From a virus: 45,927 nt of DNA. A model generated the notes under the pieces. The model had not been told where the DNA came from. It did no database searches and was given only the letters and a program-made list of their open reading frames with translations. The stretch spans positions 1-45,927 of IMG/VR virus record IMGVR_UViG_3300002835_000342; one strand, 5' to 3'. Position 1 is the first letter of the stretch; each line of letters starts with the position of its first letter. Below, piece after piece: positions 1 to 45,927 of the stretch. The position numbers and the translations under genes are program-made.

Positions 1-1497
1 GATCCAAATGGTCCAATGGCTTCTGCAAATAGAGCATTAAATAATGAATTGGGTGGCTGTTATGGTGGAGATATATGTTGGGTTGGTGATGGTAGTCCAT
101 CGTCTTTTGCATATTATTCAGAGGGTTATAGTCCCCCAGCAGTATGTCCACGGCCCAGTCCATATTGTGTATGTAATGAGTTGGAATGTGGATGTCCACC
201 GGGTAAAAGATGGCCGCAAGTAGTTGATTGTAGTGCGGGTCCTTTTGGAAATCGAAGTTGTTTTGCTTATGTTAATAATAGAATAGGATTTTACAATAAT
301 AAAGATTATTTTGTGCAATCTTCAAAATCATTTGGTCAAATTTCGGAGGCTGGATCTGGTATAGGATTAGGATATTGTTGTGGTGTAATTAAAACAAATA
401 TTACTGCATTCTTTTACGCTAAAAGAAATTATTATTATGGTTATAATGAAGAAACATCTTTATATGAAGTTCAAAATGCACCTCTACCATATAGATCTCA
501 CTTTGTGGGAGCTTTATATCCAGAACCGGGTAAATCATATGGAATGACTTCTTCGGAACTTGTTAATGCAATAATGACACCAAGAAATGCAATTTTAACA
601 GCATATACTGTTCAGTCTGCATTTCCTTATCCCTATGTATTTCTTGGTGGCCGAGTACTTAAAAAATTGCAATTAAACTTGGAAATAGCTGTGGTAGAAC
701 CTGGTTGCGACAGATGCAATCCTCCACCTCCAGATTCTCCGTGTTATACAGAGACTAAGTGTGGTTATCCTCCGGGTGGCGATATATGTCGAGCAAGCGT
801 AGGAAATCTAGTTGGACCAGGGGGGTGGGTTAATACTTATGGTCGGGATATATGTAATGATGGATCACCTCTTCAAATAACAATAGGAGGGGCGATGAAC
901 GATTCTATCAATGGTGATCTTAATTCTATGCTATACCTAGAGACCTGTAAAACCGATCAATGGCTTGGACCATTAGTTTCCTTTACAGGTTACACAGGTC
1001 CACTTCCACCAGGAATGACTATCACTTGTAATTGTTGGTGTGGCGACAATACATCTTTTACATCATCTGATCGACCTTGTAGTTGTTCCAGAGATCAATA
1101 TCCTTCAGGAAGTTGTCCGAACAATGATCGTTCGTGTCCTGGATGTAAATTTTGTTGTAAATTAAATGAAAATTTAATATATCAGATAGATACAGAAAGT
1201 TCTATAGATGATCCTAAATTCTATTATCCAGCAGATAAACGTTTACCAGGAATGGGTGACAATGATGAAAGCATACCCGTTGGATTTATTGGTGGATTAT
1301 GGAGAATATATGAAGAAATACCTTCATCGTATAATTCTTTAGGATGCACGGGTTATACTTTAGGAGCACCACAGTGTTTCTTAGGACTTGAGGGATTAAC
1401 AAATCCTGGAAAATTTAATGCAAAATGTGATTCTGGTGTTCCAGTTGGTAGAGTATCTGCCATTGAATGTGTTGAAGTACAAAGATCACAGGAATGA
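1..1497 (+). CDS. Cysteine-rich virion-type protein, 5' end outside the window
   Basis: The reading frame is open through the left edge (the first five codons are sense) and the first ATG, at 16, has no ribosome binding site in the 15 bases available. The gene therefore probably starts upstream. The visible 498 codons encode a glycine-, proline-, tyrosine- and very cysteine-rich protein with recurring short motifs such as GGDIC and GRDIC, PPGG stretches, and clusters such as CNCWCGD and CPGCKFCC. No transmembrane segment is evident. The pattern suggests disulfide-bonded or metal-binding surface modules, as in a fibre or adhesin, but I do not recognise a family. It is followed by other accessory virion-type genes on the same strand. 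Function is inferred from composition and context only. Confidence 0.6.
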   Translation, partial: DPNGPMASANRALNNELGGCYGGDICWVGDGSPSSFAYYSEGYSPPAVCPRPSPYCVCNELECGCPPGKRWPQVVDCSAGPFGNRSCFAYVNNRIGFYNNKDYFVQSSKSFGQISEAGSGIGLGYCCGVIKTNITAFFYAKRNYYYGYNEETSLYEVQNAPLPYRSHFVGALYPEPGKSYGMTSSELVNAIMTPRNAILTAYTVQSAFPYPYVFLGGRVLKKLQLNLEIAVVEPGCDRCNPPPPDSPCYTETKCGYPPGGDICRASVGNLVGPGGWVNTYGRDICNDGSPLQITIGGAMNDSINGDLNSMLYLETCKTDQWLGPLVSFTGYTGPLPPGMTITCNCWCGDNTSFTSSDRPCSCSRDQYPSGSCPNNDRSCPGCKFCCKLNENLIYQIDTESSIDDPKFYYPADKRLPGMGDNDESIPVGFIGGLWRIYEEIPSSYNSLGCTGYTLGAPQCFLGLEGLTNPGKFNAKCDSGVPVGRVSAIECVEVQRSQE

Positions 1498-1510
1498 TAT
1501 TTATAATGAA

Positions 1511-1518
1511 CATAAATA
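1511..1518 (+). promoter_or_regulatory. Late-type promoter octamer CATAAATA
   Basis: CATAAATA matches the T4 late consensus TATAAATA at seven of eight positions. It lies just after the stop of the preceding gene and 16 bases before the ATG at 1535, which also has an AAAGG ribosome binding site. It resembles the octamers upstream of gp13, gp25 and other virion genes in this window. Confidence 0.5.
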
Positions 1519-1534
1519 ATATGAAAGGTAATAT

Positions 1535-2158
1535 ATGAATTTTCAAGACAATGTATTTGTTTCTAACACAATGTATACAAATTATAATAATGGTACTTTG
1601 TCTATTGATCCCAATGTTGTAAATGAAAAACTTATAGATAAAGAAAAATATCAAAATGATATTGAAGAACAAAAAAATTATTTATATTATAAAGTAATAA
1701 ATTTAAATTTTAAATTTGAAAAAGTATTTAAAATTAAATTAAATTTTGTAAGTTTACATATTGGTGATATAATAGACTATATTACTAAAAAAACAGGAAT
1801 TAAAAAGTTAATTATAAAATTAACAAATGGAAATTGTGGTTGTGAAGCTAGACGAATTAAATTTAATAAATGGTTTCAGATTCCAATATTATCTTTTAAA
1901 TTTGATAAATTAAATTTTAAAAATAAAATGGATATTGTAATAGCTGAAGAATTTAAAGAAAATAATATAAAACAAAAACAAATTAAAAATGAAGAATTAA
2001 TTGAGCAAGTTAAATTAAATATGATCAATAAACATTATGGCATAGAAAATAATTTATATGTACACAATAATTCAAATGATACATCTACAAATAAAAAACC
2101 AGGTGGGTGTGGCTGTGGTGCCAAGAAAAACTATGCAAAGCGCGTAAATCACGTATAA
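1535..2158 (+). CDS. Unknown phage protein with two CGC motifs
   Basis: 207 residues, preceded by AAAGG seven bases before the ATG and by a late-type octamer. The middle (about residues 75-112) reads GDIIDYITKKTGIKK, then NGNCGCEARRIKFNKW. This resembles a short cysteine motif I recall from unnamed phage proteins, but no function is known to me. The C-terminus carries a second, similar knuckle, PGGCGCGAKK, followed by a basic tail. The rest is lysine-, asparagine- and isoleucine-rich and likely helical. The paired CGC motifs could bind a metal. Its position in a run of virion-type genes suggests late expression. Role not assigned. Confidence 0.6.
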   Translation: MNFQDNVFVSNTMYTNYNNGTLSIDPNVVNEKLIDKEKYQNDIEEQKNYLYYKVINLNFKFEKVFKIKLNFVSLHIGDIIDYITKKTGIKKLIIKLTNGNCGCEARRIKFNKWFQIPILSFKFDKLNFKNKMDIVIAEEFKENNIKQKQIKNEELIEQVKLNMINKHYGIENNLYVHNNSNDTSTNKKPGGCGCGAKKNYAKRVNHV

Positions 2159-2179
2159 TTAATATAAAGAAAGGTTATT

Positions 2180-2482
2180 ATGGATTTAGTATATTTTAAA
2201 ATTTTGTCTGGTGAAGAAGTTATTTCCAAAGGAAAAAAAGTAAATGGAGGATGGTATGTTGAAGATCCTGCAATGCTTGTCCATATGAAAGATTATAAAA
2301 TAGGTTTGGCAAATTGGTTGCCATATACAAAAATTAATGAAGGTACAACTATTCCAGATTCTGCTATTGTTTTTGCAGTAGATGTTGCCGATGATATGGC
2401 AATATATTACACCAAATGGGCAAACCCAGATATTGAAACAAATGAAGCTCCCACTAAAGAATCATCTGAAACTTTAATTTAA
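2180..2482 (+). CDS. Small Sm-like (beta-barrel) protein
   Basis: 100 residues with an AAAGG site before the ATG. The N-terminal LVYFKILSGEEVISKG looks like the first strands of an Sm/LSm-type barrel, and a later stretch (ANWLPY, then AIVFAVDVADDMAIYY) parallels the protein encoded at 29160-29828 on the other strand, which has VVKLTSGEEIIG, TNYL and NVIVYMG at equivalent spacing. The two look like paralogues, this one lacking the long acidic tail. Sm-fold proteins bind RNA in bacteria and archaea, but in phages many such proteins have no known role. Family membership is judged by eye; RNA binding is inference. Confidence 0.5.
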   Translation: MDLVYFKILSGEEVISKGKKVNGGWYVEDPAMLVHMKDYKIGLANWLPYTKINEGTTIPDSAIVFAVDVADDMAIYYTKWANPDIETNEAPTKESSETLI

Positions 2483-2483
2483 A

Positions 2484-2765
2484 ATGTTTAAAGGAAACTA
2501 TAAATCTAAAAACTCCAATGGAACAGTTTTTGTTTATAGTAAAGGTGATTCAATACTGTTTCAAGGAAAACTTTATGAAGCAGAAAAATCAACATATTTG
2601 TCTCCTATACAGCAAGCAGATGCATGGAATTATAAAGGAGTATCGGAAATATACACATCTGATAATCCTCCATTAAATCCTGTTGTTGGACAAATATGGA
2701 ATACCAACGGTAGATACTATTCTTATTTTTATGATGGAAATAGTTATACTTGGGTTGAAATTTAA
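2484..2765 (+). CDS. Small virion-type protein with a fibre-like C-terminal motif
   Basis: 93 residues beginning two bases after the previous stop, so probably translationally coupled. The C-terminal third (about residues 58-93) has the pattern NPPLNPVVGQIWNTNGRYY, then FYDGNSYTWVEI. A similar P-x-x-G-x-x-W followed by an aromatic-rich DG-x-x-x-W-V sequence recurs in many phage fibre and structural proteins. The N-terminal part is also beta-rich, with alternating aromatic residues, like small carbohydrate-binding modules. A fibre-associated or decoration protein is plausible but unproven. Its stop overlaps that of the convergent gene on the other strand (shared TTAA at 2762-2765). Confidence 0.5.
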   Translation: MFKGNYKSKNSNGTVFVYSKGDSILFQGKLYEAEKSTYLSPIQQADAWNYKGVSEIYTSDNPPLNPVVGQIWNTNGRYYSYFYDGNSYTWVEI

Positions 2766-4084
2766 GAAATTACTACACTTAGTATCATAGTAGTTTCTCG
2801 TGCAAGTTTTAAATAGATACTCTGCAGAGAATTGGGGCGGTCGGAAAAATAAATAAAGGCCGCTCCTTCTCTGCCGGGTGTTCCATTAATTCTATAATTT
2901 CTTGTCAATGGTACAGAACATGCATAATCAGTATATGCTGAAATTGTCATGTCTTTGTTTCTGGCATCCGATAAATCTATTTTAAAATTTCTACTAATTG
3001 CAGTACTGTTACTAATAAAGTTAAGAGTAGCAACATCATTATTGTCAATTAATATTGTATTATATATTTCTTCACCACTTACAGTAGGAACATCTAAAAT
3101 TGCAGAAGTTGAAAATAAAGGTTCACGAATTGTGTCATAAACAAGTTGATATATTTTAGAAAACACATAACTTCCAAATGTATATGCTTCAATATCGGAT
3201 GAACCAAAATTAACTAATGTTGTGTTGGGATACCAATAATAATTGATTGGATACGGTGGATTTAAAAGTTCTCTTAATAAATATTGTTGTTTGTTTTGAT
3301 TTTCAAGTAATTGTGTGTAGATACCAGGATATGTATTTGATATGCGCAATACACCATTTAATGTTTCATCGTAATTGATATCATCTGGAGACAAAATTCC
3401 TCTCATATAAATGTCAACTAATGACTGTTGAAAATACAAGTTTTCATTTGTAATACTAACAGTTGGATCAATGTAAATTACTTCTGTACCATCATTTAAC
3501 TTCAATACATTTTTAATAAGTATTCTTTTTTGATTTGATGTACTCGTATTTACTTGCAAATATTCTTCAAAACTATAATCACTTCCATATATTCCCAGAT
3601 AAGTAAAATTTAAAGGATCCATATCTGGTGATTTATTTACTAGCAATGCAGCAGTGGCTCCGGTGACTGCAGTAAATTGAAGTGGTGTTGTAAAAAGATT
3701 TCTATCATATATGCCACCAGAAAATCCAGATGTTCCAGATAATCCACTAAAGTATAAGTACTGATTGTATGCTCCTGTTTTTCCTAGTAATGTAAATTGT
3801 CCATCCCAGGATAATACTGATCCAGTAGTAATATTTGTATATTTGCCGGAGCTAAAAGCAAAGGTAGATCCAATTCCAAGTTTATCAAAAAACAGTTTTA
3901 AAAACTTAAAATCATTAGCATTTTTACTTTGCGAATAATTAAAGAAAAAACTGTTTCCAACTAGTTGAACTTGTGGCGACGACTCCAAATAACCCTTAGT
4001 CAAACAAGGATCGGCAGTAGAACCAATAAATTCTAATGTAAATGATTGTGTTGATTTTACTACTGTTAAAGCTGCACTACTCAT
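2762..4084 (-). CDS. Probable virion structural protein, unknown
   Basis: 440 residues, rich in Ser, Thr, Asn and aromatic residues with almost no charged helices, typical of beta-structured phage fibre or neck proteins. A Gly-Ser-Thr loop (GLSGTSGFSGG, about residues 113-124) resembles the collagen-like or linker segments of fibres and recalls SGFSGP in its leftward neighbour. It starts two bases after the stop of the 327-residue gene at 4087-5070, so the two form an operon read leftward from the late-type octamer near 5101. I do not recognise a T4 counterpart; a fibre or head-decoration role is inference. Confidence 0.55.
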   Translation of the reverse strand: MSSAALTVVKSTQSFTLEFIGSTADPCLTKGYLESSPQVQLVGNSFFFNYSQSKNANDFKFLKLFFDKLGIGSTFAFSSGKYTNITTGSVLSWDGQFTLLGKTGAYNQYLYFSGLSGTSGFSGGIYDRNLFTTPLQFTAVTGATAALLVNKSPDMDPLNFTYLGIYGSDYSFEEYLQVNTSTSNQKRILIKNVLKLNDGTEVIYIDPTVSITNENLYFQQSLVDIYMRGILSPDDINYDETLNGVLRISNTYPGIYTQLLENQNKQQYLLRELLNPPYPINYYWYPNTTLVNFGSSDIEAYTFGSYVFSKIYQLVYDTIREPLFSTSAILDVPTVSGEEIYNTILIDNNDVATLNFISNSTAISRNFKIDLSDARNKDMTISAYTDYACSVPLTRNYRINGTPGREGAAFIYFSDRPNSLQSIYLKLARETTMILSVVIS

Positions 4085-4086
4085 TT

Positions 4087-5070
4087 TTAGCTAGCCATAT
4101 AAGATACTATTTGTGAAGAAGTTTTTGCTCTTAAATAAATGGTATTAAGATTTTGAACATCCAAGAATATATTCTGTCCAGGATCTAGTTCATATCCAAG
4201 GGCAGCTACACCATCAGAGTTTATGTAAATAATATCTGTATTGGATGATGATGCTTTGATGTTGATACCAGAAATGGTCGTATATCCAGCAGGATATATT
4301 CCAGTTACACCGGTTGTAATAGTTGACCTACCACTGATAAACGTTGTTGGTCGGCTGATACCAAGAGTTCCAAGGTTTGTATTTAAGGTGTTGATTGCGC
4401 CATATATGGCTGTCAAACCATTGGTAATATTTGTATCATAAATTCCAACAGTATTACCTACAGTTGTTGGTAATGATGTACCACCCGAGAAACCTTGTAC
4501 TCTTAGTGCTGTTCCAGATTGGTTGGTTACACCAACCGTTGGGTCAATAGTTACGCTAATGGTTGCACCAATTATATTGGTGTACATTGGATTACCGGAA
4601 CTTCCAATTGGAGTTCCAGTGCCATCTACTAGATTTGCATAAAGCCAAGTACTTCCACTTGGTCCAAAAACAGAAACACTATCATTAAGTCTACTTAAAT
4701 ATCTTCCGCCAGTAACTTCTACTCTGCAGCTAGGTGCAGTTTGTACATATACTGGAGAGGCCGTTAGACCCGATACAACTACGCTTCCGCCTACGGTAAC
4801 AGCCTGTCCACCTACAGTTCCTACGATTGATATCGGGCCAGAAAAGCCAGAAATTGTTGCTGTTAGGCCAGTTGCAACGGTTACTGGGAAAGGATTACTG
4901 GAAGTAACTGGAGTAAATGCACCAGTTGCCCCGAAACCCATTTTATAGTACTGTACATAATATGAATAACCACCAGAAATATTGGTAACAGGGTCAGCAC
5001 CTACGGCAAAGGTGGCTCCGCTGTTAATTACTACGTAATCTGATCCATAATAAGGTGATGGAAATGGCAT
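4087..5070 (-). CDS. Probable fibre-like virion protein
   Basis: 327 residues, dominated by Gly, Val, Thr, Ser and Ile in short beta-repeat-like segments such as SGFSGPISIVG and VGGQAVTVGGSVVVSGL. This composition is typical of phage fibres. The N-terminal MPFPSPYYGSDYVV could be the virion-attachment part, and the C-terminal 80 residues (from about 245) look like a compact beta domain. A good AAAGGA ribosome binding site lies eight bases before the ATG and a late octamer TCTAAATA is about 30 bases upstream. It is cotranscribed with the 440-residue gene. No specific family is recognised. Confidence 0.55.
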   Translation of the reverse strand: MPFPSPYYGSDYVVINSGATFAVGADPVTNISGGYSYYVQYYKMGFGATGAFTPVTSSNPFPVTVATGLTATISGFSGPISIVGTVGGQAVTVGGSVVVSGLTASPVYVQTAPSCRVEVTGGRYLSRLNDSVSVFGPSGSTWLYANLVDGTGTPIGSSGNPMYTNIIGATISVTIDPTVGVTNQSGTALRVQGFSGGTSLPTTVGNTVGIYDTNITNGLTAIYGAINTLNTNLGTLGISRPTTFISGRSTITTGVTGIYPAGYTTISGINIKASSSNTDIIYINSDGVAALGYELDPGQNIFLDVQNLNTIYLRAKTSSQIVSYMAS

Positions 5071-5100
5071 ATTTTATCCTTTAAATTTCTTCTTCAAGAA

Positions 5101-5108
5101 TATTTAGA
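5101..5108 (-). promoter_or_regulatory. Late-type promoter octamer TCTAAATA (leftward)
   Basis: On the minus strand TCTAAATA lies about 30 bases before the start of the 327-residue fibre-like gene, upstream of its AAAGGA site. It matches the C-variant late octamer seen before gp4, gp48, gp18, gp22 and gp23 in this window. It is back to back with the rightward gp33 promoter. Confidence 0.5.
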
Positions 5109-5120
5109 CTCTTTTATATA

Positions 5121-5148
5121 TTGAATAGATTAAATTATATGCTATAAT
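5121..5148 (+). promoter_or_regulatory. Sigma-70-like promoter of gp33
   Basis: TTGAAT (5121-5126), a 16-base spacer and a perfect TATAAT (5143-5148). Only five bases separate the -10 box from the gp33 ATG at 5154 and no Shine-Dalgarno sequence is present, so the transcript should start at or next to the A of the start codon. Confidence 0.6.
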
Positions 5149-5153
5149 AGAAT

Positions 5154-5387
5154 ATGTACATAGATGAATCCGCAAAAGAACAATTTTCAAATAAAGTTAT
5201 AAACAGAGTAAAAATAACACAAATGACATTTATGGATTGTGTGTTAGAAATTTCAGAAGAAATGGGTCTGGATCCCAGTGCAGCTGGAAAACTTCTAACA
5301 AAACCAATTGTCGAAAAAATTCAACAAGAAGCCAACAATCTTCATTTACTCAAGAAGAAGAAATCCAAACGCCTTCCGCTTGACTAA
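5154..5387 (+). CDS. 33: Late-transcription coactivator, gp33-like
   Basis: 77 residues. In T4, gp33 bridges the phage late sigma factor gp55, RNA polymerase and the sliding clamp gp45 to activate late promoters. This protein has the size and layout I recall for short gp33 homologues of marine T4-like phages: a charged N-terminus, TFMDCVLEISEEMGLD, IVEKIQQEANNLHLL, and a hydrophobic-acidic C-terminus (RLPLD) where gp33 carries its clamp-binding tail. It sits directly upstream of gene 32, close to its T4 neighbourhood. T4 gp33 is longer (112). The ATG at 5154 has no ribosome binding site and lies five bases after a TATAAT box, suggesting leaderless translation. Assignment rests on pattern and context. 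Confidence 0.6.
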   Translation: MYIDESAKEQFSNKVINRVKITQMTFMDCVLEISEEMGLDPSAAGKLLTKPIVEKIQQEANNLHLLKKKKSKRLPLD

Positions 5388-5407
5388 ATGAAACCGTGAT
5401 ACATAAT
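5380..5407 (+). promoter_or_regulatory. Sigma-70-like promoter of gene 32
   Basis: TTGACT (5380-5385), a 16-base spacer and CATAAT (5402-5407). The -35 box overlaps the last codons of gp33. The predicted start would be near 5414, giving a leader of about 40 bases before the gene 32 ATG that contains the hairpin at 5423-5439. Spacer length equals that of the other early-type promoters here. Confidence 0.45.
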
Positions 5408-5422
5408 ACTAGAACTCATAGG

Positions 5423-5439
5423 CCAAGGTAGATCCTTGG
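5423..5439 (+). promoter_or_regulatory. Leader hairpin before gene 32, candidate autogenous operator
   Basis: CCAAGG (5423-5428), loop TAGAT, CCTTGG (5434-5439) forms a perfect six-base-pair stem whose 3' arm runs into the GGGGAAAG ribosome binding site of gene 32. In T4, gp32 represses its own translation by binding a structured leader (a pseudoknot plus unpaired RNA). A similar control here is inference; I could not identify a convincing pseudoknot partner for the loop. Confidence 0.45.
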
Positions 5440-5453
5440 GGAAAGAAGATACT

Positions 5454-6311
5454 ATGTCAAACTTTGCTGATTTTAAGAAAAAGAGTAAGAACTCAGTCGC
5501 ATCTCTAACCGAGCGTATGGATAAACTCACCTCCAAGGAGAGTTACAAGGACGAGCGTCTTTGGAAGCCCGGTATTGATAAGTCGGGCAATGGATACGCT
5601 GTAATCCGCTTCCTGCCTGAAATTGAAGGTGAAGATACTCCCTTTGTATCTGTGTATAGCCACGCATTCAAGGGTAAGGGTGGTTGGCTGTTTGAAAACT
5701 GCCCAACCACAATTGGTGAAAAGTGCCCAATTTGTCAGGGTAACACAGAACTTTGGAATAGTGGTATTGAAGATGACAAGAACATTGCACGGAATCGTAA
5801 GCGCAAGTTGACTTACTTTTCCAATATTCTTGTCATTGAAGATCCTGCCAATCCAGAGAATAAGGGAAAGGTTTTCCTTTACCAATATGGCACAAAGATC
5901 TTCCAGAAGATCCAGAGCCTCGCTCACCCTGAGTATCAGGACGAGGTTGCTGTTGACCCATTCAACTTCTGGACTGGTGCAGACTTCAAAATCAAGATTC
6001 GTAATGTCGGAGGTTACGTTAACTATGATCGTTCAGAGTTTGCATCTCCCGCCCCACTTCTTGGTGGTGATGACAAAAAGCTAGAGGAACTTTGGAAGAA
6101 GCAATATCCTCTAAAGCCATTTGTTGACAAGAGCCAGTTCAAGAGTTATACAGAACTCTCTGAACGTTACAAGAAGGCTGTCGGTGATGATGTTCGTGCT
6201 CAGTTTACTGAAAGCAAGAGCATTGAGGATGATGTGGCAGACACTGTAGTGTCTGAAGACATTGAGGAAAAGGATCCTCTAAAGTACTTCTCCGAGATGG
6301 AGAACGATTGA
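5454..6311 (+). CDS. 32: Single-stranded DNA-binding protein gp32
   Basis: 285 residues from the ATG at 5454, close to T4 gp32 (301). It coats single-stranded DNA during replication, recombination and repair. The basic N-terminal segment (FADFKKKSKNSVASL) corresponds to the cooperative self-interaction domain. The zinc site is visible as His70, Cys83, Cys91 and Cys94 (SHAFKG, ENCP, KCPIC), and the C-terminus is acidic (about residues 257-285), the part that contacts partner proteins in T4. I chose 5454 over an in-frame TTG at 5436 because GGGGAAAGAAG lies properly spaced before it and the product then begins like gp32. Codon choice is richer in G and C than in neighbouring virion genes, fitting high expression. 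Confidence 0.95.
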   Translation: MSNFADFKKKSKNSVASLTERMDKLTSKESYKDERLWKPGIDKSGNGYAVIRFLPEIEGEDTPFVSVYSHAFKGKGGWLFENCPTTIGEKCPICQGNTELWNSGIEDDKNIARNRKRKLTYFSNILVIEDPANPENKGKVFLYQYGTKIFQKIQSLAHPEYQDEVAVDPFNFWTGADFKIKIRNVGGYVNYDRSEFASPAPLLGGDDKKLEELWKKQYPLKPFVDKSQFKSYTELSERYKKAVGDDVRAQFTESKSIEDDVADTVVSEDIEEKDPLKYFSEMEND

Positions 6312-6313
6312 GA

Positions 6314-6339
6314 AAAGCCCCCGCAAGGGGGCTTTTTTT
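6314..6339 (+). terminator. Strong intrinsic terminator after gene 32
   Basis: AAAGCCCCC, loop GCAA, GGGGGCTTT followed by a run of T residues (6333-6339). The nine-base-pair stem with a GNRA-type tetraloop is the strongest hairpin in the window. It begins three bases after the gene 32 stop and overlaps the stop of the convergent gene at 6338-6760; the opposite strand also has a short T tract, so it may work in both directions. Confidence 0.9.
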
Positions 6340-6760
6340 ATGCCCATCGGGGAAATTCTGAAAATCTTTCTCGTCTGGCCTCAAATATTAAATTAGTAGG
6401 TTCTGTCAGAGGACGTTCTTCAAATTTTTCAGCAGGCCTTGGATATGGTAGCCAAGAGTCTCTGGCATTACTTGCCAGAGAAGATATAGATGACTGTATA
6501 CCATCAACAGATGTTCTTAATTCTTTATATTGTGCTTCTGCATCAAATTTAATTTTTAAATCAACTGCCGTTTTTGAAACTTCAGCTTGAGCTGAATTTT
6601 TAATATCTGGTTGGGTGGCCGTATAAGAAATTGATTCTGGTAAAACAACATTTTGTTGTTCAGAAGAAACTTCTGCAGATTGTATGCTTGAAGGCATTAA
6701 TGATGCAGAAAAAGATTTTTGTTCTGCTGATACGTCTATTGATACTTCATTTTCATTCAT
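6338..6760 (-). CDS. Unknown protein at the end of the gp4-gp26 operon
   Basis: 140 residues with GGAAGAGGAA upstream of the ATG. The start overlaps the stop of the preceding frame as ATGA, indicating translational coupling. The protein is Ser-, Ala-, Glu- and Val-rich and probably disordered over residues 1-65. It has a likely coiled-coil stretch (about 65-98: VDLKIKFDAEAQYKELRTSV) and a Pro/Arg-rich tail (WLPYPRPAEKF, RERFSEFPRWA). No family is recognised. Position after gp26 and its extension suggests a tail- or baseplate-related role, but this is only contextual. Confidence 0.6.
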   Translation of the reverse strand: MNENEVSIDVSAEQKSFSASLMPSSIQSAEVSSEQQNVVLPESISYTATQPDIKNSAQAEVSKTAVDLKIKFDAEAQYKELRTSVDGIQSSISSLASNARDSWLPYPRPAEKFEERPLTEPTNLIFEARRERFSEFPRWA

Positions 6761-6966
6761 AGATTCATTCCTCTTCCCATATCATAATGTGATGACATTT
6801 GTTCGTGTTTTTTCTGTTCTTGGTAATCCACTAATATCTTTACGTAAATTTCTCGTTCCCACCAAATCATATCGTCCAGATCAAATAGATTCCAATTAAA
6901 ATTATTTATTAAGGTAAAATTTGTTGTAAAATAATCTTTTAAATCAAAAAACTTTACCGAAAGGTA
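6757..6966 (-). CDS. -1 frame extension of gp26 (probable frameshifted tail assembly chaperone domain)
   Basis: A 69-codon frame, -1 relative to gp26, is open through and beyond the gp26 stop and ends at 6757-6759, overlapping the next start as ATGA. Its peptide is protein-like: KFFDLKDYFTTNFTLINNF, FDLDD, MIWWEREIYVKILVDYQEQ. There is no ATG in this frame before 6870, so the first 32 codons could only be reached by frameshifting, giving a 286-residue fusion (217 + 69). Starting at the ATG at 6870 would give a separate 37-residue protein with only a weak GGA site. Paired short and frameshifted-long products are typical of tail assembly chaperones (lambda G/GT). See the recoding site at 6953-6995. 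Confidence 0.6.
   Translation of the reverse strand, partial: YLSVKFFDLKDYFTTNFTLINNFNWNLFDLDDMIWWEREIYVKILVDYQEQKKHEQMSSHYDMGRGMNL
6903..6910 (-). promoter_or_regulatory. Possible late octamer AATAAATA (leftward)
   Basis: AATAAATA on the minus strand, 32 bases before the ATG at 6870. If used, it would allow the 37-residue frame and the 140-residue gene to be made independently of gp26. It lies inside the proposed frameshift extension, and in DNA this AT-rich a chance match is quite possible. Confidence 0.25.
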
Positions 6967-6995
6967 AAAAAACGCAATAACCCATTGACCTCCTT
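6953..6995 (-). other. Candidate -1 programmed ribosomal frameshift site
   Basis: Reading leftward: AAGGAGG (6995-6989), a 16-base gap, seven consecutive T residues (6972-6966) phased T TTT TTT in the gp26 frame, and a hairpin TTTACC-TTTC-GGTAAA (6968-6953). An internal Shine-Dalgarno sequence upstream of a slippery heptamer is the arrangement that stimulates -1 frameshifting in E. coli dnaX. The hairpin overlaps the slippery run instead of following it by 5-9 bases, so its contribution is doubtful. The AAGGAGG otherwise serves only a 13-codon frame beginning at 6985. Confidence 0.55.
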
Positions 6996-7616
6996 GTCAC
7001 CATCTTTTGTTTCTAATACAACAAACAATTCTGGTTGGGTTTTCATAAATTCTTCAAATTTTGGTAAAATGTTTAAAGGTAGATTATCTAAAATAGTTTT
7101 AATGTCTTCGGAAATAAATTTATTAACATGAAAAACTTCTCCACCTACATTGACTTTTTTAATACATGCTTTTAGAAAATCTTCTTTATCTAATGTGTCT
7201 AATTTTAATAAATCTTTTATAGTTGGAGTTTCTAATGTAATAAAAACACTATTTGTGAGTGTAACTGTATCGGATGATATTTCATTTCTGTGTTTAATAT
7301 CTGGTATATAAACTTGAATTTTTTCTTGATTGTAAATCAAATTTAATTGTTCATCTACACTTTTAGATCTGATTTGTAAAAATAAAAATTCAGCATCGGC
7401 CATACAAAGATTCATTATGTTTACATTTTCAGTATTGTTTTTTAATAACTCAACTAATGATATCAATGCTAATTTTTTATTTTCTTCTTGAAGAATAACA
7501 GAAATGCTTTTTGCATCTTTTACTTTAAAGGGTCTAAAAATAACTTTTTGTTTAGAAAAAGGTAAAATAGTTTCGTAAGTGGGTAGCAGGCTTTTTAAAG
7601 AACTCATCAAATCCAT
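6954..7616 (-). CDS. 26: gp26-like baseplate hub / tail assembly protein
   Basis: 220 residues, near T4 gp26 (208). The pattern is that of the T4 gp26 family: an early PFSKQKVIFRPFKVKDAKSI, then NIMNLCMADAEFLFLQIRSK, and a second domain with ITLETPTIKDLLKLD. T4 gp26 is needed for baseplate hub assembly; the homologous fold and position fit a tail assembly chaperone. An AAGGAA site precedes the ATG, which lies three bases after the stop of the tube-initiator-like gene. The 3' end contains the candidate frameshift signal. A second start, Met4, cannot be excluded. The T4-style separate gene 51 is not seen; the -1 frame extension may take its place. Confidence 0.7.
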   Translation of the reverse strand: MDLMSSLKSLLPTYETILPFSKQKVIFRPFKVKDAKSISVILQEENKKLALISLVELLKNNTENVNIMNLCMADAEFLFLQIRSKSVDEQLNLIYNQEKIQVYIPDIKHRNEISSDTVTLTNSVFITLETPTIKDLLKLDTLDKEDFLKACIKKVNVGGEVFHVNKFISEDIKTILDNLPLNILPKFEEFMKTQPELFVVLETKDGDKEVNGLLRFFTFR

Positions 7617-7619
7617 AAA

Positions 7620-8228
7620 TTAAATTCCTTGATAAAAATTAAAGTCTCTGAACAGCATAAGAACTGTATATGTTGAATAATCATTAGACTTCAACATATT
7701 TAATTCAATTGGTAAACATTCAACAGGATATACTTCAAAAAAATTATATGAAACATTTGGATTTCCATTTGGATCTAATAAAGAGATCTTCATTTGTGTT
7801 TGTGCAATAATATCGTCATAAAACTGAACTTGATATGGAAAACGTGTAGCGTTTCTGGCATTATTAGTTGATGATGCTTTTGGTGATTGTCTTCCTCCAG
7901 AATATATTAAATTAAACCATGAATTAAAAAACAATGTAATAAAATTATCATTAGTTACTGGAAAGGTCAAAAGTATACCTTGAGGAAACTTTTGAGATCT
8001 TGGAATTGTTCTACCGGGTCCATAGCCAGCCAAGCCATCTGCAACACCATCTATAGCTCTGGCACCTATTGTTATTGCTAATGGATTTAAATCGTTATTT
8101 GATATAGTTGGTAGGGTAGCTGGCAAATTTGAAAAAGATAATGTAAATCTATTAGATCTTTGAAGACCATTGTGGCGATCAAAAAAGTCTTTTATTGATA
8201 AAATTGAATTGTTATTTGGAATTGGCAT
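7620..8228 (-). CDS. Tail tube initiator-like protein (gp54-like, tube fold)
   Basis: 202 residues. The opening DFFDRHNGLQRSNRFTLSF resembles the start of tube-family proteins such as the two gp19 copies here (NGGTRANRF, FGGSRSNRF), and the C-terminal YPVECLPIELNML parallels their CWP-x-x-x-x-INLNMG block. In T4, gp54 (320) sits on the gp48 cap and nucleates the tube of gp19. Placement next to gp48, on the opposite strand beyond gp4, supports a baseplate-end tube role. It is shorter than T4 gp54, so it could instead be another tube-fold adaptor. Its 5' end overlaps gp4 by 17 bases. Confidence 0.55.
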   Translation of the reverse strand: MPIPNNNSILSIKDFFDRHNGLQRSNRFTLSFSNLPATLPTISNNDLNPLAITIGARAIDGVADGLAGYGPGRTIPRSQKFPQGILLTFPVTNDNFITLFFNSWFNLIYSGGRQSPKASSTNNARNATRFPYQVQFYDDIIAQTQMKISLLDPNGNPNVSYNFFEVYPVECLPIELNMLKSNDYSTYTVLMLFRDFNFYQGI

Positions 8229-8640
8229 TGGAGAATAAATCTTTTTCTGTTAAAATTTTAAAAACAAAACTATTATTATTGCAATAGTTTTTAGCAGCAT
8301 TCCATTTGGCATTGTTTATGATCCAGGTTACCTTTTCTTTTTTTGAAGCATTCTCTTTTAAAAAAGTTTGTTTCTTTGGTTTGACCTCAACCATCCAAGT
8401 GTGTACTCCTTCAGAATTTTTAAACTGTATTAAAAAATCTGGATAGTAGTTGTGTATTTTTTTATCAATTGGACTAACATAAGGTATGGCTATTTCTTCA
8501 GAAGACCATTTAATTATGTTGGGATGTTCATCACAAAAATTACATACATTGCGTTCCCACAAGGATCGGCATACAATTTTAGATGAATCCCCAGCATATT
8601 TTTTGGGATTCTTTGGGTTAAATATTGTTCTGTATGCCAT
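8212..8640 (-). CDS. 4: Head completion protein gp4
   Basis: 142 residues (T4 gp4 has 150). gp4 is needed to finish filled heads before tail joining, and has an endonuclease-like fold. The N-terminus MAYRTIFNPKNPKKYAGD followed by IVCRSLWER matches the family closely. The PD-(D/E)xK-like elements are visible: the Glu in WSSEEIAIPY, then YYPDFLIQF with Asp, and MVEVKPKKQ with E-x-K. Translation probably starts at the first base of the transcript: a TCTAAATA octamer lies five bases before the ATG and there is no Shine-Dalgarno sequence. The gene diverges from gp48 with 35 bases between starts. Confidence 0.85.
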   Translation of the reverse strand: MAYRTIFNPKNPKKYAGDSSKIVCRSLWERNVCNFCDEHPNIIKWSSEEIAIPYVSPIDKKIHNYYPDFLIQFKNSEGVHTWMVEVKPKKQTFLKENASKKEKVTWIINNAKWNAAKNYCNNNSFVFKILTEKDLFSNANSK

Positions 8641-8645
8641 AATAA

Positions 8646-8653
8646 TATTTAGA
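8646..8653 (-). promoter_or_regulatory. Late octamer TCTAAATA for gp4 (leftward)
   Basis: TCTAAATA on the minus strand, followed by five bases and then the gp4 ATG. With the T4 late promoter geometry (octamer at -13 to -6) the start point is the A of the ATG. Confidence 0.55.
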
Positions 8654-8660
8654 GAAATTA

Positions 8661-8668
8661 TCTAAATA
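8661..8668 (+). promoter_or_regulatory. Late octamer TCTAAATA for gp48
   Basis: TCTAAATA followed by seven bases and the gp48 ATG at 8676. No Shine-Dalgarno sequence is present. It forms a divergent pair with the leftward octamer at 8646-8653; the two octamers are separated by seven bases. Confidence 0.55.
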
Positions 8669-8675
8669 TTCATAT

Positions 8676-9500
8676 ATGGCACGAAATCAATTTCAATATC
8701 CTTATGGTTTGGCTGCAAAAGAGCAACCACTGTGGATGCAGTTTTATAGTGCTGAGTATTCTTTAAAAAACTTTGAGCGTACCCGTGCAGGGGTTATTAA
8801 TAGAGCATTTGCAAGAATAAGTCTACCAATGCCAAAAGAACCGGGATATTTGGCAGCACACGAATTTGGTGAAAGTAATAATAATCCGGTCGGTCCAATG
8901 ATTTCTAGAGCAGGAATTGCAAATGCTGGCAGCGGTGGTGCGTTAAACATATTAAAACGAGCAATACAACCAGCCACATTTTATTGGGAAAGAATGTTTG
9001 CTACCTCTACCTATAGAAGATTTAGTAATATAGCAGAAATGAGCATGGTTTCAGAAGCAAGAAAAAAATACTTTTTTCAATATGCTTTAATACCAAAAAA
9101 TAAAGAAGAATCAATACAAATTGAAAATATTATAGGTACGTTTAGAAAGTGTTCATATCCAACAGTAGCTACCGGATTGCCGGAAAGAAGTTATCCACAA
9201 AATTTATGGGCATTAGAGGTAACCAGTGGAAATCAAGTTGCTTTAGGATCTGGAAGTCGTGGTGGCGGTGAAGCAAATCTTACTGCAAACTGGCTTGGTG
9301 AACCTTTAGTGTGTGTATTGGAAACAGTCAAAGTTCAAAAAAATGATGAAAGCGATCCTGTTATTAGGTATTTGCCAAATGGAGCATCATCTATTACTTT
9401 GCTGGGATTAGTTTTTAGTGAATTTGAAACAGGAACTTTTGATCCTTCATATGGTGGCATTCTTTCTAAATCTGAAATCTCTACAAAGTATATGAGATAA
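8676..9500 (+). CDS. 48: Baseplate tail tube cap, gp48-like
   Basis: 274 residues (T4 gp48 has 364). gp48 caps the central baseplate hub and connects it to the tail tube. The diagnostic stretch is about residues 126-163: VSEARKKYFFQYALIPKN, then ENIIGTFRKCSYP, which matches the conserved core of gp48 homologues. A Gly-rich loop follows near residues 190-200, and the C-terminus (SITLLGLVFSEFETG) is the expected tube-like strand. Neighbours on both sides (gp4 and the tube initiator; gp53 and hub genes) are baseplate or completion genes. There is no ribosome binding site; the late octamer is seven bases upstream. Confidence 0.7.
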   Translation: MARNQFQYPYGLAAKEQPLWMQFYSAEYSLKNFERTRAGVINRAFARISLPMPKEPGYLAAHEFGESNNNPVGPMISRAGIANAGSGGALNILKRAIQPATFYWERMFATSTYRRFSNIAEMSMVSEARKKYFFQYALIPKNKEESIQIENIIGTFRKCSYPTVATGLPERSYPQNLWALEVTSGNQVALGSGSRGGGEANLTANWLGEPLVCVLETVKVQKNDESDPVIRYLPNGASSITLLGLVFSEFETGTFDPSYGGILSKSEISTKYMR

Positions 9501-9505
9501 ATTTA

Positions 9506-10357
9506 ATGAAATTTTTTAATAATCTTCCAAAAACTGTATTTACCAGTAGCATAGGTGATTTTCGAATCTCCGATTTTTTTACTTATTTGGATGTTGAGCG
9601 TACAACAATAGAAGAAGGCACGATTACTATAGATAACAAAACAACGTTATTGGAAGCAGCTTATACCGTATATACTGATTCAGATAGCTTTTGGGCTATT
9701 GTTGCTGCAAATAATGTGATAAATCCATTCTTTTTATTAGAAGATAATGCTTCAATATATTCAAAAAATAATGAAGAAAAAATTAATATGACTTTATTTC
9801 CTACAGCCGGAGCCACAACAGGAGGAGTAGCTTTTCCTGTGGGTAGCATTGTGCTTCCGTACATAGGAAATACTGGACCAGTATATAATTATGGGTCTAC
9901 TGGTAATTTTCAATTAAATGGACCATTTGCTATTATTGAAGAAACATCTTTTTATGACGGCAGTATGGTTATTGGGCCTCAACGTGGTGGTACTGGTCCC
10001 TTTATTATAGTCAACGCAACTCAAGACCTCGTTGCCGTAATCCAATTAAATTCTGATGGTTCGTATTCATCTGCTGGAAATTATTATACAGCAGATAAAA
10101 CAAGTTACTTAAATAAAACTATATCAGTTTCGACACCACAAGATGCTAAAACAATTTATAAACAACCTAAATCATCAAATGTAACAATCGATGAAGAACT
10201 TGAAATGGTAACACCCGGAGACCCAAGTCTATTGGTAACAGAAACCACAGTATCTGTGAAACAGTATATTGATACTGTATCTAAAATCGTCCAAGCATAT
10301 GTTCCAAGCCAATTGGGGCTGGTTCAGAGCTCTTTTATAACAACTAAGTATAAGTGA
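9506..10357 (+). CDS. 53: Baseplate wedge protein, gp53-like
   Basis: 283 residues (T4 gp53 has 196). T4 gp53 binds the baseplate wedges and helps join them around the hub. Residues 40-80 (NKTTLLEAAYTVYTDSDS, FWAIVAANNVINPFFLL) resemble the LysM-like core of gp53, where a W-x-x-x-x-x-N-N-x-x-x-P motif is conserved. The remaining C-terminal two thirds are a Thr/Ser/Gly-rich beta segment and a helical tail not found in T4. The gene starts five bases after the gp48 stop without an obvious strong ribosome binding site. Family assignment is by motif and neighbourhood. Confidence 0.55.
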   Translation: MKFFNNLPKTVFTSSIGDFRISDFFTYLDVERTTIEEGTITIDNKTTLLEAAYTVYTDSDSFWAIVAANNVINPFFLLEDNASIYSKNNEEKINMTLFPTAGATTGGVAFPVGSIVLPYIGNTGPVYNYGSTGNFQLNGPFAIIEETSFYDGSMVIGPQRGGTGPFIIVNATQDLVAVIQLNSDGSYSSAGNYYTADKTSYLNKTISVSTPQDAKTIYKQPKSSNVTIDEELEMVTPGDPSLLVTETTVSVKQYIDTVSKIVQAYVPSQLGLVQSSFITTKYK

Positions 10358-10358
10358 T

Positions 10359-12371
10359 ATGGCAAATACACAGTCCAGATTTAATCCAGCGTATTCTACA
10401 ATAAAATCAATTTATTTAGGCAATCTTGATATTTTAAGACAAAATACAGAATGCCAATTTGAAAGATTGGAAATAGTCGAAAACATTAATGATGTTCTTC
10501 CGTCTGGAGCATTATTGGTAAAAGACAAACAAGATATTGCCAGTGCTATTCAACTAAATGATGTCACAACTTTAACTATTGAATTTTTTAATGGCGATAA
10601 ATGGGAATGTGATATTACAAGTGTTTCATATAGTAATAACGCAGCATCTGATTCTGAAGAAACTTTATTAGTAATAAATTTTACAAATCATTATTATAGA
10701 TATTTTTCTACCAATTCTTTAAATCAATTATTGGGATATAAAAGCCCACAAGTTTATACTGTGGATGAATTTGTAGCACAAATGGTCTTTACATTTGGTG
10801 AACGACCAGAAGCAAAAGGATATCGTGATTCGGCATCAAATTATTTCTTATACAGACCATTTATACCTTTTAATAATAGAGAAGAAGCGCTGCCAGATAA
10901 TGCGATTGAAATGATGAATTATTTGTCAACCATGGCAGTTGATCAAAACAAAAATCCTAATTTTTTCTTTTGGACTTCTATGAATGGGGCATTTAATTTT
11001 AAATCTTTTTCAAGAGAAATGGTATCTGCAGAAGATGAAGAACCAGTAAATGTTGCTGTTTATAATGGTGATGCTGTTGAAGAAAGATTATCTGACGGAA
11101 AACAATATCGTAAGGCATATTTCTTGGCCACAAATCCAGCTTACCAATGGATATCTAAGAATTATTATTACATTAGAAAAACTCCAAAATACTTAGATAC
11201 AAATAATGTAACAGTACCTGACGGCCTTAGTGGAGATGCACTTTCGGATGCTATTAATGCTGCACAAAATAATGCTTTAAAAAATTTAACTTTTCAATTT
11301 CAAGATGACGGTCAAAAATATAATATTGATGTAGTTAGTGTTGCTGGAAGAGCAACTGAAGCTCCTTCTGGTGGTGATTTAATTTATCCTGAAAATTCTT
11401 GGGGATATTATGATGGGGGCACACCAACTAATGACAGATCCATTACAAACATGTTGGGAAATCAATATGGCATGGAATCATCATATGGTGTATTGAATTT
11501 AATGGGTGATAAAGGCTATATGGCATTTTTGGATAGCCCTGATATGTGGAAAAATATGTTTGATTTGACACCAATTCATCCAAATTATCCTAATGAAAAT
11601 GATACCGATGCAACTAGTACTACATCTATTATTCCTGGTGAGAGTACCAATTTACAAAAAGTAATGGATATTAGGTATAATACATTTAAAGCTTTGACGA
11701 CTGGAAACTGTGGTTCTAGTGAATTTGCAGGTCCATCTGGTAGTTCTAAAATACAAAATACCATAGAACAATTAAGAAAAATAGAACAGCAAAACTTTGT
11801 TATTCATTCTCTATGTTGTATGGGTAAAAGAGGAGAAAATTGTTTCTTTGCTGTATTACAGCGATACGAGCCAGATACTGCTTATTATGGTGCTACCGGT
11901 ACAGGTGGTACTGGTGGTAATTTTCAACCACAAACAGAAACAACACCAGAATTACCAAGTGGTGCAAAATTTTATAGGTATAAATGGAACAAGATACTGT
12001 TTTCTTCTGGAATATCAGGAGCATGTGGTTCAGCTTCTGGAGCATGTGGTGGATCGGGAAATACTTATTATCCGCATTTGTTGGAGCAATGGTCATTAGA
12101 TCCTTCAGCAAAATCAAATGACAGTCAAGATGCAACATGGGCCATAAATTTAAATGAAAGAGGCTTAAGCGGAGCATATTTGCCACCGGGTTGGTCAAAT
12201 ACATCAGCCGCATCTGGATTTGGATACAGACCAATTGGCGCACCAGCTACAGCTACATTTGCAGAATCTGCAAATATAATGCATATTGCAAAAGTATGCA
12301 TTGAACAGATCGATCCCAACAATAGTGTTACATATTTCTGGGCTGAAAATGTTGTAGACGGAACTTGTTAA
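10359..12371 (+). CDS. Probable baseplate hub protein (gp27-like)
   Basis: 670 residues. Two features point to a gp27/gpD-type hub: an early beta domain (residues 20-115: LDILRQNTECQFERLEIVENI, then TTLTIEFFNGDKWECDI) and the segment MMNYLSTMAVDQNKNPNFFF followed by WTSMNGAFNFKSF, which parallels the T4 gp27 hub sequence FLFW-x-x-x-x-x-FNFK. T4 gp27 has 391 residues, so this protein carries large extra regions, including cysteine-rich loops (SLCCMGKRGENC; ACGSASGACGGSG) and a CGSSEF motif that recurs in the next protein. It is probably the ring at the centre of the baseplate through which DNA passes. A lysozyme domain like gp5 is not evident. Confidence 0.5.
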   Translation: MANTQSRFNPAYSTIKSIYLGNLDILRQNTECQFERLEIVENINDVLPSGALLVKDKQDIASAIQLNDVTTLTIEFFNGDKWECDITSVSYSNNAASDSEETLLVINFTNHYYRYFSTNSLNQLLGYKSPQVYTVDEFVAQMVFTFGERPEAKGYRDSASNYFLYRPFIPFNNREEALPDNAIEMMNYLSTMAVDQNKNPNFFFWTSMNGAFNFKSFSREMVSAEDEEPVNVAVYNGDAVEERLSDGKQYRKAYFLATNPAYQWISKNYYYIRKTPKYLDTNNVTVPDGLSGDALSDAINAAQNNALKNLTFQFQDDGQKYNIDVVSVAGRATEAPSGGDLIYPENSWGYYDGGTPTNDRSITNMLGNQYGMESSYGVLNLMGDKGYMAFLDSPDMWKNMFDLTPIHPNYPNENDTDATSTTSIIPGESTNLQKVMDIRYNTFKALTTGNCGSSEFAGPSGSSKIQNTIEQLRKIEQQNFVIHSLCCMGKRGENCFFAVLQRYEPDTAYYGATGTGGTGGNFQPQTETTPELPSGAKFYRYKWNKILFSSGISGACGSASGACGGSGNTYYPHLLEQWSLDPSAKSNDSQDATWAINLNERGLSGAYLPPGWSNTSAASGFGYRPIGAPATATFAESANIMHIAKVCIEQIDPNNSVTYFWAENVVDGTC

Positions 12372-12381
12372 AGGATATTAA

Positions 12382-13191
12382 ATGGCAAATCAGATTATTA
12401 CATATGGTACTAACTATTCACAAGAAACATTCTATCCTGTAGCAAGTAAAGATGCATATGAATGTGCTAATGCAGCAATAACCAGAGGGGCGACGGGAAT
12501 CCCCTCCTCGTTACAAGAATGTTTTGATAGATTTCCTGGAGTTTTAGAAATCGCAGAAGCTATTGGGTTTTATACAGCCACCAAAGGCTCTTGTGGAAGC
12601 ACAGAAAATTTTGTTGGTGGAGGTGGATGTGGAGGATCTGGTTCAAATTACACTCTTTGGACTGGGCCTTCAACCGTTCCTTCTTTAAATACAACACAAC
12701 CCATCGATCTTTATTTTGATGTTGTAAATGAAGAATGTAATCAAATTAATACAAAATTGGGACTGGATTGGATGGGATGTTTATGGGCAACTCCTTCCGC
12801 ACCATATAGTTGCCTGTGTCCTGATATTAAGCCAAATTATGAAGCTTATATAAAACTAAGATTAAATGTTGCATCTTTTTGGAATACCCCAGTTGAAACA
12901 CCAGTCAAACGAGCAGAATTTCTAGATGCAATTAAATACGGAAGAAAAGTTGATGTGACGATTGCTGGCGATTTTACATTAAAGGTTGGTCAGCTTGCTA
13001 ACCTTAGTATAAATGGTATAAGTGGATTTCCTTACGCATCAACAAATTCTGTTTTAAATGCAACATATTATGTTACAGGTATTAAACATGTAATTACAAA
13101 TTCTGGAACACATGAAACAGCACTTTCACTTACGCAAATAGCACCATTAGATGTTGGTGGTAAATCGGCAGTGGCTCGATATTATTCATGA
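12382..13191 (+). CDS. Hub-associated protein, possible second hub component
   Basis: 269 residues with AAAGGA before the ATG. The C-terminal part (about 185-262: GRKVDVTIAGDFTLKVGQ, INGISG, TYYVTGIKHVI, ALSLTQI) looks like the terminal beta domain of phage hub proteins of the gpD/gp27 type, in which a surface-defined operand is followed by a YxVTxIKH strand. The middle is cysteine-rich (GSCGST, GGGGCGGSGS, CLWATPSAPYSCLC). The CGSTENF motif resembles CGSSEF in the preceding 670-residue protein. The two genes may together supply what is one polypeptide elsewhere. This is inference; no single family is certain. Confidence 0.45.
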   Translation: MANQIITYGTNYSQETFYPVASKDAYECANAAITRGATGIPSSLQECFDRFPGVLEIAEAIGFYTATKGSCGSTENFVGGGGCGGSGSNYTLWTGPSTVPSLNTTQPIDLYFDVVNEECNQINTKLGLDWMGCLWATPSAPYSCLCPDIKPNYEAYIKLRLNVASFWNTPVETPVKRAEFLDAIKYGRKVDVTIAGDFTLKVGQLANLSINGISGFPYASTNSVLNATYYVTGIKHVITNSGTHETALSLTQIAPLDVGGKSAVARYYS

Positions 13192-13199
13192 TATAAATA
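13192..13199 (+). promoter_or_regulatory. Perfect T4 late promoter octamer TATAAATA before gp25
   Basis: TATAAATA is identical to the T4 late consensus. It lies just after the preceding stop codon; five bases separate it from the gp25 ATG at 13205 and there is no Shine-Dalgarno sequence. The T4 late start point would be the A of that ATG. Confidence 0.65.
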
Positions 13200-13204
13200 T
13201 TATT

Positions 13205-13585
13205 ATGGCGCTCAAAGATTTTTCAATATTATTAGAAAAAGTTAATTCCAAATCTTCTAAAAAAGATATTGGTATGGTGAGCGGATTTAATGCTTATTCT
13301 CAATATATTGAAAATGTTCTCAAAACACAAAAAGGTGAACTTGTTTCCAATATGAATTTGGGATCAGATTATTTTAGTTATATTTTTTCTGGTCAGGCTC
13401 AAGTAGGTCCACTGGAATCTGGTTTGGCCGCATATATAGAATCTGCTATTCCAGTAATGAATAATGTTAAAGTTAGATTGGAATATGCATCTGATACTCA
13501 ATTTCAATTTTTTATAACATATTCATTAAATAATGGAATTAATGGGCAATCAAATTCTAGCACAACGATAGAGGTAGAACTATAA
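13205..13585 (+). CDS. 25: Baseplate wedge subunit gp25
   Basis: 126 residues from the ATG at 13205 (T4 gp25 has 132). gp25 is the small wedge component that links the baseplate to the sheath and carries a sheath-like handshake domain, conserved also in type VI secretion systems as TssE. Family features are the central IENVLKTQKGELVSNMNLGSD and a C-terminal beta-rich half with VKVRLEYAS. The frame extends upstream to 13151, but that start lies inside the previous gene, and the perfect late octamer sits just before 13205. Its stop overlaps the gp6 ATG (TAATG), suggesting coupled translation. Confidence 0.85.
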   Translation: MALKDFSILLEKVNSKSSKKDIGMVSGFNAYSQYIENVLKTQKGELVSNMNLGSDYFSYIFSGQAQVGPLESGLAAYIESAIPVMNNVKVRLEYASDTQFQFFITYSLNNGINGQSNSSTTIEVEL

Positions 13586-14664
13586 TGACATACCAGTTAA
13601 AAAATCTTAATGTAGCATCATTAGATTTTAGTGATATTAGAACCTCTTTAATTAAATTTTTTAAAGAACAACCTGATTTAGCTGATATTGATTTTGAAAA
13701 TAATGCTAGCGCTGCAAATATGTTGATTAACATTTTGGCTACAGCTACTGCTTATAATGGTATATACGCACAATTTGGATACGTGAATTCATTTGCAACA
13801 ACTACTACTTTAATGCAAAGCATATTGGGTATTGCTGCAAATAGCTCTGTATTGATTGCCCCTGTTCAAGGAGCATCTACAAATAGAACGGTTAATGCTG
13901 TTGGTGCAACTCTTGAAGATTATTCTACTTTTTTGGCAACTACCACCACAGCAGCTCAAACTTATTTCTTTAATATTGATACTATTTTACCAAATCAAAG
14001 TAATTCTATTCAACTTTATTCTGGAAAAAGTGTAACAAGCTATACAAATTATGATTACGCAACGCAATCGTGTGAGTTGCCCTATACAGTAGATCCTAGA
14101 ACTATTAGTTTTTATGAAACTGTTACTGGTACTGGAGTAGTAACTAAATGGACCCGTGTTGACAAAGGAACTACTTCTACTACTGACAATAATAACACAT
14201 TTACCGTTATTAATGGGCCACAGGGTTATATTGTAACAAATAATTTTATTACTGCTAAAGAAATACCTACTTCAAGTACTGTTCTAATTCGTGCCGTTGT
14301 ATCCAATGGTTCGGCAGGAAATAATGCTTCAGTAAGTACTAGATCAAATGGCGTTTTTGTGGCCTCAACTGTACCTGCTGGAGGTTATGATGAAATATCA
14401 GTTACTGAAGCCAGAAGCAGATTGTTGTTTAAAGCCACCGGACAAGACAGATGCGTAACATTAAATGATTATACTAATGCAATTATTGGTTCAAGTATTG
14501 CGGGAACATCCGATTCATCTTTGGTAACAGTTCAAAATGATTGTTGTATTCCGGGAAGAGTAAAAGTTTATGTTACTGGATTGTCAACAACTAATCAAAC
14601 AGCACTGATGGCTTATTTGGGAGCAAGATCAGTTGCGGGAATAAATTTGGTATACGAACAATGA
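13585..14664 (+). CDS. 6: Baseplate wedge subunit gp6 (short form, gpJ-like)
   Basis: 359 residues, only slightly over half of T4 gp6 (660) and closer in size to P2 gpJ-type wedge proteins. The N-terminal block VASLDFSDIRTSLIKFF, then DIDFENNASAANMLINILA and TATAYNGIYAQFGYVNSFA, matches the conserved gp6 opening. The C-terminal half has the gpJ-like elements ISVTEARSRLLFKA and VTLNDYTNAI, and ends with a small alpha/beta domain. In T4, gp6 forms dimers that make the inner ring of the baseplate with gp7 and gp53. The short length suggests a simpler baseplate than T4. The gene lies between gp25 and a gp7/gpI candidate, the standard wedge order. Confidence 0.8.
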   Translation: MTYQLKNLNVASLDFSDIRTSLIKFFKEQPDLADIDFENNASAANMLINILATATAYNGIYAQFGYVNSFATTTTLMQSILGIAANSSVLIAPVQGASTNRTVNAVGATLEDYSTFLATTTTAAQTYFFNIDTILPNQSNSIQLYSGKSVTSYTNYDYATQSCELPYTVDPRTISFYETVTGTGVVTKWTRVDKGTTSTTDNNNTFTVINGPQGYIVTNNFITAKEIPTSSTVLIRAVVSNGSAGNNASVSTRSNGVFVASTVPAGGYDEISVTEARSRLLFKATGQDRCVTLNDYTNAIIGSSIAGTSDSSLVTVQNDCCIPGRVKVYVTGLSTTNQTALMAYLGARSVAGINLVYEQ

Positions 14665-15299
14665 TTGTTTTATACAGTAATCAAAAAATTGAATTGCAAA
14701 CAAAAGCACAATTGGCTGCTGAAAGTTGTTTTACAGTATTAGGTAGTGATTTTCGTGATACAATACTAAAACCATGGTTTGGAGATTTACTTACAGTACA
14801 GTCTTTATTTCCAGAATGGATTTTAAACTCATATGAAAGCGATACAACAAATTCTGTAACTATAATACCAATTATTAAAAATTATTTAAGATGGCTTTTT
14901 AGCCAAGATTATGGCTACGGTGCACAGCTTAATTGGGAAAATATACGCGTTCCTTTGTATATGCACTCTTTATTTTTAGAAGCTTTATTTGATTTTTATT
15001 TTCCAAACGCCAATTTATCTTCATCTCAATTAAGTTCTATTTTACCAAATTTAAGAATATTTTCTATAAAAGCAGATGAAAATTATTTTAATATCAAAGG
15101 AACTCCTCCAGCTATAAAATATTTGATCTGTGCTTTACTTGGTTTTGGAATTACAGAAGTGTATGTTACGACAACAACATATTCAAATATACAAATATCT
15201 GTAACAAGCTCCAAATACGATACTTTACAAAACTATAAAACGTTCTTAGAACAACACGTAATACCAGCAGGAATTGTAATAGATTATAAGGTGATATAA
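14661..15299 (+). CDS. Baseplate wedge protein, gp7/gpI-like
   Basis: 212 residues, overlapping the gp6 stop as ATGA. Simple contractile baseplates have the gene order gp25 - gp6 (gpJ) - gp7 (gpI), and this protein occupies that third position. The segment FNIKGTPPAIKYLICALLGF (about residues 145-164) looks like the conserved helix of tail protein I, in which a GTP-x-A-I-x-x-L core is common. The rest is helical and aromatic-rich at the N-terminus and mixed at the end. T4 gp7 is about 1030 residues, so only the wedge core would be retained. Assignment rests mainly on order and this motif. Confidence 0.5.
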   Translation: MIVLYSNQKIELQTKAQLAAESCFTVLGSDFRDTILKPWFGDLLTVQSLFPEWILNSYESDTTNSVTIIPIIKNYLRWLFSQDYGYGAQLNWENIRVPLYMHSLFLEALFDFYFPNANLSSSQLSSILPNLRIFSIKADENYFNIKGTPPAIKYLICALLGFGITEVYVTTTTYSNIQISVTSSKYDTLQNYKTFLEQHVIPAGIVIDYKVI

Positions 15300-15302
15300 T
15301 TT

Positions 15303-15755
15303 ATGTTTAATAAGATGATAATGTTTGCGGCATCGTTGGCATCCAGAGGATTGGGAAACAAAAAAACTGACTTACAAACAAAACAACTCAGAGTTTTGTC
15401 TTGTTTTGGTGGTTTGGAAGTCAATACCCCTTGTCCTTATTTAAAAGAAAGTTCAGTTGAACCACAAAAATATTTTTGTAATAAATGTGGCTGCGGTGAC
15501 AAAAAGCATACTTGGTTGATGCAAAATAATGAAGAATATTCAAAATTAGATTATCCTGTATTAAATTGTCCACTTAAAATGCCAGGATTTAGTAATTATG
15601 ATCCAAATCATAAACCAGCCGAAATAAGAGATAGAAAAGAACAAATAGAACAAATAGATCCTGAAAACTTACAATATATTCAAGTTACATTGGGAGCAAG
15701 TGAAGAAAAAGAGAGAATTATAGATCAAGTAAATAAAATAATAGAGAATACATAA
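15303..15755 (+). CDS. Small zinc-ribbon-like protein in the baseplate operon
   Basis: 150 residues with AAGGTGA before the ATG. Seven cysteines and several histidines lie in the central part, arranged as CPYLKESS, YFCNKCGCGDKKHTWL and LNCPLKMPG (residues 40-98). This suggests one zinc-ribbon or an iron- or zinc-binding knuckle. The C-terminal 45 residues are charged and probably helical. No function is recognised. Its position between wedge genes and gp13 suggests a role in tail or neck assembly, but a metal-binding regulatory protein is equally possible. The conserved-looking CGCG-x-KK recalls the CGCGAKK motif of the protein at 1535-2158. Confidence 0.55.
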   Translation: MFNKMIMFAASLASRGLGNKKTDLQTKQLRVLSCFGGLEVNTPCPYLKESSVEPQKYFCNKCGCGDKKHTWLMQNNEEYSKLDYPVLNCPLKMPGFSNYDPNHKPAEIRDRKEQIEQIDPENLQYIQVTLGASEEKERIIDQVNKIIENT

Positions 15756-15758
15756 ATA
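15751..15758 (+). promoter_or_regulatory. Late octamer CATAAATA before gp13
   Basis: CATAAATA overlaps the end of the previous gene and is followed by exactly five bases and the gp13 ATG at 15764, the same spacing as before gp25, gp4 and the gene at 28639. No Shine-Dalgarno sequence is present. Confidence 0.55.
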
Positions 15759-15763
15759 TTTGT

Positions 15764-16594
15764 ATGGCTATAACCACCCGACAGGATTTTATCAATTATG
15801 CATTTAGAAAACTGGGTGCCCCAGTACTTCAAATAAACATAGATCCTCAACAAGCTGAAGATCGTTTAGATGAATCTTTGGAGTATATGCATGAACGTCA
15901 TTTTGACTTTAATCAACGTGCACAGTTTGTTGTTCCGATTACACAAGATAATATAACTGGCAAATATTTTGATGTAACAAAATTTGGATACGCAGTTGGA
16001 GCTCAAGGCGTAACTTCAAGTACAAGCGGAAGCACTGCATACTGGCCAGCTGCATCTGACATTCGAACCATTAGTCAGGTTTATAGTCCAAATAGTACCG
16101 TTGGCGATTATATGTTTGATTTGAGATATCAAATGACACTATTTGATTTCTTTGGTTTATATTTTAACCAAGGTGGTCTATCACAAGGACCAATGGCTTC
16201 ATATATGGAAAGTATGCAGTACCTTAGTTTAATAAATGATGTGTTTAATTATCCTGTATCATTTACATATACAAAAACAACAAATAGATTATTTTTAGAA
16301 GTAAAAGATTCTAGAATGGACCATATAAATTTTCTTATGGTCGAAGCATATGTTCAAGTTAATCCAGATTATTATATAAAGGCATGGGATGATCGCATCT
16401 TCCAAAGGCATTATACGGCATTACTTAAAAAACAATGGGCGCAAAACTTAATAAAGTTTACAGGAATGCCATTGCCTGGTGGTGCATCACTAAATGCTGC
16501 AGCAATAATGCAAGATGCCGTCAAAGAATTAGAAGTAATAGAACAAATGCTGTTGAAGACTCAAGAACTTCCAGTTGATCCAATGATCGGATAA
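15764..16594 (+). CDS. 13: Neck protein gp13
   Basis: 276 residues (T4 gp13 has 309). gp13 forms the ring that, with gp14, closes the filled head and provides the docking surface for the tail. The N-terminus MAITTRQDFINYAFRKLGAP, then QQAEDRLDESLEYMHERHFD, is a close match to the family. A conserved LDRLRF-type helix is replaced here by MDHINFLMVEAYVQVNPDYY near residues 185-205. The gene starts the long neck-to-capsid module and is probably expressed from the late octamer five bases before its ATG. gp14 begins two bases after its stop. Confidence 0.9.
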   Translation: MAITTRQDFINYAFRKLGAPVLQINIDPQQAEDRLDESLEYMHERHFDFNQRAQFVVPITQDNITGKYFDVTKFGYAVGAQGVTSSTSGSTAYWPAASDIRTISQVYSPNSTVGDYMFDLRYQMTLFDFFGLYFNQGGLSQGPMASYMESMQYLSLINDVFNYPVSFTYTKTTNRLFLEVKDSRMDHINFLMVEAYVQVNPDYYIKAWDDRIFQRHYTALLKKQWAQNLIKFTGMPLPGGASLNAAAIMQDAVKELEVIEQMLLKTQELPVDPMIG

Positions 16595-16595
16595 C

Positions 16596-17273
16596 ATGGC
16601 AACAAATCCATACATCAATACCACTTCTGTTGTAACAGAACAACGTTTAATCGAAGATTTGACGGTAGAATTAATCCAAGGAGTGGGTCAGGATTGTTTC
16701 TATGTTCCTAGAAAATATTTTAACATTGATAAAATATTTGGTGAAGACCCATCTTCTTCTTTTGAAAAGATCTATACAATAGAAATGTATATACAGTCCT
16801 ATAAAGGATTTGATGGTACGGATGTTATAACTCAATTTGGATTAGAGATTAAAGACAAAATTTCTTTATTAATGGCTAGACGCAGATTTAGAGATGAAGT
16901 TACGGCTATCGATAGCACCATAACAAGACCAAGAGAAGGAGATTTAATTTATTTTCCTTTATCAAAATCATTATTTGAAATTAATTTTGTCGAACATGAA
17001 AATCCCCTTTATCCTTTGGGTAAACTTTATTCGTATCAGATAACCGCGGAACTCTTCACATACAGCTATGAAAAGATTCAGACTTTGAATAAGGATATCA
17101 ATTCCCCATATACATCAACTACAGCAGGACTTTCTGGATCGGTAATTATACCAATTGCAAATAATTTGGGCATAACATTGGGAGTAAATGATCAATTACA
17201 GACAGAAGGTAATTCATATGGATTTAATCCCAATGATCCATTCAGTGAAGACGGCTGCACAGGAGGCTCATAA
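16596..17273 (+). CDS. 14: Neck protein gp14
   Basis: 225 residues (T4 gp14 has 256). It works with gp13 in head completion and tail joining. Recognised from the opening VTEQRLIEDLTVELIQGVG, then CFYVPRKYFNIDKIFGED, and the following KIYTIEMYIQSYKGFDG, GLEIKDKISLLMARRRF and PREGDLIYFPLSKSLFEI, which are in the expected order. The C-terminus ends in an NDPFSEDG-x-x-GG tail like that of many gp14 homologues. The start follows the gp13 stop by two bases, indicating coupling. The next gene has a strong GGAGG site within the last codons of gp14. Confidence 0.9.
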   Translation: MATNPYINTTSVVTEQRLIEDLTVELIQGVGQDCFYVPRKYFNIDKIFGEDPSSSFEKIYTIEMYIQSYKGFDGTDVITQFGLEIKDKISLLMARRRFRDEVTAIDSTITRPREGDLIYFPLSKSLFEINFVEHENPLYPLGKLYSYQITAELFTYSYEKIQTLNKDINSPYTSTTAGLSGSVIIPIANNLGITLGVNDQLQTEGNSYGFNPNDPFSEDGCTGGS

Positions 17274-17275
17274 AA

Positions 17276-17926
17276 ATGTTTGGTTATTTTTACAATGAAA
17301 ATTTGAGAAAACTAGTAGTTGGTTTTGGATCATTGTTTAGCAATATAGAAGTTGCTCATATTGATCCAGATACATCTAGTGCACAGAATATAAGAGTGCC
17401 TATTCATTATGCACCTCAAGAAAAATTTATTCAAAGACTATTGCAGCCTTCTTCTATTACACCGGGAACTCGTATTGAAACACAACTTCCGATTATAAGT
17501 TTTTCAATGAATAGTATTGTATCGGATGCGTCTAGACGATTGGGCAGAAAGGTACAGCCTAATAATGTTGGAGCTCCACCATGTGGTCCAGTAGGAAGTG
17601 CTATATCAAGCCAAATACCCGTAAATGTATCTTTTAATTTGTATGTTTACACAAGACACACAGATGACATGTTACAGATTATAGAACAAATAATGCCATT
17701 CTTTGTTCCCGAACATATAATCACTTTAAATATGAATGCGGCACAGACAAATTTACAGATACCAATTATAATGGTAAGTAATAATTTGACTGAAAAATAC
17801 GAAGGTGATTTATCAAGCCGTAGGCTGAATATAGCCTCATTTCAGTTTTTGGCCAAATCGTGGATATTTGGTGAAATTAAATCTGTCACAGGAATTACAT
17901 CATCAAATATTGTAATAATAGATTGA
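17276..17926 (+). CDS. 15: Proximal tail sheath stabiliser gp15
   Basis: 216 residues (T4 gp15 has 272). gp15 forms the hexameric ring at the head end of the tail that stabilises the sheath and binds the neck. The N-terminal FGYFYNENLRKLVVGFGSLF followed by IRVPIHYAPQEKFIQRLL and LPIISFSMNSI is a clear family match. A conserved ANT-like FNLYVYTRHTDDMLQIIEQI region and the terminal FQFLAKSWIFGEI strand are also visible. A GGAGG ribosome binding site precedes the ATG by ten bases. The order 13-14-15-16-17 is as in T4. Confidence 0.9.
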   Translation: MFGYFYNENLRKLVVGFGSLFSNIEVAHIDPDTSSAQNIRVPIHYAPQEKFIQRLLQPSSITPGTRIETQLPIISFSMNSIVSDASRRLGRKVQPNNVGAPPCGPVGSAISSQIPVNVSFNLYVYTRHTDDMLQIIEQIMPFFVPEHIITLNMNAAQTNLQIPIIMVSNNLTEKYEGDLSSRRLNIASFQFLAKSWIFGEIKSVTGITSSNIVIID

Positions 17927-17930
17927 GTAT

Positions 17931-18371
17931 ATGAATAAAAATTTATCAAAGTTATTTAATTTAAATGAAGTTGCAGAAACGCCAAAAGATAAAGTAATTT
18001 CTGGTGGAACATTTGATTCTTCTTCTTTTCAAAAAGATTATGCAACCGTACAATCAAATCTAAAAGATTTGATTGGTAATGGTAATGTAGCACTTGAAGC
18101 TGCATTAAAAGTTGCCACTGAATCGGATTCACCGAGAGCATTTGAAGTGGTAGCTATTTTATTAAAAACTATGGCAGACCTTAACAACAATGTTTTGGAT
18201 GTGCACAAAAAAGCAAAAGATACAACTTCATCTACTACGACAAAAGTTACGCAAACAAACAATTCTGTTTTTGTTGGTTCAACCAAAGATCTGCAGAATC
18301 TATTAAATAAAGATAGAAGTACGGATAAAGTGATGGATGCAGAGGTAATTGATAGTGAGTCAAAACAATAA
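17931..18371 (+). CDS. 16: Terminase small subunit gp16
   Basis: 146 residues (T4 gp16 has 164). The small subunit recognises DNA for packaging and regulates the large-subunit motor. The central helical hairpin DYATVQSNLKDLIGNGNVAL, then EAALKVATESDSPRAFEVVA and ILLKTMADLNNNVLDVHKKA is the conserved gp16 coiled-coil core. The C-terminal half is Thr/Ser/Lys-rich with an acidic end, probably contacting gp17. The gene overlaps the beginning of gp17 by 17 bases. Signals for the DNA site it recognises are not visible in the window. Confidence 0.85.
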   Translation: MNKNLSKLFNLNEVAETPKDKVISGGTFDSSSFQKDYATVQSNLKDLIGNGNVALEAALKVATESDSPRAFEVVAILLKTMADLNNNVLDVHKKAKDTTSSTTTKVTQTNNSVFVGSTKDLQNLLNKDRSTDKVMDAEVIDSESKQ

Positions 18372-20010
18372 TAATCAAGGTTACAGAAACAACCCAAAGT
18401 TAAAACCTCCTGGCGTTGAAATACCTTATACAAAAGAACAACTGGAAGAATATGTTAAATGTGCAAATGATCCAGTATATTTTTGCAGTAAATATGTAAA
18501 AGTAAAAACACTTGATAAAGGTGTAATGCCGTTTAAATTATATGATTATCAAGAAAGATTTGTCAGAGAAATACATAAAAATAGATTTGTTATTTCTAAA
18601 TGGCCTCGCCAATCTGGTAAATCAACTTCAGTAATTGGTTATATATGTCATTATGTTACATTTAATCAAAGTGTTAACGTAGCTATTTTGGCAAACAAAT
18701 TAAAAACTGCTAAAGACGAATTATTTGCCAAACTACAGCTGGCTTATGAAAATCTTCCACAATTTCTTCAACAAGGCGTGGTAGAATGGAATAAGACGAG
18801 TTTTAAACTGGAAAACGGGTCTAGAGTGGTATGTGATGCAACATCGTCTTCAGCAATCCGTGGTGGTTCTTATAACTTACTTTTATTGGACGAATACGCG
18901 TTCTTGCCATCGCATATTGCAGAAGAATTCTATTCATCTACTTATCCAACTATTTCAGCAGGTTTAACTACAAAACTTATTATTGTTTCAACCCCAAATG
19001 GAATGAACCATTTTCATAAACTTTGGGTAGATGCAAACAGACAAGAAGGCCATAAATTAAAAAACAGATTTATCCCAGTAGAAGTAAGCTGGAGAGATGT
19101 TCCAATTACTCCCGGTGGTCCTAAAAGAGATGATGTGTGGGCTGAAGAACAGATAGCCAACACAAGCCCGGAACAATTTGAGCAAGAATATGGATGTAGC
19201 TTTTTAGGGTCTTCTAATACTCTTATTTCTTCCACCAAATTAAATGTATTGGCACCAGAAGAACCAATATCTGAAAATGCCGAAGGGCATAGAGTATATG
19301 AAACCCCTCAAAAAGATAAAACTTATTTTTTACAAGCAGATGTTTCTAGAGGACAGGGTTCAGATTACTCAGCATTTACTGTAATTGAAGGCTCAAGTAC
19401 CCCTTATAAGGTTGTTTGTAGTTATAGAAACAATACTATAAGTCCTTTTAATTTTCCAACAGTTATACAAAATGTTGCTAAAGCATATAATAATGCTTAT
19501 GTTTTAATTGAGACAAATGATCTGGGAGGTCAGGTTTCCAACATACTTCATACAGATTTAGAATATGAAAATGTATTGATGACTAAAGTTATGGGAAGAA
19601 AAGGTCAAGTTTTATCTCAGGGATTTGGTGGTATTGGAAAAAATGAAATGGGTATACGTACTACCGCACAAACCAAAAAAATTGGTTGTGCTATATTAAA
19701 GCGATTAGTAGAAGAAAATAAAATTTTGTTAAATGATGATAGAATTATAACAGAATTGATGTCATTTGTCTCCAAATCAAATACATATAAAGCTGAAGAT
19801 GGACAAAATGACGATTTAGTTATGACTTTGGTATTTTTTGCTTGGTTAACTCGACAAGAATACTTTGCAGATCTTATAGAACAGTCAAAATTTAACTATG
19901 AAGAAGCTATAAAACCAGAAGATGATAATGTTTTATTTGCTCCAAATCAAAATAATGATGAAGATGATGGTGAGTTTGTAGAAAACGGTGTCGTTTGGTA
20001 TCCTTCGTAA
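18355..20010 (+). CDS. 17: Terminase large subunit gp17
   Basis: 551 residues from a GTG at 18355 (T4 gp17 has 610). It is the ATP-driven packaging motor and headful nuclease. Visible motifs: Walker A region SKWPRQSGKST (81-91), Walker B LLLLDEYAF with Asp179 and Glu180, a VSTPNGMNHFHKLW coupling motif, and the RNase H-like nuclease with Asp329 in FLQADVSRGQGSDY, the acidic residue in VLIETNDLGG and Asp486/Asp487 near the C-terminus. A TTG at 18349 also opens the frame, but AGAGG at 18341-18345 is better spaced for the GTG. The C-terminal tail is acidic and Asn-rich. Confidence 0.95.
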   Translation: MSQNNNNQGYRNNPKLKPPGVEIPYTKEQLEEYVKCANDPVYFCSKYVKVKTLDKGVMPFKLYDYQERFVREIHKNRFVISKWPRQSGKSTSVIGYICHYVTFNQSVNVAILANKLKTAKDELFAKLQLAYENLPQFLQQGVVEWNKTSFKLENGSRVVCDATSSSAIRGGSYNLLLLDEYAFLPSHIAEEFYSSTYPTISAGLTTKLIIVSTPNGMNHFHKLWVDANRQEGHKLKNRFIPVEVSWRDVPITPGGPKRDDVWAEEQIANTSPEQFEQEYGCSFLGSSNTLISSTKLNVLAPEEPISENAEGHRVYETPQKDKTYFLQADVSRGQGSDYSAFTVIEGSSTPYKVVCSYRNNTISPFNFPTVIQNVAKAYNNAYVLIETNDLGGQVSNILHTDLEYENVLMTKVMGRKGQVLSQGFGGIGKNEMGIRTTAQTKKIGCAILKRLVEENKILLNDDRIITELMSFVSKSNTYKAEDGQNDDLVMTLVFFAWLTRQEYFADLIEQSKFNYEEAIKPEDDNVLFAPNQNNDEDDGEFVENGVVWYPS

Positions 20011-20014
20011 GAAT

Positions 20015-20022
20015 GCTAAATA
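20015..20022 (+). promoter_or_regulatory. Late octamer GCTAAATA before the sheath gene
   Basis: GCTAAATA, in the 35-base gap between gp17 and gp18, 23 bases before the ATG. The sheath gene also has an AAAGGAA ribosome binding site, so this transcript would have a normal short leader, unlike the gp25/gp13 class. Confidence 0.5.
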
Positions 20023-20045
20023 TTTTGACAGAAAAAGGAAATTAA

Positions 20046-21371
20046 ATGCCATCACTCAGCTCCTTTATAAGCTCTAACCAATATTCGACAGAAAGCACTA
20101 CTAATACCCTAGTAGCTGGTATGATCGCCGGAAATACATACAACAGCGGTTTGACATTTAATGGTATTTCTGGTGCTGCTGGCAATGATCCCGGTGGATT
20201 GTTTGGGTGGCTTATATACTCAAGGTCCAGAACATGGGGAAATACTGGATCTGGAACCCCCGCAAAAGGTACTACTTTAGACAAATATATTGTTTATACC
20301 ACACCACAAGATTTTATCGGAGATTTAAATTCATTAGGTGGAGTTACGGCATGTCTGGTATCAGATCCCGGTGCAGGTGGAACATTTGGATTTTTTCAAA
20401 CTGCCGGAGTAGAAAATAACTCTGTTCGTCTAACACCATTGGCTGCTGGTACAGATATGTTGTTTGCCATAAATTATATGGCTTACGGTGGTTCTTTGGT
20501 TTTGTCTGGATCTGCAGCTGGATTGGACCAATATATTATAGATGAGCAAAATTATTTTGATATAGTAATTGGCCAACAAGCAGGAACCACATTATGCCAA
20601 TGGCTCATAGATCAACCATATACTGTAGGTATATTCCCAAGCGTTGCCGATAGTTCGGGAGTTACGGGAGCTGGTTATACTATGGCAAACTATGCAACTT
20701 TGTTTGGATCGTCTGCCTATGTCACCGGAACACAAGTTGCCAACAGAATATTCAATGTTTGTGGTTTAAAAACTGTAACAGATCTAGATACAACTTCGTT
20801 ATTAAGCACTAGCAAAATCACATATACCTTGCCAGCAGTTTCTGATGTAGGTGGATTCTTTACCAGAGCTTTAAATCGAAATGAAGAGTATTTGACTGTA
20901 GCTGGTATAGATAGAGCAACTGTATTAAATGGAAATGTATCAAATTCTATTGATTGGTTTGATAATTTAAAAACGGTTTTAAGAAATAATAGAGTCAATT
21001 TCTTTGTAAACTTTAATCCTAAATTTTTAGGATCAGATGTTGTTGGAGCTACTGCAAACAATTCTGGTGTAGTATCATCTGACGAAAGAATAGGCCCATC
21101 AAGACTTCGTTCAGCTTTAGCGCAAGCTATTAATGACATTGCATTGAAATACCTATTTGATGTAAATAATGCCGCCACCCGTGCACAAATTACTTCTGAA
21201 ATAGATACTGCAATAGATCCATTTACTCCATATATTGATAGCACAAAAACTCAAATTATATGCGACGCATCTAATAATACTGATAATTCATCAAACTTGA
21301 CGGTTCAAGTAATAATCAAGCCAATTCTCAGCATTGATAGCTTCATAATCGATATAACCCTAACACAATAA
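20046..21371 (+). CDS. 18: Tail sheath protein gp18 (short form)
   Basis: 441 residues, clearly shorter than T4 gp18 (659), which suggests loss of the outer surface domains and retention of the conserved core. The sheath contracts to drive the tube through the host envelope. Evidence: position between terminase and tube genes; a Gly/Ser/Thr-rich N-terminal half; IDWFDNLKTVLRNNRVNFFV; IGPSRLRSALAQAINDIALK YLFDVNN-type helix; and the terminal IIKPILSIDSFIIDITLT strand, which is the handshake strand pattern of contractile sheaths. The last codon overlaps the start of the first gp19 gene (TAATG). Similarity is weaker than for gp17 or gp23. Confidence 0.8.
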   Translation: MPSLSSFISSNQYSTESTTNTLVAGMIAGNTYNSGLTFNGISGAAGNDPGGLFGWLIYSRSRTWGNTGSGTPAKGTTLDKYIVYTTPQDFIGDLNSLGGVTACLVSDPGAGGTFGFFQTAGVENNSVRLTPLAAGTDMLFAINYMAYGGSLVLSGSAAGLDQYIIDEQNYFDIVIGQQAGTTLCQWLIDQPYTVGIFPSVADSSGVTGAGYTMANYATLFGSSAYVTGTQVANRIFNVCGLKTVTDLDTTSLLSTSKITYTLPAVSDVGGFFTRALNRNEEYLTVAGIDRATVLNGNVSNSIDWFDNLKTVLRNNRVNFFVNFNPKFLGSDVVGATANNSGVVSSDERIGPSRLRSALAQAINDIALKYLFDVNNAATRAQITSEIDTAIDPFTPYIDSTKTQIICDASNNTDNSSNLTVQVIIKPILSIDSFIIDITLTQ

Positions 21372-21913
21372 TGGCATCAAAAAATTCAATAATTAATTTT
21401 AAAGATGGTTTTAATGGTGGAACTCGTGCCAATAGGTTCGTGGTGATGCCAAAGTGGCCAAATGGAATTAGTATTGATAAAAATGATGCGGCATTTAAAA
21501 TGGTATCCGCATCTTTGCCTGCTACACAGATTAATACAATATCTGTCCCATACCGTGGAAGAATGATTACATATGCTGGGGATAGAATTTATAGTACTTG
21601 GGCTATAGGCATTTACGACGATAATAATACCAAAAATATATGGAAAGCATTACACACTTGGTCGGAGCAAATGGACGGCCATTATACCCACAAAGTTATT
21701 AGAAATGATTATTCTTATAAAACTCTTCAAACAACTTGGCAAATAAAACAATTGGATTTAAACGGAAATCCTATAAAAACAATTACTCTTTATAAATGCT
21801 GGCCATCGGTTGTCGGAGAAATTAATCTTAATATGGGTGAAGTTGGCTTTGTTGGTTTTAGTGCAACACTTACCTTCGATTATCTTAGAATTCAAGACAA
21901 TTATAATAGCTAA
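21371..21913 (+). CDS. 19: Tail tube protein gp19, first copy
   Basis: 180 residues (T4 gp19 has 163). Six copies per ring make the inner tail tube. The family pattern is visible: NFKDGFNGGTRANRFVVMP at the N-terminus, ASLPATQINTISVPYRGR, YAGDRIYSTWAIGIYDD, LNGNPIKTITLYKCWP and EINLNMGEVGFVGFSATLTF. The gene overlaps the sheath stop by one base and is followed three bases later by a second, related tube gene. This copy is closest to canonical gp19 in spacing and order (18 then 19), so it is probably the main tube subunit, though the two copies could share the role. Confidence 0.85.
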   Translation: MASKNSIINFKDGFNGGTRANRFVVMPKWPNGISIDKNDAAFKMVSASLPATQINTISVPYRGRMITYAGDRIYSTWAIGIYDDNNTKNIWKALHTWSEQMDGHYTHKVIRNDYSYKTLQTTWQIKQLDLNGNPIKTITLYKCWPSVVGEINLNMGEVGFVGFSATLTFDYLRIQDNYNS

Positions 21914-21916
21914 ACT

Positions 21917-22447
21917 ATGCTCATAGATTTTAAAACAAATTTCTTTGGAGGATCACGATCTAACCGATTTAAAATAATCGGTAGTTTTCCCACAGGTGGA
22001 AAATTTACGGATTATCATGTAAGAGCAGCTACAGTACCTAACGCAGCCTCCAAGACTATAAGCTATGATCATTTTGGTAGAAAATATCATTATCCTGGTG
22101 AAAAAGATTACGGTACATGGTCTTTCACGGCGTGGGATGATACTGGATCAAATAATATTTGGGGAAGAATTCAAAAGTGGCAAGATCTTATAAACAACCA
22201 CGATACCAATAAATCTTCCACACTTCCAAAAAGATATAAAGCGGATAATTGGAAAATACAACATTTAAATTTAAATGGTGAAGATGGTCCAAATTCTGTT
22301 TTAAAAGAATATAAATTGTACGGCTGCTGGCCTGCAGGAATTCAACCAATAAACCTAAACATGGGTAATCCAAACACGTTAAATAGTTTTAACGTTATCA
22401 TTGTTTTTGATTATATTGAGATAACTAATGTTACAAGAAGAAACTAA
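21917..22447 (+). CDS. Tail tube protein gp19 paralogue, second copy
   Basis: 176 residues, starting three bases after the first copy. Shared blocks: NFFGGSRSNRF versus NGGTRANRF, YPGEKDYGTWSFTAWDD versus YAGDRIYSTWAIGIYDD, LNLNGEDG versus LDLNGNP, and YGCWPAGIQPINLNMG versus YKCWPSVVGEINLNMG. Overall divergence is high, so the duplication is not recent. Possible roles are an alternating or terminal tube ring, a tube terminator at the neck, or an inner component specialised for the baseplate side. T4 has only one gp19, so this is an expansion. Sequence alone does not say which ring it forms. Confidence 0.8.
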   Translation: MLIDFKTNFFGGSRSNRFKIIGSFPTGGKFTDYHVRAATVPNAASKTISYDHFGRKYHYPGEKDYGTWSFTAWDDTGSNNIWGRIQKWQDLINNHDTNKSSTLPKRYKADNWKIQHLNLNGEDGPNSVLKEYKLYGCWPAGIQPINLNMGNPNTLNSFNVIIVFDYIEITNVTRRN

Positions 22448-22455
22448 GGTGAAAT

Positions 22456-24018
22456 ATGGAAATTGATATATTTGGATTTCAGTTTGGAAAAAAACAGCCA
22501 ACAAAGGCTGATGCCCGAGAGCAAGCGGTACAAGCATTTGCTGCTCCAGAGATGTTTGATGGTACTGTAACTGTTGAAGCTGGTGGATTTTTTGGAACTG
22601 CTCTGGATTACGCTGCAACAATGCGTGATGAACAACAGTCTGTTATTCAGTATCGTAATATGTCGGTATATCCAGAACTAGATAATGCTATTGATGAAAT
22701 TGTAAATGCTGCAATTGTTCCCGGCACCGATCACAAGCCAGTAAAATTAGATTTATCGAATTGCAACATTTCAGAAAATATTAAAACAAAAATATACAAA
22801 GAATTTGAAACGGTTTTACATCTGTTAGATTTTAATCACAGATCTTATGAAACCTTTCGTCGTTGGTATATTGATTCCAAGATTTATTATAATCTTGTAA
22901 TTGATAAAGACTTACCAATGGAAGGTATTCAGGAAATCATTCCAATTGATCCATTAAAGATTAAAAAAATCCGTAAGCTCAAAAAAGAAATGGACAAGGG
23001 AACAAACGGAACTCCTGTTCAGTTAGTCAAAGATATTGAAGAATTTTATGTGTATACAAATACAGATAAAGAATCTTATATCATGACTGGACCACAAGGT
23101 CTCCATCTATCTTTGGATAGCGTTGTTTATGTTCCATCTGGATTGGTAGATCTAAACAGCAAGCGAGTTTTGGGTTATTTGCATAAAGCAATCAGACCAT
23201 TAAACATGTTGCGTCAAATGGAAGATGCATTGCTTGTTTATAGAATTGCCCGTGCCCCAGAAAGAAGAGTATTTTACGTAGACGTTGGTCAGCTTCCAAA
23301 ACAAAAAGCCGAACAATATATGCGTGATATGATGAGCCGTTTCCGCACTCGGTTAATTTATAACCAAGATACTGGTGAAATCAGAGATGAGCGCAAATTC
23401 ATGTCTGTTCTGGAAGACTATTGGTTACCTCGCCGTGAAGGATCACGTGGTACAGAGATCACCACTTTGCCGGGAGCACAATCTCTTTCCCAAATTGAAG
23501 ATGCCGAGTACTTCAAAAAGAAACTTTATGGTGCCCTCAATGTACCACTAAGCCGCTTGACTCCAGAAAGCAATGGTTTCAACATGGGTAGATCTACTGA
23601 GATCACTCGTGAAGAAATTAAATTCTATAAGTTTATTGACAGATTAAGATTTCAGTTCTCCAAATTATTCTTGGATACACTCAGAGTTCAGTTGCTCCTT
23701 AAAGGAGTAATGACAGACGAGGATTGGAGACAGCTCAAAACAGATATCAAAGTAGTTTTCAACACCGACAACTATTTCTGGGATCTAAAAGAAGCAGAAA
23801 TTCTTTCAGAGCGTATAAAGATGCTTTCTTTTGTTGAGCCATACATTGGTAAATATTTCTCTACAGATTATGTAAAAACCAATATCTTGAAATATTTGCC
23901 TGAAGATCTGATTGAACTAGAAAAACAAATGCAGATTGACAGACAACGAATAGCACAGGAGCAGGCAGCAATGGCTGCACAGCAAGCCGCACAAGCCCAA
24001 GAAGGCCAGCCTCAGTAA
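22456..24018 (+). CDS. 20: Portal protein gp20
   Basis: 520 residues, almost identical in length to T4 gp20 (524). The dodecameric portal initiates prohead assembly and is the channel for DNA packaging and ejection. Conserved blocks in order: RNMSVYPELDNAIDEIVNAA, KPVKLDLSNCNISENIKTKI, LLDFNHRSYETFRRWYIDSK, IRPLNMLRQMEDALLVYRIA, RAPERRVFYVDVGQLPKQKA, GSRGTEITTLPGAQSL and LYGALNVPLSRLTPES. The C-terminus is Gln/Ala-rich (about 495-520), as in many portals. AAGGTGA lies before the ATG. It heads the portal-core-protease-scaffold-capsid module. Confidence 0.95.
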   Translation: MEIDIFGFQFGKKQPTKADAREQAVQAFAAPEMFDGTVTVEAGGFFGTALDYAATMRDEQQSVIQYRNMSVYPELDNAIDEIVNAAIVPGTDHKPVKLDLSNCNISENIKTKIYKEFETVLHLLDFNHRSYETFRRWYIDSKIYYNLVIDKDLPMEGIQEIIPIDPLKIKKIRKLKKEMDKGTNGTPVQLVKDIEEFYVYTNTDKESYIMTGPQGLHLSLDSVVYVPSGLVDLNSKRVLGYLHKAIRPLNMLRQMEDALLVYRIARAPERRVFYVDVGQLPKQKAEQYMRDMMSRFRTRLIYNQDTGEIRDERKFMSVLEDYWLPRREGSRGTEITTLPGAQSLSQIEDAEYFKKKLYGALNVPLSRLTPESNGFNMGRSTEITREEIKFYKFIDRLRFQFSKLFLDTLRVQLLLKGVMTDEDWRQLKTDIKVVFNTDNYFWDLKEAEILSERIKMLSFVEPYIGKYFSTDYVKTNILKYLPEDLIELEKQMQIDRQRIAQEQAAMAAQQAAQAQEGQPQ

Positions 24019-24019
24019 T

Positions 24020-24433
24020 ATGAAAAATATCACTACTACACTATTAAAAAACAGTATTGAAGGATTGTTATCCAAAAATGAGAAATTTTTTAAACAAAAT
24101 TTAACTCAAGCTTTGGCAATAAAACTTCATGAAAGCTTTTTGCAAGTCAAAAATAATGTATCTAAAAAGTTATTGTATACTGAAGAACAGACGCCTGATT
24201 CTATTGAATTAAAAGAATTTATTGATTTCACAGAAAATTTTAATCCAGGGATACATAAATTTAAAAATGGTTTTAGTATAAATATCTCAGAGTCTGATGT
24301 AGTTTTGTTAAAAAAACTTTTTGAATCTTTGAGTCCTGAAAATAGACAAAAAATGGTATCAGAGATTTTAACAAATGAAGAAGCTTTAAAACAACATCTA
24401 ACATTTTCACAGAAAGTAAAAAATTTAATATGA
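24020..24433 (+). CDS. Probable prohead core protein (gp68-like)
   Basis: 137 residues, close to T4 gp68 (141), beginning one base after the portal stop. In T4, two small core proteins, gp67 and gp68, lie between portal (20) and protease (21) and set head shape. This protein lies there and has the expected helical, Lys/Glu-rich character: IEGLLSKNEKFFKQNL, LAIKLHESFLQVKNNVSKKL, then an acidic middle and VLLKKLFESLSPENRQKMV. The first 50 residues resemble the motif of the small downstream frame. Sequence similarity to T4 gp68 itself is not obvious by eye, so position and composition are the main support. Confidence 0.5.
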   Translation: MKNITTTLLKNSIEGLLSKNEKFFKQNLTQALAIKLHESFLQVKNNVSKKLLYTEEQTPDSIELKEFIDFTENFNPGIHKFKNGFSINISESDVVLLKKLFESLSPENRQKMVSEILTNEEALKQHLTFSQKVKNLI

Positions 24434-24594
24434 AAAACAACATCCGCCAAATGATCAAAAATGTAGTACAAGAAAACGCCGTATCCTTTAAAAATGAAAC
24501 CTCAAAGGTTCTTTATAACAAGGTAGGGCAACGTCTACAAGAACAGTACAAAACTGTTGCCAAAACCATTTTAGGCAAGAAAGAACAAGAATGA
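24430..24594 (+). CDS. Small prohead core protein (gp67-like), 54 residues
   Basis: A 54-codon frame that joins its neighbours by ATGA overlaps on both sides: its ATG overlaps the stop of the 137-residue gene and its TGA overlaps the gp21 ATG. The peptide is basic and helical: IRQMIKNVVQENAVSFKNET, VLYNKVGQRLQEQYKTVAKT. Small core proteins of T4-like phages carry a similar helix ending in a charged tail. T4 gp67 has 80 residues and an acidic C-terminus that is missing here. The exact tiling between two genes is strong evidence that it is translated; the function is inferred from position. Confidence 0.65.
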   Translation: MKNNIRQMIKNVVQENAVSFKNETSKVLYNKVGQRLQEQYKTVAKTILGKKEQE

Positions 24595-25238
24595 AGCTAA
24601 TCACGGAACTAACAGAAGACATCAAGTACATCAAAGAGAATGTAGGAAATGGTGAAAAGACCTACTTCATTGAAGGTGTCTTCATGCAATCTGGCGTAAA
24701 AAACCGCAATGGCCGCATATATCCACAAGGCACTTTATTAAAAGAGTGCAAGCGTTATATCAATGAGTATGTTGACAAAGGTCGTGCATTGGGTGAATTG
24801 AATCATCCAACTGGCCCAACAGTCAATCTTGACCGAGTATCCCATATTGTCAAAGAACTTCATGAAGATGGTCAAAACATCTATGGTAAAGCTAAAGTTT
24901 TAGATACCCCAATGGGAAAGATTGTAAAAAATCTTATCGATGAGGGTGCACAGCTTGGTGTATCAACTCGTGGTATGGGTTCTCTAAAAGCTAAGAATGG
25001 TTACCAAGAAGTTCAAGAAGACTTTATGTTGGCCGCTATTGATATCGTTGCCGATCCATCTGCTCCAAATGCCTTTGTAAACGGTATCATGGAAGGCAGA
25101 GAATGGATGTTTGTTGAAGGATCGTGGCAAGAAAGAGAAGCTGCCGAAGCAAGAAAACTTATTAAAACATCACCTTCCAGACTTCTTAATAGAAATATTG
25201 TCAACGTATTTGAAGAATATTTTCGTAAAATAAAATAA
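24591..25238 (+). CDS. 21: Prohead core protease gp21
   Basis: 215 residues (T4 gp21 has 212). This serine protease sits in the prohead core and cleaves scaffold and capsid proteins during maturation. The family pattern is clear: TYFIEGVFMQSGVKNRNGRI YPQGTLL-type opening, catalytic His72 in GELNHPTGPTVNLDRVSHIV and Ser125 in LGVSTRGMGSL, followed by VQEDFMLAAIDIVADPSAPN. The start overlaps the preceding 54-residue gene as ATGA. Cleavage substrates in the window are gp22 and gp23 and perhaps the 246-residue protein immediately downstream, whose ATG overlaps the gp21 stop by one base. Confidence 0.95.
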   Translation: MKLITELTEDIKYIKENVGNGEKTYFIEGVFMQSGVKNRNGRIYPQGTLLKECKRYINEYVDKGRALGELNHPTGPTVNLDRVSHIVKELHEDGQNIYGKAKVLDTPMGKIVKNLIDEGAQLGVSTRGMGSLKAKNGYQEVQEDFMLAAIDIVADPSAPNAFVNGIMEGREWMFVEGSWQEREAAEARKLIKTSPSRLLNRNIVNVFEEYFRKIK

Positions 25239-25978
25239 TGTCCCACTTACCAGAACAAGCCAAGTTATATTTGGTTGAATCTTTAAATAATAAAATATTT
25301 GAAGAAAAAACCAAAGAAAAAACATTTAAATCAATTACTGGTTCTGATCCAGGAATGGGCGTTGGTACACCCGAACCAAAAGGTAAGAAAAAAGAACCAA
25401 ATGTATTGTTTGGGGACACCGAAGATTTTAATGTTGCTGGAGTTTCACTAAGTCCAGAAGTTGTTGCAACAGGATTATATGGTGTAGGAAAGGCTGCTGA
25501 TTATGCAGCCGATTGGCTTGATGCCTCTGGAGCACAAAAACTTGGTGGTGCTGCTGCAAAGGCTATCAACGCATCCGGTGTTGGTAATAATAAGGTTCTT
25601 GGTGGTATAGTAGGTGCAATTGGCTCAGGATTAGTTTCTGCTATCCCCGGCGCAGCATCAACACTTTTAAGACAAGTTTCAGATATAAGTGGTGCTAATT
25701 GGTTTGATGCAAATATTAAGAAAATTGGTAGAAGCACACAAGAATTGGCTGCACAGGGAGCCGGAAGCCCATGGACTGCTCTTGCAATACCCGGACAAGC
25801 AAGATCTGAACGAAAACCATATGACCCAAATAAAGAACAAGATGATGCCATAAAACAAGCTAAGCGTGAAGATGAACTTCAACGCTTCTCTGAGAGAGAT
25901 CAAGATAACGCTATAAGACAGGCCAGAAGACAAGAAGAGATTAAAGGTTTGCGATCTAAGGGTTATAAAATTCCATAA
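25238..25978 (+). CDS. Unknown protein between protease and scaffold, candidate internal head protein
   Basis: 246 residues; its ATG overlaps the gp21 stop (TAATG). T4 has no gene here. The N-terminus is helical (SHLPEQAKLYLVESLNNKIF), with an LxE-like site near IFE that resembles the gp21 cleavage motif (L/I-x-E). Residues 75-150 are rich in Gly and Ala with hydrophobic stretches (NNKVLGGIVGAIGSGLVSAI), suggesting membrane interaction. The C-terminus carries two 16-residue repeats, EQDDAIKQAKREDELQ (200-215) and DQDNAIRQARRQEEIK (221-236). Being cotranslated with the protease and next to the scaffold, it may be packaged in the head and possibly ejected with DNA. This is inference; no family is recognised. 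Confidence 0.55.
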   Translation: MSHLPEQAKLYLVESLNNKIFEEKTKEKTFKSITGSDPGMGVGTPEPKGKKKEPNVLFGDTEDFNVAGVSLSPEVVATGLYGVGKAADYAADWLDASGAQKLGGAAAKAINASGVGNNKVLGGIVGAIGSGLVSAIPGAASTLLRQVSDISGANWFDANIKKIGRSTQELAAQGAGSPWTALAIPGQARSERKPYDPNKEQDDAIKQAKREDELQRFSERDQDNAIRQARRQEEIKGLRSKGYKIP

Positions 25979-25989
25979 GTATCAGAACT

Positions 25990-25997
25990 ACTAAATA
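25990..25997 (+). promoter_or_regulatory. Late octamer ACTAAATA before gp22
   Basis: ACTAAATA lies 20 bases before the gp22 ATG at 26018, with an AAGGATT ribosome binding site between. The following AATT also matches the sequence after the gp23 octamer, so both genes share the longer core ACTAAATAATTT. Confidence 0.55.
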
Positions 25998-26017
25998 ATT
26001 TACAAGGATTCCTTTTT

Positions 26018-27046
26018 ATGAAAAACACACGCAAGAATAATATTACAGAAGAAAACGCAGCCATGGCTGGATACCCAATATCCGCTGGTGGCTCAGATAG
26101 AGATATGTCGGGAAGAGGCTCCCAAATTGCATCACCCATTGTTGCTGGCATTCCTGCAGTAATGGCTGGAATTGGTAAGCCCGGAGTTCCCGCAACAATG
26201 TCTGCTTCAGCTGGAATGGCCGCTGCTCCCAAGCAATCTTCTTCCGATGAGTCTGAAGAAGAAACCGAAGAAGTCGAAGAAGGTGGCGAAAATGAACCCG
26301 TTGAAACTAATGAAGAACTAAAGGCAGAATTTCATGATGCTTTGATTTCTCTTCTTGGTGAAGACGTTTCTCCATCGCTAATCAATCAACTAGAAGCTAT
26401 CTTTGAAGCAGCCGTCACTGAGCGCGTTGAAACCAAAGTTGCCAAGATTCTAGAAAACGTTGATGGTAATGTAAAGAATTATCTTGATAATGTCACCGAA
26501 TCTCTAGTTGAGAAGGTTGATGATTATCTAGATTACGTCGTAGAAGAATGGATGACCGACAATGCTGTTGCAGTTGAGCAAGGTGTCAAGACACAAATTG
26601 CAGAAAACTTCATCAGCGGTCTAAAGAATCTCTTTGAAAACCACTACATCGACGTTCCTGCCGAGAAGTACAATGTTCTTGATGAACTCTATGCTTCAAA
26701 CCGCGAACTAGAAGCTAAACTCAATGAAGCCGTTAAGTACAATATGAACCTCAAGAAGGAAGTTTCTTTGACAGAATGCGCAGGCATCTTTGTTGCTGAA
26801 ACCAGAGAACTTGCAGATACACAAATTGTCAAGCTACAAAATCTAATGGAAAATGTAGCCTTTACCAGCCCCGAAGAATACCGCGAAAAGCTCGTTGCTA
26901 TTCGTGAAAATTACCTAACTCGTTCTCGTCCAGTTTCCTCAAGAAATATTGAACCAGAGCAAACTTTCGTTCCCGTCAAACAAACATCAACAAACCTCGT
27001 AGAAAACTACGCTGGTGCACTTGGTAGACTCAATAAAAAAGTCTAA
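26018..27046 (+). CDS. 22: Prohead core scaffold protein gp22
   Basis: 342 residues (T4 gp22 has 269). It is the main internal scaffold around which gp23 assembles, and is degraded by gp21. The conserved portion is about residues 110-290: an acidic helix (LKAEFHDALISLLGEDVSPS), then the series VTERVETKVAKILENVDGNV, YLDNVTESLVEKVDDYLDYV and VVEEWMTDNAVAVEQGVKTQ, and VPAEKYNVLDELYASNRELE. The N-terminal 75 residues are Gly/Met/Pro/Ala-rich and probably disordered, and account for the extra length. The gene uses more G- and C-ending codons than the baseplate genes, fitting abundant synthesis. A late octamer and an AAGGAT site precede it. Confidence 0.9.
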   Translation: MKNTRKNNITEENAAMAGYPISAGGSDRDMSGRGSQIASPIVAGIPAVMAGIGKPGVPATMSASAGMAAAPKQSSSDESEEETEEVEEGGENEPVETNEELKAEFHDALISLLGEDVSPSLINQLEAIFEAAVTERVETKVAKILENVDGNVKNYLDNVTESLVEKVDDYLDYVVEEWMTDNAVAVEQGVKTQIAENFISGLKNLFENHYIDVPAEKYNVLDELYASNRELEAKLNEAVKYNMNLKKEVSLTECAGIFVAETRELADTQIVKLQNLMENVAFTSPEEYREKLVAIRENYLTRSRPVSSRNIEPEQTFVPVKQTSTNLVENYAGALGRLNKKV

Positions 27047-27057
27047 ACTTTCACTTT

Positions 27058-27065
27058 ACTAAATA
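27058..27065 (+). promoter_or_regulatory. Late octamer ACTAAATA before gp23
   Basis: ACTAAATAATTTTA begins 38 bases before the gp23 ATG. A good TTAGGAG ribosome binding site is located between. T4 gene 23 is likewise driven by a strong late promoter. Confidence 0.6.
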
Positions 27066-27095
27066 ATTTTACTCAATTAGGAGATAATAACTACA

Positions 27096-28553
27096 ATGAA
27101 TTTTCAAGAAAACACACCATATGACATTCTCACAGAAAAGTGGGATCCTGTCTTAAGTCATGAAGCCCTTCCCGCAATCAAAGATGACTATCGCAAGAAA
27201 GTCACCGCAGTTCTTTTAGAAAACCAAGAACAAGCTCTTCGCCAACAACATCTCTATGAAGATATGGGTGGCAACGCCAATCTTGGTGGCCCATCCACTT
27301 CAACCGGATACAACACCGGTGCAGTATCTGGTTATGACCCCGTTCTAATCAGCCTCATTCGTCGTTCTATGCCAAATCTAATGGCATACGATATCTGCGG
27401 CGTTCAACCAATGACTGCCCCAACTGGCCTCATCTTTGCTATGCGTGCTAATTACCAATACGCTGGTACTGGTAAGACTTATGCTGAGTCTGGTTACGTT
27501 GAAGCAATGTTCCAAGAACCACAAGCTTCTTACGGTGGTTCAGGTTGGACTTTGGGCTCAACCTTTGCCAACTCTAAGGGTCTATCTGCTGGTTATAATG
27601 CTGCTGCAGGTATTATTCCAACTGGTACCGAACTCCAAAATCTCCGCGCTATCCTAACTTCCAGTGGTGAAGGTATCGGTAACAACCCCCTCATCGCAGG
27701 TGCTTGCGGCGCAGGCATTGGTTTGAAGTATACCAATGGTCAATATGCTACATGGAATCAAATGGCATTCAGCATCGACCGCGTTGCTGTACAAGCCAAG
27801 ACCCGTGCTCTAAGCAGCAACTATACTGTCGAACTAGCCCAAGATCTCAAGGCTGTTCACGGTCTAGATGCCGAAGCAGAGTTGGCTAACCTACTCAGCA
27901 CCGAAATTCTTGCCGAAATCAACCGTGAAATCGTCAAGACCATTTACTACGTTGCTAAGAGTGGTTCACAACAAAATGACCTCACAACCAAGGGAACCTA
28001 TGATCTTGATGATGATTCAGATGGCCGTTGGTCTGCCGAACGTTTCCGTGGCTTAAGTTTCCAAATTGAGCGCGAATGCAATGCAATCGCCAAGGAAACC
28101 CGCCGTGGTAAGGGCAACTTCATCATCTGCGATAGCGATACCGCAGCCGCCCTCGCAATGTCTGGATTCATGAGCCTAAGCCCTGCTATCTCACCACAAA
28201 TCAATGCTGATGATACTCAAAGCACCTTTGCTGGTGTTCTAAGTGGTAAGATCAAGGTTTACATTGATCCATATAGCCCACTCGGTTATAACTTCTTCGT
28301 TGCTGGTTATAAGGGTGAATCGCCATATGATGCTGGATTGTTCTACTGCCCATACGTTCCGCTACAAATGGTACGTGCAGTTGATCCAAATACTTTCCAA
28401 CCTCGTATTGCCTTCAAGACCCGTTATGGTGTAGTTGCTAACCCATATGTTCTCAATAGCAGCAACGTCCCAGACGCTGATACCTTGACTGCCGGTCTCA
28501 ACCAATACTACCGCTTGACCAGAGTTACCAACCTCCACGGTAACACCATCTAA
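27096..28553 (+). CDS. 23: Major capsid protein gp23
   Basis: 485 residues (T4 gp23 has 521). It builds the icosahedral head with the HK97 fold. Diagnostic stretches: LISLIRRSMPNLMAYDICGV QPMTAPTGLIFAMRANY-type block (residues about 87-125), YTVELAQDLKAVHGLDAEAE, LANLLSTEILAEINREIVKT and the C-terminal FQPRIAFKTRYGVVANPYV. The gp21-type cleavage is probably after Glu55 (HLYE, then DMGG), equivalent to the T4 site after residue 65; another possible site is LLE at 40-42. A separate vertex paralogue (gp24) is not present beside it. Codon use is the most G+C-rich in the virion module and a strong terminator follows. Confidence 0.97.
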   Translation: MNFQENTPYDILTEKWDPVLSHEALPAIKDDYRKKVTAVLLENQEQALRQQHLYEDMGGNANLGGPSTSTGYNTGAVSGYDPVLISLIRRSMPNLMAYDICGVQPMTAPTGLIFAMRANYQYAGTGKTYAESGYVEAMFQEPQASYGGSGWTLGSTFANSKGLSAGYNAAAGIIPTGTELQNLRAILTSSGEGIGNNPLIAGACGAGIGLKYTNGQYATWNQMAFSIDRVAVQAKTRALSSNYTVELAQDLKAVHGLDAEAELANLLSTEILAEINREIVKTIYYVAKSGSQQNDLTTKGTYDLDDDSDGRWSAERFRGLSFQIERECNAIAKETRRGKGNFIICDSDTAAALAMSGFMSLSPAISPQINADDTQSTFAGVLSGKIKVYIDPYSPLGYNFFVAGYKGESPYDAGLFYCPYVPLQMVRAVDPNTFQPRIAFKTRYGVVANPYVLNSSNVPDADTLTAGLNQYYRLTRVTNLHGNTI

Positions 28554-28587
28554 TTGATGGGGTCTTGAGAAAAGTAGGAAACCTTTC

Positions 28588-28623
28588 GAAGTCCTCCCCA
28601 GAAATGGGGAGGACTTCTGTTTT
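28588..28623 (+). terminator. Intrinsic terminator after gp23
   Basis: GAAGTCCTCCCC, six-base loop, GGGGAGGACTTC (perfect 12-base-pair stem, 28588-28599 and 28606-28617), followed by TGTTTT. It lies 34 bases after the gp23 stop and just before the late octamer of the next gene, so it separates two late units. Confidence 0.9.
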
Positions 28624-28625
28624 GG

Positions 28626-28633
28626 GATAAATA
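28626..28633 (+). promoter_or_regulatory. Late octamer GATAAATA after the gp23 terminator
   Basis: GATAAATA followed by exactly five bases and the ATG at 28639. There is no Shine-Dalgarno sequence, so this is one of the four octamer-N5-ATG arrangements in the window. Confidence 0.55.
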
Positions 28634-28638
28634 ATTTT

Positions 28639-29163
28639 ATGAGCTGCAATTCAAACATCAATCCACTTTACAACAGTTATTTTACCTTAGTCTTTGGAAG
28701 AGGTACAAAGCAGTTTGAATTGAATTGCCAGAGAGTCAATCTTCCCGGATGCACCGTACCAGACACAGCACAACCTACAATTTTTGGAACAACGGTACCA
28801 GTTCCAACTATGCAATTTAACTATGAAACTTTAAATGTAGAATTTATAGTTGATTCAAGATTGGAAAATTGGAAGAGTTTATATTCGTGGATGCGCAATT
28901 TGGCAAATATTGAAAACGACGACCAAAACAATATCAAATATCAAGATTGGCACAGAAGTGCAAATTTATTAATATACGATCCAACATCAACTTGTACAAA
29001 TTTAACAGTAACTTTTAAATATATTGTTCCAACAAATTTAAGTGGAGTTATATTTCAATCAGATAGTGCTGATGCGATTTTGCAAAAAGCAAGTTGTAAA
29101 TTTAAATTTTCGTATTATACGTTAGATCCTGATGCCCCCGATGATCTGACAAATCAAGTTTAA
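28639..29163 (+). CDS. Tube-fold structural protein (gp19/gp54 type)
   Basis: 174 residues. The layout is that of a tail-tube-fold protein: YNSYFTLVFGRGTKQFELNC, QRVNLPGCTVPDTAQPTIFG, then VPTMQFNYETLNVEFIVDSR LENWKSLYSWMRNL. The last block, with V-x-F-I-V-D followed by a W-x-x-x-Y-x-W-M helix, is common in tube-initiator or adaptor proteins of marine T4-like phages as I recall them. It is transcribed as its own late unit after the gp23 terminator. It might be the real gp54-type initiator, with the protein at 7620-8228 another adaptor. Its stop overlaps the convergent gene through a shared TTAA at 29160-29163. Confidence 0.6.
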   Translation: MSCNSNINPLYNSYFTLVFGRGTKQFELNCQRVNLPGCTVPDTAQPTIFGTTVPVPTMQFNYETLNVEFIVDSRLENWKSLYSWMRNLANIENDDQNNIKYQDWHRSANLLIYDPTSTCTNLTVTFKYIVPTNLSGVIFQSDSADAILQKASCKFKFSYYTLDPDAPDDLTNQV

Positions 29164-29828
29164 AGATAATCTTTAGGATCATCTGACCAGCTTTCAGCTG
29201 ATTTTGGGTCCCCTTCTGGATTAAAAGGCAGTTTTTTAATCTCAGGATTCATTGTACGGCGTTTCTTTGGTTTGGGTGGGCTTGGAGCCTCTTCTTGTGG
29301 AGTATCCATTATAGCCGATTCTGCTTCAGATTCTTCTATTTCCTCAATATCATCATCTTCTATTAAAATTTCAGCAGCTTCAAAACTATCGATCATGTCA
29401 TTTACAAAATTTACAAAATCTTCATTTGTAAAAAGATCGTTCAACATTTGAAGCCCTGCTTCATGGCCAAATTTCATATCATCTGGCATTGGAGCAATTG
29501 TTGTCTTCGAATCTGTCTGCATGGTCATGAAGAATACTTCATACATTTTTTCTAATTCTAATGCTGGAGAACCCATGTAGACTATTACATTTCGTGATAA
29601 TGAAATTTCATAACCACGTATGTTTGAAAGATAGTTTGTAAGTTTTACGTATTCTATTAGTTCACTTTTTTCATCACGAACTACATATGTTTCAATACGA
29701 GCAGGTAACTTAATTGAAATTCTATCGGGGTATGCTTCATTTACCATACCAATTATTTCTTCACCTGAAGTAAGCTTAACAACTCGCAATACACCGCCAA
29801 AAGAATTCTCGGGAAGTGATTCGGACAT
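29160..29828 (-). CDS. Sm-like protein with acidic tail
   Basis: 222 residues. Residues 10-105 look like an Sm/LSm-type barrel: GGVLRVVKLTSGEEIIGMVN, ISIKLPARIETYVVRD, YVKLTNYLSN and NVIVYMGSPALELEKMYEVF. The remainder contains an acidic helix, IEDDDIEEIEESEAESAIMD, and a Pro/Lys-rich tail with PPKPKKRRT. The N-terminal half resembles the 100-residue protein at 2180-2482. A GGGAGG ribosome binding site lies nine bases before the ATG and a late octamer GATAAATA is upstream, inside the end of uvsW. An RNA-binding or assembly role is inference. Homologous Sm-like proteins in T4-like phages have, to my knowledge, no established function. Confidence 0.5.
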   Translation of the reverse strand: MSESLPENSFGGVLRVVKLTSGEEIIGMVNEAYPDRISIKLPARIETYVVRDEKSELIEYVKLTNYLSNIRGYEISLSRNVIVYMGSPALELEKMYEVFFMTMQTDSKTTIAPMPDDMKFGHEAGLQMLNDLFTNEDFVNFVNDMIDSFEAAEILIEDDDIEEIEESEAESAIMDTPQEEAPSPPKPKKRRTMNPEIKKLPFNPEGDPKSAESWSDDPKDYL

Positions 29829-29849
29829 ATGTATGTCCTCCCTTCTCTA

Positions 29850-31358
29850 TTATTTATCTTTTAGGGTGTCCTTTAAAGACATAGAAAAGATCTTATGATC
29901 AAACTTTTCTTTTTTGTATATCTTTACACGTTCTTCAAAGTGACGGAAGATATGATTCTTGTGTTTAAGCCAACACAAGTCATCAACAATATCAAAAACT
30001 TTTAATGTTTTCTTTTTTGCAGATACTCTGAGACCACGACCAATGCTCTGTAGCAATCTAATTATAGACTTAGTAGGCGAGGCAAAAATAATATTGTCGA
30101 TATTAACAATGTTGATACCAGCGCTAGTAGTGCCATAACTCGCAACCAGTATAGCATCTCTTTCCGTATCAACAACTTTTCTAATATATTCTCTTGTATC
30201 TGCTTCTGTTTTTCCAGAGATGAAATATATTGGTCTACCGCTTTTTGCTGACTCCAAGAGAGCGGCGAGAGGCTTGCCGTGATCTTCGACGTAATTGAAG
30301 AGGACGAGCGTGTTGCCTTTGGTTTTGAGGGCAAGTTCTTTGACAAATTCGTTCCTCTTCTTATTAGTTATAATCCACTTTAATTCGTCAGGGTATTTTT
30401 GTTTTTTAAGCAATTGTTTCTCTTCGTCGGTGTATTGCAACAGAATACAGTCGATCCCAATAGTGGCAAGCAATCCTTTGTTCATTAAGTTTTTTGTTTG
30501 AATGAACTGAATCGCGGGACCAAGAATACCTTCAATGCTAAGTCTATGTGCCTGTGCTTGGTCTAATGTTCCTGTCGTACCAATACGAAACCAAGCCTTA
30601 GCAAGCTTCTGTCCAATCATGTTTATTGATTCGGCTTTAGCCTGATGACACTCGTCAAAGAAGATGGCATCAAACTGATCAAACCATTCTCTGGGCAATT
30701 TATATATTGATTGCCATGTAGAGACTACTATCTGCTTATTAGTATCTTTATCCACCCCGGCTGAAATTTTATGAAGATATTTCTTGCAAGACCAAGATGG
30801 ATCTTGAGAAGAATAATCAAAAAAATCAGAATCCATTTGATTCACGAGACCAACGGTTGGTACGAGAATCAAAATTTTGCGATTTGATGATAATACGGAT
30901 TGTAGAAACCGGACCAAGACGTAGATTATCAAACTTTTGCCCGAACCAGTAGGAGAAATCAATACGCATCTGTGATGGTTCAAAGCATGCATAATAGCCT
31001 GTTGCTGATGAGCATGCATCTGTACGGGCTTCTTCTTTACCGATACCGCTAGGGTATCGTAAAATTGTGCAAGCTGTGTTTCCTTTATACATAAAGGATT
31101 CCTACTCTCTTTAATATTTAATGAGTATTTACGATCTTGAGAAAACTTATCAAGATATGTTTTTAGACCGCGAGGAAGAGTAGATGTAAGGATATCATAT
31201 AACCGGATCTTTCCATCCCATATACGCCGTTTGAACATAGGCATATATTGGGCACCGGGTACCATGAACGAGAAATAATCTCGTAGTTCTTGCTTAATTC
31301 CTTTTTCTGTTTTGATGTAGTAACGGACTTCATCTACAGATTCAACTTCAATATCCAC
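29850..31358 (-). CDS. uvsW: Recombination helicase UvsW
   Basis: 502 residues. UvsW is a superfamily 2 helicase that unwinds branched DNA and R-loops and helps switch from origin- to recombination-dependent replication. The N-terminal DNA-binding part is family-like (ELRDYFSFMVPGAQYMPMFK, then RRIWDGKIRLYD). Motifs: Walker A SPTGSGKS (135-142), DECH (235-238), TGTLD, and motif VI QSIGRGLRVSAKK. It lies seven bases downstream of uvsY and the two form a leftward recombination operon from the promoter at 31813-31840. The last eight bases contain the late octamer of the following Sm-like gene. Confidence 0.95.
   Translation of the reverse strand: MDIEVESVDEVRYYIKTEKGIKQELRDYFSFMVPGAQYMPMFKRRIWDGKIRLYDILTSTLPRGLKTYLDKFSQDRKYSLNIKESRNPLCIKETQLAQFYDTLAVSVKKKPVQMHAHQQQAIMHALNHHRCVLISPTGSGKSLIIYVLVRFLQSVLSSNRKILILVPTVGLVNQMDSDFFDYSSQDPSWSCKKYLHKISAGVDKDTNKQIVVSTWQSIYKLPREWFDQFDAIFFDECHQAKAESINMIGQKLAKAWFRIGTTGTLDQAQAHRLSIEGILGPAIQFIQTKNLMNKGLLATIGIDCILLQYTDEEKQLLKKQKYPDELKWIITNKKRNEFVKELALKTKGNTLVLFNYVEDHGKPLAALLESAKSGRPIYFISGKTEADTREYIRKVVDTERDAILVASYGTTSAGINIVNIDNIIFASPTKSIIRLLQSIGRGLRVSAKKKTLKVFDIVDDLCWLKHKNHIFRHFEERVKIYKKEKFDHKIFSMSLKDTLKDK
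29851..29858 (-). promoter_or_regulatory. Late octamer GATAAATA for the Sm-like gene (leftward)
   Basis: GATAAATA on the minus strand, inside the 3' end of uvsW and 22 bases before the ATG at 29828, with GGGAGG between. It would allow the Sm-like gene to be made late, independent of the early uvsY-uvsW transcript. Confidence 0.5.
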
Positions 31359-31365
31359 ATAATAT

Positions 31366-31803
31366 TTATACTATGCCGTTCATCATTTTTTGCCAGTCAA
31401 TGGCAGACTTGATGTTGAAGTTTCGATTATTGATGGCCTTTAAAAATTCCTCAACCATCTTGACCTTAATTTCATTGACAGCCACTTTGGACTTCAATTC
31501 AACAATCTTGGGATCACCATCAATAAACTTCTCTACATCGGTCTTGAGTAGATCCAAGTCAAATGGTTCTTCCCCCCATGCTTCCAGTTCTTCTTTGGAT
31601 GCTTTACCAGTCAAGATTTTCCACTTACGCAATCTTTGAATTGCATAGTCATTTTGGTGCTTAGTCAAAAGCAATTTAAAGTCTGTAAGCATATTAAGAT
31701 ACTTTGCGTGTATTTGAGGTATCTTAAGAGCCTCTACACCTAATTCTGTAGAGTCTATTTGGGAATCTTTAGTAATATTATTCTTGAGGTCTTCTAGATT
31801 CAT
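31366..31803 (-). CDS. uvsY: Recombination mediator UvsY
   Basis: 145 residues (T4 UvsY has 137). UvsY loads the UvsX recombinase onto gp32-coated single-stranded DNA. The opening NLEDLKNNITKDSQIDSTEL GVEAL-type block is a close match to T4 (LEDLQEELKKD, IDSTKLQYEA), followed by HAKYLNMLTDFKLLLTKHQN and a C-terminal INNRNFNIKSAIDWQKMMNG segment, as expected. Transcription starts only a few bases before the ATG and there is no Shine-Dalgarno sequence, so the mRNA would be nearly leaderless. UvsX itself is not in the window. uvsW follows in the same operon. Confidence 0.9.
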   Translation of the reverse strand: MNLEDLKNNITKDSQIDSTELGVEALKIPQIHAKYLNMLTDFKLLLTKHQNDYAIQRLRKWKILTGKASKEELEAWGEEPFDLDLLKTDVEKFIDGDPKIVELKSKVAVNEIKVKMVEEFLKAINNRNFNIKSAIDWQKMMNGIV

Positions 31804-31812
31804 TTGGTTTGG

Positions 31813-31840
31813 AGTATAAAGTACTTTAGGAAAAAGTCAA
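31813..31840 (-). promoter_or_regulatory. Sigma-70-like promoter of uvsY-uvsW (leftward)
   Basis: On the minus strand TTGACT (31840-31835), a 16-base spacer and TATACT (31818-31813). Nine bases separate the -10 box from the uvsY ATG, giving a predicted leader of about three bases. It is divergent from the promoter of the sugar island. Confidence 0.65.
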
Positions 31841-31847
31841 CTAAATA
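31840..31847 (+). promoter_or_regulatory. Late-type octamer ACTAAATA upstream of the sugar island
   Basis: ACTAAATA, the same octamer as before gp22 and gp23, directly upstream of the early-type -35 box at 31850. It lies 44 bases before the first island gene. If both elements are functional the island would be read early and late. Confidence 0.4.
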
Positions 31848-31849
31848 AC

Positions 31850-31877
31850 TTGACATCTTTATATGATGTATTATATT
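31850..31877 (+). promoter_or_regulatory. Sigma-70-like promoter of the sugar island
   Basis: TTGACA (31850-31855), a 16-base spacer, TATATT (31872-31877). The ATG at 31892 has a GAGG site five bases upstream. It is divergent from the uvsY promoter; the two -35 boxes are separated by nine bases. Confidence 0.65.
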
Positions 31878-31891
31878 AATTGTGAGGTATT

Positions 31892-32560
31892 ATGTCTAGA
31901 TTATTAATTAAATTTCCAACAAGAAATAGACCAGAAAAATTTAAAAAAGTATTTCAACTTTACATTGATTTCCTTTCAGGAAAGCATGATGTAAAGTTTG
32001 TTGTTACTATGGACGAAGACGATCTCACCATGAACAACGATGAAATTAAAAATTGGTTAAATTCTTTACCAATTAATCTCAAATACAATTACGGTCATTC
32101 TAAATCAAAAATACAAGCTGTCAATGCAGATTTGGAAAATGAAGACGCTGATGTACTTCTTCTTGCATCAGATGATATGATTCCGCAAAGCCAAGGGTAT
32201 GATGATATTATATTTAAAGCTTTTGAGCACGTATTTCCAAATTTTGATGGAGCCATTAAATTTGACGATGGTTTGAGAAATGACGAATTAATGACATTGT
32301 GTATCATGGGTTGGCCACTATATAAAGAATTTGGTTATATTTACAACCCCGAATATACTTCTTTATATTCGGATACAGAACAAACAATAGTTTTAAAGGC
32401 AATGAAAAAATTTGCTATGTCATCCATTTGTATTATTAAACACGAATGGACTCCAGCACCATGGGATACATTGCATGCTAGAAATGAAAATACCGAAATG
32501 TATGATAAAGATAAAAAAGTTTTTGACCGAAGAATGAAAGAATTTTTTACATCAAAATGA
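31892..32560 (+). CDS. Glycosyltransferase-like protein (GT-A fold, GT2-like)
   Basis: 222 residues. The opening LLIKFPTRNRPEKFKKVFQL is the first strand and loop of a GT-A glycosyltransferase, and DADVLLLASDDMIPQ (about 85-100) supplies the DD/DxD-type acidic motif for nucleotide-sugar and metal binding. The C-terminal half is less typical, with HEWTPAPWDTLHARNEN. No membrane segment or signal peptide is seen, so it should act in the cytoplasm. It is the first gene of the island behind an early-type promoter. The acceptor is unknown. Its stop overlaps the next start as ATGA. Confidence 0.65.
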   Translation: MSRLLIKFPTRNRPEKFKKVFQLYIDFLSGKHDVKFVVTMDEDDLTMNNDEIKNWLNSLPINLKYNYGHSKSKIQAVNADLENEDADVLLLASDDMIPQSQGYDDIIFKAFEHVFPNFDGAIKFDDGLRNDELMTLCIMGWPLYKEFGYIYNPEYTSLYSDTEQTIVLKAMKKFAMSSICIIKHEWTPAPWDTLHARNENTEMYDKDKKVFDRRMKEFFTSK

Positions 32561-33234
32561 AATACCTGACATACTTAAACAGTGGTTGTAGAGATATTTG
32601 TGATAATATGTTAATTTCTGCTGAAAAAGTAGGAATTAAAAAATCACAATTTATTATCGTTGCATTTGATAGAGCAGTTTACAATTATTATATCAATAAA
32701 GGATATTTTGTTGATTTATTTGCTAATGAATCCGAAGAACCATATTTTAATTGGACTTGGGATAAAAATTCTAAATTTAGAAATTTAGTAAAAAATAAAT
32801 GGCATATAATTAAAAAATATTATAATACAGATAAAAATTTAATGTGGTTAGATACGGATGTAGTTTTTATAAAAAACCCAGAAAGTTATTTACAAGAATT
32901 AAAACTACCAACATTTCAAATTGATTATCCTGTTAAATGTGCATGCACCGGATTAATGTATTTTCCTGAACATAGTTTATCAGAAAAAATTATAAACGAT
33001 CTTGGTATGCAAACGATTGAAGATGACCAATTGGTTTGCAACAAATATTTGACAGAACAGTTATCACAAAATGATGTTGATTATTTTAATTTAAACTATT
33101 TTCCAAATGGTGGATATTTTTATGATGCCAAGGGAACAAATATAGAAACAGCAATAATGTTGCATTGCAATTATATTGTTGGGTTGGAAAACAAGATAAA
33201 TAGATTGAAAGAAACTGGGGTTTGGTATCTGTGA
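32557..33234 (+). CDS. Nucleotide-diphospho-sugar transferase-like protein
   Basis: 225 residues. The DxD motif is visible in NLMWLDTDVVFIKNPESYLQ (about residues 94-113), and the order of strand, W-x-x-x-K stretch (NKWHIIKKYY) and CTGLMYFPEHS resembles the nucleotide-diphospho-sugar transferase family related to GT77. The segment IETAIMLHCNYIVGLENKIN ends the fold with the expected H-x-N-x-x-x-G-x-x-x-K motif. It is cytoplasmic by appearance. Both ends overlap neighbouring genes, so it is part of one tightly coupled operon. Substrate and acceptor cannot be predicted. Confidence 0.7.
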   Translation: MKYLTYLNSGCRDICDNMLISAEKVGIKKSQFIIVAFDRAVYNYYINKGYFVDLFANESEEPYFNWTWDKNSKFRNLVKNKWHIIKKYYNTDKNLMWLDTDVVFIKNPESYLQELKLPTFQIDYPVKCACTGLMYFPEHSLSEKIINDLGMQTIEDDQLVCNKYLTEQLSQNDVDYFNLNYFPNGGYFYDAKGTNIETAIMLHCNYIVGLENKINRLKETGVWYL

Positions 33235-34079
33235 TTTATACTCGTGATGATTTAAGACCTATTCCAACGTATCCTGTATATCCACCGTATCATACTGGAG
33301 ATTATATAGAGGATCATTTCTATAAAAAATTTATAGAAGAAATGCCTCTATTAGATAGAGATTATATAGCAATAAGTTGGACAACGCTTTATTGCCAAAA
33401 TCAAGATCCAGAAATACAAAAATTTTTAGATTCTTTGGATAAATCAAAAAAATACTTTACCGTTTGTCAACATGATGATGCGCCAAAACATCAGTTGCCT
33501 CCAGATACACTGGTATTTTCTCTTTCACAATCACGCCGAAATCTTAAAAATTTAAATCCTATTCCAATTCCGGCAACATGTTCCAAAATACCATTACCAA
33601 CAGAATCATACAATAAAGATATTTTTGCATCATTTGTTGGATCAATAACACATCAAATAAGAGTAGAACTTTATAATTTATGTAATACACAACCAAATTA
33701 TTATTTTTCAGGACAACAATGGAATCCAACAATTCAACAATCAAAATTAGATGAATTTATTACTATTACTAATAGAAGTAAATTTGCTCTGTGTCCAAGA
33801 GGATACGGAAATACAAGTTTTAGACTTTATGAAGCCATGCAATTGGGTGCTGTGCCAGTTTATATAAGTGATGATTTCTTTTTGCCTTGGTCCGATGAAT
33901 TAAACTGGAATGAGTTTTGTGTTATCGTGGATTCAAAAAATTTAAAACAGCTGCCTTCAATTTTAAATAGTATTTCAGAAGAAAAAATAAATGAAATGGC
34001 AGACAAAGCAAAACAAGTTTATTCAGAATATTTTACTCTGGATGGAACATATAAAAATATTGTAAAGAGATTAAAATGA
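33231..34079 (+). CDS. Exostosin-like glycosyltransferase (GT47 type)
   Basis: 282 residues from a GTG at 33231 that overlaps the preceding stop as GTGA; a TTG at 33222 opens the same frame but is a poorer choice. The GT47 signature is clear near residues 185-230: RSKFALCPRGYGNTSFRLYE, then AMQLGAVPVYISDDFFLPW and ELNWNEFCVIVD. These form the nucleotide-sugar-binding region of exostosin-type glycosyltransferases. The N-terminal half (YPPYHTGDYIEDHFYKKFIE) is typical of related prokaryotic exostosin-like proteins. No transmembrane anchor is seen. It probably adds one sugar to a growing glycan whose acceptor is unknown. Confidence 0.8.
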   Translation: MIYTRDDLRPIPTYPVYPPYHTGDYIEDHFYKKFIEEMPLLDRDYIAISWTTLYCQNQDPEIQKFLDSLDKSKKYFTVCQHDDAPKHQLPPDTLVFSLSQSRRNLKNLNPIPIPATCSKIPLPTESYNKDIFASFVGSITHQIRVELYNLCNTQPNYYFSGQQWNPTIQQSKLDEFITITNRSKFALCPRGYGNTSFRLYEAMQLGAVPVYISDDFFLPWSDELNWNEFCVIVDSKNLKQLPSILNSISEEKINEMADKAKQVYSEYFTLDGTYKNIVKRLK

Positions 34080-34798
34080 AAAAAATACTATTTGTTATTG
34101 CCAACTATAAAGATAAACGCCAAGAGTTTTTTGAAACAAAATTTTCTCCAAGAAATAAACAATTTGCAGATATGCATGGATACGAATATATTGTTAGCAA
34201 AGGTGGAGAAGTGTTTAGGGAAAACCCCACATGGTGGAAATTCACTTTAGTTAAAGAGATGTTAGATAACGGAATTTTAAAAGATGGAGACGAATTACTA
34301 CATCTTGATGCAGATATGCGTATTGATAAGTTTGAAAATGACTATCCATGTGATAAGTCATTTTCAGTATGCATAGATAATGGAAATTCATTTTGCATGG
34401 GGTCTTACAAAATGAAAATAAATGATTGGTCAAAAAAACTTGTGAATGATATTCTTGATGAAGACCTATGGAATAGAAATAAAAATACCCCACATTGGCA
34501 GGCTTTTAGAGAACAGGCCGCATTTTATACTCTATGTGGCATAATACCTCATAGTTGGGTATCTTTTCTTACATTGCCAAATTATGGCTGGCATCAATAT
34601 AAAACAGAAGATACAAAATATTCAATAGAAGAGCTAAATTCTAATGTACAAATCTTAGGCCCCGAATGGAATACAACATTGCTCATAGAGGAATCTGATG
34701 AGATTGGACCAGCTTTAATGCAATATAATATAACTAGATCCAAAAAAGAAGATACAATTATACGTCATTTTGCTGGTGGTCAGCAATGGAGAATGTAA
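34076..34798 (+). CDS. Glycosyltransferase-like protein (GT-A fold, DxD)
   Basis: 240 residues. The sequence starts KKILFVIANYKDKRQEFFET and has an acidic motif in DELLHLDADMRIDKFEND (about residues 72-90), the D-x-D of GT-A enzymes. HWQAFREQAAFYTLCGIIPH and IIRHFAGGQQWRM contain residues found at the catalytic side in families related to GT34 (GMA12/MNN10). That family-level assignment is tentative. It overlaps the previous stop as ATGA and shares TAATG with the next gene. No signal peptide is evident. Confidence 0.65.
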   Translation: MKKILFVIANYKDKRQEFFETKFSPRNKQFADMHGYEYIVSKGGEVFRENPTWWKFTLVKEMLDNGILKDGDELLHLDADMRIDKFENDYPCDKSFSVCIDNGNSFCMGSYKMKINDWSKKLVNDILDEDLWNRNKNTPHWQAFREQAAFYTLCGIIPHSWVSFLTLPNYGWHQYKTEDTKYSIEELNSNVQILGPEWNTTLLIEESDEIGPALMQYNITRSKKEDTIIRHFAGGQQWRM

Positions 34799-35787
34799 TG
34801 AAAATTTTATATATAACAACTGACGAAAATAATAATTTACATAAACCAGATCGTTCTCAGGGCGATTATATGGAAAATTTAATTTTGCTTGGATTAAGAA
34901 AAATTCTTAAAGAGAATTGCGTAGAGTACCCAAGGAAGAAAATATTATATCATGATTTTTCTACAGTTTCAAAAGATTCATTACATGGAAAGGGATTTTC
35001 TCTTTATTATGAAAAAATGGAAGATATACCAGACCATTGTAGAGATTTAACAAATCAAACATTTGATGTTATCTTATATGGAACTGCATTTGCGTGGGGT
35101 ATGGAAGATATCCCAGAATTAGAAAAAAAATGTAAGTTAAAATTTTATATTGACGGTCATGATTTATATGGGCATGCAACAGCTGGCAATTATATTCGAT
35201 ATAGTGGTGAAGTATTGATAGGAAATCAGGCAAAGCCATCATTTAAAGAACAACTTATTTTAGAAGAGCCTCATGTATACCCGACAGGAGTTGGTTTACC
35301 TGAAAGCCGAATACTACCCATCGATCTAAGCAAAAAATGCCAACTATATCAAAAAGCATATCCCAGAATGGCAAATTTTGAAATACCAAATGAATCAAAT
35401 AGAGCACATTATATCTTTACCAATGAAGAAGACTATTATGAAGATATGTCAAAATCATGGTTCGGATTATCTTGTAGGCGTGGTGGTTGGGATGCAATGA
35501 GAAACTATGAAATTATTGCAGCTGGATCTGTTTTGCTTTTTAGAGATCATTATTTAAAACCAAGATACTGTTCTCCAGGTGACTGTCCAGCAATTTCATA
35601 TTCCACAAAGGAAGAATTACAACAAATAATGTCATCTTTAATTGTTGATAATAAGCCAACTGATGCATATATAAATAAATTGAATGAACAACGTGATTGG
35701 TTAATAAATAATGCAACTGAGATTGCAAGAGCAAAATATATTTTAAGTATATTGGAGAAATATGTCAGCGGTGAAATTAAATATTGA
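34798..35787 (+). CDS. Probable GT-B glycosyltransferase
   Basis: 329 residues from the ATG at 34798, which overlaps the previous stop (TAATG) and follows GGAGA; an ATG at 34786 would overlap more and lacks that spacing. The N-terminal MKILYITTDENN and the central FDVILYGTAFAWGMEDI and KLKFYIDGHDLYGH resemble the acceptor side of GT-B enzymes. In the C-terminal domain, SKSWFGLSCRRGGWDAMRNY EIIAAGSVLLF-type sequence corresponds to the conserved E-x-x-A-x-G motif that binds the nucleotide sugar. Family number cannot be assigned. Overlaps the next gene by 26 bases. Confidence 0.6.
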   Translation: MKILYITTDENNNLHKPDRSQGDYMENLILLGLRKILKENCVEYPRKKILYHDFSTVSKDSLHGKGFSLYYEKMEDIPDHCRDLTNQTFDVILYGTAFAWGMEDIPELEKKCKLKFYIDGHDLYGHATAGNYIRYSGEVLIGNQAKPSFKEQLILEEPHVYPTGVGLPESRILPIDLSKKCQLYQKAYPRMANFEIPNESNRAHYIFTNEEDYYEDMSKSWFGLSCRRGGWDAMRNYEIIAAGSVLLFRDHYLKPRYCSPGDCPAISYSTKEELQQIMSSLIVDNKPTDAYINKLNEQRDWLINNATEIARAKYILSILEKYVSGEIKY

Positions 35788-36505
35788 TGAGTTTACAATT
35801 TGTTTGCATTGTGGGTGTAATAGAGATTTAGTAAATAACCAAGTGCAGGCTCTTAAGCCCCTTGAATCAAATTACAAGATACATTGGAATAATCGTATAG
35901 ATAGATACCCTAAAATGTATCCAACATATTCTCAATTGATAAATCATTCTGTGGTTACATCTCCTACAGAATGGATCGTATTAATAAATGACAGATGCTC
36001 ACCAAAACCAGAAGAAATACAAAAAATGTTACATCTTTTGGAAAATGGATTTGCTTGTATTTTACTATACAATGTTGGATTCATGGGATTTTCAAAAGAA
36101 CTAATAAGAAAAATAGGTTGGTGGGATGAAAGATTTATTCAAGGCTGGGAAGACAGAGATTGGGTATGGAGGATAAAACTTAATAATCTGGCTCTGTATG
36201 AAAGCCAAGAAGCAATGTATGATTATAGTTGGAGATCTCCTTTAAATCATCCTCCCGGACAATGTAGAGAAGAACATTTGCGAAGAAAGTATGATTTTAG
36301 TAAATACGAAGCAATTTATAAAAATTTACCAGAAGATACTTATCAGCATTGGGATTTGTTTATAGGAGATAATAGATCCGATATAAGTAATACGTGGTTG
36401 CCATGGGATAAATCTATATTGAATGTTGAATTTGATAGACCCAATTCAGGCGCATCAAGTTCTTCTATGGTACGAAATAGAAATATTGTGGAAAATTATC
36501 AATGA
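35762..36505 (+). CDS. Glycosyltransferase-like protein (GT2-like with GWED motif)
   Basis: 247 residues with GGAGA before the ATG. The acidic loop EWIVLINDRCSPKPEEI (about residues 70-86) stands for the DxD region, and RKIGWWDERFIQGWEDRDW VWRIK-type sequence (about 118-140) contains the WDERF-x-x-G-x-E-D-x-D motif typical of GT2 enzymes and galactosyltransferase C-terminal domains, where the ED pair is the catalytic base region. The C-terminal 50 residues are unusual and Ser/Arg/Asn-rich. It overlaps the previous gene by 26 bases and the next by ATGA. Acceptor unknown. Confidence 0.75.
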   Translation: MSAVKLNIDEFTICLHCGCNRDLVNNQVQALKPLESNYKIHWNNRIDRYPKMYPTYSQLINHSVVTSPTEWIVLINDRCSPKPEEIQKMLHLLENGFACILLYNVGFMGFSKELIRKIGWWDERFIQGWEDRDWVWRIKLNNLALYESQEAMYDYSWRSPLNHPPGQCREEHLRRKYDFSKYEAIYKNLPEDTYQHWDLFIGDNRSDISNTWLPWDKSILNVEFDRPNSGASSSSMVRNRNIVENYQ

Positions 36506-37467
36506 AAAATATATTAATAACAGGTGGACTTGGTTTTATTGGAGCTCATTGTATTGAACAATGGAAATCTTTAGGATGGAAAATCTGGATAATAGATAAT
36601 CTGTCTTCAAATGCTATTGAAAATTCAAATAAATTAACGGACGATACTGAAGTTATTATATCTGATATTCTAAAAGTAGATTGGAATACATTACCTAAAT
36701 TTGATTTAATTCTACATCTAGCATCTCCTGTTGGTCCCGTTGGTGTATTAAAACATTCGGGAACAATGGCAAGAATAATTTTAGATGATATCTATTGGGC
36801 AATCAAAGGGGCAAATAAAAATAAATGTCCATTAATTTTTATATCTACTTCAGAAATTTATGGATACCGAGAACATAAAAGTTATCTTGAAGAACAAGAT
36901 GATAAAGTTTTACATGGTGAGTTTACTGTAAGAAATGAATATGCAATTGCAAAACTTTTATCTGAAATTGTATTGTGCAATCAAGCCAAAATAAATTCTT
37001 CGTTTAAGTATCAAATTATTAGACCATTTAATGTTACTGGTAAATATCAATTACCAGATGGTGGCTTTGTATTGCCACGATTTGTAGAGCAAGCATTAAA
37101 GAATAAAGATATAACAGTTTATTATTCGGGACAACAACTTAGAGCATTTACATGGGTTAAAGATATTGTAAATGGAATATACCTTGCATCCACAGCACCA
37201 GACCATTTATGGAATCAGGAATGGAATATAGGAAATGAATTAAATGAACAAACTATTCTTTACCTTGCAGAAAAAGTCAAAAAGCTTACATCAAGTACAT
37301 CAAAAATAATTCATATTGATCCAAAAGAATTGCACGGTCCTTTGTTCTCAGAGGCACCAGAAAAAATACCAAACAGTGAAAAAATAAAAACACAACTTGG
37401 ATGGAAACCAACTAAATATGTTGATGATGTTATTCAAGAAGTGATTGATTTTTATAAGTCAAAATGA
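36502..37467 (+). CDS. NAD-dependent sugar epimerase/dehydratase (SDR)
   Basis: 321 residues, the usual length for extended short-chain dehydrogenases acting on nucleotide sugars. Rossmann motif ITGGLGFIGAHC (about 5-16), Asp in IIDNLSSN for the adenosine ribose, LILHLASPVGPVGVL, FISTSEIYGY with the catalytic Ser/Thr, and YAIAK for Tyr and Lys. The sequence around HLASPVGPVGVL and the length most resemble UDP-glucuronate decarboxylase or GDP-mannose dehydratase-like enzymes, but substrate cannot be fixed. Makes or modifies a sugar donor in the cytoplasm for the neighbouring glycosyltransferases. Overlaps both neighbours as ATGA. Confidence 0.85.
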   Translation: MKNILITGGLGFIGAHCIEQWKSLGWKIWIIDNLSSNAIENSNKLTDDTEVIISDILKVDWNTLPKFDLILHLASPVGPVGVLKHSGTMARIILDDIYWAIKGANKNKCPLIFISTSEIYGYREHKSYLEEQDDKVLHGEFTVRNEYAIAKLLSEIVLCNQAKINSSFKYQIIRPFNVTGKYQLPDGGFVLPRFVEQALKNKDITVYYSGQQLRAFTWVKDIVNGIYLASTAPDHLWNQEWNIGNELNEQTILYLAEKVKKLTSSTSKIIHIDPKELHGPLFSEAPEKIPNSEKIKTQLGWKPTKYVDDVIQEVIDFYKSK

Positions 37468-38447
37468 AAACTGTAGCCTTTTATCAGCCTTTTATGAATG
37501 AACGTGGAACTTGTGTTGCCATGTTTGATTATGCACATTATAATCAAACACTGTTACACAATAAATCTGTGTTCATTTATGATTCAAAAGATTCACGAAA
37601 TGAATCAAAAGGTCTTAAAAGAATAAAAGATAATTTTGAAACTTATGATATTTCATGCTCCAATTATAATAATGATAATGCAACTGAAAGAATAAAAAAA
37701 ATAGATGATGCACTTGAGGCATCGGGTGCAACACACATTTATATGTGTAAATCTGGTTACAATGATGGTATTATTCCCACTAAAGCAAAAGTATTAGTCC
37801 ATATAATGGGAATGGTTGATCCGGCACATAAACACGGTGATGTATGGGCATATGTTTCATATTTTTCAAATAATGCATGTTCGGGTGGAAAAGAAGTAGT
37901 TTTGCCATATATGGTTCATCTTCCCGATACCACAGATACTATTAGAAAAGAATTAAATATATCAGATAATGCAATCGTTATTGGTAGACATGGTGGTCAG
38001 GATACATTTGACATTCAGTGGGCAAAACAGGCTATAATCGACGTTTTACAACAAAAACAAGATATTTATTTTATATTCCTCAATACTCCAGTTTTTGTTA
38101 ACCATGAACGTGTTATATTTTTAGATTCTATAGTGGATCCAATATTAAAAACAAAGTACATTAATACTTGTGATGCAATGCTTCATGCAAGAGATGTTGG
38201 AGAAACTTTTGGAATGGCTTGTGCAGAATTTTCATTTAAAAATAAACCTGTTATGACTTATTTCAATTCTCCTGAAAGAAATCATATTGAAATATTGGGA
38301 AATAAAGGTTTATACTATAATTCTTACGAATCTTTATTTAATCTTCTTTTAAATTTTAAAAAGAATTATAAAACTGATTGGAATTGTTATGGTGATTACA
38401 CACCAGAAAAAATTATGAATATATTTAATAATATATTTTTAAGTTGA
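37464..38447 (+). CDS. Glycosyltransferase, GT-B fold (GT4-like)
   Basis: 327 residues. The start KTVAFYQPFMNERGTCVAMF DYAH-type sequence has the Gly-rich acceptor loop of GT-B enzymes. The C-terminal domain has VIGRHGGQDTFDIQWAKQAI followed by VHARD-like MLHARDVGETFGMACAEFSF (about 240-260), which is the E-x-F/G-x-x-x-x-E-A motif of GT4 that binds the donor diphosphate. It closes the first operon segment; the stop codon overlaps the -35 box of the internal promoter for the following gene. Acceptor and donor unknown. Confidence 0.75.
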   Translation: MKTVAFYQPFMNERGTCVAMFDYAHYNQTLLHNKSVFIYDSKDSRNESKGLKRIKDNFETYDISCSNYNNDNATERIKKIDDALEASGATHIYMCKSGYNDGIIPTKAKVLVHIMGMVDPAHKHGDVWAYVSYFSNNACSGGKEVVLPYMVHLPDTTDTIRKELNISDNAIVIGRHGGQDTFDIQWAKQAIIDVLQQKQDIYFIFLNTPVFVNHERVIFLDSIVDPILKTKYINTCDAMLHARDVGETFGMACAEFSFKNKPVMTYFNSPERNHIEILGNKGLYYNSYESLFNLLLNFKKNYKTDWNCYGDYTPEKIMNIFNNIFLS

Positions 38448-38471
38448 CATTTATAAAAATAAAGGTATAAT
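38444..38471 (+). promoter_or_regulatory. Consensus sigma-70-type promoter inside the sugar island
   Basis: TTGACA (38444-38449), a 16-base spacer, TATAAT (38466-38471): both hexamers are perfect. The -35 box contains the stop codon of the preceding gene. The predicted start is near 38478, giving a leader of about 15 bases with AAAGG before the ATG at 38493. Confidence 0.75.
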
Positions 38472-38492
38472 ATTACATTAAAGGTAAATAAT

Positions 38493-41105
38493 ATGGAAAA
38501 AATTGTGATTACAGGTGGATTAGGATACATTGGCTCAGAATTGTGCAAACTTTATTCTGGGGAGACAAGATTTAAAAATATTACAGTAGTAGACAGTAGA
38601 TTTGTCTCCGAGCGTGTAAAACAATTGCGTGACTGGGGATTTAATTACACACAAGCATCTATTCTAGATGAACAAATTATTTCTGAAATCATTAAAGATG
38701 CAGATGTAGTCATTCATTTGGCTGGAGTCACGGATGTTGCCTATGTAAAAACTCAAGCCGACCCAGAAAAGGATAAACTAATCACAGACACTGCTGTATT
38801 AGGTACCCGAAATATAATAAACAATGTAAAAAAAGAATGCAAAATTATATTTCCTTCAACTCATGTTGTTTATGAAGGATTTGAACAAACCACCACAGAT
38901 ATTTCAGAAAATGTTGACCCGTGCCCTGTATTAACATATGCACAGGGAAAAGTTGCATCTGAAAAAGATTTTTTTGAATCTGATAAAAATTATGTAATTT
39001 TAAGATTGGCTTCCGTATATGGATATTCTACCGATACTATGCGTATTGGTATTATGCCTAATTTGTTTGCTAAAGTTACTTCTTTAAACGGAACAATTAA
39101 ATTGTTTTCTGGAGGGGTTCAGTTAAAGAGTCTAGTTCCTTTGCTAGATGTAGCTCGCTGCATGAAATTTATGGCAGAGAATAAAAATATAAACAGAGAA
39201 CTATTTCATCTTTCCAAAGAAACAATAACAGTTAAAGATGTTGCTAACATTTGCAAAGAAATTAATCCATCTGTAACAATTATAGAAACAGAAGATGAAA
39301 TTCCAAATCTTGGTTATACTATTTCTAATAAGAAGCTTCTTTCAACTGGTTTTAAATTTAGATATGATTTAAAACAAGTAATGGAAGATATGATTAAAAA
39401 TTGGTCAGCAAGAACAATAAATCCTGCTTTAGAATATATTGACAGAGGCGGAAAAGAATTTGTTGACAGCAGAGGAAGAATTAATAATTATGAACTTACT
39501 GAACCAATTAACTTAATTGGATATATCGAATCCAAAAAAGGCTCAGTAAGAGCTAATCATTATCACCCAATTCAAGAACAAAAATGCTTGCTAATAAAGG
39601 GCCAATATATTAGCGTTATTAAAGATCTTGCTGATCCAAATGCAAAAATTGAAACTAGAGTAATCAACGAAGGTGATATAGCAATTATTAAACCAAATGT
39701 TGCTCACGCAATGATTTTTACTGAAGATTCAATTTTCTTAAATCTTGTTCGCGGTGAAAGAGAACATGAAAACTATGGAGTGACGCATACAATTTCATAT
39801 ATTTTGGTAGATGAAGCTTTAAAAAATCGTTTACTTGAAAGTTATAAATTAACATGTCGATCTTGTGATAATAAGCACTTAGAGCGCGTTGTTTCTTTGG
39901 GTGAATCTCCTTTAGCAAATAATTTAAAAAATGAAATTCAAGAATATACAGAAATGTATCCCCTTGAAATGAATTACTGCCCAAAATGCCACAATTGCCA
40001 ACTTTCAGTATCTGTTCCAGCAGAAAAAATGTTTGACAATTATCTTTATGTATCTTCAACTGCTGCATCATTCAGAAAACACTTTGAAGATGCTGCCGAA
40101 CAATATGTAAAAGAATTCAAATTAAATGAAGATAGTTTAATTGTAGATATTGGAAGTAATGATGGTATTGGTCTAAAACCATTTCAAAAATATGGTATAA
40201 AAGTAGTTGGTGTAGAACCAGCAAAGAACATTGCAGAACTTTCTAATAAAAATGGTATTCCAGTAGTTAATGAATATTTTGAAAAATCTTCAGTTGATCA
40301 AATTATCAATAGTTATGGTAAAGCAGATTTGGTTACTGCTTCAAATGTTTTTGCGCACTCAGATAATTTAGTAAATATTGCTAAACATGCTTTTGATTTA
40401 TTAAAACCCAATGGATCCTTTGTTGTAGAAGTTCAATATTTAAAAGATACAATCAAAGATTTGACTTTTGATAATATCTATCATGAACACTTTAATTATT
40501 GGAGTGTTACTTCAATAAACAATTTTTTCAATAATTTGGGATTCTGTGTATATAAGGTAGAACATGTAAATACTCACGGCGGTTCAATAAGAGTTTATGT
40601 TTCAAGAATTGGTTGTAAGATTGATTCAAGTGTACAACAATTTTTAGATGACGAATTTAAATTTGGAATTACTGATTTTGAAACCTATCAAACATTTGCC
40701 AATAATATTGAAAATATTAAAAAAATTGTTAATGAAAATGTCAAACAATTAAAAAACAAATATAACAATATTTCGGCATATGGATCTCCGGCTAAAGCAA
40801 CGACATCTTTAAATTATTATAATATTGGTGATCAGTTTATTGATTACACAGTCGATGACAATCCATTAAAAAATGGAAAATACATTCCCGGTGTCAATAT
40901 TAAAATTGTAAATAAAAAATATTTTGTAGAAAATTTACCAAAAGTAGTAATAGTTCTTGCATGGAATTTCTTTGAACATATTAAAGCCAGCAATCAAGAT
41001 TTAATTGATAAAGGTGTGTTGTTCATCAATATTAAAGATCTAGAAAACAAAAATGCAATTTCATACAAGACAATAGAATCAAAATTTGCAACTTTTTTAC
41101 AATAA
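38493..41105 (+). CDS. Triple-domain sugar enzyme: SDR epimerase/reductase - cupin - C-methyltransferase
   Basis: 870 residues, uninterrupted. Domain 1 (about 1-310) is an extended SDR: TGGLGYIGSE (7-16), Ser122 in FPSTHVVYEG, Tyr149 and Lys153. Domain 2 (about 311-445) is a cupin resembling the C-terminal domain of capsule enzyme CapF: SVRANHYHPIQEQKCLLIKG and ANVAHAMIF-like PNVAHAMIF. Domain 3 (about 453-870) is an NDP-sugar C-methyltransferase: CRSCDNKHLERVVSLGESPL and CPKCHNCQLS zinc site, VDIGSNDGIGLKPF for SAM, IYHEHFNYWS, and a C-terminal AYGSPAKATTSLNYYNIG and VDDNPLKNGKYIPG. The fusion implies successive reactions producing a branched-chain, possibly reduced deoxy sugar. The CapF comparison and the product are inference. 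Confidence 0.85.
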   Translation: MEKIVITGGLGYIGSELCKLYSGETRFKNITVVDSRFVSERVKQLRDWGFNYTQASILDEQIISEIIKDADVVIHLAGVTDVAYVKTQADPEKDKLITDTAVLGTRNIINNVKKECKIIFPSTHVVYEGFEQTTTDISENVDPCPVLTYAQGKVASEKDFFESDKNYVILRLASVYGYSTDTMRIGIMPNLFAKVTSLNGTIKLFSGGVQLKSLVPLLDVARCMKFMAENKNINRELFHLSKETITVKDVANICKEINPSVTIIETEDEIPNLGYTISNKKLLSTGFKFRYDLKQVMEDMIKNWSARTINPALEYIDRGGKEFVDSRGRINNYELTEPINLIGYIESKKGSVRANHYHPIQEQKCLLIKGQYISVIKDLADPNAKIETRVINEGDIAIIKPNVAHAMIFTEDSIFLNLVRGEREHENYGVTHTISYILVDEALKNRLLESYKLTCRSCDNKHLERVVSLGESPLANNLKNEIQEYTEMYPLEMNYCPKCHNCQLSVSVPAEKMFDNYLYVSSTAASFRKHFEDAAEQYVKEFKLNEDSLIVDIGSNDGIGLKPFQKYGIKVVGVEPAKNIAELSNKNGIPVVNEYFEKSSVDQIINSYGKADLVTASNVFAHSDNLVNIAKHAFDLLKPNGSFVVEVQYLKDTIKDLTFDNIYHEHFNYWSVTSINNFFNNLGFCVYKVEHVNTHGGSIRVYVSRIGCKIDSSVQQFLDDEFKFGITDFETYQTFANNIENIKKIVNENVKQLKNKYNNISAYGSPAKATTSLNYYNIGDQFIDYTVDDNPLKNGKYIPGVNIKIVNKKYFVENLPKVVIVLAWNFFEHIKASNQDLIDKGVLFINIKDLENKNAISYKTIESKFATFLQ

Positions 41106-41120
41106 TATAGGATATATAAA

Positions 41121-42053
41121 ATGAAATGTTTAGTAACAGGTGGCGCAGGGTTTATTGGATCAAATCTCGTAGATTGTTTGATAGACCAGGGTCATGATGT
41201 AACAGTTATTGACAATGAATCCTCGGATTCAAATGAACAATTTTATTGGAATGATAAATCAAATAATTACAAATATAATATATGTGATTATGTTATGTCT
41301 TCTGATGTCTTTAAAAGACATAAACCAGATGTAGTATTTCATTTGGCTGCAGAAGCACGTATTCAACCATCAATCATAGATCCATTAAAAGCTATAGAAA
41401 CTAATATAGTTGGAACAGCTACAATCTTACAACTTTCCAGAAAATATAATGTAAAAAGATTTATATATTCTTCTACGTCATCGGCATATGGATTAAAAAA
41501 TAATATTCCATTAAAAGAAGATATGCCAAATGATTGCTTGAATCCATATTCAGTTTCTAAAACTGCAGGTGAAGAATTGTGTAAAATGTATACAAAATTA
41601 TATGGTATACAAACTATTATTTTTAGATACTTTAATGTTTATGGAGAAAGACAACCACTAAAAGGGCAATACGCTCCAGTTGTTGGGATTTTTCAAAGAC
41701 AAAAAAATGCAAGTGAATCTATGACAATCGTAGGAGATGGAGAACAGAGAAGAGATTTTACTCATGTTTCAGATGTTGTCTCCGCAAATATAATGGCAGC
41801 AACTAAAGAATTCGATGAATGGCAAGTAAATGGCTCGGAAAATAAAATATATCAGTATGGACAAATATATAATGTTGGTACTGGTACCAACTATTCTATA
41901 AATCAAGTTGCTGAAATGGTTGGTGGACCAACGACTAATATTTCATCTCGATCTGGTGAATCAAGAATAACATTAGCAAATATATCAAAAATCCAAAGAG
42001 AAATAGGTTGGTCTCCAAAAATAAAATTAGAAGACTGGTTAAAAAAAAAATAA
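41121..42053 (+). CDS. NAD-dependent sugar epimerase (GalE/WbpP-like SDR)
   Basis: 310 residues. Complete extended SDR motif set: VTGGAGFIGSNLVD (5-18), Asp in VIDNESSD, HLAAEARIQPSIIDP (about 76-90), YSSTSSAYGL with the catalytic Ser/Thr, and YSVSK for Tyr/Lys. EARIQPS and FRYFNVYGERQPLKGQYAPV resemble UDP-glucose or UDP-N-acetylglucosamine 4-epimerases of the WbpP/GalE type. It would supply an epimerised sugar donor for the neighbouring transferases. Preceded by AGGA; the next gene starts six bases after its stop. Exact substrate is not determinable from sequence. Confidence 0.85.
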   Translation: MKCLVTGGAGFIGSNLVDCLIDQGHDVTVIDNESSDSNEQFYWNDKSNNYKYNICDYVMSSDVFKRHKPDVVFHLAAEARIQPSIIDPLKAIETNIVGTATILQLSRKYNVKRFIYSSTSSAYGLKNNIPLKEDMPNDCLNPYSVSKTAGEELCKMYTKLYGIQTIIFRYFNVYGERQPLKGQYAPVVGIFQRQKNASESMTIVGDGEQRRDFTHVSDVVSANIMAATKEFDEWQVNGSENKIYQYGQIYNVGTGTNYSINQVAEMVGGPTTNISSRSGESRITLANISKIQREIGWSPKIKLEDWLKKK

Positions 42054-42058
42054 TTAAT

Positions 42059-42931
42059 ATGAATTTAATACTCGCATACCATTCAGTACCAGAAAAAGAT
42101 CTCTGGAGCACTCCACTCGGTTGGGGAAAGTCTTTTCAAAAAAAAGGACATAATGTAATTTATGTTTCAGATTTAAATCCACACAATATATCATTTGAAA
42201 AAATATATCAGCACATAGATGAAGTTGATTTTGTATTATTTTGTTGGTGTGGTCCTTGTGAATCTTTTGATAGAGAACTCTCTATATTAAGAAACAAAAC
42301 AAATAAAAAATTGTATATGGAACTTGGTGATGAACCACAGGCATTTTACCATAATCAAAGAAGAGTTCACAATATTGATGTTTTACTTACACCGGATTTA
42401 CGATGTCATAAAATATATCAATCTATGGGACTAACATCTTATTGGATGCCATGTTTTTGTGATGATGAAATTTTTTATAAAAAAAATAATCCAAATAAAA
42501 AAAATATTTGTGTAACAACTTGTGGTGATAGACCAAATACAGCAATTTTAAAACAAACATTTGGTGATAAATTTATAAATGAAAAAGTTTGGAATTATGA
42601 TAATACTGATTTTTTTAATTCGGGAACAATTTCTTATCAATATGCTAGATATGATGAAGTAACAAGAAGACTTTTTGAAATTGGTGGTTGTGGCAATGCA
42701 GTGTTGACAAACAGAATATCTCTTAAAAGTGGTATATATGAGCTTTTTACAGAAGATGAAGATATGGCTTTTTATTCTGGTGAAGAAGAATGTCTTACAA
42801 AGATGAATCGTCTTTTGAATGATGCTGAATACAGAAACAAATTGTCTTTAAATTTATACAATAAAATAACTACCAAACACATGGTATCCAATAGAGTTGA
42901 TGAAGTTATACAAATTCATCAATCACAATAA
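42059..42931 (+). CDS. Probable GT-B glycosyltransferase at the end of the island
   Basis: 290 residues from the ATG at 42059; a TTG-type start at 42008 would lie inside the preceding gene. N-terminal NLILAYHSVPEKDLWSTPLG WGKSFQKKGHNVIYVSD-type opening, then KLYMELGDEPQAFYHNQRRV and DVLLTPDLRCHKIYQSMGLT match the pattern of GT-B enzymes with a terminal RRLFEIGGCGNAVLT NR-type donor-binding region (about 210-225) and a YSGEEECLTKMNRLLNDAEY tail, common in spore/glycan transferases. No signal peptide. It is followed by 122 bases without a gene before gp55. Confidence 0.65.
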   Translation: MNLILAYHSVPEKDLWSTPLGWGKSFQKKGHNVIYVSDLNPHNISFEKIYQHIDEVDFVLFCWCGPCESFDRELSILRNKTNKKLYMELGDEPQAFYHNQRRVHNIDVLLTPDLRCHKIYQSMGLTSYWMPCFCDDEIFYKKNNPNKKNICVTTCGDRPNTAILKQTFGDKFINEKVWNYDNTDFFNSGTISYQYARYDEVTRRLFEIGGCGNAVLTNRISLKSGIYELFTEDEDMAFYSGEEECLTKMNRLLNDAEYRNKLSLNLYNKITTKHMVSNRVDEVIQIHQSQ

Positions 42932-42966
42932 TAAAAATCAAAAGAATCATTGTAATATATATAAAA

Positions 42967-42995
42967 AACACTTCTAGGTGTTCACACAGTGGAAC
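42967..42995 (+). other. Two mutually exclusive small hairpins in the gap before gp55
   Basis: The 122-base gap 42932-43053 holds AACAC-TTCTAG-GTGTT (42967-42982) and, sharing GTT, GTTCAC-ACA-GTGGAAC with one bulged G (42980-42995). Both stems are short. Neither is followed by a strong T run immediately, so a terminator is doubtful. The rest of the gap holds only the gp55 promoter. Confidence 0.25.
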
Positions 42996-43019
42996 AGGGT
43001 TCTTATTGGTAATTTAAAT

Positions 43020-43047
43020 TTGTTTTTTTATAATTTGATGATATACT
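43020..43047 (+). promoter_or_regulatory. Sigma-70-like promoter of gp55
   Basis: TTGTTT (43020-43025), a 16-base spacer, TATACT (43042-43047). Six bases follow before the gp55 ATG at 43054; the predicted start point is therefore the A of the ATG. No Shine-Dalgarno sequence precedes the gene. Confidence 0.5.
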
Positions 43048-43053
43048 TAAAAA

Positions 43054-43623
43054 ATGAAAAACCCATCCAAGAAAAAGAAAGCATCTGATGCAGATTACGT
43101 AAGTAATCAAGAACTATATGATGCTTTAGTAGAATATCGTAAAAAGCGTGATGATGCCGAAAATGCTGGAAGAAAGAAACCAAAGTTACCTGATTTTATA
43201 GGTGAATGTGTTTTAAAGATAGCATCACGTTTATCATTCAGACCAAATTTTGCAAATTATCCGTATAGAGAAGAGATGGTATCAGATGCAGTATTAAATT
43301 GCATAACTTATATTGATAACTTTGATCCCAGCAAGTCTACTAGCCCATTTGGCTACCTAACACAGATTTGCTGGTTTTCTTTTGTGCGTATTATAAACAA
43401 AGAAAAGAAAGAAAAGTATACCCAGTACAAATATGCAGAACAGCAGAATGATAAAGATTTTCATAATTGGTTTAATGAAACCTATGCTGGGATTGATATA
43501 GGACGAAGAGATTTCTTTGGCTTGACGGATCTTGACATGAAACGATTTGATGATATGTTAAAGCCAGCCAAGACTTCTATTAAAAGAAAAAGAAAATCTA
43601 AAAAAGATACTCTTGATATATGA
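43054..43623 (+). CDS. 55: Late sigma factor gp55
   Basis: 189 residues (T4 gp55 has 185). gp55 replaces the host sigma factor at phage late promoters and contacts the sliding clamp. The sigma region 2 core is clear: MVSDAVLNCITYIDNFDPSK followed by TSPFGYLTQICWFSFVRIIN KEKK. The N-terminus is unusually basic (KNPSKKKK) and the C-terminus is a Lys-rich tail ending in DTLDI, where T4 gp55 has a hydrophobic clamp-binding tail. It is translated from a probably leaderless mRNA and overlaps gp47 as ATGA. Together with gp33 it explains the N(A/C)TAAATA octamers of the virion genes. Confidence 0.92.
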   Translation: MKNPSKKKKASDADYVSNQELYDALVEYRKKRDDAENAGRKKPKLPDFIGECVLKIASRLSFRPNFANYPYREEMVSDAVLNCITYIDNFDPSKSTSPFGYLTQICWFSFVRIINKEKKEKYTQYKYAEQQNDKDFHNWFNETYAGIDIGRRDFFGLTDLDMKRFDDMLKPAKTSIKRKRKSKKDTLDI

Positions 43624-44666
43624 AAGCAATAATTCTTAACGATACCCATTTCGGCTATAAGGCCGATTCTCCTATCGTGCTTGAATACTTTTTATCGTTT
43701 TTTGAAGAACAGTTGTTTCCCTATCTCAAGGAAAACAAAATTAAGACCATCTTCCATCTGGGAGATGTTTTTGATCGTAGAAAGTACATAAACTTCAAGA
43801 CTCTTCATCAAGTACGCACACGATTCTTCGAACCTCTTAGAGACATGGGAATCAAATGCATTGCAATCTGTGGTAATCACGACACGTATTACCGTAACAA
43901 TAACAATGTAAACTCGTTGCACGAGTTGGTTGCTCCATATCAAAACTGGGAAATCTATTCTGAACCCACCGAGATTCAAACCTCAGCAGGTTGCGTGGCT
44001 CTTTTACCGTGGATTAATCCAGAAAATGAAGGACAAGCAGCAAAGTTTATCACCAATACCACATGCTCCCTTCTTATGGGACATCTAGAATTATTTGGAT
44101 TTCAGAGTATTCGTGGTATCTTTATAGAGCAAGGATATGATCCCAAACACTTCGACAAGTTTGAATACGTTCTTACTGGGCATTATCATATTAAGTCCAC
44201 TCGTGACAATATTCATTATCTTGGTACGCAATACCAGATGGCTTTCTCAGATGTATGGGAACCAAAAGGATTCCACACATTTGACTTTTTGGCTAGAGAA
44301 CTGGTATTTGTCGAAAATAACAAAAAGTTATTCTATACGTTTGATTATAATGAAGACGAACCAGAAAAACTTGACTACTCAAAGTTCAAGGACTGCTATG
44401 TCAAGATTTTTATCAAGAAGCGCACGAAGGCTGCGAGTTTTGAAAAATACATGGATAAGTTCTATGAAGCAGGCGTGGCAGAACTGGCAGTGACCGAAGA
44501 AGTATCTGCGAACCCTGAACTGGTGGCGGTAGATGTTCATAAGGATACTCTTCAACTTCTTCACGAAGAACTTGAGACTATTCAGGAAAAGTCTATTGAC
44601 AAGAAGTTCCTTGCCAGAATCATAGATGAAGCGTATAATAGTGCACTATCAAAGGATGAAGAGTGA
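43620..44666 (+). CDS. 47: Recombination nuclease subunit gp47 (Mre11/SbcD-like)
   Basis: 348 residues (T4 gp47 has 339). With gp46 it forms the nuclease complex that resects DNA ends for recombination-dependent replication and host DNA breakdown. The metallophosphoesterase motifs are complete: Asp8 and His10 in NDTHFGY, Gly48-Asp49 in LGDVFDRR, Gly85-Asn86-His87-Asp88, GHLE near 160, and GHYH near 187. The C-terminal part is the mixed capping and gp46-binding region. The start overlaps the gp55 stop as ATGA, and the stop overlaps the gp46 GTG start. Codon use is more G+C-rich than in the sugar island. Confidence 0.97.
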   Translation: MKAIILNDTHFGYKADSPIVLEYFLSFFEEQLFPYLKENKIKTIFHLGDVFDRRKYINFKTLHQVRTRFFEPLRDMGIKCIAICGNHDTYYRNNNNVNSLHELVAPYQNWEIYSEPTEIQTSAGCVALLPWINPENEGQAAKFITNTTCSLLMGHLELFGFQSIRGIFIEQGYDPKHFDKFEYVLTGHYHIKSTRDNIHYLGTQYQMAFSDVWEPKGFHTFDFLARELVFVENNKKLFYTFDYNEDEPEKLDYSKFKDCYVKIFIKKRTKAASFEKYMDKFYEAGVAELAVTEEVSANPELVAVDVHKDTLQLLHEELETIQEKSIDKKFLARIIDEAYNSALSKDEE

Positions 44667-45927
44667 TTGAATTTTTAAAAGTTCGGTTTAAAAATTTTGG
44701 ATCGTTTGGCACCAATTTTTCAGAGATTAAACTAGATAACCATAAGACCACGCTAGTCACGGGTACCAACGGACATGGCAAGTCTTTTGCGCTATTGGAC
44801 TCCCTGTGCTTTGGATTGTTTGGAAAGCCCTTCCGACCCATTAATATACCGCAGCTTGTAAACACTGTTAATGGCAAGAATTGCCTAGTTGAGATAGAGT
44901 TCAACAAGGCAGGATCTCATTATTTGGTTCGCCGTGGCCTATCTCCAAAGATCTTTGAAATTATCAAAGATGGGAATATGATTGACCAGAATGCCAAGTC
45001 AAAAGATTACCAAGAAATGTTTGAAGAGCATATTCTTGGATTTGATTATGCAGCCTTTAAGCAGGTTGTCATCCTTGGTAAATCAAACTTCATACCATTT
45101 ATGCAGTTGACTCCTTCCGAGCGCCGCAAGATCATTGAAGGTCTTTTGGATCTTGATATCTTGGCAGATATGAACCAGCACGTAAAGGGACAACTTAGTT
45201 CGTTGAAAGTGTCTATCGGAGAGCATGAAAGTTTGGTCAAGATTGCTCATGAAAAGATCAAATCTCAAAAAGAATTTATTGATCAAGTAAAGACTAGCAA
45301 TGCAGACGATATCAATGTTCTTATTAATCGCATTAAAGAATACCAAGACCAAATAGATCAAGATAGAGTTCTAGTTAAGACTGAACTTGACGATCATAAA
45401 AAGCTTGGAGAACAAATAACAAAGATTAATAAAAAGATTGAATCACTCAAAGATGTTCCATCTATGTTGGTAAAGACAGAAACGCTTCATGCTACGCTAC
45501 TGGATGACATCAAGGCATTAGAAGAAAATGCAACCTGCAAGTGTTGCTTACAAGTTCTTCCAATAGATCAAAAAGAAAAGCATCTGGAAGAAAAACGCAA
45601 GAAAGTCAAAGATTGTTCTGAGGCACTTAAAGTTGCGGAAAAGAAAAATATTGAACTAGAAGCATCTAAGAAAGAATATGAAAAACTCATGGTCTTGTCT
45701 AGAGCAAGAGCGCAAGAGATTAATAGCTTAAATTACAGAATTGGAAATGCAGAATCCAATATCAAAGTAATTGAAAAAGATAAGAAAGACAAAGAAGCCT
45801 CAAACAATATTTCTATATTAGAAAATAGTCTAAATGAATCGGAAAATAAAAAGAATGATATCTCCAAAAAACTTGAATCTTTTATCTCTCAACAAATTCA
45901 CTATGATGTTGTTTATGATATCCTCAA
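44663..45927 (+). CDS. 46: Recombination nuclease ATPase gp46 (Rad50/SbcC-like), 3' end outside the window
   Basis: 421 complete codons visible; the frame runs off the right edge. The start is a GTG at 44663 that overlaps the gp47 stop as GTGA; the first residues IEFLKVRFKNFGSFG fit the family. Walker A GTNGHGKS is at 34-41, QVVILGKSNFIPFMQL and LTPSERRKIIEGLLDLDIL follow (the Q-loop side), then long Lys/Glu-rich coiled coil. The zinc hook is CKCC at 292-295, giving Cys292 and Cys295 as the CxxC pair with an extra Cys294. T4 gp46 has 560 residues, so the Walker B part and the second coil lie beyond the window. Confidence 0.95.
   Translation, partial: MIEFLKVRFKNFGSFGTNFSEIKLDNHKTTLVTGTNGHGKSFALLDSLCFGLFGKPFRPINIPQLVNTVNGKNCLVEIEFNKAGSHYLVRRGLSPKIFEIIKDGNMIDQNAKSKDYQEMFEEHILGFDYAAFKQVVILGKSNFIPFMQLTPSERRKIIEGLLDLDILADMNQHVKGQLSSLKVSIGEHESLVKIAHEKIKSQKEFIDQVKTSNADDINVLINRIKEYQDQIDQDRVLVKTELDDHKKLGEQITKINKKIESLKDVPSMLVKTETLHATLLDDIKALEENATCKCCLQVLPIDQKEKHLEEKRKKVKDCSEALKVAEKKNIELEASKKEYEKLMVLSRARAQEINSLNYRIGNAESNIKVIEKDKKDKEASNNISILENSLNESENKKNDISKKLESFISQQIHYDVVYDIL

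Follow-up and report, generated by a model that had tools for sequence, protein, structure and literature searches.

In phage lambda, the gene after the tail tube gene encodes a short protein (gpG), and a low-frequency -1 shift near its 3' end, at the heptamer G GGA AAG, adds an extension to give the long form gpGT. In E. coli, dnaX combines an internal Shine-Dalgarno sequence, a slippery heptamer and a downstream stem-loop (PMC5600365). A 2016 review described G-T frameshifting as widespread 'except T4' (PMC5009743). Tail assembly chaperones of T4-like phages were then identified by Vladimirov, Gautam & Davidson 2022 (Virology 566:9-15), a study represented here by the papers citing it (PMC10885494, PMC12846349). 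According to these, some T4-like phages carry the short and the fused long chaperone genes separately, not using frameshifting (PMC10885494), and for T4-like phages, polyT frameshift signals have been recognised within the short chaperone gene (PMC12846349). In the Vandenendeviridae / Andersonviridae, another phage family, the short chaperone gene of phage Adele ends in a conserved T-rich motif, GTTTTT, on which a -1 shift likewise occurs (PMC12846349). As conveyed by the citing papers, chaperone pairs of T4-like phages with a polyT frameshift signal are an already known kind. The 2022 study is said to have found frameshifting conserved in several T4-like groups, with T4 using genes 26 and 51. 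These are two genes on opposite strands that work without frameshifting, with gp26 as the short form and gp51 as the long form.

The locus analyzed here lies in a 45.9-kb virus record (IMG/VR IMGVR_UViG_3300002835_000342; the whole stretch is called the window below). Its source group is freshwater T4-like, and T4-type portal, capsid, terminase, sheath, tail tube and single-strand binding genes are present. Judged by comparative sequence evidence, its gp26 gene (6954..7616, on the - strand like all features of this locus; 220 aa) very probably encodes a tail assembly chaperone whose long form arises by -1 programmed ribosomal frameshifting. It shares with the T4-like chaperones of the 2022 study, as far as the citing papers describe them, the short and the long chaperone and a polyT -1 signal in the short gene. 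The gp26 product matches PF12322 (T4_baseplate, E=1.7e-21) and phrog_150 (baseplate hub, E=1.7e-22), and from its family it would have chaperone activity. Directly upstream, gp26 is adjoined by a tail-tube-like gene (7620..8228, 202 aa; phrog_45, tail tube, E=2.2e-10), as in lambda. Three proteins of the phrog_45 tail-tube family occur in the window, at 7620-8228 next to the chaperone, at 21371-21913 and at 21917-22447. On the other side follows a gene of 140 aa and unknown function (6338..6760), whose start ATG at 6760 overlaps the stop of the -1 frame extension (ATGA), a position that is conserved in relatives. In the window and at the corresponding place in L001-L079, this gene 3' of the chaperone encodes only 140-176 aa with a conserved C-terminus FEERPT...P.WA; in cyanophages, a large ORF stands 3' of the chaperone, which is annotated as tape measure in HTVC008M. 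The locus thus differs from lambda in its heptamer and in having no large tape measure gene directly downstream, and none could be recognised in the rest of the window. The 140-176 aa protein might take the tape measure role. A comparison with Rfam gave no match within the window.

The 3' end of gp26 reads GGG TTA TTG CGT TTT TTT ACC TTT CGG TAA and contains the slippery heptamer T TTT TTT (6966..6972) in phase. Its conservation was followed in a total of 165 loci, comprising a window group of 81 (the window and 80 metagenomic relatives with 45-100% identity) and 84 cyanophage-type loci (80 loci related to S-PM2 and the isolates P-TIM68, HTVC008M, S-PM2 and pf16). At the end of gp26, all 165/165 loci carry an in-phase heptamer, either T TTT TTT or T TTT TTC; counts across related sequences, here and below, are not independent of one another. 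The form T TTT TTT is found in 81/81 window-group loci and also in HTVC008M and pf16, whereas 82 cyanophage-type loci and five further isolates (S-WAM1, S-CREM1, S-H68, B23 and Syn19) have T TTT TTC. None of these nine isolates, all of which have the heptamer, annotates a join to gp26. In the window group, the codon ahead of the two Phe codons is AAT, GAT, AGT, ACT or CGT and hence always NNT for five amino acids. Because the preceding amino acid varies while the third base stays T, it can be concluded from the codon pattern that the heptamer itself, and not a protein motif, is evidently under selection. On the - strand of the window, runs of seven T occur 25 times, and a few other ORFs have both an open -1 frame and a slippery heptamer. 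Since such runs are common, the heptamer motif alone would not exceed chance, and it is the conservation that makes the case. One other candidate, the epimerase gene at 41121-42053 with an A-run at its end and an open -1 frame (42041-42060), was rejected as an ordinary neighbour, the glycosyltransferase-like next gene having its own ATG at 42060.

Sixteen nucleotides upstream of the slip site, an internal Shine-Dalgarno-like AAGGAGG (6989..6995) is found, which occurs only once on the - strand of the window. Its GAGG core is retained in 57/57 distinct genes: the Glu codon within the element is GAG in 57/57 distinct genes compared with 11.5% elsewhere in gp26, and the preceding Lys codon is AAG in 47/47 genes with Lys compared with a background of 10.4%. 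At the positions of the element, codon identity reaches 1.00, the mean being 0.60. Overlapping coding cannot explain this choice, because the -1 frame is often closed there. In cyanophages, GAGG lies 10 nt upstream of the heptamer in 41/66. The spacing of 16 nt in the window is longer than in dnaX, where the Shine-Dalgarno sequence stands roughly 10 nt from the slip site. The dnaX signal further differs in its A-run, in place of the U-run here, and in its unrelated products.

Downstream, a stem-loop begins 7 nt past the heptamer with the 5' arm GGTAAAGTTT (6949..6958), within which the 0-frame stop TAA of gp26 is located (6954..6956), and this arm pairs with the 3' arm AAATTTTACC (6913..6922). 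The stem has 10 bp in the window and 9-10 bp across the conserved set. The 60 nt past the slip site have a mean fold energy of -11.8 kcal/mol and a mean z of -3.3, while values of about -4.7 prevail along most of the gene, and against resampling of synonymous codons for the same peptide, 39/46 sequences reached P<=0.01. Pairing is retained in 97.2% of cells in 32 aligned sequences, while slid controls stayed at or below 67.8%, and three compensated pairs show changes on both sides, e.g. GGTGAAATT with AATTTCACC. In the side lineages L019/L029 and L059-L076, the 3' arm is relocated and still pairs with the same 5' arm. Comparable stems are present in many cyanophage loci, S-PM2 having a 14-bp stem. 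The original prediction had held a hairpin overlapping the slippery run against its own reading; the relevant hairpin is a different one, the 10-bp stem that starts 7 nt after the run and had been missed.

The -1 frame stays open beyond the gp26 stop as far as the TGA at 6759-6757 and encodes an extension of 69 aa and a stop (6757..6966), so that the predicted fusion has 286 aa. The extension alone matches phrog_634 ('baseplate hub assembly catalyst', gp51) with E=4.1e-14 over columns 64-115 of 121, and the -1 frame therefore represents a gp51-type C-terminal domain (TAC-C) and not a random open frame. The extensions of the window group and of the cyanophages match each other by hhalign (E=2e-19). 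With regards to its evolution, the -1 frame past the gp26 stop has no stops and a crude dN/dS of 0.175 for the window group and 0.11 for cyanophages, whereas the other two frames of the same stretch gave values above 1 (about 1.1) and many stops, which is a large contrast even with counts that are not independent. By these substitution ratios, the -1 frame evidently evolves as protein-coding sequence. A tblastn search with the 69-aa extension alone against isolate phages gave no match, and relatives were reached by profiles only.

Most of what the original prediction had set out for this stretch was confirmed. The seven-T run (6972-6966, phase T TTT TTT), the AAGGAGG 16 bases upstream and the -1 frame running to 6757 were placed correctly, and the 69-residue extension giving a fusion of 286 residues proved to be the gp51 domain when compared with phrog_634, a check that had been suggested at the time. 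No relative has a break in the T run or carries it out of phase, the GAGG of the AAGGAGG is kept in the 57 distinct genes, and the -1 frame is conserved and related. The proposed G/GT-like chaperone pair made by a -1 frameshift in a T4-type phage is supported by this conservation, although the idea as such was already known.

What is conserved by comparison of the loci is the heptamer, the Shine-Dalgarno-like element, the stem-loop, the lack of an independent start and the coding character of the -1 frame. All three parts of a dnaX-type signal are clearly legible in the window. In the mechanism suggested by these parts, most ribosomes would halt at the gp26 stop and yield a short form of 220 aa (TAC-N, the counterpart of lambda gpG). 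On U UUU UUU, a minority would slip back by one base while the Shine-Dalgarno-like GGAGG behind them and the stem-loop 7 nt in front hold them in place, an arrangement known from E. coli dnaX. After the slip, 69 further codons would be read to give the 286-aa long form (TAC-NC, like gpGT). Slippage would presumably take place in the cell at some frequency, and the two products may cover the tape measure and bring in tube subunits.

One of the other explanations is a separate gene 51, and a small gene is annotated separately in the public records of P-TIM68, S-PM2, HTVC008M, pf16, S-CREM1, S-H68, B23 and Syn19. Such a gene would have to start on its own, either from the ATG at 6870 or from some non-standard codon, or else be translated by ribosomes that reinitiate once past the stop of gp26, and the original prediction had pointed to a possible late promoter before ATG 6870. 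This is the first in-frame ATG of the extension in the window; however, its product would have 37 aa and lack the first half of the conserved domain. Between the upstream -1-frame stop and the slip site, 0/165 loci contain an ATG, GTG or TTG in the -1 frame, and in 19/165 loci the -1 stop lies at most two codons upstream of the slip site, which agrees with the earlier expectation that relatives have no clear start at the head of the extension. Past the slip, the loci of the window group mostly have their first start codon in mid-domain, as an ATG at codon 34, and they conserve none at an early position. The situation is different in about 39/84 cyanophage-type loci, which have an ATG five codons past the slip and in which a separate gp51 could be made too. 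Moreover, the annotated gp51 starts vary between relatives, S-WAM1 has no annotated gp51 despite an intact -1 frame, and the gp51 of T4 has the same domain fused to a gp26-like domain. A separate gene would also leave the conserved heptamer, the Shine-Dalgarno-like element and the stem unexplained. An independent gp51 start was rejected on the absence of upstream starts and of a conserved early start in the window group, and we consider the separate gene as a whole highly improbable. In a side branch (L073-L075), the gp26 stop overlaps a -1-frame ATG (ATGA), and coupled reinitiation could add free extension there besides the frameshift product.

A change of frame on seven T could also be made by RNA polymerase rather than by the ribosome, given that transcriptional slippage on homopolymer runs is known (PMC5009743) and that the seven T are kept throughout the 81/81 window-group loci. 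However, the cyanophage homologues keep T TTT TTC in the same place, which has six T only and is a ribosomal heptamer, and both the Shine-Dalgarno-like element and the correctly spaced stem are ribosomal stimulators, making polymerase slippage very unlikely. That a homopolymer sequencing error split one continuous gene might be suspected of a contig from a public virus collection with the change within a T run. However, nine isolate genomes and 80 contigs besides this one show the two frames in an identical relation, and cyanophages do so with a different heptamer. An assembly error was accordingly rejected on the metagenomic relatives and isolates, and an artefact is hardly conceivable.

The comparison with T4 places both products of the locus. 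T4 gp51 matches PF12322 with its residues 1-201 (E=3.9e-52) and phrog_634 with residues 147-246, and the reconstructed fusion aligns with it end to end by hhalign (E=2e-8 for the window group, 2e-18 for the cyanophage fusion). Because gp51 consists of a whole gp26-like domain and the extension domain, it is, by these profile matches, evidently the in-frame counterpart of the fusion, and T4 genes 26 and 51 are paralogues. The two products very probably made here by frameshifting are two separate genes in T4. The original prediction was right in naming genes 26 and 51 as two genes in T4; to this it can be added that they are paralogues, with gp51 composed of a gp26-like part and the extension. 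In a tree, T4-type gp26 and gp51 group together, apart from the frameshift-type gp26 (99/94; midpoint root), which fits a duplication in the T4 lineage that may have replaced frameshifting, as far as the midpoint-rooted tree is followed. The gp26 of T4 (L082) has a weak similarity to phrog_1140, the baseplate hub distal subunit family (E=9e-4), and the T4 hub may contain a wider family of paralogues. With regards to the fold, an AlphaFold model of gp26 (pLDDT 89) matches many gp26-type proteins in BFVD with E down to 5e-14. Against the PDB, chains of the HK97 chaperone 2ob9 had the top probability among the matches listed (0.47 and 0.33), these being weak matches with E=0.66 and 1.2. A PDB sequence search with the gp26 profile returned chance matches only, and for a T4-type gp51 model, no match was obtained when the PDB was searched by fold.

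In the literature, with the 2022 study represented by its citing papers, no description was found of the Shine-Dalgarno-like element, the stem-loop or the freshwater lineage. We tentatively propose, as a view that falls just short of an even chance, that the complete dnaX-like three-part signal of internal Shine-Dalgarno sequence, U-run heptamer and movable stem-loop in the freshwater lineage and in cyanophages is undescribed, and that it represents the ancestral way of setting the ratio of the two products, replaced in T4 by gene duplication and in-frame fusion of the extension. Frameshifting at this locus would explain why gp51 is tiny or missing in annotations of cyanophages and freshwater T4-like phages and why its annotated start wanders, and annotations should join the extension to gp26 as one coding sequence. 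With two heptamers and a stem arm that moves between lineages, the loci form a natural series of one frameshift signal, in which the contributions of the stimulators would be measurable. Finally, T4 gp51, a long-puzzling assembly factor that is absent from the finished particle, would be connected with the long form, the minor one, of a pair of chaperones.
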